DNA of 64,000 nt, taken from positions 1-64,000 of the forward strand of contig CALVGZ010000006.1 in the NCBI GenBank assembly GCA_944327225.1, in the 5' to 3' direction. Source of the DNA: Candidatus Gastranaerophilales bacterium (lineage in GTDB: Bacteria; Cyanobacteriota; Vampirovibrionia; Gastranaerophilales; Gastranaerophilaceae). Both the position numbers and the translations under genes were made by a program. A model generated the notes under the pieces. It had not been told where the DNA came from and searched no databases. It was given only the letters and a program-made list of their open reading frames with translations. This document shows positions 1 to 64,000 of this stretch, piece by piece. Position 1 is the first letter of the stretch; each line of letters starts with the position of its first letter.

Positions 1-3000
1 CAGATGGTACAAGAATAACAATTGTCGGAGAAGAACAAGTAACAGGTACCGAGCACAAAGATGACGCAACACAAGGCGGCAGCACTACAGATGGTACAAG
101 AATAACAATTGTCGGAGAAGAACAAGTAACAGGTACCGAGCACAAAGATGACGCAACACAAGGCAGCGATAAAACAGATCAAACAACATACACTTCCACA
201 GAAGAATTATTTGAAAGTTCAGGACTAAACGGAGACATAGCAGCTGACAGAGTAAAAGCCGAAGAAGGAACCGGAACATACGTATTTACAACTGACAGCT
301 GGAGCAATAGCAAAGGAGATAATCTCGATTGCGAATCAAGAATTATGAGAAATCTATACGGGGTAAGTTACTCAGACCCACAATATAAAGGATGCTATGA
401 AGCACTATCAATGTTGAATGGATACGGAGGAAACACACCTGCAAATGCAAGATTTGAAGTATATTCACTGGAAGATTTACAAACAGCAGCAGCATTACTT
501 AAAGATGGCAAATCAATCGACGAAATAAAAGCAGAAATTAATCCTCTTAGTGAAAAATCAATAAAAGAAACAGAAGAAACGACAAGTGAAGAAACCCAAC
601 AAACGCAAATACCCGCCGAATACCTAACAGAATTGAATGAACGTCTTAAAGAATTAAGCGAAACATTAGATGGTAATAACGGTACAGACTCAGACGGATT
701 AAAAGATTTAGTAGGAAACCTGGCTTTACCTAAAACAGACAAAGTTTCAGTGAGTGCGGCACTTCAAGCAGCATACTACTTAACAGGCGGAAATAGTGAG
801 ACATTAACTAATCTGCTTAGCAAAGATTTGCTCACAAGAGACGAGCTGGCTGAAATAGCAGAAAATTATAAAAGAGATGAAAATTATGAACTCCAAGCAG
901 GTGATATTGTATTTAGAACAGGTGCTGACGGTACATTGCTTCCTGCAACGGTATATGGGTATGACGAAAGTGGTAATTTACTTGTTGTACAAGGTGGTCA
1001 AACAACTGGCAACGGAACGCCAAACGGCATATATATAAGATCTGTTGAAGATGATAAAATTGAATACGTCATTCCCTGCGGTCAAGAAGCAATAAATGCC
1101 GCTGCTGAGACAACAAGTGAAGCAGGAGCATCGGATGGAGCAAGTGAAGCAGGAGCATCGGATGGAGCAAGTGAAGCAGGAGCATCAGATGGAGCAAGTG
1201 AAGCAGAAACATCGGATGGAGCAGGTGAAGCAGGAGCATCGGATGGAGCAAGTGGAGCAGAAACATCGGATGGAGCAAGTGAAGCAGAAACATCGGATGG
1301 AGCAGGTGAAGCAGGAGCATCGGATGGAGCAAGTGGAGCAGAAACATCGGATGGAGCAAGTGAAGCAGAAACACCGGATGGAACAAGTGAAATTACCTCA
1401 GAAGAGCTTAAAAGACTAAATGAGCAATATGAAGATAGATTGAATGAAATCGGCTTAAACTCACCAATTTCTGCAGGCATGGTAGCAGAAGACGGAACAA
1501 CCACTTGCACTTTAGAAGATGGAGCGAGTGTTGTAATTAATCAGGATGGCAGTGTTCAAAGTGCTGTTTCTAAAAACGGTATCACACTAATTGAAGGCGG
1601 CAATGAAATTCCGTATGCAATTGCAGCACAAAATAAAATTGATGAACTTGGAATCAACCAAGAAGATATCACGATAGATAACGATAATGGCACAATAAGC
1701 TTTAATTATGAAATAAATGATAATGTATTAAATTATATATACAAAAATAGCGAAAACGGATACATCATAACTTCTGATTTAACAAATGGAACCATGAAAA
1801 TTACAGAAGAATATTCTAATGGCGAAGAAGACCCGATAGCTGAAGTAATAGAAACATACTCGGACTCATCCAAAACAACCTTAAAGAGCTTATCGGTAAA
1901 TGGTAATCCCTCTGCACTATCAGAAGAAGCACAAAATGCAATCGAAGAATTTTACAATAATCACAATGGTATTCTTGAAGAACATGGCATTGACAGAGAT
2001 CAAATAACTAAAATATCCATGGAAGAATCCGATGGCACAAAAAGCTATACACTAAAATTAGAAAATGGAAATGTGATTTCTATCAGTAATAATACAGTAA
2101 TAATGTATGGCCGTGAGCAAGATACAACTTCTGGATATGATAACAAAGTTATAGAAACATATACTTCTGATGGAAATTTATCAAGTATTGAAATAAACGG
2201 CAATCCAGACGGATTATTATCAGAAAAAGCAGAAGAACTGTATAGCGAATTCAATAACTATAAAGTAGAACTATCCAACATAGGCATTGATTTTGAAGAA
2301 ATATCACTATCAGCAATAAATATAAATGATGACTCAACAACCACTTACACATTGGAAGATGGAGCGAGTGTTGTAATTAATCAGGATGGCAGTATTCAAA
2401 GTGCTGTTTCTAAAGACGGTATCACACTTGTTGAAGACGGTAATAATAAAATACAAGCAATTGCAGCACAAAAATTAATAAATGACTTAGGAATTGAAAT
2501 ACAGGATTTAGAACAAAATACTGACAGCTCAATAAGATTTACCGATACAGAAGGAAATCAATATGAATACTATATGTATGGGGATTCTCACTATAAAGCC
2601 AACATAATATATAAAGACGGAACTATGGAAAAAATCACAGGAGATAGCGAAGAAAATAAAGTTATAAATCGTTATGGAAGTGATGGCAGTTTTACTGAAC
2701 GAGAAGAGACGGAAGGATATAGCATTGAAGGCCTTACGAAAACCACAAACAATGACGGTAGCTTCTCTTATACAGGCGAACTTGAAAACGGCACAAAAGT
2801 AACGACAGAATACGATAAAGAAGGAACATTACTTAGAGAAACCACGCAATTTGCAGACAAAACCGTAATAACCGAATATGATTCAGAAGGTAACATAAAA
2901 TATGAAACAACAACAGATAACAACGGAAATACGACATATACAAATATAAATAATGAATATTTTACAGACTATGTGATAAAGAATATAACAGATCTGTGTA

Positions 3001-3533
3001 ATAGCTATGCAGAAACAACAACTCCTGAAAATTTAAATGCATTTAGATCATATTTGGCACTTGACTCGTTTTATGATGAAACACAAAGCGTCTGCCAAAA
3101 TATAAAATCGTATACAATAACACCAGATCAAGGAATTATTTTAAATTTAAAAGACGGCACGGTAATAGAGTATGGTGCAACAGAATATTACAATATAGAA
3201 GGTGGATATCAAGTTCCATATTACAGATACAGTGATTCAAGTAAAGGTGTAACGCAAATAAAAACAGAAGGAAATAATGCAGTATGTAGTATAACCAGTC
3301 CTGATGAGGGTGAAACTGGAACTACGTATACCAACTTAGAATCTAGTAACGGAATTGGAGATTTCATTAGATTAGAATTAAGCAAAATAGGACTAGATGA
3401 CGACAGAATCACGAAGATAGCGGGTGATCTTAATGAATTTGGATACAAAAACATTAATTCTATAACAATATTAGATAATGGCTCGGTAAAATACACAACA
3501 AATAACGGAATCAGCTACACCATAGATTTTTAA
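1..3533 (+). CDS. Giant repeat-built acidic protein, 5' end outside the window
   Basis: The reading frame is open from base 3 and enters the window inside a 29-residue tandem repeat, so the first ATG (345) is internal and the N-terminus is missing. After the repeats comes a region with GDNLDCESRIMRNLYGVSYS, then an acidic linker of ten 9-residue repeats (1122-1391). The remainder is built from modules that start with a helix of the type LxELGI..(E/D)I and continue as strands such as DGT..YTLEDG. Near the end are strings like TEYDKEGTLLRE and TEYDSEGNIKYE that recall YD/RHS-type beta repeats. There is no transmembrane segment in the visible part. A surface or secreted role is inferred from composition and repeats only; I recognise no named family. 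Confidence 0.85.
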   Translation, partial: DGTRITIVGEEQVTGTEHKDDATQGGSTTDGTRITIVGEEQVTGTEHKDDATQGSDKTDQTTYTSTEELFESSGLNGDIAADRVKAEEGTGTYVFTTDSWSNSKGDNLDCESRIMRNLYGVSYSDPQYKGCYEALSMLNGYGGNTPANARFEVYSLEDLQTAAALLKDGKSIDEIKAEINPLSEKSIKETEETTSEETQQTQIPAEYLTELNERLKELSETLDGNNGTDSDGLKDLVGNLALPKTDKVSVSAALQAAYYLTGGNSETLTNLLSKDLLTRDELAEIAENYKRDENYELQAGDIVFRTGADGTLLPATVYGYDESGNLLVVQGGQTTGNGTPNGIYIRSVEDDKIEYVIPCGQEAINAAAETTSEAGASDGASEAGASDGASEAGASDGASEAETSDGAGEAGASDGASGAETSDGASEAETSDGAGEAGASDGASGAETSDGASEAETPDGTSEITSEELKRLNEQYEDRLNEIGLNSPISAGMVAEDGTTTCTLEDGASVVINQDGSVQSAVSKNGITLIEGGNEIPYAIAAQNKIDELGINQEDITIDNDNGTISFNYEINDNVLNYIYKNSENGYIITSDLTNGTMKITEEYSNGEEDPIAEVIETYSDSSKTTLKSLSVNGNPSALSEEAQNAIEEFYNNHNGILEEHGIDRDQITKISMEESDGTKSYTLKLENGNVISISNNTVIMYGREQDTTSGYDNKVIETYTSDGNLSSIEINGNPDGLLSEKAEELYSEFNNYKVELSNIGIDFEEISLSAININDDSTTTYTLEDGASVVINQDGSIQSAVSKDGITLVEDGNNKIQAIAAQKLINDLGIEIQDLEQNTDSSIRFTDTEGNQYEYYMYGDSHYKANIIYKDGTMEKITGDSEENKVINRYGSDGSFTEREETEGYSIEGLTKTTNNDGSFSYTGELENGTKVTTEYDKEGTLLRETTQFADKTVITEYDSEGNIKYETTTDNNGNTTYTNINNEYFTDYVIKNITDLCNSYAETTTPENLNAFRSYLALDSFYDETQSVCQNIKSYTITPDQGIILNLKDGTVIEYGATEYYNIEGGYQVPYYRYSDSSKGVTQIKTEGNNAVCSITSPDEGETGTTYTNLESSNGIGDFIRLELSKIGLDDDRITKIAGDLNEFGYKNINSITILDNGSVKYTTNNGISYTIDF
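3..164 (+). repeat. 87-bp in-frame tandem repeat, about 1.9 copies visible
   Basis: The unit starting GATGGTACAAGAATAACAAT at base 3 recurs identically at base 90. The 87-bp period encodes 29 residues (DGTRITIVGEEQVTG... ending GGSTT). The second copy diverges after about base 164. The array probably continues to the left of the window. Confidence 0.95.
1122..1391 (+). repeat. 27-bp in-frame tandem repeat, ten copies
   Basis: Ten units of 27 bp encode variants of AGASDGASE, including AETSDGASE, AETSDGAGE, AGASDGASG and a final AETPDGTSE. Units 4-6 and 7-9 have the same order of variants, which suggests that a three-unit block was duplicated. The result is a flexible acidic linker. Confidence 0.95.
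1497..1600 (+). repeat. Internal duplication, copy 1
   Basis: This block is almost identical to 2337-2440, exactly 840 bases (280 codons) downstream. It encodes LEDGASVVINQDGSVQSAVS. The DNA similarity is much higher than between the other modules of the protein, so the copying was recent or is maintained by gene conversion. Confidence 0.9.
2337..2440 (+). repeat. Internal duplication, copy 2
   Basis: Second copy of the block at 1497-1600, encoding LEDGASVVINQDGSIQSAVS. Only scattered substitutions separate the two copies. Confidence 0.9.
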
Positions 3534-3668
3534 AAAAATTAAACAGAAAATTTTCAACATATTGAAATCATACAAACTAGCTAGTCAATAGTAGAACTAA
3601 ACAAAATGTATAGTATATGTAACAATTTAGTAACAAATTTGCATTAATAATCATTTATATGTAATAAT

Positions 3669-3702
3669 CAAGAAAGTTAATAGTCTAACCATTCCTTTCT
3701 TG
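3669..3702 (+). other. Hairpin upstream of a terminator, possible small RNA
   Basis: CAAGAAAG at 3669-3676 pairs with CTTTCTTG at 3695-3702. A terminator hairpin follows 4 bases later. The two hairpins could be the 3' end of the upstream mRNA or a short separate RNA; TTGCAT near 3640 and AT-rich sequence downstream could serve as a promoter but are weak. Confidence 0.35.
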
Positions 3703-3706
3703 ACTT

Positions 3707-3735
3707 ATGCGGTTTAAAAACCGCATTTATTTTTG
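3707..3735 (+). terminator. Rho-independent terminator
   Basis: ATGCGGTTTAAAAACCGCAT forms a perfect hairpin at 3707-3726, followed by TTATTTTT. It separates the giant repeat protein from the WG-repeat gene. Confidence 0.8.
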
Positions 3736-3761
3736 GCAAAAATTTAAATTTATGATACAAT
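3733..3761 (+). promoter_or_regulatory. Promoter of the WG-repeat gene, leaderless type
   Basis: TTGGCA at 3733-3738, a 17-base spacer and TACAAT at 3756-3761. Exactly 6 bases separate the -10 box from the ATG at 3768, so transcription should start at or next to the start codon. No ribosome-binding site is present. Confidence 0.65.
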
Positions 3762-3767
3762 CTTGAC

Positions 3768-4412
3768 ATGAAAAGAATCATAGAAAAAACTACCAAAACA
3801 CTTGTATGTTTAATATGCGTTTTAATTTCACTGGAACTCCTATTAAGCATATATTCGCTAAATTTTCTAATTCCAACAAAAAACGCAAAAAGTTACGGAT
3901 ATGTCGACAAAAAAACGAAAGAAGTCATCATTCCTCTTAATAAATATAATTCCAGAGCAAAAGCACAATTATCTCTGCCGTTAGAGTTAATAATTGTAAA
4001 GATTAATAACAAAAACCTTATAAAATCTTTCGACAGAAAAACTGGGAAATTCGGATATGTAGACAATAACAACAATATAATAATAGAACACAAATATACA
4101 AAAGCAGAACCCTTCCGAGGAGAAAATGCGATTGTTGCAACAATTATAAACGGAAAAGAAAAATACGGCATGATTAACACAAAGGGCGAATGGATAATAA
4201 AACCGATTTATGATTATCTATGTCCGTTTTCAAACTATTACATAAAAGCATGTATAGATAGCGAACACTGTGGAGTAATCGATAGGTACGGTAGTAATAT
4301 AACCTTAATGACATATAATACAAAACGTCTACACTGCAAAAATGACAATTGCAGGATAAAATTTTGCCAAATTGGAAGAGAAAATGACGTATCTTGCAAT
4401 TATTTTTTATGA
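3768..4412 (+). CDS. Exported or membrane-anchored WG-repeat protein
   Basis: The N-terminus is basic and then strongly hydrophobic (LVCLICVLISLELLLSIYSL, about residues 12-31), as in a signal anchor or signal peptide. Three WG-type beta repeats follow: KFGYVDNNNNIIIEHKY, KYGMINTKGEWIIKPIYD and HCGVIDRYGSNI. The C-terminal 35 residues are rich in cysteine and asparagine. WG repeats are usually structural or binding modules, and no enzymatic role is implied. The gene lies just upstream of panD but has its own promoter, so shared function is not implied. Confidence 0.75.
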   Translation: MKRIIEKTTKTLVCLICVLISLELLLSIYSLNFLIPTKNAKSYGYVDKKTKEVIIPLNKYNSRAKAQLSLPLELIIVKINNKNLIKSFDRKTGKFGYVDNNNNIIIEHKYTKAEPFRGENAIVATIINGKEKYGMINTKGEWIIKPIYDYLCPFSNYYIKACIDSEHCGVIDRYGSNITLMTYNTKRLHCKNDNCRIKFCQIGRENDVSCNYFL

Positions 4413-4418
4413 TAAAAT
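4413..4418 (+). promoter_or_regulatory. -10 box of panD, leaderless type
   Basis: TAAAAT at 4413-4418 lies exactly 6 bases before the panD ATG, and there is no ribosome-binding site. I see no good -35 box at standard spacing, so this one is weaker than the others. Confidence 0.45.
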
Positions 4419-4424
4419 AGTTTT

Positions 4425-4784
4425 ATGTTAAGCGAATTTTTATACGGCAAAATACATAGAGCAACCGTAACCGAAGCAAATCTTGAATATGTCGGTTCTA
4501 TTACCATAGATAAAGCATTACTTGAAGCATCAGGAATTAAAAAAAATCAAAAAGTTGAAATTTTAAATATTAATAATGGCGAACGTTTTTCGACTTATGT
4601 TATAGAAGGAAAAGAAAACTCCGGAATTATTTGCTTAAATGGTGCAGCGGCAAGAAAAGCACAAGTAAAAGACAAAATAATTATTGTGGCTTATGCACTT
4701 TTAAATGAAAAGGAACAAGAAACTTTTACTCCTAAAATTGCACATGTAGACGCAAACAATAAACTTATAAACTTAAATGATTAA
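4425..4784 (+). CDS. panD: Aspartate 1-decarboxylase proenzyme
   Basis: Converts L-aspartate to beta-alanine for pantothenate and coenzyme A. The 119-residue length is normal for the family. The self-cleavage site is visible as Gly-Ser in EYVGSITID near residues 23-27; cleavage leaves a pyruvoyl group on the serine. The conserved NGAAAR segment is also present. The next gene starts 8 bases before this one ends, so they are probably cotranscribed. No other pantothenate gene is in the window. Confidence 0.95.
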
Positions 4785-5211
4785 GAAAATTGAAGACAAT
4801 AATATAATCTATGCTAAAATTATAAAAGCGAGTAATAATTATGCCGGTTCAGAATTTTTTACGGACAATAATGATGAACTTCAATTTGGAGTGATAAACA
4901 GAGAAAAAGATTACAAGACCGGGGCTCATTATCACAACCATATAAAAAATAAAAGTAAAAAAATCGATGAAATATTAATAATTTTAAATGGTTCTATTAG
5001 AGTGGATTTTTATAATGATAAGGGTACTTATATAAAAAGTACTATATTAAATACTAACGACACAATAATAATCTACAAAGGCGGACATAACATAACTTAT
5101 CTTGAAAATTCAAAATTATACGCTATAAAACCGGGAAATTATGATAAAACCACCGATAAAACAAGGATAATCGGAGCAAACAATTTGGATTTAATAATTG
5201 AAGAAGACTAA
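4777..5211 (+). CDS. Small cupin-fold protein
   Basis: A 144-residue protein with one conserved beta-barrel (cupin) domain. The metal-binding signature is seen as [20 protein letters not shown], with HxxH and a following glutamate, then [13 protein letters not shown] second half with [20 protein letters not shown] supplies the third histidine. Similar single-domain cupins occur in nucleotide-sugar and polysaccharide gene sets, but nothing around it fixes a substrate. It overlaps panD by 8 bases at its start and its last 4 bases overlap the convergent pentapeptide gene. Confidence 0.7.
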
Positions 5212-5732
5212 TAATTTTCCGCTTTACCTTCTTCATCTTCCCTTAAAGAAGATAAATCATAATTGTAAGTACAATCAAAATCTTCAGGTAATTTTTCTGT
5301 ATCCGGCCAAACGGTGCTTTCGTCAAATCTACAGGACTCCAGGTTTTCACTTGTGGAAAAATCACTATCAGATAAATCCGCTTCCGACAAATTACATCCT
5401 GCCATATCCGCATCAGAAAAATTGCAATAACTAACAGTTGCATAATTAAATCCGGTACCATTCAATATAGCACCCGAAAAATTACACTCCGTCAAAACAG
5501 CTCTCGAAAAATCAACACTTGTAAGATCGCAATCAGTAAAATCAACATTCGTGAGGTTTGATTCTTGAAAAGTCGAACCCGAAAAATCAATATTGGTAAA
5601 ATTTGCATTTTCCAGAATAGCTCTTGTAAAATCACCTTCTGAAATTTCAATATCAGACTCTTTAGAATGAACATTAGCAAAAGAATCATAATTATTTAAA
5701 ATCATTTCGACTAAATTTTCCGTTGTTTGCAT
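5208..5732 (-). CDS. Pentapeptide-repeat protein
   Basis: Residues about 30-135 are repeats of the A(D/N)Lxx type, for example ANFTNIDFSGSTF, SNLTNVDFTDCDL and CNLSEADLSDSDF. These fold into a right-handed quadrilateral beta helix. The N-terminal 30 residues look helical and the C-terminus is acidic and without repeats. A good ribosome-binding site (AAAGGA) precedes the ATG. Pentapeptide proteins range from DNA mimics to scaffolds, and sequence alone does not tell which. It follows two response regulator genes in the same direction with only 14 bases between, so it is probably in their operon. Confidence 0.85.
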   Translation of the reverse strand: MQTTENLVEMILNNYDSFANVHSKESDIEISEGDFTRAILENANFTNIDFSGSTFQESNLTNVDFTDCDLTSVDFSRAVLTECNFSGAILNGTGFNYATVSYCNFSDADMAGCNLSEADLSDSDFSTSENLESCRFDESTVWPDTEKLPEDFDCTYNYDLSSLREDEEGKAENY

Positions 5733-5746
5733 TATTATATCCTTTA

Positions 5747-6367
5747 TTAAATAATTCCTGTTTGCTGAGCAAGTAAAACAGCCTGAACTCTGTTATCTAC
5801 ATTTAATTTTTTATAAATACTATTCAAATGAGTTTTTATAGTAACTTCTCTTACAAATAATATTTCTGCAATTTGTGCATTTGATTTTCCTTTAGCTACA
5901 AAGGACAATATTTCTTTTTCTCTTGTCGTAAGCGGTGAAATTTCATCACCTTTAACAAATGGCAAAGGTTTATGCTGCATTATGTCTTTATTCCACGATG
6001 AGCGTCTTAATAACGCTTCAATTCTTGCAAGTAAATTCGGAAGAACAAATGGCTTAGTTATATAATCATCTGCACCAAACTTTAGGCCGGAAATTTGTTT
6101 ATTGGCATCTGTTACAGATGTTAGCATAATAATAGGAATTCTAGATAATTTTTCATTCGAACGAATTGCTTTTAAAGTTTCCCAACCATCCAAATTTGGC
6201 ATAACAACATCTAGCAATATCAAATCAAAATTGTTATTTTCATCCAATATTTTAAGTCCGACAAGTCCATCATGAGCCGTCTGTACTTCATAACCATACA
6301 TCGGAAGAGCATCTTCCATTAGTTTTGAATTATCGTCTATAATTAATATTTTTGCTAAAGAGGTCAT
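5747..6367 (-). CDS. NarL/FixJ-type response regulator
   Basis: An N-terminal receiver domain (about residues 1-120) has the acidic pair IIDD, the phospho-acceptor in LILLDVVMP and the conserved lysine in DDYITKPF. A C-terminal LuxR-type helix-turn-helix follows (LTTREKEILSFVAKGKSNAQ). The receiver tail resembles that of OmpR-class regulators more than typical NarL ones. The start is 7 bases after the end of the preceding regulator gene, with TAGGA as a weak ribosome-binding site. No cognate kinase is adjacent. Confidence 0.9.
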   Translation of the reverse strand: MTSLAKILIIDDNSKLMEDALPMYGYEVQTAHDGLVGLKILDENNNFDLILLDVVMPNLDGWETLKAIRSNEKLSRIPIIMLTSVTDANKQISGLKFGADDYITKPFVLPNLLARIEALLRRSSWNKDIMQHKPLPFVKGDEISPLTTREKEILSFVAKGKSNAQIAEILFVREVTIKTHLNSIYKKLNVDNRVQAVLLAQQTGII

Positions 6368-6373
6368 AAAATC

Positions 6374-7033
6374 CTACACTATAATATTTTCCCTAATCGC
6401 TTTTATTGCAGCTTGCGTCCTATCTTCAACTCCTAACTTTTGCAATATTGAACATACGTGAACTTTTGTTGTATTGATTGAAATTGATAAGTTTCTTGCA
6501 ATCTGCTGATTTGAAAATCCGCTCGATAATAATATTAACACTCTTTTTTCTTGCTGAGTCAAATTGTAACAATCCTTAACCTGAATTGTGTTATCCTTTA
6601 AGATACTATTTGAGGTTTTCTGCATTACAAATTCGGAAACCGAAGAATCAAAATACATTGAACCATTTAATACATCATTTATAACGCTTGCTAATTTATC
6701 AGGTTTAATATCTTTTGTACAGTAAGCATTAATTCCCGCTTCAAGACAAGATTGAACTTCGTCTTTTTCGCAATGCGAAGTAAGAATAATAATTTTTACA
6801 TCTTTATTCTTTTCTCGAATTTTCTTTGTAGCTTCAACCCCGTCAACATTGGGTAAACCTAAATCCATCAATATTAAATCAATTTTTTCACAATCAAGAA
6901 TTTTAAATGCATCCGAAGCATTTTGAGCTTCAAAAATCTCACCGCAAAACTCCATTACCTGCAAAGAAGTCTTAAGAGCAAAAGCAGTAAGAGCATGGTC
7001 TTCAACAATTAGAATGTTTTTCTTATTATCCAT
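6374..7033 (-). CDS. NarL/FixJ-type response regulator
   Basis: A receiver domain with IVEDH, phospho-acceptor DLILMDLGLPNVDG and a switch threonine/serine in IILTSH, joined by a linker to a LuxR-type helix-turn-helix (LTQQEKRVLILLSSGFSNQQ...). It heads the run of two regulators and the pentapeptide protein. The upstream sequence has a -10 box 7 bases from the ATG and no ribosome-binding site, so translation is probably leaderless. Confidence 0.9.
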   Translation of the reverse strand: MDNKKNILIVEDHALTAFALKTSLQVMEFCGEIFEAQNASDAFKILDCEKIDLILMDLGLPNVDGVEATKKIREKNKDVKIIILTSHCEKDEVQSCLEAGINAYCTKDIKPDKLASVINDVLNGSMYFDSSVSEFVMQKTSNSILKDNTIQVKDCYNLTQQEKRVLILLSSGFSNQQIARNLSISINTTKVHVCSILQKLGVEDRTQAAIKAIRENIIV

Positions 7034-7040
7034 AATAAAA

Positions 7041-7070
7041 ATTATAAATTAATTTAACAAAAAATTGCAA
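7041..7070 (-). promoter_or_regulatory. Promoter of the two-regulator operon, leaderless type
   Basis: On the minus strand TTGCAA (7070-7065), an 18-base spacer and TATAAT (7046-7041). Seven bases then separate the -10 box from the ATG at 7033. Confidence 0.6.
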
Positions 7071-7112
7071 TATTTAAAGATTTTTGTTAAGTTTATATTT
7101 GAGGAAAAAATT

Positions 7113-7394
7113 ATGATTACAATAAAAGACGTTGAACATGTGGCAAAATTAGCCAGACTTGAACTTACAGAAAAAGAAAAAGAAATGTTTACACATCAAC
7201 TAGGTGATGTTCTAGAGCATGTCGAGAAAATGAACGAGGTTGACACAACAGACGTTGAACCCATGAATCATCCGATTGATTTTTATAATGTTATGAGAGA
7301 AGACAATAAAATATACGAAAATACAAGAGAAGAACTTATGCAAAATGCACCGGATATTGAAGGTGAATTTTTCAAAGTTCCAAAAATTAATTAA
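7113..7394 (+). CDS. gatC: Asp-tRNA(Asn)/Glu-tRNA(Gln) amidotransferase subunit C
   Basis: The small subunit of GatCAB, which converts misacylated Glu-tRNA(Gln) or Asp-tRNA(Asn) to the correct species. The protein has the family opening [17 protein letters not shown] and the later [10 protein letters not shown] segment. An upstream ATG at 7065 would add 16 residues not typical of the family, while ATG 7113 has GAGG 8 bases before it and gives the usual 93-residue length. gatA and gatB are not next to it. pyrG follows after 8 bases. Confidence 0.93.
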
Positions 7395-7402
7395 GAGGCG
7401 AA

Positions 7403-9004
7403 ATGACAAAATATATTTTTATAACAGGCGGTGTGGTTAGTTCCTTGGGAAAAGGCATTCTGGCCGCCTCTTTAGGCAGACTTTTAGCCTCAAGAGGATA
7501 TAAAGTATCAATTCAAAAATTTGACCCGTACATAAACGTTGATCCAGGCACGATGAGCCCTTTTCAACATGGAGAAGTTTTTGTGTGTGATGACGGAGCT
7601 GAAACCGATCTTGATTTAGGACATTATGAAAGGTTTATAAATAAAAATTTATCACAAATAAATAATGTGACATCAGGAAGTGTCTATCAAACGGTCATCA
7701 ATAAAGAAAGAAAAGGGGAATATCTAGGTGCAACTGTTCAGATGATACCCCATATAACAGGTGAAATAAAATCCAGAATTATTCAGGCAACCAAAAAAGA
7801 TGAACCCGATATACTTATAGCAGAAATCGGAGGGACAATCGGCGACATAGAAAGTCTTCCTTTTATTGAAGCTATAAGGCAATTCCGCTCGGAAATCGGA
7901 TACGGAAATTCTATGTCAATCCATGTTACATTATTACCTTACTTACCCACCTCTGGAGAATTAAAAACAAAACCTTCTCAACACAGCGTAAATGTTTTAA
8001 GAAGTTATGGAATTCAACCGGAAATGCTGGTATTGAGAACTCAAATTCCCATGGGTAGAAACGAAAAAGATAAACTTGCGTTGTTTTGTTCAGTGAAAAA
8101 AGACTGCGTTATAGAATGTAAAGACATGGATACCATATATGAAGTTCCTTTATACCTTGAAGAACAAGGAATAACAAAAGAAATATTAAATTTCTTAGGA
8201 ATGGAAAATAAAAATCCAGATCTGTCAGACTGGCAAGAAATGATTGAAGCCATAAAACATCCTAAAAAAGAAGCTACAATTGCACTTGTCGGAAAATATA
8301 CAGAATTAAATGACGCATACATATCAGTAGTTGAAAGTTTAAAACACGCAGGATGCAAAAATTCCGCAAAAATAAATATAAAATGGATAGCATCTGAAGA
8401 CATAACAACAGATAAAGAGGCTGCTGAAGTATTATCCGATATTGACGGTATTTTAGTTCCAGGCGGTTTTGGAATCAGAGGCATAGAAGGAAAACTAAAG
8501 GTAATAAAATATGCAAGAGAAAAGAATGTACCATATTTAGGATTGTGCCTCGGTATGCAATGTGCAATTATAGAATTTGCCAGAAACGTTGCACATCTGG
8601 AAGATGCAAACTCAACAGAATTTGACAAAAATACAAAATATAAAGTTGTAGACTTGATGGAGGAGCAAAAAAATATTTTAGGATATGGTGCAACAATGCG
8701 TTTAGGCTCGTACCCATGCAAAATAAAAGAAGGTTCAAAAGCCTATAAAGTTTATAATAATGACTTAATAAACGAAAGGCACAGACACAGATTTGAATTC
8801 AATAATGAATACAAAGAAATATTAGAACAAAAAGGACTTTTAATTTCAGGAACAAGTCCCGACGGACTATTAGCAGAAATTATTGAAATTCCAAAAAACG
8901 ACTGGTTTGTAGCATGCCAATTCCACCCTGAATTTAAATCAAGACCACAAAATCCGCATCCTCTGTTCTTGGGTTTTATAAACGCAGTTTTAAATCAAAA
9001 ATAA
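7403..9004 (+). CDS. pyrG: CTP synthase
   Basis: Makes CTP from UTP, ATP and glutamine. The 533-residue protein has the N-terminal amidoligase domain ([21 protein letters not shown]-loop at the start, [12 protein letters not shown]) and the C-terminal class I glutaminase domain from about residue 290. The glutaminase oxyanion region (VPGGFGIRG), the nucleophile elbow (YLGLCLGMQ, with the cysteine) and the catalytic His-Glu (FHPEF) are all present. The ribosome-binding site is AGAGGCG. The gene is followed directly by a terminator. Confidence 0.98.
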
Positions 9005-9027
9005 AAAGCCCTCTTTTTGAGGGCTTT
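9005..9027 (+). terminator. Terminator of gatC-pyrG
   Basis: AAAGCCCTC and GAGGGCTTT form a 9-bp stem with a TTTTT loop directly after the pyrG stop codon. The run of U residues after the stem is short. Confidence 0.8.
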
Positions 9028-9308
9028 GAAAATCTTTTTGCTTGATTCTCGTGTGAAAAGGTTAGTGTGTTAGTAGTGTGTTTTAAAACTTACCTTAATG
9101 TAGGGGGAGGTATTTATGTCTTACATATATAAAAAGTATATCCAAAATATAAAATTGCTTATTTATTTTATTTTGTAACAAAACTTAATACAAATTTATA
9201 TTTAAAATATATATAGACAAAATGAATAAAATAATTAACAAAACACTCGACTTTAATGTTCGCAATACATAAAAACAACAGAAGCAGATTATTCATAAGT
9301 TCAAAAAG
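9028..9308. other. Gene-poor region with one candidate micro-ORF
   Basis: The region between the pyrG and clpC terminators has no long gene. It holds a GT-rich tract (GTTAGTGTGTTAGTAGTGTG, 9061-9080), a very strong ribosome-binding site at 9102-9110 with a 20-codon ORF behind it, and then AT-rich sequence. I found no convincing promoter. Confidence 0.6.
9116..9178 (+). CDS. Candidate 20-residue basic hydrophobic peptide
   Basis: ATG at 9116 follows AGGGGGAGG with 5 bases between, the strongest ribosome-binding site in the window. The product is MSYIYKKYIQNIKLLIYFIL, basic in the first half and hydrophobic in the second, as in many small membrane peptides and type I toxins. A large bidirectional terminator lies 130 bases downstream. 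The absence of an evident promoter is the main reason for doubt. Confidence 0.4.
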   Translation: MSYIYKKYIQNIKLLIYFIL

Positions 9309-9348
9309 TTAATTAAAAAAGCTCTTAACTAAGAGCTTTTTTAATTAA
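9309..9348. terminator. Large bidirectional terminator at the end of clpC
   Basis: A 19-bp near-perfect palindrome (TTAATTAAAAAAGCTCTTA paired with its complement, two-base loop at 9328-9329). It carries a T-run in both directions and overlaps the clpC stop codon. Confidence 0.85.
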
Positions 9349-11795
9349 CTAACCTTTTCAATAACAATCTTATCATCTCTAAAATCCATTTTAAGCTTAT
9401 CGTTTTCTTTATAATTTCCACTTAAAATTTCTTCTGCCAAAATATCCTCAACCTTCTTTTGAATTACACGCCTCAAAGGACGAGCGCCATAAGTCTCGGA
9501 ATAGCCCTCTTTTGCAAGATAATCTTTCGCTGCGTCAGTTACTTCTATTGTTAAATTACGCTCAGATAATCGTTTAAATAAATCCTTAAGCATTAATTCA
9601 ACAATTTGTCTTATTTCTTCATGGCTCAAATGTGCAAAAACGATTATATCATCAACCCTATTTAAAAACTCGGGTCTAAATGCTTTTTTTAATTCTTCAT
9701 TAACTGTTTCTTTAAGCTTTTCATATCTGTCCTTTTTGTCATCACCAGAAACCGAAAAACCTAACTTTTGAGTATTTGTAATCATGCTGGCACCAACATT
9801 AGATGTCATAATAATAATTGTGTTTTTAAAGTTGATGTGACGCCCCTTGGAATCAGTCAACCTGCCATCATCCAATATTTGCAACATGATATTGAATACA
9901 TCAGGATGTGCTTTTTCTATTTCATCAAATAATACGACGCAATAAGGCTTTTTCCTTATTATTTCGCACATATTCCCACCGTCATCATATCCTACATAAC
10001 CAGGAGGAGATCCAATTAGCTTTGAAGTTGTATGTTTTTCCATATATTCTGACATATCAACTCTTACCATATTATCTTCAGAGCCAAAAACAGCTTCAGC
10101 CAATGCTTTTGCAAGTTCCGTCTTACCCACACCCGTTGGACCAGAAAATATAAAACTGCCTATCGGCCTGTTTGGTGCTTTTAAACCGACACGAGCTCTC
10201 CTGATCGACTTAGCTAACGACGTAACCGCATCAGCTTGACCAATTACACGATTATGAAGTGTATCTTCAAGCTTTAACAATTTTTCAGACTCAGCTTCAG
10301 TTATCTTTGTAACAGGTATTCCGGTAATTGTAGCAACAACTTGAGCGACTTCTTCAACTCCGACTACAGGCTTATTTTCATCCTGAGATTCACGCCAATG
10401 TTCAGAAATTTCGTGAATTTTATCCTTCAAATCAGCTTCATCATCTCTTAAATCAGACGCTCTTTCGAATTCTTGATTTCTAATCGCTTCTTCTTTTTCC
10501 TTAATTATAGCTTTTAATTGCTTATCAAGCTCTTTACCTTCAGGAGGTAAAGTTGAAACATTCAAACGAACCTTAGAAGCGGCTTCATCAATTATATCTA
10601 TTGCCTTATCGGGTAAAAATCTTTCCGTAATAAATTTACTTGAAAGCTCGGTTGCAGCAACAATTGCTTCATCTGAAATTATCAATTTATGATGTTCTTC
10701 ATATTTAGGTTTCAGACCTTTAATAATTTCAATTGTTTCTTCAATAGAAGGTTGATCAACAATAACCGTTTGAAAACGTCTTTCCAGTGCTGAATCTTTT
10801 TCAATATACTTTCTGTATTCATCTAAAGTAGTAGCACCAATAACCTGTATTTCACCTCTCGATAATGCGGGTTTTAAAATATTAGCTGCGTCAATTGCAC
10901 CTTCCGCAGCCCCCGCACCAATTAAAGTGTGCATTTCATCAATAACGAGTATAACATTACCCGCTTGACGAATTTCATCCATAATTTTTTTCAAACGTTC
11001 TTCGAATTCACCTCTGTATTTTGTACCTGCTATTAAAAGCCCCATATCCAGCTGAATGATTTTTTTATTTTCCAAAATATCAGGAACTTCGCACTCAACT
11101 ATTTTTTGAGCCAGACCATGTGCAATTGCAGTTTTCCCTACGCCTGGTTCTCCAATTAATACGGGGTTATTTTTTGTTCTTCTTGCTAAAATCTGAATAA
11201 CTCTTTCAACTTCTTTTTCTCTGCCTACAACAGGATCAAGTCGTTGTTCTTGAGCAGCCAAAGTCAAATCCGTTCCAAATTCATCTAACGACGGGGTTTT
11301 GGCTTTTGTTTGTGATACACCCGGAGTAGCCAATGAAGATCCTGAGGATGAACTTGTTTTGGTTTCACCAAGCATTTTTATAATATTAGAACGACATTTA
11401 TTTAAATCAACTCCAAGATTTTCCAATACCTTAGCTGCAACACCCTCACCTTCTCGAATTAAACCGAGCAAAAGATGTTCTGTTCCTATATAATTATGAC
11501 CGAGTTGTCTTGCCTCATCCCATGATAACTCCAAAACCTTTTTCGCTCTTGGAGTAAAAGGAATTTCAACAGCAACAAAACCACAACCTCTGCCAATTAT
11601 TTTTTCAACTTCTTCACGGGCTTCCTTAATATTTACACCCATTGATTTTAAAGTTTTAGAAGCAATGCCTGTACCTTCAGAAATCAAACCCAATAACAAC
11701 TGCTCAGTTCCGACAAAATTATGACCAAGCCTTCTGGATTCTTCTTGGGCAAGCATTATAACTCTTATTGCTTTTTCCGTAAATCTTTCAAACAT
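9345..11795 (-). CDS. clpC: Clp protease ATPase subunit ClpC
   Basis: The AAA+ unfoldase that feeds substrates to ClpP. The 816 residues show a doubled Clp N-terminal domain (residues about 1-145), a first AAA module with Walker A GEPGVGKT, and a UVR-type coiled segment ([20 protein letters not shown]). A second AAA module follows with GPTGVGKT and [12 protein letters not shown]. The UVR segment and length distinguish it from ClpA and ClpB. It is transcribed alone from a promoter in the 79-base gap after rpiB. I see no CIRCE or CtsR box, so the heat-shock control known in other bacteria is not supported here. Confidence 0.97.
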
Positions 11796-11833
11796 GTAAA
11801 CTTCCTTATAAAAAGTTAAATATCCACACTAAA

Positions 11834-11862
11834 ATTCTACAATGAAAAAATATTTTATACAA
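11834..11862 (-). promoter_or_regulatory. Promoter of clpC
   Basis: On the minus strand TTGTAT (11862-11857), a 17-base spacer and TAGAAT (11839-11834). The predicted transcript has a leader of about 30 bases containing AAGGAAG before the ATG, a conventional layout unlike the leaderless genes. Confidence 0.65.
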
Positions 11863-11874
11863 TAAAAAATTAGA

Positions 11875-12312
11875 CTAATCATCAAGCATTTCTATTCTTC
11901 TTTGATGTCTACCACCTTCAAATTCCGTATTCAACCACACATTTAATATTTCAATTGCATTATCCACACCAAGAACTCTTTGCCCAAGAGTTAGAATATT
12001 AGAATCATTATGCTGTCTGGACATTCTGGCACAATAACAATTTTGTGCACAAACAGCCCGAATTCCCTTAAATCTGTTCGCAGCCATTTGCATGCCAATT
12101 CCCGTACCACATATTAGAATTCCTCTTTTAAATTCACCGTTCAATATAGCATTAGCAACTTTTTTGGCATATATGGGATAATCACAGGAATTTTTATCAT
12201 ACGCACCAAAATCAAATACTTTTACATTTATTGACGCTAAATATTTAATAATCTCATTTTTTAAATCAAAACCACCATGATCTGAAGCAATTGCTATATC
12301 GGAATCTATCAT
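11875..12312 (-). CDS. rpiB: Ribose 5-phosphate isomerase B
   Basis: Interconverts ribose 5-phosphate and ribulose 5-phosphate in the pentose phosphate pathway. The 145-residue RpiB/LacAB fold is recognised by IAIASDHGGFDLKNEI at the start, the GILICGTGIGMQMAANRFKG segment and the NDSNILTLGQRVLG segment. The active-site cysteine lies in ILICGTG. It is preceded by AAAGG and faces fba across a 109-base divergent region. Confidence 0.95.
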   Translation of the reverse strand: MIDSDIAIASDHGGFDLKNEIIKYLASINVKVFDFGAYDKNSCDYPIYAKKVANAILNGEFKRGILICGTGIGMQMAANRFKGIRAVCAQNCYCARMSRQHNDSNILTLGQRVLGVDNAIEILNVWLNTEFEGGRHQRRIEMLDD

Positions 12313-12421
12313 TTCTATAACCTTTCATTCTATATAGATTATATAATAAATTTCTTGTAGAAAAAATATTTTTGAGATAAATTAATCTTGTAGAGGTATT
12401 TTATTTAAAGGATAAAAGCTT

Positions 12422-13381
12422 ATGACAGAAAGAAAATTAGTAGGAACACAAGAAATGTTCAAAAAAGCACTAAAAGGCGGTTATGCTATCGGTGCTTACA
12501 ACGTAAACAACATGGAAATTCTACAAGGTATTGCGGAAGCTGCTGAAGAAACACAATCTCCAATCATTCTTCAAGTTTCAGCAGGTGCTAGAAAATACGC
12601 TAACCAAACTTATTTAATTAAATTAGTTGAAGCTGCACTAGCTACAACAACTGTACCTATCGCACTTCACTTAGACCATGGTGCTGATTTTGAAATTTGT
12701 AAAGCTTGTATAGATGGCGGTTTCTCATCAGTTATGATTGACGGTTCAAGATTCCCTCTTGAAGAAAACATCGCATTAACTAAAAAAGTAGTTGATTACG
12801 CTCATGCAAGAGGAGTTTCAGTTGAAGCTGAATTAGGTAAATTAGCCGGCGTTGAAGATGATGTTAAAGTTCATGCTAAAGATTCAACTTATACAGATCC
12901 CGCTGAAGCTGCCAGATTTGTTAAAGAAACAGGCTGTGATTCTTTGGCTGTTGCAATCGGTACTTCTCACGGTGCTTATAAATTCAAAGGCGAAGCTAAA
13001 CTTGATTTTGAAAGATTAGCTGAAATTAAAAAAGCAGTTAATGAAGCTGTAGGATATGACTATCCTTTGGTTCTTCATGGTTCATCTTCGGTACCTAAAG
13101 AATTTGTTGAAAAATGCAACAAATTTGGCGGTAACTTACCTGATGCACAAGGTGTTCCCGAAGAAATGTTAAACTATGCTTCAAAACATGGTGTTGCTAA
13201 AATTAATATCGATACAGATTTAAGATTAGCTATGACATCAACAATCAGAGAATTCTTTATCGAACATCCCGATAAATTCGACCCGCGTGAATATATGGGT
13301 CCGGGAAGAACTGCCGTTAAAGAAATGGTTAAACATAAAATGGTTGATGTACTAGGAACAGCGGGTCACGCACAAGACTAG
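12422..13381 (+). CDS. fba: Class II fructose-bisphosphate aldolase
   Basis: Cleaves fructose 1,6-bisphosphate in glycolysis or condenses trioses in gluconeogenesis. The zinc ligands are visible in LHLDHGADF (HxxDH), in VEAELGKLAG, in GTSHGAYK and in LHGSSSVP. The 319-residue length and the NIDTDLR segment fit the subfamily found in cyanobacteria and many anaerobes. Codon choice is richer in GC and C-ending codons than in neighbouring genes, as expected for a highly expressed gene. AAAGGA precedes the ATG. Confidence 0.96.
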   Translation: MTERKLVGTQEMFKKALKGGYAIGAYNVNNMEILQGIAEAAEETQSPIILQVSAGARKYANQTYLIKLVEAALATTTVPIALHLDHGADFEICKACIDGGFSSVMIDGSRFPLEENIALTKKVVDYAHARGVSVEAELGKLAGVEDDVKVHAKDSTYTDPAEAARFVKETGCDSLAVAIGTSHGAYKFKGEAKLDFERLAEIKKAVNEAVGYDYPLVLHGSSSVPKEFVEKCNKFGGNLPDAQGVPEEMLNYASKHGVAKINIDTDLRLAMTSTIREFFIEHPDKFDPREYMGPGRTAVKEMVKHKMVDVLGTAGHAQD

Positions 13382-13393
13382 TTATAACTAAAC

Positions 13394-13424
13394 AAAAAAT
13401 GCCCGAATCTCGGGCATTTTTTTT
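13394..13424 (+). terminator. Terminator of fba
   Basis: ATGCCCGA and TCGGGCAT form an 8-bp stem with a three-base loop, flanked by an A-run and followed by TTTTTTTT. Confidence 0.9.
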
Positions 13425-13553
13425 GTCAAGTAAAAAAAGAATAATATTAACGTTTTTAAAAAAAATTTACGTTATGAAATATTTGCGGACTTTTTAATAT
13501 TAGTTGTGATATAACAATAATAACAAAACGAGATTAACTTTTATGGGGGAATA

Positions 13554-14060
13554 ATGAGCCAGTATCTAAGCAAAGAAGAAATCAAACAATGGAGAAGCTC
13601 TTTAGAAAAAATCACTCTTGAAGAATACGCAAAAAGACTTGGAAAAATCCTTGAAGAAGAAAAACAAACAAGCGACATTATCGACATGGTAATGCAAAAT
13701 GAAAAAAGATTATATACATCCAGAGAAAATAAAAATACAAAACAACAAATTTTAAAAATAGCAAAAAAATCACAAGATATTCAAAAAACAATTTTATCTT
13801 CTGCAGAAAAAGATACGCTAAGTTCCATTAAATCAAAAATTATCTGCAAAAAACAACTTACACAAAGAGAAGATGCGGTTTTAGAACATTTTGCAAAAAA
13901 TAAAGGCAAAATAGTATATGCAAAAGATTTAGCAATGATTTTAAACTTGCCCACCGATTACGTGTACAAATATATTAAAAATTTAAGAACAAAAATCAGT
14001 GAAGATATACTTGAAAATGCAACCAAAGGCGGGTACATTTTCAATCTTCCTAACAATTAA
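13554..14060 (+). CDS. Winged-helix DNA-binding protein of unknown role
   Basis: The C-terminal 65 residues (LTQREDAVLEHFAKNKGKIV... KYIKNLRTKI ... KGGYIFNL) match the winged-helix effector domain of OmpR-type regulators, but there is no receiver domain. The N-terminal 100 residues are charged and helical (SLEKITLEEYAKRLGKILEE). The gene is preceded by GGGGGA and lies 55 bases upstream of a histidine kinase in the same direction. It may be a phosphorylation-independent regulator or a partner for the kinase and receiver downstream. Confidence 0.65.
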   Translation: MSQYLSKEEIKQWRSSLEKITLEEYAKRLGKILEEEKQTSDIIDMVMQNEKRLYTSRENKNTKQQILKIAKKSQDIQKTILSSAEKDTLSSIKSKIICKKQLTQREDAVLEHFAKNKGKIVYAKDLAMILNLPTDYVYKYIKNLRTKISEDILENATKGGYIFNLPNN

Positions 14061-14081
14061 TTTTAAAAGTTATTAACATTT

Positions 14082-14109
14082 TTGCCTGTTTAAAAAATTA
14101 ATCTATAAT
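14082..14109 (+). promoter_or_regulatory. Promoter of the histidine kinase gene, leaderless type
   Basis: TTGCCT at 14082-14087, a 16-base spacer and TATAAT at 14104-14109. Six bases then separate the -10 box from the ATG at 14116, and there is no ribosome-binding site. Confidence 0.7.
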
Positions 14110-14115
14110 TTTAAT

Positions 14116-15339
14116 ATGCTTAATGAAACGTTAAAATTAATAGATAAGGTCGTAAATCAAAATGAAGTTAATTCAGTAAATTTTTATTTTGATTTAACAA
14201 AAACAATATCTGACTTATATAAAAACTTTTCAATAGGTATATTTTTTATTGAAAATAACGGTTGTGCAACGAAAAGTCTAATAAATAAAAACAAAATAAA
14301 TAAATACAATCTAAACGAAAAATACTTTAAAGAAATAATAAATAACCAAAAAATAAATTTTGAAATAAAAACCGAAGAAGACATTTTCTTAAAAAAATAT
14401 ACTTATGTCGTAAAATTAGCAATAAAAAATTCAATATTTGGTTTTTGCATTTTAAGCAGTGACAATACAATAAATAACGATATAAAACAATCATTTAAAA
14501 GCATAGTAAGCATAATAAGCTACAAAATTAAAGATTATGAACTGAACGAAGTATTTAAAATTCAACTCAAAGCCCTACAAGATAATATTCTCGAAAAAGA
14601 AAATGCCTATGAAGTTATAAAAAAACAACATAAAAAATTAGAGGAACTTGACAAAGCAAAGAACCTTTTTTTGGCAAATATATCACACGAACTCAGAACT
14701 CCACTAAATGCTATAATAGGTTTTTCTCAAGCACTAGACAGCAAAATTTTTGGCGAATTAAACGAAAAGCAAGCAGAATATATAAAAGATATTCAAATTT
14801 CAGGTTTACACCTTTTAGGGATGATTAACGAAATTCTTGATATATCAAAACTTGAAGCAAATGCAATGAAATTCTCACCTGTAGAATTGGATCCCACTCA
14901 AGTTATTCAAGAGGTTGTCAACATTCTGGAACCGCTTTACAAAAATAAAAATATTACAATAAATTTCGAATCAATATTTAAAGGCAAAATAAAAGCAGAC
15001 TACCAAAAATTTCAGCAAATTTTGTACAATCTTTTATCAAATGCCATTAAATTTACTCCAAAAGACGGTAAAATTAAAATTTTATCTGCATCAAATAATA
15101 AAAATTACATACTAAAAATAAAAGATAACGGAATTGGAATAGAAAAAAAATACCACAATAAAATATTTAAAAAATTTGTCCACCTAAATAATGTATACAC
15201 AAAAAATCAAAACTCAACAGGATTGGGACTTACAATTACAAAAGAATTGGTTAAATTACACAACGGCAAAATTACACTTGAGAGCGAACCAAACAAAGGT
15301 ACAACATTTACAATGGAGTTTAAAAGAATAATTTTATGA
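14116..15339 (+). CDS. Cytoplasmic sensor histidine kinase
   Basis: The 407 residues have no membrane segment. Residues 1-150 look like a degenerate GAF-type sensor, followed by a coiled linker (about 150-180). The HisKA domain carries ANISHELRTPLNAIIGFSQA, with phospho-acceptor His191. The ATPase domain has all boxes: N box NLLSNAIKFTP, G1 KDNGIGIEKK, F box and G2 TGLGLTITKELV. The last 4 bases overlap the start of a receiver gene (ATGA junction), so the two products should work as a pair. The input signal cannot be read from the sequence. Confidence 0.93.
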   Translation: MLNETLKLIDKVVNQNEVNSVNFYFDLTKTISDLYKNFSIGIFFIENNGCATKSLINKNKINKYNLNEKYFKEIINNQKINFEIKTEEDIFLKKYTYVVKLAIKNSIFGFCILSSDNTINNDIKQSFKSIVSIISYKIKDYELNEVFKIQLKALQDNILEKENAYEVIKKQHKKLEELDKAKNLFLANISHELRTPLNAIIGFSQALDSKIFGELNEKQAEYIKDIQISGLHLLGMINEILDISKLEANAMKFSPVELDPTQVIQEVVNILEPLYKNKNITINFESIFKGKIKADYQKFQQILYNLLSNAIKFTPKDGKIKILSASNNKNYILKIKDNGIGIEKKYHNKIFKKFVHLNNVYTKNQNSTGLGLTITKELVKLHNGKITLESEPNKGTTFTMEFKRIIL

Positions 15340-15695
15340 AAAAAATCCTAATAGTTGAAGACAATGAATTAAATATGAAGCTTTTTAATGATATTCTAAA
15401 ATATCAAAATTATGAAACGACTACTTCAACAGACGGACTTGATGCTTATGAAAAAATCAAAAATAACTTATACAATCTAATAATTCTTGATATACAACTT
15501 CCAAAGCTGGACGGATTTTCATTATTGGAAAAACTAAAAAATGAAAACATTTCAATACCGCCAATAATTATTGCAAGTGCCTGTGCAATGGATTCAGACA
15601 AGTTAAAAGCAAAAGAATATCAAATTGATACTTATTTAACAAAGCCCATCGATATAAACAACTTCATAAAAGCAGTCAAATCAAAATTGAAATAA
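15336..15695 (+). CDS. Single-domain response regulator (DivK/CheY type)
   Basis: A stand-alone 119-residue receiver: acidic pair VEDNELNMK, phospho-acceptor LIILDIQLPKLDG, and the conserved lysine in YLTKPID. There is no output domain, so it should act by binding a partner protein or by phosphotransfer. It is translationally coupled to the upstream kinase. The DNA-binding protein at 13554 is a possible output component, by position only. The gene ends directly against the convergent radical SAM gene. Confidence 0.93.
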   Translation: MKKILIVEDNELNMKLFNDILKYQNYETTTSTDGLDAYEKIKNNLYNLIILDIQLPKLDGFSLLEKLKNENISIPPIIIASACAMDSDKLKAKEYQIDTYLTKPIDINNFIKAVKSKLK

Positions 15696-17474
15696 TTAGC
15701 AAGATAACACTTTTTTTGTATTTAAATTTCTGCAAACGCCGCAATTGTTGCAACTTACCTCGCATGGAACAGTTGAAATTGCTCCTTTGGCTTTTTCATA
15801 TTCGCCATAAAGCCAGCTTTTATCTACACCATAAAAAATACTATCCCAGGGTAAAATATCATCTTTTTGATATTCTTTTGTGGTTTCTTTTTCTATATTT
15901 ATATTTAATTTATCTGCAATATGGTTATATAAATCTAAATTTAAATTTTCATCCCAAGACTCAAGATAAGCCCCATTTTTATACATTTCATAGATTAAAT
16001 TTGAAGATTTTTCATCTCCTCTCGAAAAATAAGCTTCCAATTGAGACATCTTAGGATTGTGAAAATTAAATCTTACATTTTTAATTTTTTTCTTTAATTC
16101 TTTTAAAAAAACTATCTTTTCTTCAATTTCAATAATAGAATTTTGCCTTGCCCATTGAAAAGGAGTATGCGGTTTCGGGACAAAAACAGATATAGAACAA
16201 GTAATTTGAGGATATTTCAGACCTATTTCTCGACACTTTAGATTAACCTTTTCAATTAAGCCTACAATTGCTTCCAGATCACTATATGTTTCATACGGTA
16301 AACCAATTACAAAATAATATTTAATTTTATTCCAACCATTTTTTATACAAGAAATTGTTGCATCAATAATTTGCTCTTCAGACAAATTTTTATTTATAAC
16401 ATTTCTCATACGACTGGAGCCGGCTTCAGGAGCAATTGTAACGCTTGCTTTTTTTTCACCTGCTGTCAAAACAGCAAGTTCCAAAGAAAACTTATCCGCT
16501 CTTTGGGAAGGCAAAGAAACGTTAATGCCGCTTCCTTTATAATAACAATTTAATTCTTTTAAAATATCTTCAATTTGCCCATGATCATTTGAAGACAATG
16601 ATAATAAAGAATACTCATCATAACCAGTATTTTTAACATATTGTTTTGTTAATTCTATAATATCATCCTTTTTTCTCTCCCTTACCGGCAAGTTTATATG
16701 AGAAGCCTGACAAAACCGGCACATTCTTGCACAACCTCTTCTAAGTTCAATAACAGCTCTATCATGAACTGATGAAAAATGCGGAATAGGAGACATTATC
16801 GGATGATTTGAATAATTTAACCGAGCAATTCTTTTATTTGTTTTTTTAGGAAATTCGGGAGCATAGACGCCTTCAATTTTCGCAAGCTCTTTAATTTTTT
16901 CAAGTCTTGGTAAATACTTTAATTCAACCGTTTTTCTTAACACCTCTATATTTACATCTTCTCCATCACCTATTATAAATATATCCACAAAAGGACTTAG
17001 GGGGACAGGATTTGATGCACAAGGGCCGCCGGCTAATATTATAGGATGAAAATCGGTTCTATCTTTAGAAAAAACAGGAATATCAGACATTTCAAGAAGT
17101 TTTAAAACGGTAGTATAGCACATTTCATATTGTAGTCCAAAACCAACAATATCAAATTCAACCGGCTTTCTTTTAGATTCAAGTGCATATAAAGTCTTAT
17201 TATTCTTTTTTATTAAATCCAAAAAATCTTTATCAGGTGCATACATTCTATCACAAAGCAAATCCGGTTGCTTATTTATTAAATCATAAATTATTTTATG
17301 CCCAAAATTACTTATTCCTATTTCATATTTATCAGGAAAGACAAAAAGAAATTTACCTTTCACTAAATCAAAATTTTTATTATAAGAACCGAATTCTTCA
17401 CCTATATATCGTGAAGGTCTTTCTACATTATGTAAAATACAGTTATATTCATTGAAAAAATTATTATTAGTCAT
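15696..17474 (-). CDS. B12-binding-domain radical SAM protein (TIGR03960-type)
   Basis: The 592 residues begin with PSRYIGEEFGSYNK and a cobalamin-binding-like Rossmann region (LVFPDKYEIGISNFGHKI). The radical SAM iron-sulfur motif CARMCRFCQAS follows near residue 250. The C-terminus carries a cysteine cluster, CEVSCNNCGVC. The family often lies beside or is fused to a DUF2344 protein, which is absent here. The substrate is unknown. No clear ribosome-binding site precedes the ATG; TTTAAT 7 bases upstream is a weak -10 candidate. Confidence 0.85.
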   Translation of the reverse strand: MTNNNFFNEYNCILHNVERPSRYIGEEFGSYNKNFDLVKGKFLFVFPDKYEIGISNFGHKIIYDLINKQPDLLCDRMYAPDKDFLDLIKKNNKTLYALESKRKPVEFDIVGFGLQYEMCYTTVLKLLEMSDIPVFSKDRTDFHPIILAGGPCASNPVPLSPFVDIFIIGDGEDVNIEVLRKTVELKYLPRLEKIKELAKIEGVYAPEFPKKTNKRIARLNYSNHPIMSPIPHFSSVHDRAVIELRRGCARMCRFCQASHINLPVRERKKDDIIELTKQYVKNTGYDEYSLLSLSSNDHGQIEDILKELNCYYKGSGINVSLPSQRADKFSLELAVLTAGEKKASVTIAPEAGSSRMRNVINKNLSEEQIIDATISCIKNGWNKIKYYFVIGLPYETYSDLEAIVGLIEKVNLKCREIGLKYPQITCSISVFVPKPHTPFQWARQNSIIEIEEKIVFLKELKKKIKNVRFNFHNPKMSQLEAYFSRGDEKSSNLIYEMYKNGAYLESWDENLNLDLYNHIADKLNINIEKETTKEYQKDDILPWDSIFYGVDKSWLYGEYEKAKGAISTVPCEVSCNNCGVCRNLNTKKVLSC

Positions 17475-17613
17475 ACAAACAATTAAACTACAAAAAAGTA
17501 AATTTTATGTTAAGAAATATTACATTATTTTTAATAAAAAGACAATTATTAGAAGAAAAAAAACTTTATTATATTGTAAGGTTAGTTTAAAAATTAGGTT
17601 AGGAGTGTTTATT

Positions 17614-18174
17614 ATGGGATGGATTACAATGTCCATAAGAAGGGCGGAACTTCAAAGAAGTATTAACGACCATACTTATGAAAAAATGGAAATCAGCAGA
17701 CAACTGAGAAATTTGTCAAGTTTTTCAACTGCCATCGGAGATGGTACAATTACACCATCTGAAATTGCTTCACTTGGTGCGGATTTATTTGGCGAAGCAC
17801 TTGATTTTATGGGTTATTCAAATGAAGCAGCAGCAACGGTTGCACAAGAACAAACCGATTATTATGCAACGGCATACGATGATTTGACACAACAACAATA
17901 TTACAACAATCCATCAATTTCGGCTCAAGCTCAACTTTATTATGACGAAAACGGCAACTTAAACACCGATGCAATGTATGCGAACTTCTATGACAAAGCA
18001 CTTGAAGAATATGTCGAACAATATATAATGCCGGAATTGAATGAAAAACAAAAAGAAATAGAAAATAAACAAACAGAACTGGAAACTCTTGTCGCATCAG
18101 AAGAAGCAGAACTTCAACAATTAAAAGAAAGCATCAAACAAAATATTCAAGAAAATACAATTCAATTAACGTAA
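17614..18174 (+). CDS. Coiled-coil protein of unknown function
   Basis: The ATG at 17614 follows AGGAG with 8 bases between and starts MGWITMSIRRAELQRSINDH; an upstream start at 17452 would add 54 basic residues overlapping the divergent gene and has no ribosome-binding site. The 186-residue protein is helical at the start, has a glutamine/tyrosine-rich middle (DDLTQQQYYNNPSISAQAQL) and ends in a coiled coil (about residues 140-180). There is no signal peptide or membrane segment. I recognise no family. It has its own terminator, so it is expressed as a single gene. Confidence 0.7.
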   Translation: MGWITMSIRRAELQRSINDHTYEKMEISRQLRNLSSFSTAIGDGTITPSEIASLGADLFGEALDFMGYSNEAAATVAQEQTDYYATAYDDLTQQQYYNNPSISAQAQLYYDENGNLNTDAMYANFYDKALEEYVEQYIMPELNEKQKEIENKQTELETLVASEEAELQQLKESIKQNIQENTIQLT

Positions 18175-18208
18175 TATAACTAACTCTCCAAATCCTAATA
18201 ACTAATTT

Positions 18209-18230
18209 AGCCCGCAATAGCGGGTTTTTT
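18209..18230 (+). terminator. Terminator after the coiled-coil gene
   Basis: CCCGC (18211-18215) and GCGGG (18220-18224) with loop AATA, extended by weaker flanking pairs and followed by TTTTTT. Confidence 0.8.
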
Positions 18231-18338
18231 ATTTGTATAAATAAGTTTTTGCAAAATAAATTAATTTATGTTAATATAAGTTCAAAAAAATATATATTTT
18301 GTAATGTTAAGACTAATTTGAATAAGTAAGGAAGAAAA

Positions 18339-19085
18339 ATGACAAAAGACATCCCTAACGAAAGTGCTGATACTAAACAAAAAATTCTAGTTGTAGACGA
18401 TGAAGCAAGTATTAGAAGAATTCTCGAAACACGTCTTAAAATGGCCGGATACAATGTAGTTACCGCAGAAGATGGCGAAGAGGCAATTGAGCTTTTCAAT
18501 AAAACCAATCCAGATATTGTTATTTTAGATGTTATGATGCCCAAAATGGACGGTTATGGAGTAACAAGAGAAATAAGAAGAGTATCTGACATTCCAATCA
18601 TAATTTTAACTGCTTTGGGTGATGTTTCCGAAAGAATCACAGGACTGGAACTTGGAGCAGATGATTATGTTATAAAACCATTTAGCCCAAAAGAACTTGA
18701 AGCCAGAGTCAAAGCAGTTCTCAGAAGAACAGTAAGCAAGGACATAACCGTTCCAACAGGAAAAACAACAAAAAATGTTATAACAACAGGAAATATAAAA
18801 ATAGATACCGCAAGACGTCAAGTATATCGAAAAAATGAAAGAATAAGATTGACAGGTATGGAGTTCAGTCTGCTTGAGCTTTTGGTTAATAATTCCGGTA
18901 CCGCATATTCAAGAAATGAAATTCTGCAACATGTTTGGGCATATCCGCCTGATCATAGAATTGACACTCGTGTCGTTGATGTACATATTTCAAGATTGCG
19001 TTCAAAATTGGAAACAGACCCAGCTAACCCTGAATTAATATTGACCGCTCGTGGCATAGGTTATATGTTCCAAAGAATAGGTTAA
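18339..19085 (+). CDS. rpaB: OmpR-type response regulator, RpaB-like
   Basis: The 248 residues show a receiver (VVDDEASIRRILETRLKMAG, phospho-acceptor VILDVMMPKMDGYGV, VIKPFSPKELEARV) and an OmpR winged helix (LTGMEFSLLELLVNN, VDVHISRLRSKLE, TARGIGYMFQR). The receiver and its junction are strikingly like cyanobacterial RpaB/Ycf27, which in cyanobacteria controls high-light and cell-growth genes. A cyanobacterium-related but non-photosynthetic host is the likely reading. No Hik33/NblS-like kinase is adjacent. A ribosome-binding site AAGGAAG precedes the ATG, and a carboxypeptidase gene follows after 1 base. Confidence 0.9.
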   Translation: MTKDIPNESADTKQKILVVDDEASIRRILETRLKMAGYNVVTAEDGEEAIELFNKTNPDIVILDVMMPKMDGYGVTREIRRVSDIPIIILTALGDVSERITGLELGADDYVIKPFSPKELEARVKAVLRRTVSKDITVPTGKTTKNVITTGNIKIDTARRQVYRKNERIRLTGMEFSLLELLVNNSGTAYSRNEILQHVWAYPPDHRIDTRVVDVHISRLRSKLETDPANPELILTARGIGYMFQRIG

Positions 19086-19086
19086 A

Positions 19087-19680
19087 ATGACTATTAAAAT
19101 AATTAAAAAAGAAAACTCCAATTATGATAAAAAACTGCTCATAATTGGAGTTTTTCATGGAGATGAACCACAAGGTGAATATTTTATAAATTCATATTTA
19201 AGCAAACATCCAGAAAACGGAAAAAATTCAATATATTATATACCCTGCTTAAACAACAGCAAATGTAGAAAAAATATAAACGGAATAGACTTAAACAGAA
19301 ACTTCCCGACTAAAAACTGGATTTTAAGTAAAAATGACAACTATTTTGGAGGGAAAAAACCCAATAGTGAAAAAGAAACACAATTTTTAGTCGATTTAAT
19401 TAACAAAAATAAATTCGATGCGATTATTACGATACATTCTCCGTATAAAATTGTTAATTTTGACGGGCCTGCAGAAAATTTAGCAAAAAAAATATCAGAA
19501 TTTCTGGATTATGAAATTTCAAACGATATAGGATACCCCACCCCCGGTAGTTTTGGGACATATTGCGGTATTGAAAGAAAAATACCAACTCTAACAATTG
19601 AAATAGATGAAAATGAAGATATCAAAATTTTAAATAATAAATTTGAAAAAATATTTGATTATTTAAAAAACGAATACTAA
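19087..19680 (+). CDS. M14-family zinc carboxypeptidase, MpaA-like
   Basis: The 197 residues keep the M14 catalytic set: zinc ligands in GVFHGDEPQG (HxxE) and TIHSPYK, substrate-binding LNRNFP, and the catalytic glutamate in LTIEIDEN. There is no signal peptide. Small cytoplasmic enzymes of this kind, such as E. coli MpaA, trim murein tripeptides by cutting the gamma-glutamyl-diaminopimelate bond, so a peptidoglycan recycling role is the best guess. It starts 1 base after the rpaB-like gene and is probably in its operon. Confidence 0.75.
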   Translation: MTIKIIKKENSNYDKKLLIIGVFHGDEPQGEYFINSYLSKHPENGKNSIYYIPCLNNSKCRKNINGIDLNRNFPTKNWILSKNDNYFGGKKPNSEKETQFLVDLINKNKFDAIITIHSPYKIVNFDGPAENLAKKISEFLDYEISNDIGYPTPGSFGTYCGIERKIPTLTIEIDENEDIKILNNKFEKIFDYLKNEY

Positions 19681-19788
19681 ATAAAATGTTTATATTACCA
19701 AATGTAAATTTTATGTTCATTTTTATAAAGAATGTTATAGAAAGGACGTAAACAAAAATATATCAATTTAAAAAAAGGAGTGTGCTAT

Positions 19789-20304
19789 ATGGCAGAACCA
19801 ATTAATCAAAGATTTTTAGAAACAGCAAAAGTAGGACAACGAATGCCGGAATTTAATTATAAAAATGCAATACCTGTTGACGGAGATAGAAATAGCCTAT
19901 TTGATGAATCAACAGGAATAACTTTAAATCTTGTGGACGAAAACAATGATGGAGAATTTGACAGCCAATACCTAACAATTGAAAACGATAATAAAGAATC
20001 TAAATATTACGATTTTGACAAAGACGGCATTACAGACAGCTACATGGAAACATTAAGAGATAAAGAAACAAATGAAATCATAATGCAATACTTTGAAGGA
20101 GAAACGGGAACCAGAGAACTTATCACCATCGAAGAAACAGAAAACGGTCAAATAAAAGACATATACAGTTTAGACCAAGATGGAACACAAACACATATTA
20201 CAGAATATGACTATGGTCAAGACAAAACATATTTCGATACCAATGGAGACGGAATACCAGATACTGACGACATTGTAACAGCAAGAAAATTAGCTAAAGA
20301 ATAG
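19789..20304 (+). CDS. Small acidic protein with calcium-loop motifs
   Basis: The 171-residue protein carries three DxDxDG-type loops: DENNDGEFDS, DFDKDGITDS and DTNGDGIPDTDD, the last close to the C-terminus. These resemble EF-hand, dockerin or thrombospondin-type-3 calcium sites. There is no signal peptide. ATG 19789 is chosen because AAAGGAG lies 8 bases before it; the GTG at 19780 overlaps that site. Its own promoter region and terminator make it a single-gene unit. Function unknown. Confidence 0.7.
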   Translation: MAEPINQRFLETAKVGQRMPEFNYKNAIPVDGDRNSLFDESTGITLNLVDENNDGEFDSQYLTIENDNKESKYYDFDKDGITDSYMETLRDKETNEIIMQYFEGETGTRELITIEETENGQIKDIYSLDQDGTQTHITEYDYGQDKTYFDTNGDGIPDTDDIVTARKLAKE

Positions 20305-20331
20305 ACACTATAAAACTAATAAACAAGGTTT

Positions 20332-20366
20332 AATGGTACACTTTACACATAAAGCGTACCATTTTT
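20332..20366 (+). terminator. Terminator after the calcium-loop gene
   Basis: AATGGTAC (20332-20339) pairs with GTACCATT (20356-20363); an inner CTTT/AAAG pair extends the stem and TTTTT follows. It overlaps the end of the convergent PHP gene. Confidence 0.8.
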
Positions 20367-21213
20367 ACGCTAAATCAATCCTTTTCTTTTCAATAATCAA
20401 CTTATCATAAACCCAGTCTGGGACGAAATTTTTACCCATCAATATTGTCCCATGGTTTAAAGAAGGAGCATGAAAATCCGAACCTCCTGTTACAATTAAA
20501 CCGTATTTTTCAGCCAAAGTTGAAAAGTGTTCAACAGCAGCAGGAGAGTGTTTACGATGATAAGCCTCTATACCTCTTAATCCGTAACTTACAAGTTCAC
20601 ATGTTAAATCGTCTGCTATATCAACATCAATAGGATGAGCAAAAACCGGAATTCCACCCGCTTCGCTTATGACTTCTACTGCATCATGAGGAGATACGGT
20701 TTTTCTTTCAACATAAACATCAGAATTATTATTTATAAACTTAGCATAAGCATCCATTACATTTACCGTTCCGCCGGAATTTGTAATAGCACGTGCAATA
20801 TGTGGTCTTCCGATAGAACCCAACGGAGCCACAAGTTTCTGAATATCCTCGAACCTAATTTTTATCCCTTGTTTTTTAGCTAACAGCTTTATAATTTGAT
20901 GTGTTTGTTCAATTCTTGCCTTTTGTTGAAACTTTAACATTTCAATAAAATCAGAATTTTTTTCATCCATAAAATAACCCAAAATATGAACTTCAAAACC
21001 CTTGTATATAGTGTTAATTTCAACGCCCGGAATAATTTCCAAATTAATCTTTTTGTTTTCTAAATAATCGCAAGCAACTTTATATGAAAGAACATTATCA
21101 TGATCAGTCAAAGCAATTACATCAAGACCACAATCAACTGCAGTATCAACAATTTGCTCCGGACTTAACATGCCATCCGAATAAGTAGTATGAATATGTA
21201 AATCAATCTTCAC
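20365..21213 (-). CDS. PHP-domain metal-dependent phosphoesterase
   Basis: The protein begins KIDLHIHTTYSDGMLSPEQI and has ALTDHDN, GVEIN, FAHPIDVD and GGSDFHAP, the metal-binding histidines and aspartates of the PHP superfamily. Relatives include the YciV-type 3',5'-nucleoside bisphosphate phosphatases and 5'-3' exonucleases. I prefer the GTG at 21213, with GAGG 9 bases upstream and an 11-base overlap with ymdB; ATG 21243 would overlap by 41 bases and has no ribosome-binding site. It ends the rny-ymdB run, which fits an RNA or nucleotide turnover role. Confidence 0.85.
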   Translation of the reverse strand: MKIDLHIHTTYSDGMLSPEQIVDTAVDCGLDVIALTDHDNVLSYKVACDYLENKKINLEIIPGVEINTIYKGFEVHILGYFMDEKNSDFIEMLKFQQKARIEQTHQIIKLLAKKQGIKIRFEDIQKLVAPLGSIGRPHIARAITNSGGTVNVMDAYAKFINNNSDVYVERKTVSPHDAVEVISEAGGIPVFAHPIDVDIADDLTCELVSYGLRGIEAYHRKHSPAAVEHFSTLAEKYGLIVTGGSDFHAPSLNHGTILMGKNFVPDWVYDKLIIEKKRIDLA

Positions 21214-22021
21214 TTTCCTTTTCCTCGTGTTGTGTATATTCAAAACTTATTCTTCTTATGCTTACGGGAATATTTCTATTAAATTCAACCTCTAAAGCAT
21301 TTAAAATATACGGATAAGACATTTCTACCTCAAAGCGTTCATTAATAGAAGTTAATAACCGCTTCAAAGAGCCTTCATATTCCATTCCTATAACGCCATT
21401 TTTACTTCCGCAAAAACCAACGTCAGTTATATAAGCACATTTGCTATCAATAATACACTCATCAGCAGTTGGAACATGCGTATGAGTACCAATAACGGCA
21501 TTTACACCTAATGAAGCGGCATATCTGACAAAACATTGCTTTTCAGCAGTTGCTTCAGCATGAAAATCCACAATAATTATCTTATCATCACACATTTTTT
21601 TTTCTTTTAATTCCGCCAACAATCTATCCAGTGCTTCAAAAGGACACTCGATAAGCGGCATAAAAGTCTTACCTAATAAATTTATCACAATAAAATTATC
21701 AAAAACTCTATATCCCACACCCTTAGTTGACTTATGATAATTATATGGTCGAATCAAAATGTCCGACTCGTCAATATATTGCAAAATGTCTTTTTTATCC
21801 CAAATATGATTTCCCGAAGTAAGACAATTCACACCACACGATATTAAATCATCATGATTTTTTTTGGTTAAACCAAAACCATGACTTGCATTTTCTGCAT
21901 TTGCAATGACAAAATCATAGTCATTCAATTTATTGTCATCCAACAGATACTTCTTTACAATGTTTCTACCTGCACGACCAACAATATCACCAATAAATAA
22001 AATTTTTAATTTTTCTTGCAT
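21203..22021 (-). CDS. ymdB: YmdB-family metallophosphoesterase
   Basis: Recognised by ILFIGDIVGRAGRNIV at the start, NAENASHGFGLT, SGNHIWDKK, VDFHAEATAEK and GTHTHVPTAD, the two-metal site of the TIGR00282 family. The B. subtilis protein hydrolyses 2',3'-cyclic nucleotides and affects motility and biofilm switching. The 272-residue length is usual. As in Firmicutes, the gene directly follows rny (14 bases between), which supports a shared RNA-metabolism role. Confidence 0.93.
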   Translation of the reverse strand: MQEKLKILFIGDIVGRAGRNIVKKYLLDDNKLNDYDFVIANAENASHGFGLTKKNHDDLISCGVNCLTSGNHIWDKKDILQYIDESDILIRPYNYHKSTKGVGYRVFDNFIVINLLGKTFMPLIECPFEALDRLLAELKEKKMCDDKIIIVDFHAEATAEKQCFVRYAASLGVNAVIGTHTHVPTADECIIDSKCAYITDVGFCGSKNGVIGMEYEGSLKRLLTSINERFEVEMSYPYILNALEVEFNRNIPVSIRRISFEYTQHEEKESED

Positions 22022-22035
22022 TTTTAAAACTGTTG

Positions 22036-23598
22036 TTATTTGGCAATTTCTGTAACTCTTGCTTCTCTTACAACGGTTACACGAATTTGTCCGGGGTACT
22101 CAAGTTCATCTTCAATGCGTTTGGCTATATCACGAGCAAGCTTTGCACTTGCAACATCATCAAACACATTAGGCTGAACAATAACCCTAACCTCTCGACC
22201 AGCCTGAACAGCAAATGTCTGCTTAATGCCTTCATAACTGTTTGCAATTTCTTCCAGTTTCTTAAGGCGTTTTATATAGATTTCAAGCGTATCTCTACGA
22301 GCTCCGGGACGACCTGCTGAAAGGGTATCCGCAATCTTTACCAAAGCATCCGTAAGAGTATTACATGGGACGTCATCATGATGTGCTTCAATTGCATGAA
22401 CAATAATTTCCTTTTCGCCAAATCTTCGAGCCAAATCGGCACCTAATTGTACATGTGTACCTTCCTGTTCTTGGTCAATAGCTTTTCCGATATCATGCAA
22501 CAAACCAGCACGTTTTGCACTTTTAACATCAGAACCAAGTTCAGCGGCTAACATACCTGCGATTTGCCCAACTTCAATAGAATGTTTAAGCACATTTTGA
22601 CCATAGCTTGTTCTATAATATAAGCGTCCAAGTGTTTTTGAAAGCTCTTTGTTAAGGTTCATGATTCCAAGGTCAACGGCAGCCCGTTCACCTTCCTGTT
22701 TAATTTTATTTTCAATTTCTTTAACAGATTTTTCATATACTTCTTCAATTCGGACAGGATGAATTCTACCGTCCTGAATTAATTTTTCAATAGTCAATTT
22801 TGCTATTTCACGTCTGACCGGATCAAACGAAGATAACACAACCGCCTCAGGAGTATCATCGATAATTAAATCGACACCTGTAAGAGTCTCGAGCGTTCTT
22901 ATATTTCTTCCTTCACGACCAATAATTCTACCTTTCATTTCATCAGAAGGAAGAGAAACAACCGAAACACTAGTCTCAATAACCTGCTCTATTGCACAAC
23001 GTTGCATAGTTTGACTCAAAATTTCTCTGGACAGCACGTCTGCAGCTTCTTTTATTTTTAATTCATTTTCACGAATTAACTGAACCTTCTCATTAGCCAG
23101 TTCATCCTTTAATTGATTTAAAAGCATTTCTTTTGCTTCATCACGAGACATTTGAGCAACTCTTTCAAGCTCTAAAATTTGTTTAGCAATAGTTTCAGCC
23201 AAATAATCTTCTTTTTCATCTAGCATATCTTGCTTCTTTGATAAAACAAGCTCCATATCCGCTATAGCTTGATTCTTAGTCTCAAGTTCATCTTCTTTCT
23301 TAAACAAATCTTGTTGAATTTTCTCAAACTCAAGCTTTTTTTCTCTTGACATTTCTTCAAATTCAAAACGTTCTTTATGAAGTTGCTCCTTTGCGGAAAT
23401 AAGTGCTTCTTTCTTTAAAAAAGCTTCTTTTTCCTTAAAATCTTCAATATATTTTTGCTCGTTCTTCTCGAGTACTTCCACTTTTGCTTTTGATCTTGCA
23501 AATAATACTGTCATAACTGCAGTTGTCAAAATCAATAAGGCTAAAATAACATATAAAACTGTAAAAATTGTCCCAATCCTCTTATTGTCTACAATCAA
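22036..23598 (-). CDS. rny: Ribonuclease Y
   Basis: Membrane-anchored endoribonuclease that starts mRNA decay. An N-terminal membrane helix (IFTVLYVILALLILTTAVM) is followed by a long coiled coil (to about residue 200), a KH domain with GRIIGREGRNIRTLE, and an HD domain with LLHDIGKAIDQE. The 520-residue length matches the family. No ATG exists near the N-terminus; TTG at 23598 is the first start codon after the in-frame stop, and it lacks a ribosome-binding site. Confidence 0.95.
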   Translation of the reverse strand: MIVDNKRIGTIFTVLYVILALLILTTAVMTVLFARSKAKVEVLEKNEQKYIEDFKEKEAFLKKEALISAKEQLHKERFEFEEMSREKKLEFEKIQQDLFKKEDELETKNQAIADMELVLSKKQDMLDEKEDYLAETIAKQILELERVAQMSRDEAKEMLLNQLKDELANEKVQLIRENELKIKEAADVLSREILSQTMQRCAIEQVIETSVSVVSLPSDEMKGRIIGREGRNIRTLETLTGVDLIIDDTPEAVVLSSFDPVRREIAKLTIEKLIQDGRIHPVRIEEVYEKSVKEIENKIKQEGERAAVDLGIMNLNKELSKTLGRLYYRTSYGQNVLKHSIEVGQIAGMLAAELGSDVKSAKRAGLLHDIGKAIDQEQEGTHVQLGADLARRFGEKEIIVHAIEAHHDDVPCNTLTDALVKIADTLSAGRPGARRDTLEIYIKRLKKLEEIANSYEGIKQTFAVQAGREVRVIVQPNVFDDVASAKLARDIAKRIEDELEYPGQIRVTVVREARVTEIAK

Positions 23599-23814
23599 GC
23601 AGATTGACTATTTCATATTTAACTTTTTATATAAAAAATGATAAAAGTCATCTTAACAATACAATTCTATCATAAGATTTTAAATTTGAATAATAATTTA
23701 ATATTTGTTAAAAATTTACCAATTAAATGTGTGATTTAAAATAAAAAATTAAATGCTAAAATTAAAATTGACTGTTAGATATTTATCATTAAACAAAATA
23801 AAAAAGGATATTGT

Positions 23815-24063
23815 ATGCTGTCAAACTTAGTATCATTACTTACAAAAACAATGACCTCAACAAACCGAATTGCAACAGTTACAAAAACACAAGTACAATC
23901 AAACAACCCTTTCAAAGAAGAGAATGATAATCCTTTTTTATCAACATCTTTCGGCTCCGGCTATAATTATGGCAAAAATCAACCGGTTGCAGGCGGGTAT
24001 TTTGCAGGATATTACAACGGAAAACCCAATATTGTCGGAAGAAGACTATTCATAGAGGTATAA
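23815..24063 (+). CDS. Small protein of unknown function
   Basis: An 82-residue protein with a good ribosome-binding site (AAAAGGA). Composition is rich in N, G, Y and T (SFGSGYNYGKNQPVAGGYF) and the end is GRRLFIEV. No signal peptide or membrane helix is seen. It stands alone upstream of a convergent gene. A codon pattern like its neighbours and the clear translation start argue that it is real; no family is recognised. Confidence 0.6.
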   Translation: MLSNLVSLLTKTMTSTNRIATVTKTQVQSNNPFKEENDNPFLSTSFGSGYNYGKNQPVAGGYFAGYYNGKPNIVGRRLFIEV

Positions 24064-24064
24064 T

Positions 24065-25399
24065 CTAAGAATTAAGTTTCTGCATCTCTTTTTCTTGCTG
24101 AACAATAGCAGGATTTCTATTATCACCGTTATTAAGCTTCTTTCTCATCCAAATATTTATTTTCGGTTGAAGAACACCCATAGCCCATATTGCAATTGCT
24201 ACATTACCTAACACTGCAAATGTTTTAAACACTTTAATTTTCTTAATTGAAGAAATGGCTTTACTAAGATTTTCAACATTTTTTAAAGCTTTTTTTACAT
24301 CATTTTCATCTATAGGCTTAAAAGTACTAATATTTTTTATACCATTGTTATCTCTAACAACAGGTATAGTGCCATTCATTGCCAAAATATCAACAAGAGA
24401 ACCTTTTGGGTCTAAGCTGTATATATCTTTCAACAAATTACCTGAATTTTTCAATTTAACAAGCTCACCATTTGACTCAGCAAGTTTTTCTTTAAGTTTT
24501 GAATCAAATATAACCTTCGGGTCAAGCTCAATCGGAAGCTTTAACTTTTTACCGGCAAACTCAAATGCCTTTTGTATGGGCTTTGCAAGACCATATATAA
24601 AAAACACCTGAAATGCTTCTTTTAAACCAATTTCACCTCTTTCGCCTTTACGGCCTTCTTTTAATCTGGTTCCCGCAATAAAAGCGTCCAAAATAGAGGT
24701 ATTTTTTAAAGGATTAAACATAAAATCGGAAGCAAATTCACCAACAGCAGGCATAAAATTTCCAAATGAAATGTTTTTCTTATTATCTTTTTTAATAAAA
24801 GCACTATATAAAGACTCTTGCCCTGAAAAAGATTGCATTTTTAATCTGCTTTTTTTATTTTGTATATCTCTTTTTATCCGATTGTCAGTTGTTTTTTGTT
24901 TATATTTTATCAGTTTAGTCAATGCAAAAGCACATAAAAAGGTCGAAGCAAGAAACTTACCGACATAAACGCCTTTATACATTTGTTTATTTGTAAAAGG
25001 AAGCTCAAATTTATTCAAAATTTTAGCTTTGTCGGCTAAAGTGGAAAAAACCTTCTGTTCTTCATCGCATGCAATTTTTTTTAAAAAATCAAATTTACCA
25101 TCTTTATTATTTAAAATTCTTGGATCCAAATTAGAATTTAAACCCAACAGAGGATATATTGTTTTATCAACCAAAAACTTAAAAGCAGGAATACCAAAAA
25201 GCCATAAAGCACCTGTACCAAATTCCTCTATTGCTTTTTCTCTGACGTCATCTTGTCCGCCTTCTTTTTTATAAGTATGTATTAATGTACAATCTGAAAT
25301 TACATCTTTTGCAACTAATGGTGCAATTGAATCAGAGTTATTGCCCAGTCCTGATAATGTTTTTATAAATCCATTTGTTATAATGCTCGGTATTGCCAT
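24065..25399 (-). CDS. Membrane-associated protein, lineage-type family
   Basis: The 444 residues carry KAIEEFGTGALWLFGIPAFK near residue 60, a hydrophobic segment KFLASTFLCAFALTKLIKY around 150-170, and a C-terminal hydrophobic segment followed by PKINIWMRKKLNN. The same arrangement (AI(R/E)EFxTG then a proline-containing hydrophobic stretch; a last helix then PxxN/PKI and a basic tail) occurs in the proteins at 37819 and 38822, so the three look like one family. TAAGGA precedes the ATG. Function unknown; no relation to a named family is visible. Confidence 0.7.
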   Translation of the reverse strand: MAIPSIITNGFIKTLSGLGNNSDSIAPLVAKDVISDCTLIHTYKKEGGQDDVREKAIEEFGTGALWLFGIPAFKFLVDKTIYPLLGLNSNLDPRILNNKDGKFDFLKKIACDEEQKVFSTLADKAKILNKFELPFTNKQMYKGVYVGKFLASTFLCAFALTKLIKYKQKTTDNRIKRDIQNKKSRLKMQSFSGQESLYSAFIKKDNKKNISFGNFMPAVGEFASDFMFNPLKNTSILDAFIAGTRLKEGRKGERGEIGLKEAFQVFFIYGLAKPIQKAFEFAGKKLKLPIELDPKVIFDSKLKEKLAESNGELVKLKNSGNLLKDIYSLDPKGSLVDILAMNGTIPVVRDNNGIKNISTFKPIDENDVKKALKNVENLSKAISSIKKIKVFKTFAVLGNVAIAIWAMGVLQPKINIWMRKKLNNGDNRNPAIVQQEKEMQKLNS

Positions 25400-25416
25400 A
25401 TTTTTTCCTTACAAAA

Positions 25417-25488
25417 TTACAGTCCCCAAATTAAATTCATTAATCTTTGAACTCGCCTGTTTATTTGTAAATCAAGTATTTTATACAT
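25417..25488 (-). CDS. Candidate 23-residue leader peptide
   Basis: ATG at 25488 is preceded by GTAAGGAAAAAAT, the same 13 bases that precede the ATG of the 444-residue gene 89 bases downstream. The peptide begins MYKILDLQINRRVQRLMNLI and ends WGL. The duplicated translation-start context suggests a translated upstream ORF controlling, or derived from, the start of the downstream gene. Confidence 0.4.
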   Translation of the reverse strand: MYKILDLQINRRVQRLMNLIWGL

Positions 25489-25570
25489 ATTTTTTCCTTA
25501 CTCCTATCTAAAAAACAAAAATAAAAAACTTTGCCAAAATATTTCAAAATATAAATAATATTTAACACAA

Positions 25571-25600
25571 AAAAGACCTTTTTGATAAAAGGCCTTTTTA
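25571..25600. terminator. Terminator downstream of the 28-residue gene
   Basis: On the minus strand AAAAGGCCTTTT ATCA AAAAGGTCTTTT gives a 12-bp stem with one mismatch and T-rich ends on both sides. It closes the micro-gene at 25620-25706 and is oriented to work in both directions. Confidence 0.75.
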
Positions 25601-25619
25601 AAACATTAATCTTATTTAA

Positions 25620-25706
25620 TTAATCTTTCCTAATCGGAACAAAAACCAGGCCTCTTTCTTGAAAAGGTCTTAAGCTTCGGATAAGTCCAAGTAGAATTTT
25701 AATCAT
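25620..25706 (-). CDS. 28-residue basic peptide gene with its own promoter and terminator
   Basis: ATG at 25706 follows GAGG with 8 bases between. The product starts MIKILLGLIRSLRPFQERGL and ends VFVPIRKD: a hydrophobic N-terminus with basic residues, net positive. A near-consensus promoter lies 31 bases upstream (25737-25764) and a hairpin terminator 20 bases downstream, so the whole unit is about 160 bases. The complete set of expression signals makes it a likely real gene, or a small RNA that also encodes a peptide. Function unknown. Confidence 0.6.
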   Translation of the reverse strand: MIKILLGLIRSLRPFQERGLVFVPIRKD

Positions 25707-25736
25707 AATAATCCTCAAATTATGCCAGCAATATTA

Positions 25737-25764
25737 ATTATACACCTTTTTTTAAATTTGTCCA
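25737..25764 (-). promoter_or_regulatory. Near-consensus promoter of the 28-residue gene
   Basis: On the minus strand TGGACA (25764-25759), a 16-base spacer and TATAAT (25742-25737). Transcription should begin near 25730, leaving a leader of about 24 bases with GAGG before the ATG. Confidence 0.75.
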
Positions 25765-25780
25765 GAGCAAAAATAAAAAA

Positions 25781-26341
25781 TTATTTATTTATATGACTTT
25801 TACCAAGCATTTTAGCAATTTTTGCTTTTTGCAAAAGTAATATTTTTCTGGCAAAATTATTTTTTTGAGTATCTGTTAAAAATCTGATTTTTGAGATAGC
25901 ATCAAAAATTTCTTTTTCAAAATTCTTATCGATTAGAATCTTATCCAACTCAATATTGTTATACCATATAAGCTCATTATCGGTTAAAACAGTTGAATCC
26001 TGTGAAGAAACTTCATCAAATTTTTTATAATTATATACAATATCATTGATTGTTATGCCAAGCGGCATAGAATAGGAATTTATCTTTGTCATTATAAGTT
26101 TTTTATTTAAAGAAAGTTCCTGAGAAACTACCGGACTTTTTACCGCAACATATAAAACCTCAGCTTTAATCAGATAGGGAACTGAAATTTTTTCAAATTT
26201 CTTTCCCACAATTTCACTCCAGAATGAAAAAATAGTTGAATATTTTACAATAGCTTTTATTCTATCCGAATTGAATCCGCTTGCAAAAACGGAAGAATCA
26301 ATCAAAGAACCAATTGTTTTTGTTTCATTATTTCTTTGCAT
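25781..26341 (-). CDS. dciA: DUF721/DciA-like protein
   Basis: The N-terminal 110 residues have the DUF721 pattern: a short helix, FWSEIVGKKFEKISVPYLIK, then a strand VLYVAVKSPVVSQELSLNK. DciA is the ancestral loader of the replicative helicase DnaB in bacteria without DnaC or DnaI. The C-terminal 70 residues are helical and specific to this protein. The gene starts about 10 bases beyond the metK terminator. Its promoter is not evident and the ribosome-binding site (AGG) is weak. Confidence 0.75.
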   Translation of the reverse strand: MQRNNETKTIGSLIDSSVFASGFNSDRIKAIVKYSTIFSFWSEIVGKKFEKISVPYLIKAEVLYVAVKSPVVSQELSLNKKLIMTKINSYSMPLGITINDIVYNYKKFDEVSSQDSTVLTDNELIWYNNIELDKILIDKNFEKEIFDAISKIRFLTDTQKNNFARKILLLQKAKIAKMLGKSHINK

Positions 26342-26353
26342 AAAAACCTAAAA

Positions 26354-26375
26354 AACCGCCTCAAATGAGGCGGTT
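26354..26375 (-). terminator. Terminator of metK
   Basis: AACCGCCTCA and TGAGGCGGTT form a perfect 10-bp stem with a two-base AA loop, followed on the minus strand by TTTTTT. Confidence 0.9.
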
Positions 26376-26382
26376 AAATCAT

Positions 26383-27648
26383 CTAAACTAAAGCTAAAGA
26401 TGCCTTCTTTGTCAAAACATCAACCATTTGGGTTTCTTCCCAAGGTATCAAAAAATCTTCACGACCGACATGACCGTAAGCTGCTAACTTTTGATAAAAT
26501 TTACCGCCATTTTTAGCTGGTAAATTTCTTAAATCAAACTGCTTGATAATTGCTGCCGGTCTTAAATCAAAGGTCTCAACAACTATTTTTGACAAAATTT
26601 CATCAGAAATTTTCCCCGTACCAAAAGTATCAACCAAAACAGAAACCGGTTTAGACTTGCCTATTGCATAAGCAAGCTCAATTTCACACTTTTGTGCTAA
26701 ACCCGCCTTTACAATATTTTTTGCAACCCAGCGAGCAGCATAAGCAGCAGAGCGATCGACTTTTGTCGGATCTTTACCTGAAAACGCACCGCCGCCATGA
26801 CGAGCATATCCACCATAAGTATCAACGATTATTTTTCTTCCGGTCAAGCCTGCATCTCCTTGTGGGCCACCAATTACAAATCTGCCCGAAGGATTAATCA
26901 AATAATTTGTTGTTTCGTCAGGTTTAATTTCATAATTTTCAAAAACCGGCTTCACAACAAAATTTATCATATCATTTCTTATAATTTCTTGAATTTTTTG
27001 ATTATCCGAAATACCTTTTATTTCAGGGTCATGCTGTGTTGAAATGACTATTGTATCAATTCTATAAGGCTTTCCGTCTTTATATTCAACCGTAACTTGG
27101 CTTTTGCCGTCCGGACGCAAATAGTTTACAAGCTTTTGCTTTCTAACTTCAGATAATCTATAAGCTAACTTATGAGCTAACGAGATAGGAAGCGGCATTA
27201 ATTCAGGTGTCTCATTGCAAGCATATCCAAACATAATACCTTGGTCACCTGCTCCGATATCCAATGTTTCATCTTTTGATGTATCCGCATTATCCAAACG
27301 AGTTTCAAGAGCTTTGTTTACACCACCCGCTATATCAGTTGATTGTTCATCAATAGACGTTAAAACAGCGCATGTTTTATAGTCAAAACCGCCGCCTTCT
27401 TCTCCGTTATATCCAATTGATTTAATTGTATTTCTGACAATAGAAGGAATATCAACATAACAATTAGAAGTAATTTCACCACAAACTAAAGCCATACCAG
27501 TTGTAACAGTGGTTTCTGCCGCAACTCTAGATTTAGGATCTTTAGTTAAAAATTCATCCAAAATGGCGTCTGAAATTTGATCACAGACCTTATCAGGATG
27601 ACCTTCTGTTACAGATTCAGAAGTAAACAAAAAATTTTTTAAAGTCAT
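26383..27648 (-). CDS. metK: S-adenosylmethionine synthase
   Basis: Makes S-adenosylmethionine from methionine and ATP. The three family signatures are present: [20 protein letters not shown] at the start, [12 protein letters not shown], and [19 protein letters not shown]. At 421 residues it is slightly longer than the common form, through an insertion around residues 210-225. AAGGAG precedes the ATG. Its upstream region contains an inverted repeat that overlaps the -10 box. It ends at a strong terminator. Confidence 0.97.
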
Positions 27649-27666
27649 CTTTTTCTCCTTAATTTC

Positions 27667-27728
27667 TACTATACCGGTAAGGTTTTTAATTCCGACCCGG
27701 CAACAACATTGTAGTTAACATTATAGTA
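27667..27728 (-). promoter_or_regulatory. metK upstream region with -10 box and inverted repeat
   Basis: On the minus strand TACTATAATG (27728-27719) contains TATAAT. TACTATA there is complementary to TATAGTA at 27673-27667, just before the ribosome-binding site, and CCGG pairs lie inside. If transcription began upstream, this would be a closed multi-stem leader; if TATAAT is the -10 box, the outer arm is not transcribed and the repeat could be an operator. No known SAM riboswitch consensus is matched. Confidence 0.4.
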
Positions 27729-27865
27729 CAAATAAAAAACTAAGAATAAATTTTACATTTCTTAAGGTATTCAACAAAAAAAATTTTTACGATATTTAAA
27801 TGTATACAACCCAAAAATATAAAAAATTAATAAAACTTTAATACAAGCACAATAAAGGAAAATAT

Positions 27866-29101
27866 ATGATTACAATAAGCCCGATTAACAGTATAGTTAC
27901 AGCAAAAAATATTTTAAACAAACATTCAATTAAAACAAAGAGGCCCCTATCTTTAAAAACAGAAAATGATTCATTAAAATTATCAACAACAAAAAAAACC
28001 GAATTTATAAACAGCATAAAAAACGGATATAGCAAAATCAGCTTTAAAGGAAATATAGAAGATTATAAAGCTAAAATCGTTTTAGATTCACAAAAAGAAT
28101 ATGATGAAGCTATGGCGATCTTGCAGCAAGCAAAAAAAGAAAATTTTAAAGACAATATAAATGAAACAGGAAAAACAATAAGAAAATTTACAACTACGGA
28201 AAGGCTATTCAATGAAATTAAAATAATGAGAGAAATTGACCCCGAGGGGCTATCAAGATTAACTGAATTCGATCCCGAAACACTTGAAATATATGAAATA
28301 GTTAAATACAACAGAAAAAAATCAGGCATAGGTAAGGCAACTCCTGTGTCGTACACATATAAAGACGGTAAAATAACATCATTCTGCAAAGATTCAGAGA
28401 GACTAGATAATGGAAAATGGAAAAACGCAGAAGTAATTTTATTTCAAGAAAACGATGCAATATCTCCCGATAGAACAAATGAACTTGAACAATTAGAGGA
28501 AAAAATAATTAATGATACTAAAAGAATTCAAGAAGAAGCATTCCGTATGGGTTTAAAAGCAAAAACGGAATATGAAAAAACTACAAAAATAATGCAACAA
28601 ATTTTTAAAAACATTTGGGATATAATCAGTAAACTATCGGAAACAGAGGACGATACAAATACACAAGAAATAATGATAGGATTAAACGACGATAAAATTA
28701 GCAAAAATGCAATATATGATTTCAACACCAATAGAATAAATAGAATTAACATAGGTTATGAAGTTGCACCAAGCGGAAATATATGTATTGCAGAAGGATA
28801 CGACTTTGAAAATAACAGAATGGTGACAATTAACAAAGGAATTGAAATATCGGGTAATACTCAAAAAATTAAAGAAAGATACATTTATACAAATGGAAAA
28901 TTTGCACTATATATTAAAAATTGTAAGATAACCGCACCAGGAAACTGGCAAGCTGAAGAGGTATATTATTTTGAAAACGGCAAAGTGTCAAGAATGTATA
29001 AAAACCTTATGGTCAACAACCAAAAACAAGAATCAGCTATAGCATATATCATAAGAGATGATAAAATTGTTAATTCTATTAAAAATTGGAAAAATTATTA
29101 A
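27866..29101 (+). CDS. Two-fold repeated protein of unknown function
   Basis: The 411 residues begin with a threonine/lysine/asparagine-rich tail that ends in SKISFKGN near residue 58. The rest contains two related halves: TEFDPETLEIYEIVKYN...YTYKDGKITSF...GKWKNAEVILF and YDFNTNRINRINIGYEV...YIYTNGKFALY...GNWQAEEVYYF. Each looks like a strand-rich repeat for protein contacts, with a coiled segment between them (about residues 205-265). No signal peptide or membrane helix. A broken copy of its N-terminal region follows at 29131-29424. AAAGGA precedes the ATG. Confidence 0.65.
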   Translation: MITISPINSIVTAKNILNKHSIKTKRPLSLKTENDSLKLSTTKKTEFINSIKNGYSKISFKGNIEDYKAKIVLDSQKEYDEAMAILQQAKKENFKDNINETGKTIRKFTTTERLFNEIKIMREIDPEGLSRLTEFDPETLEIYEIVKYNRKKSGIGKATPVSYTYKDGKITSFCKDSERLDNGKWKNAEVILFQENDAISPDRTNELEQLEEKIINDTKRIQEEAFRMGLKAKTEYEKTTKIMQQIFKNIWDIISKLSETEDDTNTQEIMIGLNDDKISKNAIYDFNTNRINRINIGYEVAPSGNICIAEGYDFENNRMVTINKGIEISGNTQKIKERYIYTNGKFALYIKNCKITAPGNWQAEEVYYFENGKVSRMYKNLMVNNQKQESAIAYIIRDDKIVNSIKNWKNY

Positions 29102-29130
29102 TAAACTAAATTAAAAAAAATAAAACATAA

Positions 29131-29424
29131 ACAACTCCAAATTTTTTTAAAAAAATACAAAATACTACAAAAAAAATCAAAGTTAAAGTACGGAAGCAGT
29201 ATGACAAGGTTATGGCAATTATAGAAAAAACAACAGAAAAAATAATGGATGAATTAGACGGAGACAAAATTGTAAGAAGAACAGAATTTGATTCAGATAC
29301 TCTTGAAATAGAAAATATATATAAAAACTTCAACATAGATTCTGACAGAGCTAAAAGCTGGGCAGAAAACTTTACCCGCAACAAAGAAGGCAAGCTTGAA
29401 GAAGTTAAACCACAAATAGTATAA
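29131..29424 (+). pseudogene. Truncated copy of the preceding gene
   Basis: The frame is open from 29131 but the first ATG is at 29212. Similarity to the preceding protein starts before that ATG: VRKQYDKVMAIIEK matches SQKEYDEAMAILQQ, and RRTEFDSDTLEIENI matches SRLTEFDPETLEIYEI. The 5' end and the whole second half are missing and no ribosome-binding site precedes the ATG. The 70-codon ATG-started part could still be translated, but a decaying duplicate is the simpler reading. Confidence 0.65.
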
Positions 29425-29444
29425 TAAATAATTTAAAGACAAAA

Positions 29445-29485
29445 ATTCTCCTTGGAAAACGCTTGAAATCTAAGGAGAATTTTTT
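29445..29485 (+). terminator. Terminator upstream of aspS
   Basis: ATTCTCCTT (29445-29453) pairs with AAGGAGAAT (29472-29480) around an 18-base loop, followed by TTTTTT. Confidence 0.75.
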
Positions 29486-29571
29486 AAAAAAATTCCGACT
29501 TAAAAATTTGATTAAAATTTTATGTTTATTTTATAATAAAGCTACATTAATAATTAAACGAGAGGGAAAAT

Positions 29572-31347
29572 ATGGAATTAACATATAAAAAACAAAGTTG
29601 CACAGAGTTAAATGAATCCGATATAGGAAAAACGGCACTATTAGCAGGATGGGCTAGTACAATCCGTGATTTAGGCGGAATAATTTTTGTTGAATTAAGA
29701 GATAAAACCGGACTGTTTCAACTTGTTGCTGATCCTACCATAAACCCTGAAGTACATAAAATTTTATCAAAAATAAAACCTGAATATGTTATTCAAGTTG
29801 AAGGCAAAATATCAAAAAGACCAGATGACACTATAAACGATAAACTTAAAACGGGTACGATTGAAATGTATCCAAAAACAGTAAATGTTTTATCAGCTGC
29901 CCAAACTCTCCCTTTTGTTTTGGATGATGATAATGTTTCCGAAGATGTACGTCTAAAATATCGATATCTGGATTTAAGACGTGAAAAAATGATGAATAAT
30001 TTTCAATTACGTCATAAAATCGTAACAGCAATAAGAAATTACCTTAATAGCCTTGATTTTATGGAAGTGGAAACCCCTGTTCTAATCAAAGCAACACCCG
30101 AAGGAGCAAGGGACTACTTGGTTCCTTCAAGAATCCACGACGGAAAATTTTATGCACTACCTCAATCACCTCAAATTTTTAAACAATTATTAATGGTTGC
30201 AGGCTTTGAAAAATATTACCAAATAGCAAAATGTTTTAGAGATGAAGACTTAAGAGCAGACAGGCAGCCCGAATTCACGCAGGTTGATATGGAAATGTCT
30301 TTTGTCAATCAAGATGACGTCATAAAAATGACAGAAGGACTTATCGAAAGTGCATTTGCAGCAGCAGGAGTTGAAGTTAAAGCTCCTTTTAAAAGAATTA
30401 CATACAAAGAAGCAATGGACAGATTTGGTTCAGATAAACCCGATACACGCTTTGGATTAGAACTTTTTGATGTAACAGATATAATGCAAGCATCAACTTT
30501 TGAAGCATTTAAAGCGGTCATCAACAACGGCGGAACAGTAAGAGCAATTAAAATCCCCGGAATTGCAGGATATTCAAGAAAAGAAATGGATGATATAAGA
30601 AACCTCGCAATTTCGTTCGGAGCAAAAGGTCTAGCTTGGATAACATATATGGAAGACGGCACAGTTAAATCACCCGTTTTAAAATTCCTAAACGAAGAAC
30701 AAATTAAAGAAATTCAATCAAGAGCAGAAGCTCAAAATGGCGACATAGTATTCTTTGTGGCTGATTATCCTCAAATTGTATTTGATGTACTTGGAAGATT
30801 TAGATTATATTTTGGCGAAAAACTAAATATGATAGATAAATCAAAACACGACCTTCTCTGGGTTGTAGACTTCCCATTGTTCGAATACAGTTTTGAAGAT
30901 GGCACATATAAATCTATGCATCATCCTTTTACAATGCCCGCTATAGAAGACATAGATAAACTCGAAAATGATAAAGGCAATGTTAAATCAATTGCTTACG
31001 ATATAATCTACAACGGAAACGAACTTGGCGGCGGTTCAATCAGAATTCATGATGCTGAAATTCAAAGAAAAGTGTTCCATGCCCTTGGTTTAAATCAAGA
31101 AGAAATAAACGAAAAATTTGAATTTATGATAGACGCATTCAAATATGGAACACCCCCGCATGGCGGTCTTGCAATAGGATTAGACAGACTTGTTGCACTT
31201 TTATTAAGGGCAAATTCAATTAGAGAAGTTATTGCATTTCCTAAAAATTCAGCTGCCAAAGATTTAATGACAAATGCTCCTTCAATGGCTTCAGAAGAAC
31301 AATTAAGAGAATTACATTTGAAATTAAGAAATTTACCTAAGGTATAA
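29572..31347 (+). CDS. aspS: Aspartyl-tRNA synthetase
   Basis: A class II synthetase of bacterial type, 591 residues. It has an N-terminal anticodon-binding OB fold (GWASTIRDLGGIIFVELRD), class II motif 1 (FMEVETPVLIKATPEGARDY), motif 2 (CFRDEDLRADRQPEFTQVD), the GAD insertion (about 285-410) and motif 3 (GLAIGLDRLVALLL). With GatC present in the genome it may be non-discriminating, charging tRNA(Asn) too, but that cannot be decided here. GAGAGGG precedes the ATG; a glycosyltransferase follows with no gap. Confidence 0.97.
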   Translation: MELTYKKQSCTELNESDIGKTALLAGWASTIRDLGGIIFVELRDKTGLFQLVADPTINPEVHKILSKIKPEYVIQVEGKISKRPDDTINDKLKTGTIEMYPKTVNVLSAAQTLPFVLDDDNVSEDVRLKYRYLDLRREKMMNNFQLRHKIVTAIRNYLNSLDFMEVETPVLIKATPEGARDYLVPSRIHDGKFYALPQSPQIFKQLLMVAGFEKYYQIAKCFRDEDLRADRQPEFTQVDMEMSFVNQDDVIKMTEGLIESAFAAAGVEVKAPFKRITYKEAMDRFGSDKPDTRFGLELFDVTDIMQASTFEAFKAVINNGGTVRAIKIPGIAGYSRKEMDDIRNLAISFGAKGLAWITYMEDGTVKSPVLKFLNEEQIKEIQSRAEAQNGDIVFFVADYPQIVFDVLGRFRLYFGEKLNMIDKSKHDLLWVVDFPLFEYSFEDGTYKSMHHPFTMPAIEDIDKLENDKGNVKSIAYDIIYNGNELGGGSIRIHDAEIQRKVFHALGLNQEEINEKFEFMIDAFKYGTPPHGGLAIGLDRLVALLLRANSIREVIAFPKNSAAKDLMTNAPSMASEEQLRELHLKLRNLPKV

Positions 31348-32100
31348 ATGCTAAATAACAAAAAAATAGTTGTAGTAATGCCTGCTTACAATGCGGAAGC
31401 TACCTTGGAAAAAACATACAATGAAATTCCAAAAGATTTCATTGATGAAATTATTCTTGTGGATGATTTTTCAAAAGATAATACCGTAAATATTGCAAAA
31501 CAATTAAATATTAAAACCATTTGCCACAGTAAAAATATGGGCTATGGTGCAAACCAAAAAACCTGCTACAATGAAGCACTTAAAATCGGAGCTGACATAA
31601 CTATAATGCTCCATCCCGATTACCAATATAACCCAAAATTAATCCCCGCAATGGCCTCAATGATAGCGTACAATAACTATGATTTTGTTATAGCATCAAG
31701 ATTTTTAACAGGAAACGCCAAAAAAAGCAAAATGCCACGTTATAAATATTTCGCAAACAGATTTTTAACCTCTTTTCAAAACATACTTTTAAATAAAGAT
31801 TTATCGGAATATCACAGCGGCTATAGAGCATTTAATTCCGAAATACTTAAAAAAATTGACTATAATTCCTTAAGTAATGACTTTATATTTGACAATGAAC
31901 TTATAACATTAATTTGCCGCAACAATTTCTCAATAGGTGAAATCTCGACTCCTGCAAGATATTTTAATGAAGCAAGCTCAATTAACTTTAAAAACTCATG
32001 CAAATACGGGTTAGGAGTTCTTTTTATCAGTATAAAATTTTTTCTTAATAAAGCAAAAAACAAAATATCTAAATACTTGTTGCAAGACTGGGAGCAATAA
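31348..32100 (+). CDS. Family 2 glycosyltransferase
   Basis: The 250 residues have the GT2 (GT-A) fold: VVVMPAYNAEATLEKTYNEI, EIILVDDFSKDNT, SKNMGYGANQKT, and the metal-binding site seen as HPDYQYNPK. The later GYRAFNSEILKKI segment fits the polyprenyl-phosphate sugar transferase (DPM1-like) subgroup. The C-terminus has one hydrophobic stretch (YGLGVLFISIKFF) that may touch the membrane. It begins directly after the aspS stop codon with AAGG inside the end of aspS, so they are cotranscribed. The last 32 bases overlap the convergent HD-GYP gene. Confidence 0.85.
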   Translation: MLNNKKIVVVMPAYNAEATLEKTYNEIPKDFIDEIILVDDFSKDNTVNIAKQLNIKTICHSKNMGYGANQKTCYNEALKIGADITIMLHPDYQYNPKLIPAMASMIAYNNYDFVIASRFLTGNAKKSKMPRYKYFANRFLTSFQNILLNKDLSEYHSGYRAFNSEILKKIDYNSLSNDFIFDNELITLICRNNFSIGEISTPARYFNEASSINFKNSCKYGLGVLFISIKFFLNKAKNKISKYLLQDWEQ

Positions 32101-33910
32101 TTATAAATTTTCTGACAAGTTCTCTATCCCATTGTGCCCCTGCACCCATTTTCAATATTTCACAAGCCTTATGTACGGATAAACCTTTTCTATATGGTCT
32201 ATCCGATATTAAAGCATGGTATGCATCAGCAATAGCAACAATTCTTGCTGATAAAGGAATATCATCGCCCTTTAAACCATAAGGATAACCCGAACCATCA
32301 ATATGTTCGTGATGATATTTAACCATGGGAATAAGATCATGCAACGATTTATTTGGCTTTAGCACCTTATCAGCACCTATTGCCGGATGCTGCTTCATAA
32401 TCATCCATTCATCATCAGATAACATATCAGGTTTTCTTAATACATGTTCAGGAATACCGATTTTGCCAATATCATGCAAAAGTGCACCTAATTTTATACG
32501 CTCGACCTCGTTGGCAGGCAAATCAACAGCTCTCGCCAATGCCTCAGCATACCTTGAAACTGCAGCAGAATGACCCTTTGTATAAGTATCTTTCGCATCA
32601 ATAGTAGCCGCCAAAGAAGAAACAACATCCAATAAATGTTCATTAGATACAATTTTTTCACTATGAAACTGATTAATAAGCTCCTCTTCGATATTAATAC
32701 CTACAGATGCATGCTTTTTAGTTAAGACTCTTGCAAAGCATTTTAAAGCTTCATCATCCCAAAAATTATAATCATTGGTAGATGTTATAGTTGACTGTCC
32801 AGTTTGATTTCTTTTGCTTTTTGAAATATATAAAGCTTGTTCAGCTAAAATTGTCAATTTTTCCTGTTTATTTGTAGAATCCGGAAACATAGAAATTCCG
32901 CAAGAAAATTTTAATTGTCCCAGATCATCAAACATAGTACACGACAAATTATAAAGTAAATATTCACAAACATATTTGGCTTCTTCATCTGTTGTATCAG
33001 GCATTATGATTCCAATTTTATCGCCGCCGTATCTGCCCAATATATCTGTATTTCTGACATTCTTCTTAATTTTTTTAGCAACTTCTTTAATTATTTCATC
33101 ACCTTTTGCATGTCCTAATTCATTATTTATTTCAGAAATATTTGCAATATCAAAAATACAAAATGCTAATTTTTTATCCGAATTTGCACATTGTGTAAGT
33201 TCAAAAGCCAAGTCCTCTTGAAGTTTTTTATGATTAGAAAGTCCTGTTAAAGAATCAATATCAGTATTCCTGTCAACCAAATCAGCTAACATACGATTCT
33301 TATAAAAAACAGCAATATAATTAGCAATCAGCTTATAAAACTCAAAATATTGGTTTGCACAATTATCAGCAAAAATAATAACACCGACACACTCTCTGAA
33401 AGCAATCAGGGGGATAACGTGGGTCGCAACATTTGCGAGATAGCTAAGTTTTAAATATTCACTATCTGTTGTCAATATAATTTGTTTGTTTTTAAATGCC
33501 TTAACTATAATATTTTCATCATCATTAAGCATTATTTTAGAATTATAAGAAGCACCGGTTTTATCAATTAATTTTACGTTAATATAATTAAAATTCTGAT
33601 TATAAATTCCAAGTGCAGAAAAATTAAGATTTAATTTTGAAGAAATATTATTGTGAACAGAATAAAACAAATTCGCAATATCACTCTGACCCGAGAATGA
33701 TACATTAATCGCGTTAATTAAATCTATATAGTTTATATCGTTAGTTTTATAATAAGAATTTGTATACCCGCTAAACAACCTGTTGGCAGATGTTCTTGCA
33801 TTAAGCGGCATAATTTTCGATGTATCAATGGGGTTTGATGTTTTTTGATTAATTATACCTTCTGAAGCCAAAGAGCGGGAATTTTCTTCTTTTATATTAT
33901 TAGAATCCAT
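32069..33910 (-). CDS. GAF-GGDEF-HD-GYP signalling protein with degenerate GGDEF
   Basis: Domain order over 613 residues: GAF-like sensor (about 70-210), GGDEF domain (about 220-385), HD-GYP domain (about 420-600). The GGDEF signature reads GRYGGDKIGII, so the essential Glu/Phe pair is replaced by Lys-Ile and cyclase activity is unlikely. The HD-GYP part is intact: LLHDIGKIGIPEHVL, then YHHEHIDGSGYPYGLKGDDI. The protein is therefore probably a cyclic-di-GMP phosphodiesterase with a regulatory GGDEF domain. AAAGG precedes the ATG. No membrane segment is seen. Confidence 0.9.
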   Translation of the reverse strand: MDSNNIKEENSRSLASEGIINQKTSNPIDTSKIMPLNARTSANRLFSGYTNSYYKTNDINYIDLINAINVSFSGQSDIANLFYSVHNNISSKLNLNFSALGIYNQNFNYINVKLIDKTGASYNSKIMLNDDENIIVKAFKNKQIILTTDSEYLKLSYLANVATHVIPLIAFRECVGVIIFADNCANQYFEFYKLIANYIAVFYKNRMLADLVDRNTDIDSLTGLSNHKKLQEDLAFELTQCANSDKKLAFCIFDIANISEINNELGHAKGDEIIKEVAKKIKKNVRNTDILGRYGGDKIGIIMPDTTDEEAKYVCEYLLYNLSCTMFDDLGQLKFSCGISMFPDSTNKQEKLTILAEQALYISKSKRNQTGQSTITSTNDYNFWDDEALKCFARVLTKKHASVGINIEEELINQFHSEKIVSNEHLLDVVSSLAATIDAKDTYTKGHSAAVSRYAEALARAVDLPANEVERIKLGALLHDIGKIGIPEHVLRKPDMLSDDEWMIMKQHPAIGADKVLKPNKSLHDLIPMVKYHHEHIDGSGYPYGLKGDDIPLSARIVAIADAYHALISDRPYRKGLSVHKACEILKMGAGAQWDRELVRKFIIIAPSLATSI

Positions 33911-34024
33911 TTCGACCTTTCGCTATTCAACAATATTTTTAAATCCGCTGAATAAAAAAAATGCTGAAATATTTTAAAATTATAACATATCTTTACAATT
34001 CTTAAAATATATATAGAAAAAAAT

Positions 34025-34297
34025 TTACAAATTAATCTCAATTAATTTAATAGAACCCCTGTGTCCCAAAGAAATAGAAATTTTACTTTTTGGTATATCA
34101 AATAAATTAGAAAAATATTCAATTATTGCTTTGTTCGCTCTTCCTTCAACGGCTTTTTCTCTAATTTTTACCTTAATAATATCATCAAGAAACTCGATTG
34201 AATTTTCCTTTGAAGCTGCAATAACTTTTATTTTGAATTTTAAACTACCGTTTTTTATAAATGTTTCTTTTAACTCGAAAAAATTTTTATATGCCAT
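34025..34297 (-). CDS. DUF167/YggU family protein
   Basis: A 90-residue protein with the DUF167 pattern LKFKIKVIAASKENSIEF, VKIREKAVEGRANKAIIEYF and SLGHRGSIKLIEI. The family is widespread, folds as a small alpha/beta unit and has no firm biochemical role. It is transcribed away from rel, with 70 bases between the two starts. No clear ribosome-binding site is seen. Confidence 0.85.
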   Translation of the reverse strand: MAYKNFFELKETFIKNGSLKFKIKVIAASKENSIEFLDDIIKVKIREKAVEGRANKAIIEYFSNLFDIPKSKISISLGHRGSIKLIEINL

Positions 34298-34355
34298 AAT
34301 TAGCCATTCTGCAACAAATACAACAAATAATATACACTAAAAATAAGATAAGTTG

Positions 34356-34361
34356 TATAAT
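34356..34361 (+). promoter_or_regulatory. -10 box of rel, leaderless type
   Basis: TATAAT at 34356-34361 is separated from the ATG at 34368 by AAAAAAA's first six bases, with no ribosome-binding site. The -35 box is poor (TACACT at about 34333). Confidence 0.65.
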
Positions 34362-34367
34362 AAAAAA

Positions 34368-36608
34368 ATGGATTATCAGGAAAAGTTTGATGAAATAAAA
34401 GAACAGTTAGTAAAGCAAAAAAGAAGCAAAGAAGACATTGAACAAATAGAGGCAGCTTACAACTGGGCGAAAGAACTTCATGAAGGACAATACAGAATTT
34501 CACAAGAACCTTATATTGTCCATCCTGTTGAAGTTGCAAAAATCCTTGTAGACTTAAAACTTGACAAAAATACAATAATTGCGGCATTCTTACATGATGT
34601 CCTTGAAGATACGGATACCACAGCCGAACAAATGGAAGAGAAATTCGGATCGGATGTTGTAAATCTCGTTCAAGGAGTAACAAAACTTGGAAAATACCAA
34701 TTTAAATCGAAAGAAGAACGACAAGCTGAAAATTTTAGAAGAATGTTCATCGCAATGGCACAAGATATAAGAATAGTTATCTTGAAGCTTGCTGATAGAT
34801 TACATAATATGCGTACTCTTTCTTTTATGGCAGTAGCAAAGCAAAAAAAAATAGCACAAGAAACGCTCGATATATTTGCACCTCTTGCAAACCGATTAGG
34901 AATGGGGAAAATAAAAGCCGAACTTGAAGATTTATCATTAAGATACCTTTATCCTGAAAAATATTATGAAATAGCAAAACTTGTCGCAGAAACAAAAACA
35001 ATGAGAGACTCGACCGTAAACTCTCTGATTGAAACAATAAAAAAAGAACTTGAAAAGCATAAAATTAAAGCAACAATAAAAGGCAGAGCAAAACATTACT
35101 ACAGTATCTATAACAAAATGAAACGCTTAAATGTTACATTTGACCAACTGTATGATATTACGGCAGTAAGAGTTATAGTTGACACAGAAGCGGAATGTTA
35201 CCAAGTACTCGGCATAATACATCAACTTTTTAAACCAATTCCGGGCAGATTTAAAGACTACATAGCTATGCCGAAAGGCAATTTATACCGTTCTTTACAC
35301 ACATCTATCATAGGAACCAAAAATAAACCTGTTGAAATACAAATCAGAACACACAAAATGCACGAAGTTGCAGAATACGGTGTTGCGGCACACTGGCGAT
35401 ATAAAGAATCAGGCTCAATAAAGGCGGACAATAAACAAGATATGCAATTTTCTTGGATGAGAAAAGTAATGGAGCTGGATAAAGATTCAACCGATGCAAA
35501 AGACTTTGTCGAAAGCGTCAAATTTGATATTTTCACAAACCAAGTATTTGTATTCACTCCAAACGGAGATGTATTTGATTTACCCCAAAATTCTACCCCC
35601 GTTGACTTTGCATACAGAATTCATACAGAAGTTGGTCATAGAACTGTAGGAGCCTTGATTAACGGAAGAATTGCTCAACTTGATACAAAATTAAAAAACG
35701 GAGATATTGTAGAAATACTGACCTCTAAACAATTTATGCCAAAAATTGACTGGCTCAATTTTGTAGTAACGAAAAACGCAAGTTCAAAAATAAGACAATG
35801 GTTTAAAAAATTCAATAGAGAAGATAATATTCAACTTGGAAAAACAAACCTTGAAATAGAGCTTACAAAAACCTGTTTTGATGAATTTACAAAAGCAGGA
35901 TTAATTGAAAAAGCCGCTCGAGAAATGAATTATAAATCAGCCGAAGATTTATATGCGGCACTCGGATACGGCGAAACCACAATTCACAAAGTCTTAAATA
36001 CTCTTAAAAAATATGAAGCACCTAAAACAAACGAAGAACTTGCAGCAAGCCAAAGCCAAAATATACAAACAAAAAAACCAAAAACCAAAAAAAATGATAT
36101 AATAGGACTCGAGGGTCTTTTATGGTCACTTGCAAAGTGTTGTTCTCCAATACCCGGTGAACCGATAATAGGTGTTATCACTCGTTCTAAAGGAGTTAGT
36201 GTTCATAGATTGGATTGCAAATGTTTATACAACATTGAACCTGAAAGAATGATTGATATACAATGGGCAGAAAACACAACCAAATCAACATATATGGCAC
36301 ATATAAGAATAGAATGTCTCGACAGAGTAGGAATTTTAAGAGATGTACTTATGAAAACAGGGGATTTGGGAATTAATATAATATACTCAAATACTTATCT
36401 AAAGGGCAGAAAATTTGGAATAATTGATCTTGGATTTGAACTTGATAATATAGAGACTCTTAAAAAAGTTATACTTGCAATACAATCAATAAATGATGTT
36501 TATTCTGTTCGAAGACTCCAACAAAAAGAAAATTTAAATCAACCCAAAAGTTCGAAGAAAAAGACTAAACACAAAAACAATTCTAACAAGGATGTAAAAA
36601 ATAAATGA
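34368..36608 (+). CDS. rel: Bifunctional (p)ppGpp synthetase/hydrolase
   Basis: A long RelA/SpoT homologue of 746 residues. The HD hydrolase site is intact (AFLHDVLEDTD, His76-Asp77). The synthetase domain has GRAKHYYSIYNKMKR, YDITAVRVIVDT, YRSLHTSIIG and VEIQIRTHKMHE. RFKD in PGRFKDYIAMP is the RxKD form linked with bifunctional enzymes. TGS (VFVFTPNGDVFDLP), a zinc-finger-like CCSPIPGEPIIG segment and a C-terminal ACT domain follow. ATG 34368 is preferred over the in-frame TTG at 34353, which overlaps the -10 box. The last bases overlap ribF. Confidence 0.96.
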   Translation: MDYQEKFDEIKEQLVKQKRSKEDIEQIEAAYNWAKELHEGQYRISQEPYIVHPVEVAKILVDLKLDKNTIIAAFLHDVLEDTDTTAEQMEEKFGSDVVNLVQGVTKLGKYQFKSKEERQAENFRRMFIAMAQDIRIVILKLADRLHNMRTLSFMAVAKQKKIAQETLDIFAPLANRLGMGKIKAELEDLSLRYLYPEKYYEIAKLVAETKTMRDSTVNSLIETIKKELEKHKIKATIKGRAKHYYSIYNKMKRLNVTFDQLYDITAVRVIVDTEAECYQVLGIIHQLFKPIPGRFKDYIAMPKGNLYRSLHTSIIGTKNKPVEIQIRTHKMHEVAEYGVAAHWRYKESGSIKADNKQDMQFSWMRKVMELDKDSTDAKDFVESVKFDIFTNQVFVFTPNGDVFDLPQNSTPVDFAYRIHTEVGHRTVGALINGRIAQLDTKLKNGDIVEILTSKQFMPKIDWLNFVVTKNASSKIRQWFKKFNREDNIQLGKTNLEIELTKTCFDEFTKAGLIEKAAREMNYKSAEDLYAALGYGETTIHKVLNTLKKYEAPKTNEELAASQSQNIQTKKPKTKKNDIIGLEGLLWSLAKCCSPIPGEPIIGVITRSKGVSVHRLDCKCLYNIEPERMIDIQWAENTTKSTYMAHIRIECLDRVGILRDVLMKTGDLGINIIYSNTYLKGRKFGIIDLGFELDNIETLKKVILAIQSINDVYSVRRLQQKENLNQPKSSKKKTKHKNNSNKDVKNK

Positions 36609-37528
36609 AAATTTTTCATGAAATAACTGAAGATAAAAAAAAGCTCGCCCTTGCCCTGGGGTTTTTTGACGGTGTGCATATAGGACATAAAAAAATCTTA
36701 ACAACTTTAGTCCAACAAGCAAAATTAAAAGGAATTCCCTCGGCTGTCGTAACTTTTGATGATAATCCAGCAAACTATTTTAGTGATGAAAAAATCCCTG
36801 CCATACAAAGTTTTAAAGATAAAGAACTAATAATGAGTTCACTCGGAATAGATTATCTTTATGAATTAAACTTTGGACAATATAAAGACTTAAATGCTCA
36901 TGATTACCTTGCAAATGTAATAGTAAAAAGTTTTGAACCGGAAATTATAGTCGTAGGCTACAACCACACTTTCGGAAAAGAAAAAAGCGGAAATCCGGAA
37001 TTTTTAAAAGATTATGCAACAAATTATAATTATGAATGTATAATTGTACCCGAATATAAATATAAAGACAAAGAAACCGTAAGTTCAACAGAGATAAGAA
37101 AAAGAATTTTATACGGACATTTAAACGCAGTACATGCACTTTTAGGAAGATATTTTTCAGTCAGAAATTCAGTTATAAAAGGAGATAAAACCGCAAGAAT
37201 GTTGGGATATCCAACAGCAAATCTTGTTTGGCCAAACAGTATGATAAAACTTCCGTACGGTGTATATTACGGATTTGTGCAAGCAGAATCAAAAATGAAT
37301 CCGGCACTTATTTCATGGGGAACAAAACCAACGCTTACTGATGGCACAAACGAAGTTTTAGAAGCACACTTGTACGATTTTGACGAAAATATATACGGCA
37401 AAATTATAAATGTGGTGTTTGTCAAAAAAATAAGAGATGAGGAAGACTTTAAAAATATAAGAGTCTTAAAAACCCAACTTCAAAAAGATTATAGTGCATT
37501 TGAAAAGTGGGCAAGATTAATGAAATAA
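36605..37528 (+). CDS. ribF: Bifunctional riboflavin kinase/FAD synthetase
   Basis: Makes FMN from riboflavin and then FAD. The N-terminal adenylyltransferase domain has ALGFFDGVHIGHKKIL and later VSSTEIRKRI; the C-terminal kinase domain (from about residue 185) has MLGYPTANLVWP, YGVYYGFV and LEAHLYDFDENIYGK. The length (307) is normal. The start overlaps the rel stop codon (ATGA), so it is translated by coupling from the rel message. Confidence 0.95.
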   Translation: MKIFHEITEDKKKLALALGFFDGVHIGHKKILTTLVQQAKLKGIPSAVVTFDDNPANYFSDEKIPAIQSFKDKELIMSSLGIDYLYELNFGQYKDLNAHDYLANVIVKSFEPEIIVVGYNHTFGKEKSGNPEFLKDYATNYNYECIIVPEYKYKDKETVSSTEIRKRILYGHLNAVHALLGRYFSVRNSVIKGDKTARMLGYPTANLVWPNSMIKLPYGVYYGFVQAESKMNPALISWGTKPTLTDGTNEVLEAHLYDFDENIYGKIINVVFVKKIRDEEDFKNIRVLKTQLQKDYSAFEKWARLMK

Positions 37529-37818
37529 ATTAGTAAAAAATAATACTGTTAACACATAATTTAAAAGCATAAAATAAAAAATTCTTTTTAAACCAATCAT
37601 ATTAAAAACAATAATTTAAAATATATTTAATAAAATCAGTAAAGTAACTATGTAAATTTTATTAATTTAAATATTTACTTTTTTTTGCTTGCATGTTACT
37701 TTAATCCTTGCGTCTAAAATTCTGTATTGTTAAGAATTTAAAATTTTTTTTCAAAAAATGTCAAAAAAACTTATTTATAAGTTTTTACTTGTTTGTGTTC
37801 CAAAGGAGAAAAGACTTA
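37529..37818. other. AT-rich leader region of the membrane-protein pair
   Basis: Very AT-rich sequence with no gene. TTGCTTGCATG near 37685 may belong to the promoter of the downstream pair, but I see no clear -10 box. A TTG-started extension of the next gene (from 37708) is open but unlikely to be translated. Confidence 0.4.
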
Positions 37819-38838
37819 GTGAAAATTTCAAGTGTAAATAGTATCAATATTGAACAAAATAAAGACTTTAATAATAAAAAAAACGTGCCTTTCAAAAGTG
37901 GAGTAGATAAACTAGTCAATTTTTGGCAATTTGTTGATAATGGCGGAAGAGCATTACAATTTACAGTAGAAGATATGTTCGGAACAAATTTTCCAAGAAC
38001 ATATAAAGGTGCTATGGCGGGATATAAATATACAGGAAAAGTTAATATTCCAGCACTTTTACAAGAAGCAATAAGAGAATTTTTAACAGGACCAACTATG
38101 TGCATAACTCCCGTTGCTGTTTTAGCACTTGCTAAAAAATCAGGTAAAACCGCAAATACTCATATAGAAAACATTGAAAACTTGTCATACCTGATGAAAC
38201 AGGCAGCTAAACAAGGAAATTCCATAAACCAAGATAATTTCTTAAAAACAGTAATCAAAGATTTAATCACCAAAACATCAGGCAAAGAGGCAGTCAATGA
38301 TGATATTGATACGCTTTTAAAAGCATTAAAAGAATATAAAGAAAAAGCAAGTGGTCTAAGCAGCAAAGAATTTCTTAAGAAAACAGGTAAAAAAGCTGCA
38401 AAAAAAGATGTTTCATCAGCTTTAGAAAACTTACAAACAACATTTGAAAGCATTATAAAAAGAACAAAAGACAACTTTAAAAACACTGATTTCACTCAGG
38501 TTAAATATTCAATCAATGAATCAAGACAAGGTTCAACCAACTTCAAAAATTATGTTGAATATATTGACGCCTACATTCAGGATTTTGCAAAAAGATTTAG
38601 TAAAGACGGGCTTCTTAACGCAACACAAGAAAATATTTCAAAATTCAAATCTTTATTCATGGGAAAACGTATTATCACCATTGCTTCCATGTTTGCAATT
38701 ACAGGCTTCCTAATGTCATTTATACCCAAGATATATACCCTTGCATCAGGAGGAATCAACCCCAATGCATCAGCTATATATAAAGAAGCAGACAAAAATA
38801 AACAAAAAAACGAGGTAGCAAATGATATCAATAAATAA
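37819..38838 (+). CDS. Membrane-associated protein, lineage-type family
   Basis: I choose the GTG at 37819: AAAGGAG lies 10 bases upstream and the product (339 residues) opens KISSVNSINIEQNKDF and then NVPFKSG. It contains QEAIREFLTGPTMCITPVAV, which matches KAIEEFGTGALWLFGIPAFK of the protein at 24065, a long charged helical middle, and a C-terminal membrane helix followed by IPKIYTLASGG. Its end overlaps the next gene by 17 bases, and that gene has the same tail design, so the two products may form a complex. Function unknown. Confidence 0.7.
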   Translation: MKISSVNSINIEQNKDFNNKKNVPFKSGVDKLVNFWQFVDNGGRALQFTVEDMFGTNFPRTYKGAMAGYKYTGKVNIPALLQEAIREFLTGPTMCITPVAVLALAKKSGKTANTHIENIENLSYLMKQAAKQGNSINQDNFLKTVIKDLITKTSGKEAVNDDIDTLLKALKEYKEKASGLSSKEFLKKTGKKAAKKDVSSALENLQTTFESIIKRTKDNFKNTDFTQVKYSINESRQGSTNFKNYVEYIDAYIQDFAKRFSKDGLLNATQENISKFKSLFMGKRIITIASMFAITGFLMSFIPKIYTLASGGINPNASAIYKEADKNKQKNEVANDINK

Positions 38839-39994
38839 GCTATCCTCAAATTCATTGGCTCAAGGTGTTACAAAAAAATTAGATTCTATTTGCATGGCAA
38901 TAGGAAGCAAATTAAGCAATACTCTTGAAAAAACTCCAAATAAAGACAAATTCATCTCAAAATTTTTAAGGGTAGTTGAACCAACAGGAGCTAACAACTC
39001 TTTTGTAACTCTGGCAGCCCTAATGATAGGAACAGTTATTATTCCAAGAGTCAAAACAGCAGCAAAAAGAAATCCCAACAACAAGGAAGCAACAAGAGAT
39101 GAAATAAAAGAAATTCTCTTTAGAGATTGTCAAACAGTCCTTATCATATTGTTTGCACTTAAATCTATGAATTCACTTATTGCAGGTGCTGCAACCAAGC
39201 TAAAAGGACTCCCGATGATAAACAAACCCTACGAAGTTTTATCTAACAATAAAGAAGGATTAAAAGGTTTTGCACAAAAAGGGAAGGAACTTATTAAACA
39301 TCCTCTTAAAAAACTGAAAAAAATAGGAAATAATTTACTAAATACAATCAACCCGACAGGTGGCGTAATAGCTCTTGGTAATGATGAGTTTATTTCAAAA
39401 TATTCACACTATTCTTCTGTTGACGAAATAAAAAACCTTATTGATTCAATACCATCTCAAGGCGGAAACAAAAATAAAGTCTTTAATATGATAATGGATT
39501 CTATAATCCAAAGTCAAAAAGCAATTCTTGAAGGAAATGGAAAAACAGAAGGTCTTATCGCAGAATCAGGTAAAACCGCTAACAAAAACGGTTCGATACT
39601 TAGTGAAACGCAGAAAAAAATAAAAAATGCAACAGAAATAAAAAAAGCCTTTGAAGCTTTAAAAGAAAAAGGTTATGAAGCGTTCAAAGAAGCTCAACTA
39701 GATCAAAGAGAACAGGATGTTTTAGTTAACTTCTTCAAAAATAAGGATAATACTCTTGTTAAAGAAGCCAAAAGATTGACTGCTGTACTAAAAACAATGG
39801 CACTTGCAATTGAAACCATATATCTTGGTTTTGGGCTTCCGGCATTAAACCAAAAAAGGCTTGAAAGAAAATATTTAAAAAATAATCCCAATTTCAAAAA
39901 CAAACATAACAGAAGAAGAAATAATGATGATTCAACAATAAATAAACCCGTAAAGCCTCACGAAATAAAGCTCTATCATAAATTTTTAAAATAA
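38822..39994 (+). CDS. Membrane-associated protein, partner of the preceding gene
   Basis: A 390-residue basic protein. It has a hydrophobic patch near residues 55-72 (NSFVTLAALMIGTVIIP), another at FRDCQTVLIILFALKSMNSL, a lysine-rich helical middle, and a last hydrophobic helix followed by GLPALNQKRLERKYLKNN. This layout parallels the proteins at 24065 and 37819. GAGG precedes the ATG inside the end of the preceding gene. It ends with a strongly basic, asparagine-rich tail. No named family is recognised. Confidence 0.7.
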   Translation: MISINKLSSNSLAQGVTKKLDSICMAIGSKLSNTLEKTPNKDKFISKFLRVVEPTGANNSFVTLAALMIGTVIIPRVKTAAKRNPNNKEATRDEIKEILFRDCQTVLIILFALKSMNSLIAGAATKLKGLPMINKPYEVLSNNKEGLKGFAQKGKELIKHPLKKLKKIGNNLLNTINPTGGVIALGNDEFISKYSHYSSVDEIKNLIDSIPSQGGNKNKVFNMIMDSIIQSQKAILEGNGKTEGLIAESGKTANKNGSILSETQKKIKNATEIKKAFEALKEKGYEAFKEAQLDQREQDVLVNFFKNKDNTLVKEAKRLTAVLKTMALAIETIYLGFGLPALNQKRLERKYLKNNPNFKNKHNRRRNNDDSTINKPVKPHEIKLYHKFLK

Positions 39995-40026
39995 TTAAGA
40001 CATATTCTTTTTTTCATTTGTCTTAA
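39995..40026. repeat. Inverted repeat upstream of dedA
   Basis: TTAAGACA (39995-40002) and TGTCTTAA (40019-40026) with a T-rich 16-base loop. There is no T-run after it on the plus strand, so it is a weak terminator candidate or a protein-binding site. Confidence 0.4.
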
Positions 40027-40068
40027 ATTGACAATTATTATAAAATTAAAGACAAAAGAGGAGAGAAA

Positions 40069-40689
40069 ATGATTACAACAATACTTACGGCAATTATAGA
40101 CTGGATTCAAAATGTTATAACAAATATGGGCCCTTGGGGAATAGCACTTTTAATGGCAATAGAATCATGTAACATTCCGCTACCCTCCGAAGCAATACTA
40201 CCCTTTGCGGGATATATGGTAACCAAAGGTGCTTTTTCAATTCATACGGCAGCTATATACGGAGCTATAGGCTGCGTATTAGGCTCAATTCCTTCATACT
40301 ATATAGGTTATTTTGGAGGAAGAAAATTTGTGGAAAAATACGGAAAATATTTTCTTGTATCCCGTCATGACCTGGAAGTTGCAGACAAATGGGTTGAAAA
40401 GTATGGCGACTGGTCATTCTTTATATGCAGAATGCTGCCTGTAGTCAGAACATTCATTTCTTTACCTGCAGGGATTTTAAGAGCTAAAAAAAGATTCTTT
40501 TTTACATTTACTTTTTTTGGTTCGCTGATTTGGAGCTATTTACTTGTGTATACAGGGGTTAAACTTGGAGAAAATACCGAAGCACTTAAACACATTTGGC
40601 ACAAATTCGATGCTATAATTATATTTATTTGTTTACTTCTTGGAATAATTTATATTTGGCATCATTTTAAAAATTTAAAAAATTCATAA
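40069..40689 (+). CDS. DedA-family membrane protein
   Basis: A 206-residue polytopic membrane protein with the family signatures ESCNIPLPSEAILPFAGYM (with the conserved glutamates and prolines), IGYFGGRKFVEKYGKYF and FICRMLPVVRTFISLPAG. DedA proteins act in lipid-carrier recycling or scrambling; members are implicated in undecaprenyl phosphate or phospholipid transport. GAGGAGAG precedes the ATG. The surrounding genes are unrelated in function. Confidence 0.92.
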   Translation: MITTILTAIIDWIQNVITNMGPWGIALLMAIESCNIPLPSEAILPFAGYMVTKGAFSIHTAAIYGAIGCVLGSIPSYYIGYFGGRKFVEKYGKYFLVSRHDLEVADKWVEKYGDWSFFICRMLPVVRTFISLPAGILRAKKRFFFTFTFFGSLIWSYLLVYTGVKLGENTEALKHIWHKFDAIIIFICLLLGIIYIWHHFKNLKNS

Positions 40690-40763
40690 AAATTAACATA
40701 ATTCAGAAATAACTCAAGTATATGACCTTTTGTGCCGAAAATATAGTCAAAAGGTATTTATGG

Positions 40764-43700
40764 ATGGCTGGATTTGATATAAAAAAATTCAAAGAGCAAC
40801 AATTAAAAGCACTTAAAAGACTACAAAACAATCCTAAAAGCACTTCTAAAGTTTTTAGTTCTAAAATTGAACTTAGCAACAGCATTTTTGAAGATACGAT
40901 ACAAAATATCACAGAATCAAATAATCCCCTCATTCAAAGTCTAAACGAACAACTACAAAATGCAGGGTACGAAACAAAAGATATTCTAACCATACTGGAT
41001 AGCGATCAAGATGGCAGATTGACAAGCGAAGAAATGAGCTACCTAAGTAATCTTGACGGGGATGATAAGCTAACAAGCGATGATTTTGAAAAATTTATTG
41101 AAGAAGCAACATCTAAAGAAACACAAGAGGCAATTTTAAATATAGAAGCTGACGCGGCTTCAATTGAACAATTACGGGAAATAGCAAGCAAATATACTCA
41201 AAGAGAAGACTTAACCCCTGAAGAATATTGTCAAATAATTACAATTAATCAATTGGAAAATGTTTTTAAAAATACTTATTCGAAATATACAGATCAACTT
41301 GATACCGAAGGTTGGATTGATGATGTGTATAACGGATTAAAAAACCTGACCGGATTAGGAATAACAAGAGAGATGGTTGAAGCGGAATTTAACAGCCATT
41401 TTAATACCACAAAAGCATTAAGTGCAATTATAAACCAAGACTACGAAACATCCGATGAAATATTAAAAGAAGAATTTATAAGAAAAGTTAATGAAGAAAG
41501 CGAAGGAAATGTAATAAAACAATTTTACGCATTTATAGAATACTTCCAAGATGAAGATATTGCTATAGAAAAATTCAATGATTTTATGGCACAATCTATT
41601 AACTATACACTCACACCAACATTTATAGAAGTAGGTAAAACTGAAGATGGAGATTATTTAATTACCATAGGTGGAAATGAACCTGAAAAAATAAGCGATA
41701 TAGAAAATGCCGGAATGGCACCATCACTAAATTTCTGGCGTAAACTTGATGAAAATACAATAACAGATGAAAATTTTTATAGCTCCGGAATTAGTAGAGA
41801 TTTTGAATCTGTATATAAATATTTAACAGGTGCCGAATACAATCCCGAGTATATAGAAGACTATATTCAAAAAAATTATATGTATTCAACAGCAAACATG
41901 GGATATTATTCTGCATATCAAATGCAAGAAATACTTAGTGAAAAACCGGTTGAAGAAATATTTGCTGAATTTTTAAATTTAAACAACGGAGATATAAATA
42001 GTGCAATAGAATCATTTAATAATTATTATGATTCAATTCTAAACGGTAAAGATTCAAAAGATCTTATATTAAAAAATGCGGGCTCTGAAGGAACAATATC
42101 GTCGGTCGAAGTAAGACTTAATCAACAAGGTGAAATCGAATATGTAATGAAAATCGAACCTGACAAAAATTTTGCATATTTAATATATACCATGGGTAAT
42201 TACAACGAAGAAAATGGAACCGCAGAAATAGTATACAACCCTTCAAAGCTTGCAGAACTTGCAGAAGAAAAAAATTACAAGGCACTTTCCGATTATACAG
42301 ACCTTTCAAACATATTTGAAATTTCATTAAATCAAATAAATCAAAGTGTTAAATCAAATAATATACTATGTAACAGATATGCAGAAAGCTTCGAAGAAGC
42401 TAATGGATTATCACTTGAAGAAGTTTCAAATCAATATTTTGAATCATACAGCAGAACATTAGGAGATAGCGATCTTCAGAATATACTAAATAGTTATATT
42501 AACGATATGGATAGTTACGCAGATAAGTTATCTGCAATTATTTCTATCGGGTCAATAGGTCTAAGCTTTATTTGTCCGGCTTTTGGTATAGGAGCCTTGG
42601 TCGGAGCCGGAATAGACAACGCTATTGACGGGATAAACATGGCAACCAATTCAACCAAAGACGACTGGAATTCGTGGATACAAGAGACAGTATTCGAAGC
42701 AACAATGATTGCAGTAGGTATGGGAATAGGTAAACAAGCAAGTCAAATCGGATCAAATGCTAAAAACATGCTTCTTGGAAAGGGATTGAGTTTAAAATCC
42801 GCTTCAATAGCAGGAACGGCCGTCGAAACATTAACCGATGTCGGACTGAGTATGGGAGCAGATTATCTTATAACGGGAGACTTTAACTTAAATGGAAACA
42901 GTTTTGCCGGATTTCTAGATATTATTAGCGGCATTAGGGGATACAAAGCTTTAGCATCAATTTATAGTGATAGTTACACATACGAAGCCGATGAAATTCT
43001 TGAAGGATTTGTATCAGACGCAGCGGAACCTCAAAAGCTTCTTGAAGACGGAACACCAAGAGGTGTTTCAACAGAATACATAGAAGGGTCATTTGTCGAA
43101 GGAGATGATACAATAAGTAGCGATGTTATTGAAACAATAACATACCCCAACTACAGACAAAATGACGTAATATATGTAGAACCACAAAAACAACTAACAG
43201 AAAAAATTACTATATCACCCGAAGATTTGTCCGCAAAAATGAAAGATTTTGGTACAGATGCCGAACTAGTGAGAGAAACTAACCCATACACATATTATGC
43301 TACCAAATCATACAATGATGCAATACAAAAAGCCATAAATGAAGGAAGACCTGTAAGTTTAGATAATATTTTAGCAGCAGAAGATGTAATAGCCAAAGGA
43401 GATACATATACACAAATAGAAGATTTTGCCAGCCAACTCGCCGAGGAGCATTCAAGCGGTACATACACAGTAGATACTTTGAGCGAAATAGCGGAACATC
43501 TCGGTTTTGAAATTAGTGGAGATATTTCTAAAAATAGTAACGGAATTTATACAGCAAACGCAGACTCGGCAACTATCACCGCAAGGGCAAAAGGAACCGA
43601 TTCAATTTTAAGTAAACTAAAAAATAAAATACTCGATTTAAAAACCGAAGTTCCGGAAAGTATAACAGATGCAAAAGCACTCGTTGGAGACAGCCAAGGT

Positions 43701-44642
43701 GTAAGAATAATAATTCAAACTGAAAAAATTACAAGCGATACAATATCAAAATTAGATATTCCGGGACTTGAAAAACAAGATGCCGAACTATTAGGCAAAT
43801 ATTTAGAAGGAAATTTAACTGATATACCAAAAGAAAAAATTGAATTTTTTAAAAGCATTGAAAAAGATGTATGCAGTAGTCTTGCAGAAATGCAGGCACA
43901 AAGTTTTGTCGATAATTTATGCGAAAGCATAATTGATGGTGACATAATAATTAGTGAAATAAACAATTATTCCGGTCCGGATGGAATCCCATATTTAAGT
44001 GCAACCCAAATTGAAAAAATACAAAAAGCTTATGCACAATGGTACCAAGAAATATATGAATTTACGGTTAATAATCCCGGCAAAAATCAATATGAAATCA
44101 GATTAGACGAAAACAATGTACCTTATTTATTTGATACCATCTCTCAAACAAAATTCATGAAGGAAATACCGACCAAAAGTGCAACAATAACTACAAATAA
44201 TAAAGGTATTAAAACTAGCGGGTACACAGGAGCTCAATTTAATATTGTAAATTCTTTCGGTCAACAAACCGAACTTCAATTTAGAGGAAGTGTTTTAAAT
44301 CAAACTGCAGAAACAGAACATATAATTTATGATATAATGAATGATAAAGAAACCGTATCCGGTCAAATATATGATGACTTAAGAGATGCATTAGGAAAAA
44401 TAAGTCAAATTGATTCAAGCAACGGGAATACTCAACTAATAGATGAATTTCAACGGTACTATAATGACATATATATAGCAAGCAGAAAACAAGAACTTGG
44501 TTTAAAAGTTGAATTACCCGATATAAAAGATTATACTTTGTTAATATCAAACTTGACAAATGAAGAAATTTACACAATAAGTCTAGAAGGCGTTTTAGAT
44601 TTACACGCAAGAGTTGAGGCAATGAAACATGCAAATAAATAA
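40764..44642 (+). CDS. 1292-residue protein with EF-hand, hydrophobic core and C-terminal RelA/SpoT-type domain
   Basis: ATG 40764 follows AAAAGG by 9 bases; an upstream ATG (40722) lacks a ribosome-binding site. An EF-hand loop is at Asp79-Glu90 (DSDQDGRLTSEE), with a degenerate second one after it. A glycine-rich hydrophobic stretch lies at about 588-615 and another near 650. The C-terminal 360 residues resemble RelA/SpoT nucleotidyltransferases: RAKGTDSILSKLKNKI (from Arg941), GDSQGVRIII (Asp976, Arg981), SGYTGAQFNIV (Tyr1154), TELQFRG (Glu1170, Gln1172, Arg1174) and AETEHIIYD (His1186). No hydrolase domain is attached. This plan resembles secreted effectors with a toxic tail more than a housekeeping ppGpp enzyme. 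The next gene overlaps its end by 14 bases. Confidence 0.7.
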   Translation: MAGFDIKKFKEQQLKALKRLQNNPKSTSKVFSSKIELSNSIFEDTIQNITESNNPLIQSLNEQLQNAGYETKDILTILDSDQDGRLTSEEMSYLSNLDGDDKLTSDDFEKFIEEATSKETQEAILNIEADAASIEQLREIASKYTQREDLTPEEYCQIITINQLENVFKNTYSKYTDQLDTEGWIDDVYNGLKNLTGLGITREMVEAEFNSHFNTTKALSAIINQDYETSDEILKEEFIRKVNEESEGNVIKQFYAFIEYFQDEDIAIEKFNDFMAQSINYTLTPTFIEVGKTEDGDYLITIGGNEPEKISDIENAGMAPSLNFWRKLDENTITDENFYSSGISRDFESVYKYLTGAEYNPEYIEDYIQKNYMYSTANMGYYSAYQMQEILSEKPVEEIFAEFLNLNNGDINSAIESFNNYYDSILNGKDSKDLILKNAGSEGTISSVEVRLNQQGEIEYVMKIEPDKNFAYLIYTMGNYNEENGTAEIVYNPSKLAELAEEKNYKALSDYTDLSNIFEISLNQINQSVKSNNILCNRYAESFEEANGLSLEEVSNQYFESYSRTLGDSDLQNILNSYINDMDSYADKLSAIISIGSIGLSFICPAFGIGALVGAGIDNAIDGINMATNSTKDDWNSWIQETVFEATMIAVGMGIGKQASQIGSNAKNMLLGKGLSLKSASIAGTAVETLTDVGLSMGADYLITGDFNLNGNSFAGFLDIISGIRGYKALASIYSDSYTYEADEILEGFVSDAAEPQKLLEDGTPRGVSTEYIEGSFVEGDDTISSDVIETITYPNYRQNDVIYVEPQKQLTEKITISPEDLSAKMKDFGTDAELVRETNPYTYYATKSYNDAIQKAINEGRPVSLDNILAAEDVIAKGDTYTQIEDFASQLAEEHSSGTYTVDTLSEIAEHLGFEISGDISKNSNGIYTANADSATITARAKGTDSILSKLKNKILDLKTEVPESITDAKALVGDSQGVRIIIQTEKITSDTISKLDIPGLEKQDAELLGKYLEGNLTDIPKEKIEFFKSIEKDVCSSLAEMQAQSFVDNLCESIIDGDIIISEINNYSGPDGIPYLSATQIEKIQKAYAQWYQEIYEFTVNNPGKNQYEIRLDENNVPYLFDTISQTKFMKEIPTKSATITTNNKGIKTSGYTGAQFNIVNSFGQQTELQFRGSVLNQTAETEHIIYDIMNDKETVSGQIYDDLRDALGKISQIDSSNGNTQLIDEFQRYYNDIYIASRKQELGLKVELPDIKDYTLLISNLTNEEIYTISLEGVLDLHARVEAMKHANK

Positions 44643-45033
44643 AAAAAACAATGAAAATGTAGTAAAAACAAACTTTAAAGGCTATAAAATGGAAAAATCA
44701 ATGAAAGATATGGCAAAAGAAGTCGCTAACAAATTATATAACAGAAGCAGGTCGGAAATCACACAAGAAGGTAAATTTGACCCATTTTATGAAAACTTTA
44801 CACATGAGGGGAAAAAATATCTTTTATTTGTCTCTCCTTCTGCCGACAAAGATTGCCCAAAAGAAAGAATACTCTCTGTTGCCTACGAAATTCAAGATGA
44901 AGGCAATATGATGAGCATAGTTTTAAAAAGAGGCGACAAACAAGAAATTTTAGACTATCTGGGCAATGAAAAAAATCTGGATGAAATTATAAGTTATGCT
45001 AAATTCACCTATGAAAAATACATTAATTCGTAA
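44629..45033 (+). CDS. Small acidic partner protein, possible immunity protein
   Basis: A 134-residue protein without signal peptide or membrane helix. It starts 14 bases before the end of the giant RelA/SpoT-tailed gene (GAGG lies upstream of the ATG inside that gene), so translation is coupled. A second start at 44689 (AAAGG, then MEKSMKDMAKEV) would remove a basic tail containing NFKGYK. The rest is predicted as alternating helices and strands (KYLLFVSPSADKDCP, MMSIVLKRGDKQEILDYLG). By position it is a candidate antitoxin or immunity protein; a chaperone is an alternative. Its end overlaps the convergent transporter gene by 11 bases. Confidence 0.6.
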   Translation: MQINKKNNENVVKTNFKGYKMEKSMKDMAKEVANKLYNRSRSEITQEGKFDPFYENFTHEGKKYLLFVSPSADKDCPKERILSVAYEIQDEGNMMSIVLKRGDKQEILDYLGNEKNLDEIISYAKFTYEKYINS

Positions 45034-46351
45034 ACTTACCCATTTTTTCTTCAATTTCTTCGAGACTAACTCCTTTAGTTTCCGGAATAACGTATTTAAC
45101 AAATAAAATTGAAACAATACAAATCAAGGCAAATATTAAAAACGTCGCACATCCCCCGATTTTATGCAATGAAACAGGAAACAGACCCGTTACCATAAAA
45201 TTAAATACGAAATTTGAAAGAATAGCTATACTCATAGCACTTCCTCGATATCTCAACGGAAAAACCTCAGCAACTAGCAATAAGCCAACCGGTCCTAATG
45301 ACATCGAAAAAGAAACAATATATAAAGCACAACAAATAACAGCTAAATACTTAGCAAACATAAAATCAAAACAAAAAGTCATAGCTAAAATTAAAAGATT
45401 AATTAGCATACCGAATAAACCGACATACAGAAGGGGTTTTCTTCCGATTTTATCAACGAGTACTATTGCAACAAAAGTCATAAGAAAATTAATTAAACCT
45501 ATAAAAATAGTTGCAAATAATACATCTTGATTGGATGAAAAACCGACCATTTTAAATATAGTAGGTGCGTAATATATTATAGCATTTATACCTGTTGCAA
45601 TTTGAGCAAACATAATACCTATTCCAATTACAAAAGGCATGATTAATTTTTTTTCAAATTTAATTTTTACACTTTCTCCAAGAGTATTTTTAATATTACT
45701 AATCTCACAATCCACATCCATTTTACTGTCTATTTTCTTCAAAACAGATTTTGCTTTTTCAATTTTACCTTTTGTAACATACCAACGAGGGGTATCATGA
45801 AAAAATATCATAGCAATAAATAAAATAATTGCAGGAAATGCACCCACAAGAAGCATAATACGCCAATTATCATCTAAATTTGCACAAAAATAATTGGTTA
45901 AATACGAAAAAAGTATACCGAAGGTAATTGCCAATTGATGAAAAGAAACAATTTCGCCTCTTTTTTCTTTAATTGAAATCTCGGACAAATACAAAGGTCC
46001 TGCAAAACTAACCGCCCCGACAGCACAACCTATCAACGTCCTTGATAAAATAAGCTCAACTATATTTTGGGATAAATAACAAAATACAGAAGCAATTATA
46101 AAAATAAAGGCAGTAATTAAAAGAATTTTTTTTCTGCCTATTTTATCGATCAAAGCACCATTAATCAATGCACCGACTATAGCTCCAATTGAAACCGAAC
46201 TTACTAAAAATCCGAGCAAAGAAGGAGTAAGCTCAAAGCTTTGTCCAATATAAAGCAAAGCACCTGAAATAACACCTGTATCGTATCCACTTAATAACCC
46301 GCCTAAAGAAGCAGTTAAAGCACAAAAATATAAAAATAAATAATTTCTCAT
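45023..46351 (-). CDS. Sugar/proton symporter of the major facilitator superfamily
   Basis: A 442-residue protein with about 12 membrane helices and the sugar-porter signatures: GGLLSGYDTGVISGALLYIG in helix 1, DKIGRKKIL after helix 2, AGPLYLSEISIKEKRGEIVS, DKIGRKPLLYVG, and PETKGVSLEEIEEK at the end. The family imports hexoses, pentoses or inositol with protons; the substrate cannot be named. A -10 box sits 6 bases before the ATG without a ribosome-binding site. It is expressed alone. Confidence 0.92.
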   Translation of the reverse strand: MRNYLFLYFCALTASLGGLLSGYDTGVISGALLYIGQSFELTPSLLGFLVSSVSIGAIVGALINGALIDKIGRKKILLITAFIFIIASVFCYLSQNIVELILSRTLIGCAVGAVSFAGPLYLSEISIKEKRGEIVSFHQLAITFGILFSYLTNYFCANLDDNWRIMLLVGAFPAIILFIAMIFFHDTPRWYVTKGKIEKAKSVLKKIDSKMDVDCEISNIKNTLGESVKIKFEKKLIMPFVIGIGIMFAQIATGINAIIYYAPTIFKMVGFSSNQDVLFATIFIGLINFLMTFVAIVLVDKIGRKPLLYVGLFGMLINLLILAMTFCFDFMFAKYLAVICCALYIVSFSMSLGPVGLLLVAEVFPLRYRGSAMSIAILSNFVFNFMVTGLFPVSLHKIGGCATFLIFALICIVSILFVKYVIPETKGVSLEEIEEKMGKFTN

Positions 46352-46357
46352 ATATAT

Positions 46358-46363
46358 ATTATA
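46358..46363 (-). promoter_or_regulatory. -10 box of the sugar transporter, leaderless type
   Basis: TATAAT on the minus strand (46363-46358), then ATATAT and the ATG at 46351. No ribosome-binding site; the -35 region is weak. Confidence 0.65.
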
Positions 46364-46446
46364 CCATTGAATTTACAAATTCACTTTTTTTTATTTTGTG
46401 AGACAATATATTTAGACACATAGATAAATTATGGGGGCTAGGTCGG

Positions 46447-46659
46447 ATGTCATATATAGTACTGGATAAAAACAAATGCAAATCGTGTTATCTATGTACA
46501 GACGTATGTCCCAAAGAGCTAATTAAAAAAAGCGATGAAATTGGAAAAACAGGCGAATTTATAGTAAAATTCGAAGATAAAGAAAACCAATGTCTGGGCT
46601 GTAGCCAATGTGCTATTATGTGTCCTGAAATAGCCATAACGGAAGTTCACAAAGAATGA
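46447..46659 (+). CDS. Ferredoxin-like subunit of 2-oxoacid:ferredoxin oxidoreductase (delta)
   Basis: A 70-residue protein with two 4Fe-4S sites: CKSCYLCTDVCP and CLGCSQCAIMCP. This is the delta subunit, which passes electrons from the catalytic core to free ferredoxin. It heads a tightly packed operon; the stop overlaps the alpha-subunit start by 4 bases. TAGGTCGG before the ATG is a weak ribosome-binding site. Confidence 0.93.
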   Translation: MSYIVLDKNKCKSCYLCTDVCPKELIKKSDEIGKTGEFIVKFEDKENQCLGCSQCAIMCPEIAITEVHKE

Positions 46660-47726
46660 GCGAAAAAGAACTTTTAAAGGGTAATATTGCAATAGCAAAA
46701 GCAGCACTTAACTGTGGCTGCACTTGCTATTTTGGCTATCCCATAACACCTCAAACTGAAATTGGTGAATATTTAAGCATTGAAATGCAAAAAAACAAAC
46801 TGGCTTACGTTTGTGCAGAATCTGAAATAGCAGCAATAAATATGGCACTTGGAGCCGCTTCAACAGGGGCAAAAGTTATGACATCAAGCTCATCCTGTGC
46901 TGTTTCTTTAATGCAAGAAACAATTTCATACGCCTGTTCGGATGAACTCCCTATTGTAATAGTAAATGTTATGAGAGCAGGCCCCGGTCAAGGATACATA
47001 TTCCCTTCACAAGGAGACTACAATCAAGCAACTACAGGCGGTGGGAACGGTGATTATCACACAATTGTACTATCCCCAACAAATGTACAAGAATGTATAG
47101 ATTTAACCTACAGGGCTTTTTATTTAGCTCAAAAATACAGAAATCCTGTTATCTTACTTGCAGATGGATTATTAGGGCAAATGGCAGAGCCTGCGGAATT
47201 AATAGACAATCCTTATCCCCAAATTGACAACTCGAACTGGAGACTTGATGGGGCGAAATCTCGTCCTTCAAGGGAAATACATTCGCTTGAAGTAAACCAA
47301 AACAAACTTAATCAGCACATTATAAATATGTATAAAAAATATGAAGCTATTGAAAAAGATGAGTGCGATTTCGAAGAATATTTATGTGAAGATGCAGAAA
47401 TTATATTTACAGCTTTTGGTTCTTTGGCAAGACATGTAAAATCTGTTTGCAACTATTACAGAAGTAAAGGCGTAAAAGCAGGTTTATTCAGACCAAAAAC
47501 ATTATATCCTTTTCCCTACAGAAAACTAAACGACTTGTCCAAGAAAGTTAAAATTTTTATTGATGTAGAAATGAATATGGGGCAAATGCTAAAAGATATA
47601 AGATTATCAATATTGTCAAATGCAAAAATATCTTTTATCGGAAAACCCGTCGGAAATTGGCTAAAAGAAGAGGAAATAATAAACGCAGCAGACAATATCA
47701 TAAAGGAACATTATGCAAGTATATAG
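46656..47726 (+). CDS. vorB: 2-oxoacid:ferredoxin oxidoreductase alpha subunit (VorB/KorA type)
   Basis: Oxidative decarboxylation of a 2-oxoacid to acyl-CoA with ferredoxin as acceptor. The 356 residues contain the pyrimidine-binding domain (FGYPITPQTEIGEYL, CAESEIAAINMALGAA) and MRAGPGQGYIFPSQGDYNQA. The separate short delta subunit and the order delta-alpha-beta-gamma are those of the VorB-type enzymes for branched-chain 2-oxoacids, but 2-oxoglutarate (KorA) cannot be excluded. Direct linkage to fabH, which uses short acyl-CoA primers, favours the branched-chain reading. Confidence 0.85.
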   Translation: MSEKELLKGNIAIAKAALNCGCTCYFGYPITPQTEIGEYLSIEMQKNKLAYVCAESEIAAINMALGAASTGAKVMTSSSSCAVSLMQETISYACSDELPIVIVNVMRAGPGQGYIFPSQGDYNQATTGGGNGDYHTIVLSPTNVQECIDLTYRAFYLAQKYRNPVILLADGLLGQMAEPAELIDNPYPQIDNSNWRLDGAKSRPSREIHSLEVNQNKLNQHIINMYKKYEAIEKDECDFEEYLCEDAEIIFTAFGSLARHVKSVCNYYRSKGVKAGLFRPKTLYPFPYRKLNDLSKKVKIFIDVEMNMGQMLKDIRLSILSNAKISFIGKPVGNWLKEEEIINAADNIIKEHYASI

Positions 47727-48468
47727 CACACCTAAAGCAATAAAAGAAAATTCAAACTTCACATTTTGTCCGGGATGTGACCACGGTCTTGCAATTAAAA
47801 CAATAGCACACGTTATAGATGAGCTAAATATAAGAGAAAATACCATTGCTGTTGCATCTTCAGGGTGTTCAGTATTCTTATATAATTTCTTAGATGTTGA
47901 CTGCATAGAATCCCCGCATGGCAGAGCATGTGCTGTCGCAACCGGAGTAAAAAGAGCTCATAAAGCCCAAGGTAATAATAAATTTGTATTCACGTATCAA
48001 GGGGATGGAGATTTTGCATCAATAGGACTGGCTGAATCAATGCACAGTGCCCTAAGAGGCGAAAATATCACTGCAATTTGCATAAACAACACTAATTACG
48101 GAATGACAGGAGGTCAACTGGGGCCTACTACCGCCATGGGGCAAATCACAACTACGAGCCAAAACGGAAGGAACAGGGAATATCATGGCTTTCCCATAAA
48201 AACAGCAGAGCAAATAGCTCAATGTGAAGGAACCTGTTTTAGTGCAAGAGTCGCATTATATGATATAAAAAATATAATAAACACTAAAAATACTATAAAA
48301 AAAGCATTTGAATACCAAAATCAAAATCTAGGCTTTAGTTTTGTTGAAATTTTATCAAGCTGTCCAACAAATTGGAAGCTATCACCCAAAGAATCACACG
48401 AAAAAATTAAAACCGAACTTTCGCAAATTTTTCCGCTGGGTGTATTAAAGGACGTTAAAAATGATTAG
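47713..48468 (+). CDS. vorA: 2-oxoacid:ferredoxin oxidoreductase beta subunit
   Basis: The thiamine diphosphate-binding subunit, 251 residues. It has CPGCDHGLAIK with an iron-sulfur cysteine pair, SSGCSVFLYNFLDVD, the GDG-N thiamine diphosphate motif (TYQGDGDFASIGLAESMHSA ... NNTNYGMTGGQ). The start overlaps the alpha subunit by 14 bases and the end overlaps the gamma subunit by 8 bases, which supports stoichiometric expression. Confidence 0.9.
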   Translation: MQVYSTPKAIKENSNFTFCPGCDHGLAIKTIAHVIDELNIRENTIAVASSGCSVFLYNFLDVDCIESPHGRACAVATGVKRAHKAQGNNKFVFTYQGDGDFASIGLAESMHSALRGENITAICINNTNYGMTGGQLGPTTAMGQITTTSQNGRNREYHGFPIKTAEQIAQCEGTCFSARVALYDIKNIINTKNTIKKAFEYQNQNLGFSFVEILSSCPTNWKLSPKESHEKIKTELSQIFPLGVLKDVKND

Positions 48469-49000
48469 AAACTTTATTATTTCAGGCTCAGGAGGCCAAG
48501 GAATTCTATCAATAGGAACAATACTTGCAAATATATTTATGTTAAACAATAAATATGTAAATTTTTGCCCTTGTTATGGAGCCGAAATGAGAGGTGGTGC
48601 AGTAAACTGCGAAATAAATGCGTCTGATAGTGAACTTTTAACTCTACAAAACAGCGAAGTCGATGTAGTGGTTGCACTTAATCAAACATCATTTGATAAA
48701 TTTATATCGAAAGTCAAAAAAAACGGAACAATTATAGTTAATTCTTCTCTTGCAAAAATAAATAAAACCAGAGACGATATAAAATATATATTTGCTCCAA
48801 TGACTCAAGAAGCGGTGAAACTGGGCAACATAAAAATTGCAAATTCAATTGCACTCGGCATAATTTCAAAAATTACGGATAATTTTTCCATTGAAAAAGT
48901 TAAAAAAGCCTACGAAAAAATTTTAAAAAATAAAACAGAATTAATAGAAAAAAATATTGAGGCTTATTTAACAGGATACAATTTTTTGCAGGAAAGGTAA
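48461..49000 (+). CDS. vorC: 2-oxoacid:ferredoxin oxidoreductase gamma subunit
   Basis: The 179-residue gamma subunit has the family opening FIISGSGGQGILSIGTILAN and the central CPCYGAEMRGGAVNCEI. It closes the four-subunit complex. Only 4 bases separate its stop codon from the fabH start, so the oxidoreductase and fatty acid genes are one transcription unit. Confidence 0.9.
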   Translation: MIRNFIISGSGGQGILSIGTILANIFMLNNKYVNFCPCYGAEMRGGAVNCEINASDSELLTLQNSEVDVVVALNQTSFDKFISKVKKNGTIIVNSSLAKINKTRDDIKYIFAPMTQEAVKLGNIKIANSIALGIISKITDNFSIEKVKKAYEKILKNKTELIEKNIEAYLTGYNFLQER

Positions 49001-49004
49001 TAAA

Positions 49005-50012
49005 ATGACAATTAATACAAAAATAATCACACTTGATTTCGAGGTCGCAAAAAATGTAATTACAAATAATGATTTAACAAAAATACTTGACACATCAGAC
49101 GAGTGGATTACAACAAGAACAGGTATAAAAGAAAGACGTGTAATAGACGGAGACGATACTTCCACAACTCTTGGAATAAAAGCAGCTAAAAAAACCCTAA
49201 AAAGAGCAGAAAAAAGAAATGTTAAAGTTGATGACATTGACTTAATAATAGCGGCAGCCTCAGCACCGGAAGATGTGTATCCATCTGTATCTTGCTTAAT
49301 TCAAGCTGCAATAGGAGCAAAAAAAGCTGCTTGTTTTGATATAAAAGCGGCTTGCTCAGGCTTTATATATGCAATGGAAACAGCAAGAGCCTTTATAAAG
49401 TCAGGATTATATAAGAATATTTTAATTGTTGCAACAGATGCCACGACAAAATTTACAGACTGGACAGACAGATCAGTTTGCGTCCTCTTTGGCGACGGAG
49501 CCGGAGCCATGATAATCAGTGCAACAGAAAATGAACAAGATGACATTATTGGAATAAACCTTATATCAGACGGGGACTGCGGTGATTATATAACCCTAAA
49601 AACTCAAGGTAAAAATTGCCCCTTATTAAATGAAATGACAGATCACGTTAAGCCCTTTATTGAAATGAAAGGAAAGGATGTTTATAAATTTGTAATGCAC
49701 ACAATTCCACCAAAACTTGAAGAATTACTGGAAACAACAAAAACTGACGTAAAAGATATTGATTATTTTATTCCTCATCAATCAAATCAAAGAATGATAG
49801 ATGCACTAGCAGACAGACTTACAATAGATAATTCAAAAGTTATTTCTAATATAGAATATTACGGCAACATGTCCGCAGCTTCCATACCGGTTGCAATCAG
49901 GGAATCTATTGACAACGGAAAAATTAAATTGCCTGCAAAAGTTATGCTTAGTGCATTTGGAGCCGGTATGACAGGAGCTAATGCAATTATAACACTAGAT
50001 AAAGAAGTATAG
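49005..50012 (+). CDS. fabH: 3-oxoacyl-ACP synthase III
   Basis: Starts fatty acid synthesis by joining an acyl-CoA primer to malonyl-ACP. The catalytic triad is visible: Cys in FDIKAACSGFIYAME, His in YFIPHQSNQRMID and Asn in NIEYYGNMSAASIP. GTRTGIKERR-type sequence (TTRTGIKERRVI) is also present. The 335-residue length is normal. It is cotranscribed with the oxidoreductase upstream, which can supply acyl-CoA primers. AGGAAAGG precedes the ATG. Confidence 0.95.
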   Translation: MTINTKIITLDFEVAKNVITNNDLTKILDTSDEWITTRTGIKERRVIDGDDTSTTLGIKAAKKTLKRAEKRNVKVDDIDLIIAAASAPEDVYPSVSCLIQAAIGAKKAACFDIKAACSGFIYAMETARAFIKSGLYKNILIVATDATTKFTDWTDRSVCVLFGDGAGAMIISATENEQDDIIGINLISDGDCGDYITLKTQGKNCPLLNEMTDHVKPFIEMKGKDVYKFVMHTIPPKLEELLETTKTDVKDIDYFIPHQSNQRMIDALADRLTIDNSKVISNIEYYGNMSAASIPVAIRESIDNGKIKLPAKVMLSAFGAGMTGANAIITLDKEV

Positions 50013-50046
50013 GAAATAATATATAACAAAGGAGAGAACAAAAAGT

Positions 50047-51285
50047 ATGAAAAGACGAGTTGTAGTAACCGGCATGGGGTGCGTATCGCCTTTCGGAGTA
50101 GGAGTTGAAACTCTTTGGAATAATTTAAAAAAAGGTGAAAGCGGTATAAGGTATCTTAATCTTGACCCCGAAAAACATCTTGTACATATTGGCGGACAAG
50201 TTCCGGAATTTGATTGCTCAAAATACGTTGATCCAAAAGATGCAAGAAGAATGGATAAATTCATTTTATGTTCCGTTGTGGCTGCAACAGAAGCAATAGA
50301 AGATTCAAAACTGGATCTTGAAAAAGAAGACTTAACAAGAATAGGAGTAATTGCAGGCTCAGCAGCAGGCGGACTTGAAACTATACAAAAAAACCATGAG
50401 ATAATGCAGACAAGAGGATATCACAAATGCTCTCCATTTATGGTACCAATGATGATTACAAATATGGCTGCCGGAAAAATCTCAATTAAATATGGTCTTA
50501 GAGGAATGTCAAAATCAGTTGTAACGGCTTGTGCTACAGGGGCTCATTCAATCGGAGATGCAGCGAGAGCAATTCAATGTGCAGACGCGGATGTTATGGT
50601 TGCAGGAGGAGCAGAAGCAGGTATATGCGATATGGGAATAGGTGCATTCACGTCTGCAAAAACTTTATCAAAAGCAAATGAAGACCCCAAAAAAGCCTCC
50701 AGACCTTATGATATAAAAAGAGACGGTTTTATAATGTCAGAAGGTGCAGGAATATTGGTTTTAGAAGAAAAAGAACATGCAATTAAGCGTGGTGCAAAAA
50801 TATATGCGGAACTGGTAGGTTATGGACAATCGTCAGACGCTTATGATATGGTAGCCCCTGATCCCGAGGGAAATGGTGCAATTTTAGCCATGAATCTTGC
50901 TTTAAAGGATGCAAATTTAAAACCAGAAGATATAGATTACATAAATGCTCACGGAACATCAACACATGTCGGAGATATAGCAGAATCAAAAGCCATTGCA
51001 AAAGTATTTGGGGATAAAACTCAAAACAAAAAGCTTTTAGTTTCCTCAACAAAATCAATGACAGGACACATGCTGGGCGGTGCGGGGTCTGTAGAAGCAA
51101 TAATATCAATAAAAGCTATGCAAGAAGGTATAGTACCGCCAACAATTAATCTGGATGAACAAGACCCCGAAGTTGCTAATCTTGATTATGTAGCACATAA
51201 AGCAAGACAAAAAGAAGTAAATACGGTACTTTCAAACTCATTTGGATTTGGCGGATGTAATGCAGTTCTTGTATTTAAAAAATAA
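50047..51285 (+). CDS. fabF: 3-oxoacyl-ACP synthase II
   Basis: Elongates acyl-ACP. The 412 residues show the Cys-His-His triad: VTACATGAHSIGDAAR, NAHGTSTHVGDIAE and SMTGHMLGGAGSVE. The opening RRVVVTGMGCVSPFG is typical. It lies 34 bases after fabH with a strong AAAGGAG and ends at a terminator. No acyl carrier protein gene lies between or beside them. Confidence 0.96.
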   Translation: MKRRVVVTGMGCVSPFGVGVETLWNNLKKGESGIRYLNLDPEKHLVHIGGQVPEFDCSKYVDPKDARRMDKFILCSVVAATEAIEDSKLDLEKEDLTRIGVIAGSAAGGLETIQKNHEIMQTRGYHKCSPFMVPMMITNMAAGKISIKYGLRGMSKSVVTACATGAHSIGDAARAIQCADADVMVAGGAEAGICDMGIGAFTSAKTLSKANEDPKKASRPYDIKRDGFIMSEGAGILVLEEKEHAIKRGAKIYAELVGYGQSSDAYDMVAPDPEGNGAILAMNLALKDANLKPEDIDYINAHGTSTHVGDIAESKAIAKVFGDKTQNKKLLVSSTKSMTGHMLGGAGSVEAIISIKAMQEGIVPPTINLDEQDPEVANLDYVAHKARQKEVNTVLSNSFGFGGCNAVLVFKK

Positions 51286-51306
51286 ACCAAGAAACTAAAG
51301 CAAACT

Positions 51307-51336
51307 AAAAAGACCTCAAATTTTGAGGTCTTTTTT
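51307..51336. terminator. Bidirectional terminator between fabF and yggT
   Basis: AAAAAGACCTCAAA and TTTGAGGTCTTTTT form a stem of more than 10 bp around an AT loop, with T-runs in both directions. Confidence 0.9.
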
Positions 51337-51343
51337 AAAAAAA

Positions 51344-51610
51344 TTATATACCCAATTTAACAAATAAACTAACCAAAATATTCCTTAAAACAGACAAACA
51401 AAAAAATGCAATAATTGGAGAAATATCAATCATTCCAATAGGAGGAATAAGCCTTCTAAAAGGAGCTAAAAATATCTCACTAAATGCCCTCATAGACCGA
51501 AAAGGTTCATTATACCAATTTATCTTTGGAAACCAAGACAACAAAATTGTTATAAATAATATTAAAAAAATTAAATCAAAAACTCTTGCAACCGCAACCG
51601 CTAAACCCAT
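51344..51610 (-). CDS. YggT-family membrane protein
   Basis: An 88-residue protein with two hydrophobic helices separated by a polar loop containing WFPKINWYNEPFRSMRAFSE and FLAPFRRLIPPIGMIDISPI. This is the YggT/Ycf19 pattern; homologues in cyanobacteria and chloroplasts affect nucleoid and membrane organisation. It begins 10 bases after mtnP with AAGGTGAG, so it is cotranscribed. Confidence 0.88.
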   Translation of the reverse strand: MGLAVAVARVFDLIFLILFITILLSWFPKINWYNEPFRSMRAFSEIFLAPFRRLIPPIGMIDISPIIAFFCLSVLRNILVSLFVKLGI

Positions 51611-51619
51611 AGTCTCACC

Positions 51620-52405
51620 TTACCATTTTGCTTGATTATCACAATTACAAGTTTTTTTATCATCCGTCAATTCAACAATTTTAAATAACAATTTTTGCAA
51701 CTTCAGAATATTATCACTAAACACCTTCATAACCGCTTCATGAGAAACAGGAGCACAATCGGCAACAAGTCCGGCATCATAATCAGTTATCAAAGAAATA
51801 TTCAAAGGACACATATTTAATTCCTTTACAAGATGAGCTTCAGGATATTGAGTCATATTAATAACCTGCCAACCTTGCTTACTAAAAAAAGCACTTTCAG
51901 CTTTTGTGCTAAACCTTGGACCTTGAACAACAACAACCGTTCCTGTTTTATGAATGGAAAAACCTAATTCCAATGCACTTTTGATTGCTATCTCTCTCAA
52001 CTGAGGACAATATGGTTCAGCGGCAGAAATGTGTTGTATATCATTTTTTTCAAAAAAGGTATCTTCTCTGCCATTAGTCCAATTAACATATTGATCACAA
52101 AAAACGATATCACCCGGCTTTACCTCTCTTTGCAGAGAACCAGCAGCACAAGGTGAAATTACTCTCTTGCAACCAATTTCCTTCATTGCCCATACATTAG
52201 CTCTATAATTTACCTTATGAGGAGCAATGGAATGATCTCTGCCATGGCGGGGCATAAAAGCCACTTTTTTATTTGCGATTGTTCCAAGCATAATAGCATC
52301 TGAAGTCTTACCGTAGGGAGTTTCTATATAAACTTCTTCAATATCATCTAAAAATTTATAAAAACCCGAACCGCCAAAAATACCTATACTTGCCAAATTT
52401 TTCAT
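51620..52405 (-). CDS. mtnP: S-methyl-5'-thioadenosine phosphorylase
   Basis: Phosphorolysis of methylthioadenosine, a by-product of polyamine and other SAM-dependent pathways. The 261 residues have IGIFGGSGFYKF, FMPRHGRDHSIAPHKVNYRA, SPCAAGSLQREVKPGDIV, VVVQGPRFSTKAESAFF and the substrate-site segment NMTQYPEAHLVKELNM. The C-terminus has a CNCDN tail. The upstream -10 region (GATAAA, 6 bases before the ATG) is weak. Confidence 0.93.
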   Translation of the reverse strand: MKNLASIGIFGGSGFYKFLDDIEEVYIETPYGKTSDAIMLGTIANKKVAFMPRHGRDHSIAPHKVNYRANVWAMKEIGCKRVISPCAAGSLQREVKPGDIVFCDQYVNWTNGREDTFFEKNDIQHISAAEPYCPQLREIAIKSALELGFSIHKTGTVVVVQGPRFSTKAESAFFSKQGWQVINMTQYPEAHLVKELNMCPLNISLITDYDAGLVADCAPVSHEAVMKVFSDNILKLQKLLFKIVELTDDKKTCNCDNQAKW

Positions 52406-52440
52406 TCTATTTTTATCCCAAATCTAAAACTGGGCTATTA

Positions 52441-52644
52441 TTATATCAAACCCATAAGCTTCAAATCTTTTGCAATTTTTGAATCAAACATGCTGGCATA
52501 CGCCAAGTCATAACTAACTTCACCGGTATATCTGTGCGAATAATTCTTCTGGCTTAAATAACCATTACTTTCAAATCTTGTCTGTACATTTTTGGAATTG
52601 TTTGCTCCCGAATTATAATTGTATGCAATTGGAACTATTCGCAT
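52441..52644 (-). CDS. Small protein of unknown function
   Basis: A 67-residue protein with an N-terminal tail rich in asparagine, serine and tyrosine (AYNYNSGANNSKNVQTRF) and a helical C-terminus (MFDSKIAKDLKLMGLI). AGAGG lies 7 bases before the ATG. No signal peptide. The tail is like those of other unassigned proteins in the window. Confidence 0.55.
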   Translation of the reverse strand: MRIVPIAYNYNSGANNSKNVQTRFESNGYLSQKNYSHRYTGEVSYDLAYASMFDSKIAKDLKLMGLI

Positions 52645-52721
52645 TAATACCTCTAAAATTTATATTTTCACTGTGAAACTATAATAACATAATATAGCTT
52701 TCAAGGCAATAAATAATTAGG

Positions 52722-53495
52722 CTAAGAAAGAATAAATCTTTGGTTTAATTTTATTAATGCAAACGCAATTGAAGAACAAACCGCAAGATTTAATGACTCA
52801 ACATTATTATCCATAAATAAAGTCAACTTATCGTCACTAAGATTAATAATGCTATCACTTAAACCAAATGCTTCTGAACCAAAAGCTATAATAAAATTAT
52901 CTGGAAATTTATATTGAACAAAGTCGTTTTTAGAATTAACAACAGTAGAAATTAAAGTATGATTTTTTTTAAGTTCATTAACAAATTTAATATCGGCTGT
53001 AATGACCGGAATTTTAAACATATTCTGCGCCGCAGCCCTGATTGTTTTCGGATTATAAATATCAACGCAATCATTAACAAGAACTATTCCATCCATAGAA
53101 AACGCATTAGCAGAACGAATAATCGTACCTAAATTTCCTGCATCTCTAATTCCTTCTAATAAAACTATTTTCTTTAACGTTTTAAAATTACTAAAATCTA
53201 TCTCTGGTTCTTTTATAATACCTGCCATAGAACAGGGGGTTACAACGGAAGAAATCTTTTCCAATATCTTATCGTTTACGTAGATAATTTCTTTTGCTTT
53301 AATTTTACCCAAATAAGAGTTATTCTTCTTTAAAAAAATATATTCAAACTCAATACCATCATCAATTAACCCCGCCATAGTTTTATCGCCGTCAACAAAA
53401 ATTAATTTCTGAGTTTTTCTGTACTTTGTATTTTGAAGCTTAACCGCAAATTTAACTACATCATTCTGAACACTAGTAATTTCAAGTTCTTTCAT
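52722..53495 (-). CDS. TrmH/SpoU-family RNA 2'-O-methyltransferase
   Basis: The 257 residues show an N-terminal substrate-binding domain (ITSVQNDVVKFAVKLQNTKY) and the SPOUT methyltransferase domain with motif 1 EGIRDAGNLGTIIRSANAF, motif 2 IAFGSEAFGLSD and motif 3 MDNNVESLNLAVCSSIA, the knotted SAM site. It could act on 23S rRNA or tRNA. I prefer ATG 53495 (GGAA upstream) over ATG 53507, which would overlap the M24 peptidase gene by 11 bases. Confidence 0.9.
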   Translation of the reverse strand: MKELEITSVQNDVVKFAVKLQNTKYRKTQKLIFVDGDKTMAGLIDDGIEFEYIFLKKNNSYLGKIKAKEIIYVNDKILEKISSVVTPCSMAGIIKEPEIDFSNFKTLKKIVLLEGIRDAGNLGTIIRSANAFSMDGIVLVNDCVDIYNPKTIRAAAQNMFKIPVITADIKFVNELKKNHTLISTVVNSKNDFVQYKFPDNFIIAFGSEAFGLSDSIINLSDDKLTLFMDNNVESLNLAVCSSIAFALIKLNQRFILS

Positions 53496-53496
53496 A

Positions 53497-55116
53497 TTAC
53501 ATTCCAATTTGCCATTTTTTTATAAATTCTTTTTCAATATTTTCCAAAAGTTCATAATCAATTAAAAGCTCCTCAAAAGGAAATTTTGACAAAGAATATT
53601 TTTTATAGTTTATATCGGAGTATACACAATTTTCAATCCTCGCCCCAAATTGCAAGCCGTCTTTGGTTTTACCGTATAGACCCGGTTCTATAGAATGTAC
53701 TTGATAAGGCATAATTATATCTTTACTATTTAACGAAAGACACGGAGGATTTTGATGAACAGAAGTTCCAATGCCATGCCCTAATCCATGATCAAAATAG
53801 AATCCATCTTTATTACATTCTGATAAGATTTTTCTTGCCATATTATCAAGTTTTTTGGAATCCGTCTCGTTTGACATATAACATCTGATAAATGCTTTCA
53901 AAACGTATGTATATATTTTCTTGTATAATTGGGAAGGATTTTTACCGAAATAAAAAGTACGGGTTATATCCGTCGCATACCCGTTAGACCAATAACCACC
54001 GCAATCTAAAAGAATAATACTTTCATCATTTAAAATTTTATTTTTATCATAAGATGAATAATGAATTGACGCAGTATTTTCATTCAAAGACAATATTGTT
54101 TTAAAGGAAGTTGAAATTGCACCTGTTTTCAATAACTCCTCTTCAAAAATTTTAACCAAGTCACACTCGCTTAATCCTATTCTTAATTTATTTTTAAAAC
54201 TTAAAATTGCAGTGTCTAATTTTTTATAACATTTTTTTAAATAATCAATCTCGGACTTTAATTTAACCGAAGAAATTAAAGACAAACAAGATTTTTTATC
54301 TTCCTTTGGTTTTTTTATTGATAAAAAATTATCCAAAGTAATATCCTGATATCTAAACTCGATTTCATCATCAATAGAATTAATAAAATTCTTAAAAGCA
54401 CTAAGCTTCATATATTTTAAATTTTCAATTTTATCAGCATACGAAGGATTATCCAAAAAAAGAACGTAATTTGAATTTTTTAAATCAAGATACAAAATAG
54501 AACGAAAAGTTGAAGAGTTCATAGTTTGAAAACTTCTTAAATTAGTAAGCCAACAAATATCATCAAGATTAAAAATAACAATTTTACATTTTTTAGGATA
54601 TAACTTTTTTAATTTGTTCATTTTAGAAGAAAAATCGTTTTTGTAAACTTTTTTATCTGCTAAAAATACAGGGGCTTTTTTTATTAAATCATAATTTTTA
54701 ATATACTTTTCTGGAATTTTATAAGTTCTTAAATCAAAATACTTATCGAACATTAGATAATCCGAAAGCTTAACATCAATGGGAATATGCAAAATAGAAT
54801 TTTGTGGATAATTTTTTTTAAATGCTTCAAAAAAGGTTTCCCCAAGGGGCATCTTATATATTTCTATATCCTGAAAAACTTGTTTCTCAACCAAAATATG
54901 ATATCTTGAATCAACAAAAATCTTTATCTTGCCTGTTTTATCCATTATAGCTTCGCCGCAACTTCCTGAAAAATTCGTCAAAATATTTAACGGCGAACCC
55001 TTAAAGGGTGTGTTAAAATATGAGTCAACAGATTTTAAAAGTAAAAATTCACCCTCTTTTAAAATATCCGAATATATTTTTATTTGACTGTTTGTTTTTA
55101 TACTCTTCATCTCCAT
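53497..55116 (-). CDS. M24-family aminopeptidase (Xaa-Pro type)
   Basis: The 539 residues have a creatinase-type N-terminal domain and a C-terminal pita-bread catalytic domain. All metal ligands are visible: Asp in LLDCGGYWSNGYATDITRTF (two), His in FDHGLGHGIGTSVHQNP, Glu in VHSIEPGLYG and Glu in FGARIENCVY. Length and layout match the larger AMPP enzymes that remove N-terminal residues before proline. A cytoplasmic location is likely. It lies between yjbQ and the methyltransferase gene in one run. Confidence 0.92.
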   Translation of the reverse strand: MEMKSIKTNSQIKIYSDILKEGEFLLLKSVDSYFNTPFKGSPLNILTNFSGSCGEAIMDKTGKIKIFVDSRYHILVEKQVFQDIEIYKMPLGETFFEAFKKNYPQNSILHIPIDVKLSDYLMFDKYFDLRTYKIPEKYIKNYDLIKKAPVFLADKKVYKNDFSSKMNKLKKLYPKKCKIVIFNLDDICWLTNLRSFQTMNSSTFRSILYLDLKNSNYVLFLDNPSYADKIENLKYMKLSAFKNFINSIDDEIEFRYQDITLDNFLSIKKPKEDKKSCLSLISSVKLKSEIDYLKKCYKKLDTAILSFKNKLRIGLSECDLVKIFEEELLKTGAISTSFKTILSLNENTASIHYSSYDKNKILNDESIILLDCGGYWSNGYATDITRTFYFGKNPSQLYKKIYTYVLKAFIRCYMSNETDSKKLDNMARKILSECNKDGFYFDHGLGHGIGTSVHQNPPCLSLNSKDIIMPYQVHSIEPGLYGKTKDGLQFGARIENCVYSDINYKKYSLSKFPFEELLIDYELLENIEKEFIKKWQIGM

Positions 55117-55124
55117 CCGACTGT

Positions 55125-55541
55125 TTAAAACGCAGCACTTACCACAATTTCTCTAATCCTTGGTTTATTATCAAAATCAATTAAAACTATTTGTTGCCAA
55201 TTACCAAGCTCCAACTTACCCTCACATACAGGGACACTAATTGAATTACCGAGCAAAGTTGCCCTAAGATGAGAATACCCGTTTCCGTCATGCCACTTTT
55301 TATCATGCTCATAAACCCTATTAACAGGTACAATATTGTTTAAAACCTCAGGCAAATCAACCACAAGTCCTGGTTCATATTCAAGCGTAATCACCGATGC
55401 CGTAGAAGCAACAACAAATACATTAACAATTCCGTTAACTATATCAAAACCGGACACAATCCCTTGTACTTTGGACGAAATATCAATTATATCATCAAAA
55501 CCTTTTGTTGAGATTGTAAACTTTTCAATTTTTATACTCAT
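55125..55541 (-). CDS. yjbQ: YjbQ/UPF0047 family protein
   Basis: A 138-residue protein of the TIGR00149 family, recognised by VFVVASTASVITLEYEPGLV, the metal-site WHDGNGYSHLRATLLG and LGNWQQIVLIDFD. Members have weak thiamine-phosphate synthase activity in complementation, but the true role is not settled. The ATG at 55541 is preferred to an in-frame GTG (55556) because the latter overlaps the -10 box. TATAAT lies 6 bases before the ATG. Confidence 0.92.
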   Translation of the reverse strand: MSIKIEKFTISTKGFDDIIDISSKVQGIVSGFDIVNGIVNVFVVASTASVITLEYEPGLVVDLPEVLNNIVPVNRVYEHDKKWHDGNGYSHLRATLLGNSISVPVCEGKLELGNWQQIVLIDFDNKPRIREIVVSAAF

Positions 55542-55547
55542 TCTTTT

Positions 55548-55575
55548 ATTATACACTTCAATACTACATAAACAA
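55548..55575 (-). promoter_or_regulatory. Promoter of yjbQ, leaderless type
   Basis: On the minus strand TTGTTT (55575-55570), a 16-base spacer and TATAAT (55553-55548), then AAAAGA and the ATG at 55541. No ribosome-binding site. The region lies within the end of the upstream membrane-protein gene. Confidence 0.65.
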
Positions 55576-57669
55576 GGGAGCTAAAGTTATAGCCAAAATA
55601 GCTAAAAAATTCATTAAATTTTTTAATACAGGAATAAATAATTCTCTTATAGAATCAAATACTTCATCGTTTTGAACTAAAATTGCATATTCATCAGACA
55701 AATTTGAATTTTCATACTCTTGTCTTAAATATTTTTTCGCATTTCTTACAACAACGGAAGAATTGCTCGCAAAAAACAACAAGCAGGAAGATACTAAAAT
55801 AGCACCCAAAATCAATCCACCAACTGCTTCTGATTTCAAATAAAATGCAATTAACAAAAATATAATAAAAATTACAAAAGCATAAAAAATGGCTTGAATA
55901 GTTGAATTCTTAGATGCAATGCCGACACACTGCTCATAATCTGGTCTCATTTCAAAACGTAAAATTTGAGGAAAATTTCTAAATTGCCTTTTTGCCTCTA
56001 CAACGAGCCTTTTTGAAGTTTTATTCAATCCGCTCAAAACAAAAGCAATATATAAAAATGGCAAGGAAGCACCAATAAAAAGAGAGGCTAAAACATAAGG
56101 ATTTAATATATCAATCATCTCCAATTCAGCTACAAAAGTATATGCTATAAGAAGAAGTACAGAAGACAATATTGAAGCAGCATTAAAAAAATTTTTGCCA
56201 AATGTCGCACAATTAATTGCTACCTCACCTATATAATTTGCCTGTTTAGTATCCTTCACTTCAAAATCATTATTTTCATAATATTTAAGAATTTGATTTG
56301 AAGAACTTAAAACAACAGAATAAGTATTAGCACAAAGAATTACACCCATCACAGAAATCATCGAAAGAACCGATAAGCTAATTCCATATATTCCAAACAA
56401 CGGAGATTCTATGCCACCAACAATAATAAATGACAAAACAATATTTAAGGCAATTGACAAAATAGGTGCAAAAACACTCATAAACCCTTCCCTTAAAGAC
56501 TGCAAAAAAGTCGGCAAAAAACCCGAAATTGCAATATTTGCAACATTGCGAACGGGCTTCAAATTTGAAGAAATATAATTTGCATTTATAAAACAAATCA
56601 AAATAGAACAAAATGAACCGAGTATAACCGAATAAATTAAAGAAATACCGTCAGGAATCCATAATTTAATACAATAAAAAGATAATGCACAAAGTAAAAT
56701 CACTGATTTTACAACAGAAGAATAAATAATTCTTGCTTGACTTTTTGATTTACTTATTTTCAACAGCAATATAACAAAAATTGATGCAAAAACCCCGCTT
56801 GCACATATTATTATAGGTAAAAAGCAACCCATCAAATTATACGCAAAAGCACCAATTGTCATAGAAGCAATCAAAACAGAACAAAAAATCAATAACATAT
56901 CTGACACAACGGAATTAACACCAAAAATCATTCTTGAAACCCCTTCTAACAATATAAGAGGTGAACGTTTATCGGCTAAATCTATATCTGCAATATAGTT
57001 TGAAACAATTCCCGAAGCACAAGAAGAAGATCTTTTAATAATTGCCGAAGAAACAGTACTAAACATACAAGGAACACAAGCACCCAATAAAAAACCGTTT
57101 ATAATTTGATAATCTTTAAACAAATGAAACAATATAACAATAACACTTAAACAAATTCCAACACTCATCATAGTGGAAACAACGCCCGAATTGAATGCCA
57201 ATCTTGAAGCACAATTACTTGATTCATCTATTGCTTTCACAACACGAACTTCAGTTCTTGAACATATAAATAATGAAACATAATGTGACACAAAAAAAGT
57301 CAAAGCACCAGAAATAAAAGATATTAGATAAGGAATGCTCATTTTTTTAACAATAAAATAAGACGTAAAAATCAACAAAATTAAAAAAATTTTAAACTGC
57401 TGTTTTAAAAAAATTAAAGCCCCTCGATGAAAATAATCGACTATTTTTTGAACAGAAGAATCTTTATAACAATATAAAATATTTTCCAAAATTTTAACCG
57501 AAGCCAATAAAATACTCACTGCACCTGCAAAAAGACCAACCCATTTAGACTTTGTTGAAGTAATATCAACAAAGTAAACAAGATAACCTTGATAAAGAGC
57601 AATTATCAAAAAAAGCCAAACAAAAAAATTCCAAAATATTAATCTCTTTTTAATTCTATTTCTATCCAT
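55564..57669 (-). CDS. Membrane pyrophosphatase homologue lacking catalytic residues
   Basis: A 701-residue, intact, highly hydrophobic protein that follows the ion-pumping membrane pyrophosphatase family along its whole length: HRGALIFLKQQFKIF, SGALTFFVSHYVSLF, RLVVEAKRQFRNFPQIL, RPDYEQCVGIASKNS and RNAKKYLRQEY all have clear counterparts. But the catalytic loop DDPRNP...DNVGDNVGD is replaced by LADKRSP...EGVSRMIFGVNSVVSD (residues about 231-256), and the C-terminal GDTVGDPxKDTSGPS by NDEVFDSIRELFIP. It cannot be an ordinary pyrophosphatase. It may be a regulatory or structural paralogue. AAGAG precedes the ATG. Confidence 0.85.
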   Translation of the reverse strand: MDRNRIKKRLIFWNFFVWLFLIIALYQGYLVYFVDITSTKSKWVGLFAGAVSILLASVKILENILYCYKDSSVQKIVDYFHRGALIFLKQQFKIFLILLIFTSYFIVKKMSIPYLISFISGALTFFVSHYVSLFICSRTEVRVVKAIDESSNCASRLAFNSGVVSTMMSVGICLSVIVILFHLFKDYQIINGFLLGACVPCMFSTVSSAIIKRSSSCASGIVSNYIADIDLADKRSPLILLEGVSRMIFGVNSVVSDMLLIFCSVLIASMTIGAFAYNLMGCFLPIIICASGVFASIFVILLLKISKSKSQARIIYSSVVKSVILLCALSFYCIKLWIPDGISLIYSVILGSFCSILICFINANYISSNLKPVRNVANIAISGFLPTFLQSLREGFMSVFAPILSIALNIVLSFIIVGGIESPLFGIYGISLSVLSMISVMGVILCANTYSVVLSSSNQILKYYENNDFEVKDTKQANYIGEVAINCATFGKNFFNAASILSSVLLLIAYTFVAELEMIDILNPYVLASLFIGASLPFLYIAFVLSGLNKTSKRLVVEAKRQFRNFPQILRFEMRPDYEQCVGIASKNSTIQAIFYAFVIFIIFLLIAFYLKSEAVGGLILGAILVSSCLLFFASNSSVVVRNAKKYLRQEYENSNLSDEYAILVQNDEVFDSIRELFIPVLKNLMNFLAILAITLAPLFM

Positions 57670-57719
57670 ACAACTCTTAAACCGTATGTTACAAAAGTAT
57701 TATATTAGAAAAAAATATT

Positions 57720-58508
57720 TTAATAAATAAAATATCTGCTTTTTATTAAGTTTAACTTTTTTTCATCCAATAGTACAGTTATAGCTGCATTTATACAATT
57801 TAACAAATCTTTAGAATGTTCGTCTTTTCTTATTGCTACAGCATAATACTCTCTTGAATACGCTCTATTAACAATTTTAAACCTGCCGTCATTATATCCA
57901 GCAAGAATACAGTCATCACCTAAAATTGCGTCAACTTGCGAATTTAACAAAAGATTATACGCTTCATTATAAGTCCTTGCTCCGATTAAACGTGCATTTG
58001 GAGCAATTAAACGAGATATTTTCTCGCCGGTAGTTCCCATAACCACTGCCAATCTGCCATTCTTATTAAAATATTGCAAATGCGAAATTTTTGATGTTTT
58101 CCTTACCATAATTTTTTGGTTTGCTACAAAATAAGGAATAGAAAAGCTCATTACAAGTTTTCTCTTTTCATTTATACTCATTGTCGCAACAAGAATATCA
58201 ACTTCTTTTGAATTTAATTTTTGAATACGATTTTGAGCATTCACCTTAACAAACTTAATATTTGCAGGAGAATCATTTTTAAAAATATAATTTGCAATAT
58301 TGTGTGCTATTTCTATATCAATTCCGACTAATTTACCATCCTTATAATATCCAAACGGCGGAGAATCACTTTTAACACCGACTATCAAGTAACCTCTTTT
58401 TTTTATAGCATCCATATCGCTCAATTCTGTTTTATTCTTTAAAAAAGAACAGCCTGCCAGCACAATAACAAATAAAAAAATTATTAATAAAGATATGTAC
58501 TTTTTCAT
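57720..58508 (-). CDS. Amino-acid-type substrate-binding lipoprotein
   Basis: The signal peptide ends in a lipobox (IVLAGCSF, Cys20), so the protein is lipid-anchored. The remainder is a family 3 extracellular solute-binding domain: GYLIVGVKSDSPPFGYYKDG, LVGIDIEIAHNIAN, DILVATMSINEKRKLVMSFS and AILGDDCILAGYND. Such proteins deliver polar amino acids to an ABC transporter, but no permease or ATPase gene is nearby, so it is an orphan. A -10 box lies 6 bases before the ATG. Confidence 0.9.
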   Translation of the reverse strand: MKKYISLLIIFLFVIVLAGCSFLKNKTELSDMDAIKKRGYLIVGVKSDSPPFGYYKDGKLVGIDIEIAHNIANYIFKNDSPANIKFVKVNAQNRIQKLNSKEVDILVATMSINEKRKLVMSFSIPYFVANQKIMVRKTSKISHLQYFNKNGRLAVVMGTTGEKISRLIAPNARLIGARTYNEAYNLLLNSQVDAILGDDCILAGYNDGRFKIVNRAYSREYYAVAIRKDEHSKDLLNCINAAITVLLDEKKLNLIKSRYFIY

Positions 58509-58514
58509 AAAAAT

Positions 58515-58524
58515 ATTCTATCAT
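58515..58524. promoter_or_regulatory. Overlapping divergent -10 boxes, both leaderless type
   Basis: Minus strand TAGAAT (58520-58515) lies 6 bases before the ATG at 58508. Plus strand TATCAT (58519-58524) lies 7 bases before the ATG at 58532. The two boxes share two bases in a 23-base intergenic region, and neither gene has a ribosome-binding site. Confidence 0.6.
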
Positions 58525-58531
58525 AAATTTT

Positions 58532-59362
58532 ATGAAAGAAATTATAACAAACCTAATTTTTTGCACGCTTGGTGCTTTTTTAGCAGCATTTGCACTTGAA
58601 TGTTTTTTAGTGCCAAATCAAATAATTGATGGTGGAATTGTTGGTATATCAATTATGGCAAGTTACATAACAAAAATAAACCTTGGTATATTTCTGATTA
58701 TTTTAAATATACCTTTTGTTCTTCTTGCATTAAATGAATTTGGGAAAAAATTCATATTTACCGCACTATATAGTGTTATAGCATTGGCCGGGTTTGTTAA
58801 TTTTTACCATAATATACCAAAAGTTACAGATGATTTACTTTTATCGGCTCTTTTTGGCGGCGGAATTCTGGGAGTTGGAGTCGGCATTGTTTTAAAAAAT
58901 AATGCTTGTATGGATGGAACTGAAATTCTGGCTATGAAAATTTCAAAAAAATATCCGTATTCGGTTGGCGAAATAATAATGTTTATAAATATATTTATAT
59001 TCATAAGTGCAGGTTTCTTATACGGTTGGGAACAGGCAATGTACTCAACTTTAACTTATCTCATTGCTTATAGGGCAATAGACAGTATTGTACAAGGTTT
59101 AAGTGAAGAAAAATCAATAAGAATTATATCTGACAAGGGTCGAGAATTAGGTCAGGCGATAATCGAAAATTTAAATAAAACCGTAACATATATCGATGCA
59201 CAGGGCGGATACAGCAAAGCCAAAAAAACGATGGTATACTGTGTAGTTCCAAGAATTGAACTGTACAAATTAAAAGAACTTGTCTTGTCAATTGATAAAG
59301 ATGCTTTTTTATCAACGGAAAATGTCCATGAAGTTTTCGGAAAAAGATATAAAAAGAAATAA
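58532..59362 (+). CDS. YitT-family membrane protein
   Basis: A 276-residue protein with five to six membrane helices (DUF161 half, with GGGILGVGVGIVLKNNACMD) and a cytoplasmic DUF2179 domain from about residue 195 (VTYIDAQGGYSKAKKTMVYC). The substrate and transport role of the family are not established. It starts divergently from the binding lipoprotein gene and ends next to a convergent hydrolase gene. Confidence 0.9.
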   Translation: MKEIITNLIFCTLGAFLAAFALECFLVPNQIIDGGIVGISIMASYITKINLGIFLIILNIPFVLLALNEFGKKFIFTALYSVIALAGFVNFYHNIPKVTDDLLLSALFGGGILGVGVGIVLKNNACMDGTEILAMKISKKYPYSVGEIIMFINIFIFISAGFLYGWEQAMYSTLTYLIAYRAIDSIVQGLSEEKSIRIISDKGRELGQAIIENLNKTVTYIDAQGGYSKAKKTMVYCVVPRIELYKLKELVLSIDKDAFLSTENVHEVFGKRYKKK

Positions 59363-60106
59363 TTAATTTATAAAATTAACAATATCATTTATGCTTTCAG
59401 GGTTAACTTTTAAAAGCTGATTTCCTGGCCCGCCCAAAGGATATGTTTTAATTATCGGTTTTGTTTTTGTATAGAAATTAAACAAAATCTTATCCGACTT
59501 TGAAAGTAAAACCAAAAACTTAGTATCTGAATAATTTGCAACTTTATAAGGAATATATAGACCCTTAAAGTTTAACATTGGAGAAATCATAACGAACTTT
59601 ACAGGCTCTTTTTTCATCAATTTTCCTGCCAAAATCCCTGTACTTGCACCAATGTCAGCACCAACTATAATTACATCATCACAATTAATATAAGGATAAT
59701 TAGCTTTTATATAACTCACTGATTGAATCACATCATCGGGAAGTTTTCTCCAATCATTTTGCGTGAATTTATATCTGGACTTCAATTTTAAACTTTCATT
59801 ATAAACCGACCGTCCATGTCCTCTTAAATCCATTGCCAATACATTAAAATCTTTTGCTCTCAATGCCAAAGCTAAATCTTTCCAAGCATAAGAATTCAAA
59901 CCGAAAGAATGCAATAAAATTACAAGAGGCTTATCTGACTTATTTTGTGCAAAATAAATATCACCTGACAAAATAAACTTATCTTTTGTAACAAATTCAA
60001 TCTTGTGTTTAATTGAAGGTTCTTTTTTCTTTTTCTTAGCAGCAAAAGCAGCACTAAAAGAAAAAAACAAAACAAAAACAATTAAAAAAGAAATTATTTT
60101 TTTCAT
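59363..60106 (-). CDS. Exported alpha/beta hydrolase-fold protein without nucleophile
   Basis: A signal peptide (IISFLIVFVLFFSFSAAFAA) is followed by a basic lysine run and an alpha/beta hydrolase fold: LVILLHSFGLNSYAWKDLAL, LAMDLRGHGRSVYN. The nucleophile elbow reads IIVGADIGASTGI, with Asp where Ser is usual. The C-terminal histidine position reads GGPGNQLL, with no histidine. The acid residue (LSKSDKILF) is kept. Ordinary esterase chemistry is unlikely unless Asp serves as nucleophile as in dehalogenases. TAAAAT lies 7 bases before the ATG. Confidence 0.8.
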   Translation of the reverse strand: MKKIISFLIVFVLFFSFSAAFAAKKKKKEPSIKHKIEFVTKDKFILSGDIYFAQNKSDKPLVILLHSFGLNSYAWKDLALALRAKDFNVLAMDLRGHGRSVYNESLKLKSRYKFTQNDWRKLPDDVIQSVSYIKANYPYINCDDVIIVGADIGASTGILAGKLMKKEPVKFVMISPMLNFKGLYIPYKVANYSDTKFLVLLSKSDKILFNFYTKTKPIIKTYPLGGPGNQLLKVNPESINDIVNFIN

Positions 60107-60113
60107 AATAATA

Positions 60114-60119
60114 ATTTTA
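60114..60119 (-). promoter_or_regulatory. -10 box of the hydrolase-fold gene, leaderless type
   Basis: TAAAAT on the minus strand (60119-60114), then 7 bases and the ATG at 60106. No ribosome-binding site is present. Confidence 0.45.
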
Positions 60120-60230
60120 ACAAATAAGGCACATTTTTTATATTTTTACAAAAAATTACAACTTTTAGAGGAAATTAAAAAAAGTAACTAAAGTAAAAAT
60201 TTATTTTTGACGAAAATATGAACATATCAA

Positions 60231-60308
60231 ATTTTGATATAGAGCGAAGGCTCTTTATCAAAACCTCCTCCCCAAGTCTAGTAGCCGCCTTATGACGGCT
60301 TTTTTTTG
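60231..60308 (+). ncRNA. Candidate small RNA with C-rich single-stranded motif
   Basis: Hairpin 1: TTTTGATA (60232-60239) with TATCAAAA (60256-60263), a T-T mismatch, then AGAGC/GCTCT closing a GAAG loop. A single-stranded CCTCCTCCCC follows at 60264-60273. Hairpin 2 is a terminator (AGCCG 60283-60287 with CGGCT 60296-60300) and a run of eight T. C-rich loops of this type are used by small RNAs to bind ribosome-binding sites. TTGACG at 60207 could be a -35 box, but the -10 box is not clear. Confidence 0.6.
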
Positions 60309-60311
60309 TTT

Positions 60312-61340
60312 TTAAAAGTAACCTAATAATTCATCTATAATTTTTTTAGCATCTGCTACGATTTTATAGTCTGCATATTTAAATATTTCCGCTTTTTCAT
60401 CAGAATTTATAGCTATAATCTTTTTAGAATTTTTCATTCCGACAACATGCTGAACAGCTCCCGAAATTCCAAAAGTTATATATAAATCCGGACTAACAGT
60501 TGAACCGGTTTGCCCGATTTGATATTCCTTAGAAACCAAATTCAAATCTACAACTTTTCTTGATGCACCGAATTTAGCATTGATTTTATCCGCTAATTTT
60601 TTTAATTTATCAAAATATTCAGGATTTTTACCCATATACAAGCCATACCCAGCAGCTAATATAATTTTTGAATTATCAAAATCAACATCGTTCTTTTCTT
60701 TTTCAAAAAAAGAACGTAACAATTTTACCCTAGTTTCATTTATCGGATATTTAAGATTATATTCAAAAAATCTATTCGATATATCATCTGACCCCAAAGT
60801 AAAATCAGCAACAAAGGTCTTTGGACGTACAGTTGCACACTGTGGATTCTTTTTAGATAAAATAGTTGCCATTAATTCAGAACCAAAAGTCGGACGAGTA
60901 GCAGCAAGCATAATGTTTTCATTTTTCTTAATTAGCTCCAATCCAGTGCAATCAGCAACAAGACCGACATCAAGCATAGTAGTGATTCTTGGAGCGAGAA
61001 TTCTTCCATAAGGTGTTGCAGGAAATAAAATTATTTCACAAGGATTTGAAGAAAAATATTCCATAAACGAAAGTGAAAATACATTCTGAGAAAAAGTGTC
61101 CAAAGACTCATCCTTAATATGAACAAAGTAATCCAAACCCGCAAGAAAAGCTTTTCTTACAGAATCCATATCTATATTTTTACATAAAACAATTCCCACA
61201 ACCTCAAAATCATTATTTTCACAATCAATTTCTTTTGCTGAAATTTTTAGTTGTCTGGCCTTAGTTATCAGCTCGTAAGAAACATCACTTAGAGTATTAT
61301 TATTTAAATCTGATTCTAAGTATACCGCAATTTTACCCAT
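60312..61340 (-). CDS. etfA: Electron transfer flavoprotein alpha subunit
   Basis: The 342 residues end with the FAD-binding domain: GASRKVVDLNLVS, YQIGQTGSTVSPDLYITFGI, SGAVQHVVGMKNSKKIIAIN and ADYKIVADAKKIIDELL. The N-terminal half resembles EtfB-like folds, as usual. It starts on the last base of etfB's stop codon region, so both are cotranslated. No acyl-CoA dehydrogenase gene is nearby, so its electron donor is not visible. Confidence 0.93.
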   Translation of the reverse strand: MGKIAVYLESDLNNNTLSDVSYELITKARQLKISAKEIDCENNDFEVVGIVLCKNIDMDSVRKAFLAGLDYFVHIKDESLDTFSQNVFSLSFMEYFSSNPCEIILFPATPYGRILAPRITTMLDVGLVADCTGLELIKKNENIMLAATRPTFGSELMATILSKKNPQCATVRPKTFVADFTLGSDDISNRFFEYNLKYPINETRVKLLRSFFEKEKNDVDFDNSKIILAAGYGLYMGKNPEYFDKLKKLADKINAKFGASRKVVDLNLVSKEYQIGQTGSTVSPDLYITFGISGAVQHVVGMKNSKKIIAINSDEKAEIFKYADYKIVADAKKIIDELLGYF

Positions 61341-62116
61341 TACTCATTAACCTTTAACATCAATTCAACAATTTGTTTCGAAATATTATCTTTAATTTCA
61401 ACTGTATTTTTTGAAAACTCCGGCTTAAAAGCACGATAAACCATGGTAGGAGAACCCATTATTCCTATATCTTCTCTTTTTAAATCCAATTGACCCGCAT
61501 TGACAACATTAACCAAAACATCCTGTGCCCTGATATAATCATCGATTTTCGGTTTATATGTCTCCTTTAAAGGTTTTTTTACAGCAATTAAACAAGGAGT
61601 AGAAACTTCAAACATATTAATAACATTATTTATCTTTTGAGAAACAATTGCAGCATTTTTATCTGCATTATGAATTTCAACAACATTTGTAACATCCGGA
61701 ATATCAAGCATCTGAGCCAAACTAACCGGAGTTTGAGCAGTGTCTCCATCTGAAGCTATTTGTCCGGTTAAAACTATATCATAATCTTTAATAATCTTAC
61801 TTATCGCACAAGCTAAAATTTTTGCAGTTGCATAAGTATCAGAACCCGAAAATAGTTTATCTGATAACAAAATCCCCTTGTCTGCACCTTTAGCAATAGC
61901 ATATTTTACAACATCCATAGCCTGCATTGGACCCATTGAAAGTGCAGTAATAGTTACATCTTTGAATTGCTTTTTTATTTTTACCGCATAATCAATAGCC
62001 CACTCATCGTTTTGATTCAACCTTGAAAGCATATTGGTTCTATCCAGATTGTTATCTTTTGTCCACTTTATATCATCTACATCGGGTACTTGTTTTACAC
62101 AAACAATAATATTCAT
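61340..62116 (-). CDS. etfB: Electron transfer flavoprotein beta subunit
   Basis: A 258-residue subunit with the family opening IIVCVKQVPDVDDIKW, the NQNDEWAIDYAVKIK segment, ALSMGPMQAMDVVKYAIAKG and DYDIVLTGQIASDGDTAQ. The AMP/FAD-binding loop is present. Its gene lies 3 bases after the SIS-domain gene and abuts etfA, making a three-gene operon. Confidence 0.93.
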   Translation of the reverse strand: MNIIVCVKQVPDVDDIKWTKDNNLDRTNMLSRLNQNDEWAIDYAVKIKKQFKDVTITALSMGPMQAMDVVKYAIAKGADKGILLSDKLFSGSDTYATAKILACAISKIIKDYDIVLTGQIASDGDTAQTPVSLAQMLDIPDVTNVVEIHNADKNAAIVSQKINNVINMFEVSTPCLIAVKKPLKETYKPKIDDYIRAQDVLVNVVNAGQLDLKREDIGIMGSPTMVYRAFKPEFSKNTVEIKDNISKQIVELMLKVNE

Positions 62117-62119
62117 AAA

Positions 62120-63166
62120 TCAACTGCCTTTTACAACTTTATTCAATCCTTTTGGGTTATCCACGTTCTTTTTAAGTCTCAGTGCAATTTTTAAAGCCAA
62201 TAATTGTACTAAAACTATCATATTTACGATTGTTGCAATTTTTGATTGTCCCTTATTAAATTTTACTAAAATATCACAATCATAATCCTCATAAACATCC
62301 GAAACAACAACTGATTTAGTTTTATATGTTTTTATTATTTTATTTAACAATGCTAATTCATTTTCAGAAGAATCGCTTGTAATAAAAGTTAAAAACGCAT
62401 TTTCTTTATTTAATACAGCAAAGTGACCATGGATAAATTCTCCTAAAGGATATGCACAAGTAGTAATATAACTTGTTTCCTTAATTTTAAGTGCCGCTTC
62501 TAAACTTAATGCATAATTATATCCAAGACCTAAAATAGAAACGGATTTTTTCTTTGATAAAAATTTTGCAGCTAAATCAATATTGTCAATATCTTTTATA
62601 AAAGTTTCCAAATTGCTCCTCATTGCGTAAATATTTTTTGTTTCTTCGGAAATTTCAATATGCTTATTTTGAGCAATTTTAAGTGCAATCAACCATAGCA
62701 TTACTACCGTTGCACTATATGTTTTTGTGGCAGCTATCGCTTTTTCTCTGCCTGCGTTTATATCAAACCTGAAATCAGCATTTTTATACATTGTTGATTC
62801 CAAATTATTTGTGATACACAAAACTTTTGCACCTGATTCTTTTATTTTATTCATGGCAAACACTGTATCAATACTTTCGCCTGATTGACTTATTAAAACA
62901 TAAAGCGTATCTTTATCAAAATTTAAAAAAGAACTACTTGCAACTTCACTTGCATAATTGACAGAAGTCTCAACACTAGCTATCTGTTCAAAAAAACATT
63001 TTCCAAAAACTCCGGCATTATAAGATGAACCGGCAGCAATAATAGAAATTCTCTTTATTGCAATTGGAATATCCATCAAAACACAATAATTTACAACATA
63101 TTTCTTTATTAAATCCTCAATTATCTGACCTTGAGAATAAATTTCCGCTTCCATCACATAACTCAT
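62120..63166 (-). CDS. SIS-domain protein like the GlmS isomerase half
   Basis: 348 residues with two SIS domains and no glutaminase domain. The first has IAAGSSYNAGVFGKCFF and VLISQSGESIDTV, the second KIKETSYITTCAYPLGEF and IHGHFAVL. This is the layout of ammonia-dependent glucosamine-6-phosphate isomerases/deaminases (NagB-II, AgaS, FrlB type). I choose the ATG at 63166, which gives MSYVMEAEIYSQGQI and has TATAAT 6 bases upstream; an ATG at 63271 would overlap the divergent hemW by 85 bases. It heads an operon with etfB and etfA. Confidence 0.85.
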   Translation of the reverse strand: MSYVMEAEIYSQGQIIEDLIKKYVVNYCVLMDIPIAIKRISIIAAGSSYNAGVFGKCFFEQIASVETSVNYASEVASSSFLNFDKDTLYVLISQSGESIDTVFAMNKIKESGAKVLCITNNLESTMYKNADFRFDINAGREKAIAATKTYSATVVMLWLIALKIAQNKHIEISEETKNIYAMRSNLETFIKDIDNIDLAAKFLSKKKSVSILGLGYNYALSLEAALKIKETSYITTCAYPLGEFIHGHFAVLNKENAFLTFITSDSSENELALLNKIIKTYKTKSVVVSDVYEDYDCDILVKFNKGQSKIATIVNMIVLVQLLALKIALRLKKNVDNPKGLNKVVKGS

Positions 63167-63172
63167 ATTCAT

Positions 63173-63180
63173 ATTATAAT
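63173..63180. promoter_or_regulatory. Overlapping divergent -10 boxes of the SIS gene and hemW
   Basis: The 8-base sequence ATTATAAT reads TATAAT on both strands (63178-63173 minus, 63175-63180 plus). Exactly 6 bases follow on each side before an ATG (63166 minus, 63187 plus). Neither gene has a ribosome-binding site. Confidence 0.75.
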
Positions 63181-63186
63181 GTAAAA

Positions 63187-64000
63187 ATGATAAATTGTGT
63201 CTATATTCATATACCTTTTTGTGAAAAAAAATGTCATTACTGCTCATTTTGTTCTTTTTCGATACTTTCATACAAAGAAAAATATCTTAACGCTTTAATT
63301 GAAGAAATTAAATTTCATTACAGAAACGAAACATTAGATACTTTATATATTGGCGGCGGCACTCCGTCATTGCTTAACGAAAATGAAATTGAAAAAATAT
63401 TAAATTGCTTTAACATTAACAAAAAAACTGAAATAACAATTGAGGCAAATCCAAACAGTATAAACTTTAAAAAATTAAAAAACTGTAAAAATCTCGGAAT
63501 TAACAGAATTAGCATGGGGGTTCAATCCTTTGACGATAAAATTTTGAAAAAAATAGGCAGATTACATAATAAAAAGGATATTTATAATGTTATAAAATGG
63601 ATAAACAAAGCTGATATTGAAAATTTCAACATAGACTTAATGTATGGCCTGCCTGATCAAACCATTGAAAACTGGCAAGAAACAATAGATGAAGCTATAA
63701 AATTAAACCCTAAACACATTTCGACCTATGGATTAAAAATTGAAAAAGGAACATATTTCGAAAAAAATAAACCTAAAAATTTGCCCGATGAAACAACTCA
63801 AGCTGAAATGTATTTAGTTCTAACCGAAAAATTAAAAAATTACAATCATTACGAATTTTCAAACTTTGCAAAATCAGAAGAATATTTTTCAAAACATAAT
63901 CTCGCATATTGGACAAGAAAGAACTACTACGGTTTTGGTTTAAGTGCTTCCGGATTTGTGAATAACAAAAGATATACAAACACCTTTAATATAAAAGAAT
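63187..64000 (+). CDS. hemW: HemW-type radical SAM protein, 3' end outside the window
   Basis: The open frame runs off the right edge after 271 codons. It begins NCVYIHIPFCEKKCHYCSFC, with the CxxxCxxC iron-sulfur site and the extra cysteine of the coproporphyrinogen dehydrogenase-like family, followed by LDTLYIGGGTPSLL, ISMGVQSFDDKILKKIGR and IDLMYGLPDQT. KHNLAYWTRKNYYGFGLSAS contains the HNxxYW heme-binding motif, which points to the heme chaperone HemW rather than the HemN enzyme. The start is fixed by the -10 box 6 bases upstream. Confidence 0.92.
   Translation, partial: MINCVYIHIPFCEKKCHYCSFCSFSILSYKEKYLNALIEEIKFHYRNETLDTLYIGGGTPSLLNENEIEKILNCFNINKKTEITIEANPNSINFKKLKNCKNLGINRISMGVQSFDDKILKKIGRLHNKKDIYNVIKWINKADIENFNIDLMYGLPDQTIENWQETIDEAIKLNPKHISTYGLKIEKGTYFEKNKPKNLPDETTQAEMYLVLTEKLKNYNHYEFSNFAKSEEYFSKHNLAYWTRKNYYGFGLSASGFVNNKRYTNTFNIKE

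Follow-up and report, generated by a model that had tools for sequence, protein, structure and literature searches.

The Gastranaerophilales are a non-photosynthetic sister group of the cyanobacteria, and no description of their small RNAs was found in Rfam or in the literature that we searched. Among the RNAs described in other bacteria, Yfr1 (RF01116) pairs with mRNAs where their translation starts and thereby represses them, and consists, over 54-69 nt, of two stem-loops, the 3' one a terminator, that flank an unpaired linker with the ultraconserved C-rich motif ACUCCUCACAC (PMC2190773, PMC6974561). The α-r14 RNAs of rhizobia, including NfeR1, which silences an mRNA by pairing at its start region, carry the anti-Shine-Dalgarno segment CCUCCUCCC in unpaired regions of each of three hairpins, and their stems diverge while this motif stays fixed (PMC10746234). 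Small RNAs that depend on σ28 (FliA) and act on flagellar genes are also known, for example the UTR-derived MotR, FliX, FlgO and UhpU of E. coli (PMC10578931) and CJnc170/FlmR of C. jejuni (PMC11187230).

Here we analyze a locus of a Candidatus Gastranaerophilales genome within a stretch of 64,000 nucleotides (the window), at which an initial annotation had proposed a small RNA whose unpaired, C-rich segment could pair with ribosome-binding sites. The features discussed below are:

60155..60176, + strand: palindromic operator-like element ATTACAACTTTTAGAGGAAATT, family consensus TCTACWYCAWWTRGAKGATATT (evidence: median bit score against shuffles)
60189..60193, + strand: -35-like TAAAG of a σ28-type promoter, conserved upstream in genus and family
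60209..60216, + strand: -10-like GACGAAAA, family form GCCGATAA, of the σ28-type promoter
60223..60308, + strand: small RNA of ~86 nt, start placed from the promoter and end from the terminator; 100.5 bits with covariance model R1
60232..60263, + strand: 5' hairpin 1 with loop GAAG, sequence variable and pairing kept (folding and covariation)
60264..60282, + strand: linker CCUCCUCCCCAAGUCUAGU, unpaired and near-invariant (unpaired probability, model-selected sequences)
60264-60273, + strand: anti-Shine-Dalgarno-like segment CCUCCUCCCC within the linker
60283..60308, + strand: intrinsic terminator, AGCCG...CGGCT stem plus U tract, with a variable upper stem and a nearly invariant 5' arm GCCG
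9001..9140, - strand: a second, unrelated and multi-copy small RNA gene, not part of the first RNA (model R2)

Structure, conservation and autonomy of the RNA

The RNA is encoded on the + strand between a minus-strand ORF at 59363-60106, which has an α/β-hydrolase-like product, and minus-strand etfA at 60312-61340, so that it diverges from the former and converges on the 3' end of the latter, its end being 4 bases away from the stop codon of this oppositely oriented gene. The candidate, with its hairpin, C-rich linker and terminator, was thus found where it had been annotated, but the flanking units, which had been called convergent, both lie on the minus strand, and the small RNA alone converges on etfA. 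The end of the proposed interval (60207-60308) stands; the start is more probably near 60223, about 14 bases after the start of the -10 element, and 60207-60222 is promoter. Two other genes in this part of the window also attracted attention: a minus-strand gene at 62120-63271, lying upstream of the co-oriented etfB and etfA, encodes a 383-aa protein that matches only the sugar-isomerase half of GlmS, with no glutamine amidotransferase domain matched, and one at 55564-57669 (minus strand) encodes a divergent membrane pyrophosphatase relative (317 bits vs a family cut-off of 546).

Hairpin 1 contains 13 base pairs and one U-U mismatch (UUUUGAUA-U-AGAGC / GCUCU-U-UAUCAAAA, loop GAAG), and is followed on the + strand by CCTCCTCCCC at 60264-60273, which occurs once in the 1.73-Mb genome, then by AAGTCTAGT, which completes the 19-nt linker, the terminator stem at 60283-60300 and U8. 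The 86-nt strand folds with -22.9 kcal/mol (z = -3.9), a value equaled by none of 200 shuffles, and its terminator is the sole terminator-like site in the interval from 59.3 to 60.5 kb, where 0.3 are expected. Across 166 distinct family sequences, the mean unpaired probability in the C-rich segment is ~0.9 at most positions and 0.6 at two. In the same sequences hairpin 1 has a mean energy of -10.9 kcal/mol with its own arms vs -5.0 when the 3' arm is swapped from another sequence.

Each of the 28 genus genomes gave a match to a 123-base query, and in the alignment of these matches CAAAACCTCCTCCCCAAGTCTAGTAGCCGCC..GACGGCTTTTTTTT is almost invariant while the sequence of hairpin 1 differs and its pairing stays. 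In 26 distinct genus rows, six of ten hairpin 1 pairs have changed on both sides, and the covariation score of 0.209 compares with 0.113 ± 0.013 for shuffled alignments (0 of 500 reach it) and 0.03-0.09 in slid registers. The covariance model R1, built from the genus sequences, found the RNA, in a first sample, in 110 of 117 genomes and 40 of 41 genera of the family, and, in a second, in 128 of 130 family genomes plus the one genome of another family in the order; the genomes compared are mostly metagenome assemblies. A loss of hairpin 1 and the C-rich segment with the terminator alone kept would have spoken against the annotation; the searches of related genomes revealed the opposite, with both conserved and hairpin 1 covarying. 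The family linker CCUCCUCCCCAAGUCURGUAGCCG (24 nt) is nearly invariant across dozens of genera, and of 31 sequences selected by covariance model and not by motif, 29-31 agree at every base of TCCCCAAGTCT, the next base being A or G. The terminators have 66 different upper stems and loops among the matches read. As judged from these alignments, selection acts on the sequence of the linker and on the existence of the helices.

Outside the order the RNA was found neither in five class-mates nor in ~155 other members of the phylum, a sample that included Yfr1-bearing cyanobacteria; one other phylum genome gave a weak covariance-model match (E = 0.07) with the motif absent. The pattern CCTCCCCAAGTCTRGTAGCCG occurs in at least 115 stretches of named genomes, nearly all of them titled Candidatus Gastranaerophilales, Melainabacteria or unnamed, and mostly from gut metagenome assemblies. 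Comparison with Rfam gave nothing above threshold, either in the window or in eight relatives, and the weak matches in the window (mmgR, RyhB and others) were discarded because they fall far below the cut-off. The RNA is present at least twice in some genomes, one of which has copies arranged in tandem (L168, 5831-5921 and 5989-6070, minus strand), and the loci L117 and L143, as well as L121 and L168, each share an assembly. One genus also contains a related element, TCATCCTGTTTAGACC[AG]CCTAACCAAGTCTAGCAGCCG (L088, 384-466; L104, 401-468), that has the 3' half of the linker and the start of the terminator in common with the small RNA, lacks the C-rich piece and is possibly a paralogous RNA.

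Folding is common in AT-rich intergenic DNA, so a chance hairpin beside a terminator, with no independent RNA, had to be considered. Presence in 28 of 28 genus genomes, together with covariation above every shuffle and slid register, rules out this origin, conservation in the family speaks against it as well, and its probability is negligible; the comparative data indicate that the candidate is a real small-RNA gene. The end of the RNA 4 bases from the etfA stop codon also brings to mind a cis element of etfA or of the 59363-60106 ORF, acting as a leader, a terminator or an antisense RNA to the etfA 3' end. Here the neighbors are decisive: etfA/etfB and the hydrolase gene flank the RNA in this genus, other genes take their place in most other genera with no change in the RNA, and the commonest neighbor cluster on any side accounts for ~20% of loci. 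These changes between genera refute a cis element of etfA; the presence of the U tract on the + strand only and the promoter-like signals that the RNA has of its own also speak against it, and we regard a cis function as very improbable; the same changes make the small RNA look autonomous and trans-acting.

A predicted σ28-type promoter and an operator-like palindrome

Promoters of the σ28 (FliA/SigD) type have the form TAAA-N15-GCCGATAA. By sequence, the small RNA has a promoter of this type, as do the known σ28-dependent flagellar RNAs; its family form is TAAAG-N14/15-GNCGAWAA, and in the genus of this genome the -10 element is a weak match to the consensus. The strict pattern TAAAG-N14/15-[GA]NCG[AT][TAC] is present upstream in 107 of 172 loci vs 0.5% of shuffled upstream regions, and most of the remaining loci have a degenerate form of the promoter. 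A strict TAAA-N15/17-GCCGAT scan of this genome gave 23 matches, all of them inside ORFs, so the strict σ28 consensus is uninformative in this genus. The genome encodes a FliA/WhiG σ factor (243 bits vs a cut-off of 190), and we infer from the promoter sequences that a FliA-type σ factor transcribes the small RNA.

The operator-like palindrome precedes nearly all family members, with a median of 21.8 bits vs -7.1 in shuffles. Outside the small-RNA loci it is found before three flagellin genes of other genera (L285, L290, L291), one of which combines it with a TAAA-N15-GCCGATTA promoter; σ28-type promoters were present at few of the flagellin loci looked at. The palindrome looks, from its sequence and placement, like the site of an undescribed regulator. 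It was also seen upstream of a gene for a TPR protein and of a short ORF (L199, L201), with σ28-like boxes behind it.

Flagellin is encoded in 18 of 40 family genomes and is absent from 22, over many genera and including a member of this genus (G022). Since promoter, operator and RNA are all kept in genomes without flagellin, flagella are not the sole context of the small-RNA promoter. This persistence where flagellin has been lost distinguishes the RNA from the σ28-dependent RNAs of E. coli and C. jejuni, and raises the question of why an RNA with a flagellar-type promoter survives in such lineages. In addition, the E. coli RNAs derive from UTRs, whereas the RNA described here is a stand-alone intergenic gene of unrelated sequence.

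Predicted pairing with mRNA start regions

Target prediction covered roughly half of one genome and smaller fractions of a second and a third. In this genome, the linker AACCUCCUCCCCAAGUCUAGUA was scanned against the start regions of 754 ORFs from 0.86 Mb, with start codons assigned by a simple rule. About 51% of the 754 sampled ORFs have GGAG, GAGG or AGGA before the start, so Shine-Dalgarno-bearing genes are common in this genome. Over all start regions, 37 reached -14 kcal/mol vs 25 ± 7 with shuffled linkers, which is not clearly better, and across 27 genomes near-perfect 12-base complements of the C-rich part were no more frequent elsewhere than in controls.

Among the best start regions of this genome, 6 of 24 belong to flagellar ORFs, of which the set contains 24 (hypergeometric 5e-5; 0 of 150 shuffled linkers), an enrichment that was noticed post hoc and for which flagellar ORFs were partly assigned by position. 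The six are a transglycosylase ORF before flgF/G, flgJ, fliQ, fliA, flhA and, at the fliG position, an ORF that matched nothing in NCBIfam. Because of the post hoc origin, the identical rule was fixed beforehand for a second genus, where, in 0.8 Mb of a flagellated genome, 4 of the 23 best start regions were flagellar, among 20 orthologs (p = 0.003); 1% of shuffled linkers reach four, and the gap between flagellar and other genes exceeds that of all 200. There, 14 of the 15 bases of UACUAGAAUUGGGGA at motA are complementary to the linker, as are all nine bases of ACUUGGGGA at the transglycosylase ORF. The 0.4 Mb scanned in a third genome contained only eight of the orthologs, and 1 of the 11 best start regions was flagellar (fliQ; p = 0.23). 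Most of the flagellar sites predicted in one genus differ from those in another; flgJ, for example, is strong in one and absent in the other. These predictions are suggestive only, and make flagellar mRNAs among the targets a good hypothesis, not a result.

The accessible complementary segment that had been proposed was found, but the target named for it, GGGGAGG at 9104-9110, is not a ribosome-binding site, since the length of the ORF behind it is unconserved and the sequence lies opposite the 5' part of the second small RNA. In this genome GGGGAGG-N3-13-ATG occurs three times, with the same sequence each time (GGGGAGGTATTTATG), and the copies examined across the genus have ~100 bases in common on the other side, plus a fixed ATGTCTTACATATATATAAAG, while their ORFs vary from 9 to 35 codons. 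This variation also led us to reject the 20-codon ORF MSYIYKKYIQNIKLLIYFIL as a small toxin-like or leader peptide; the DNA that it shares with the opposite-strand promoter stays fixed as its length varies.

The second RNA reads on the opposite strand ATATACTTTATATATATGTAAGACATAAATA(A)CCTCC(TCC)CCC..CACACTAACC..CACGAGAATCAAGC, followed by a compensating terminator and then T. Model R2 finds three copies in this genome, one of which is at window 9140-9001, and matches in 44 of 60 family genomes; Rfam gave no match to it. It has a conserved promoter region (TGTAACAAA..GCAATTTTTAT..ATATACTTTATATATATGTAAG), a C/A-rich body (CACACTAACCTTTTCACACGAGAATC) and a terminator, with CCUCCCC near the 5' end in this genus; the copies read outside the genus lack the C-rich piece. 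Additional loci are L365, L366 and L385, with family matches at L387-L414, and in one genome (L367, L368) the second RNA contains AACCUCCUCCCC, 12 bases of the first RNA's linker.

For the first RNA, the best explanation, and in our judgment a likely one, is an autonomous trans-acting regulatory small RNA of ~86 nt that acts by pairing of its linker with mRNA start regions. It has the features of this functional class, namely an accessible C-rich segment complementary to Shine-Dalgarno sequences, promoter- and terminator-like signals and a location unlinked to its predicted targets, and related RNAs with C-rich seeds act by pairing at start regions (PMC6974561, PMC10746234). In the proposed mechanism, a FliA-type σ factor would transcribe the RNA, a regulator at the upstream operator would tune this transcription, and the 5' hairpin and terminator would protect the RNA and hold the linker open. 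The linker would pair with mRNA start regions, on the Shine-Dalgarno side via CCUCCUCC and on the upstream side via CCCCAAGUCUAGUA, and would mostly block initiation. The C-rich stretch probably pairs with ribosome-binding sites of other messages, perhaps including flagellar ones; suggested targets are the transglycosylase ORF upstream of flgF/G, flhA, fliQ and fliA, with motA/flgI in another genus. If the flagellar targets are true, the RNA would feed back on the flagellar cascade. Its retention in genomes that lack flagellin means that it must have other targets too, and with flagellin in only 18 of the 40 family genomes flagella are not the sole reason for its conservation.

Alternatively, the linker could capture or tune a protein, be it an RNA chaperone, a ribosomal factor or a regulator of translation, with mRNA pairing incidental. 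Such a role would account for the invariance of the whole 24-nt region over dozens of genera, which goes beyond the needs of Shine-Dalgarno pairing, and would fit both the start-region complementarity that overall is not clearly above that of shuffled linkers and the absence of near-perfect complements. We consider it unlikely, though worth keeping in view, in light of the two separate parts of the linker that, in the top-ranked predicted targets, match the start region on either side, the reproduction of the flagellar enrichment in a second genus, and the action by base pairing of the analogous invariant motifs of Yfr1 and α-r14 RNAs (PMC6974561, PMC10746234).

Relationship to Yfr1 and α-r14 RNAs

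Like Yfr1, the RNA has two stem-loops, the 3' one a terminator, around an unpaired linker, whose 19 nt lie within the 16-20 nt of the Yfr1 layout. Yfr1 is further marked by high, constitutive abundance. Unlike Yfr1, it is ~86 nt long, has a σ28-type promoter and an operator, and occurs in a different lineage among different neighbors; in place of the invariant ACUCCUCACAC its linker has CCUCCUCCCCA, within CCUCCUCCCCAAGUCURG. It shares with α-r14 RNAs an identical CCUCCUCCC segment and a fixed motif among diverging stems, but has this segment once, in the linker between two hairpins, instead of in each of three hairpins, and adds an invariant AAGUCURGUAG. With neither the Yfr1 motif and model match nor the three-hairpin layout of α-r14, the RNA was assigned to neither family.

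One possibility is that this RNA and Yfr1 descend from the same ancestral RNA, in which the linker changed from ACUCCUCACAC to CCUCCUCCCCAAG after the split from photosynthetic cyanobacteria; such a common descent would not conflict with the mode of action favored above. The same layout and similar size in a sister lineage, the 7 of 11 motif bases in common (UCCUC core) and the failure to find Yfr1-motif RNAs in this family, where ACTCCTCACAC plus a T tract is absent apart from chance-like matches, are what an orthologue would predict. Orthology nevertheless seems doubtful to us, as the Yfr1 covariance model had no match in the window even at E <= 10 and none over the cut-off in 40 family genomes, leaving orthology by covariance model unsupported, the invariant undecamer is absent, promoter type and neighborhood differ, and both signals are absent from five class-mates.

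The combination of a stand-alone gene, a Yfr1-like layout, a σ28-type promoter and order-level invariance is absent from Rfam and new to us. Near-universal presence in the best-sampled family, together with an invariant seed, makes this RNA a first entry to post-transcriptional control in the Gastranaerophilales, and a direct comparison with Yfr1 can now ask whether the C-rich linker RNA is ancestral or convergent. We offer as a speculation, and not as a probable history, that a Yfr1-like anti-ribosome-binding-site RNA predates the split between photosynthetic and non-photosynthetic lineages, and that in the gut lineage it became a σ28-driven post-transcriptional brake on flagellar assembly and on envelope genes and later a general regulator. 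If this were true, a brake RNA would have been kept after flagella were lost in many genera, having become a general regulator.
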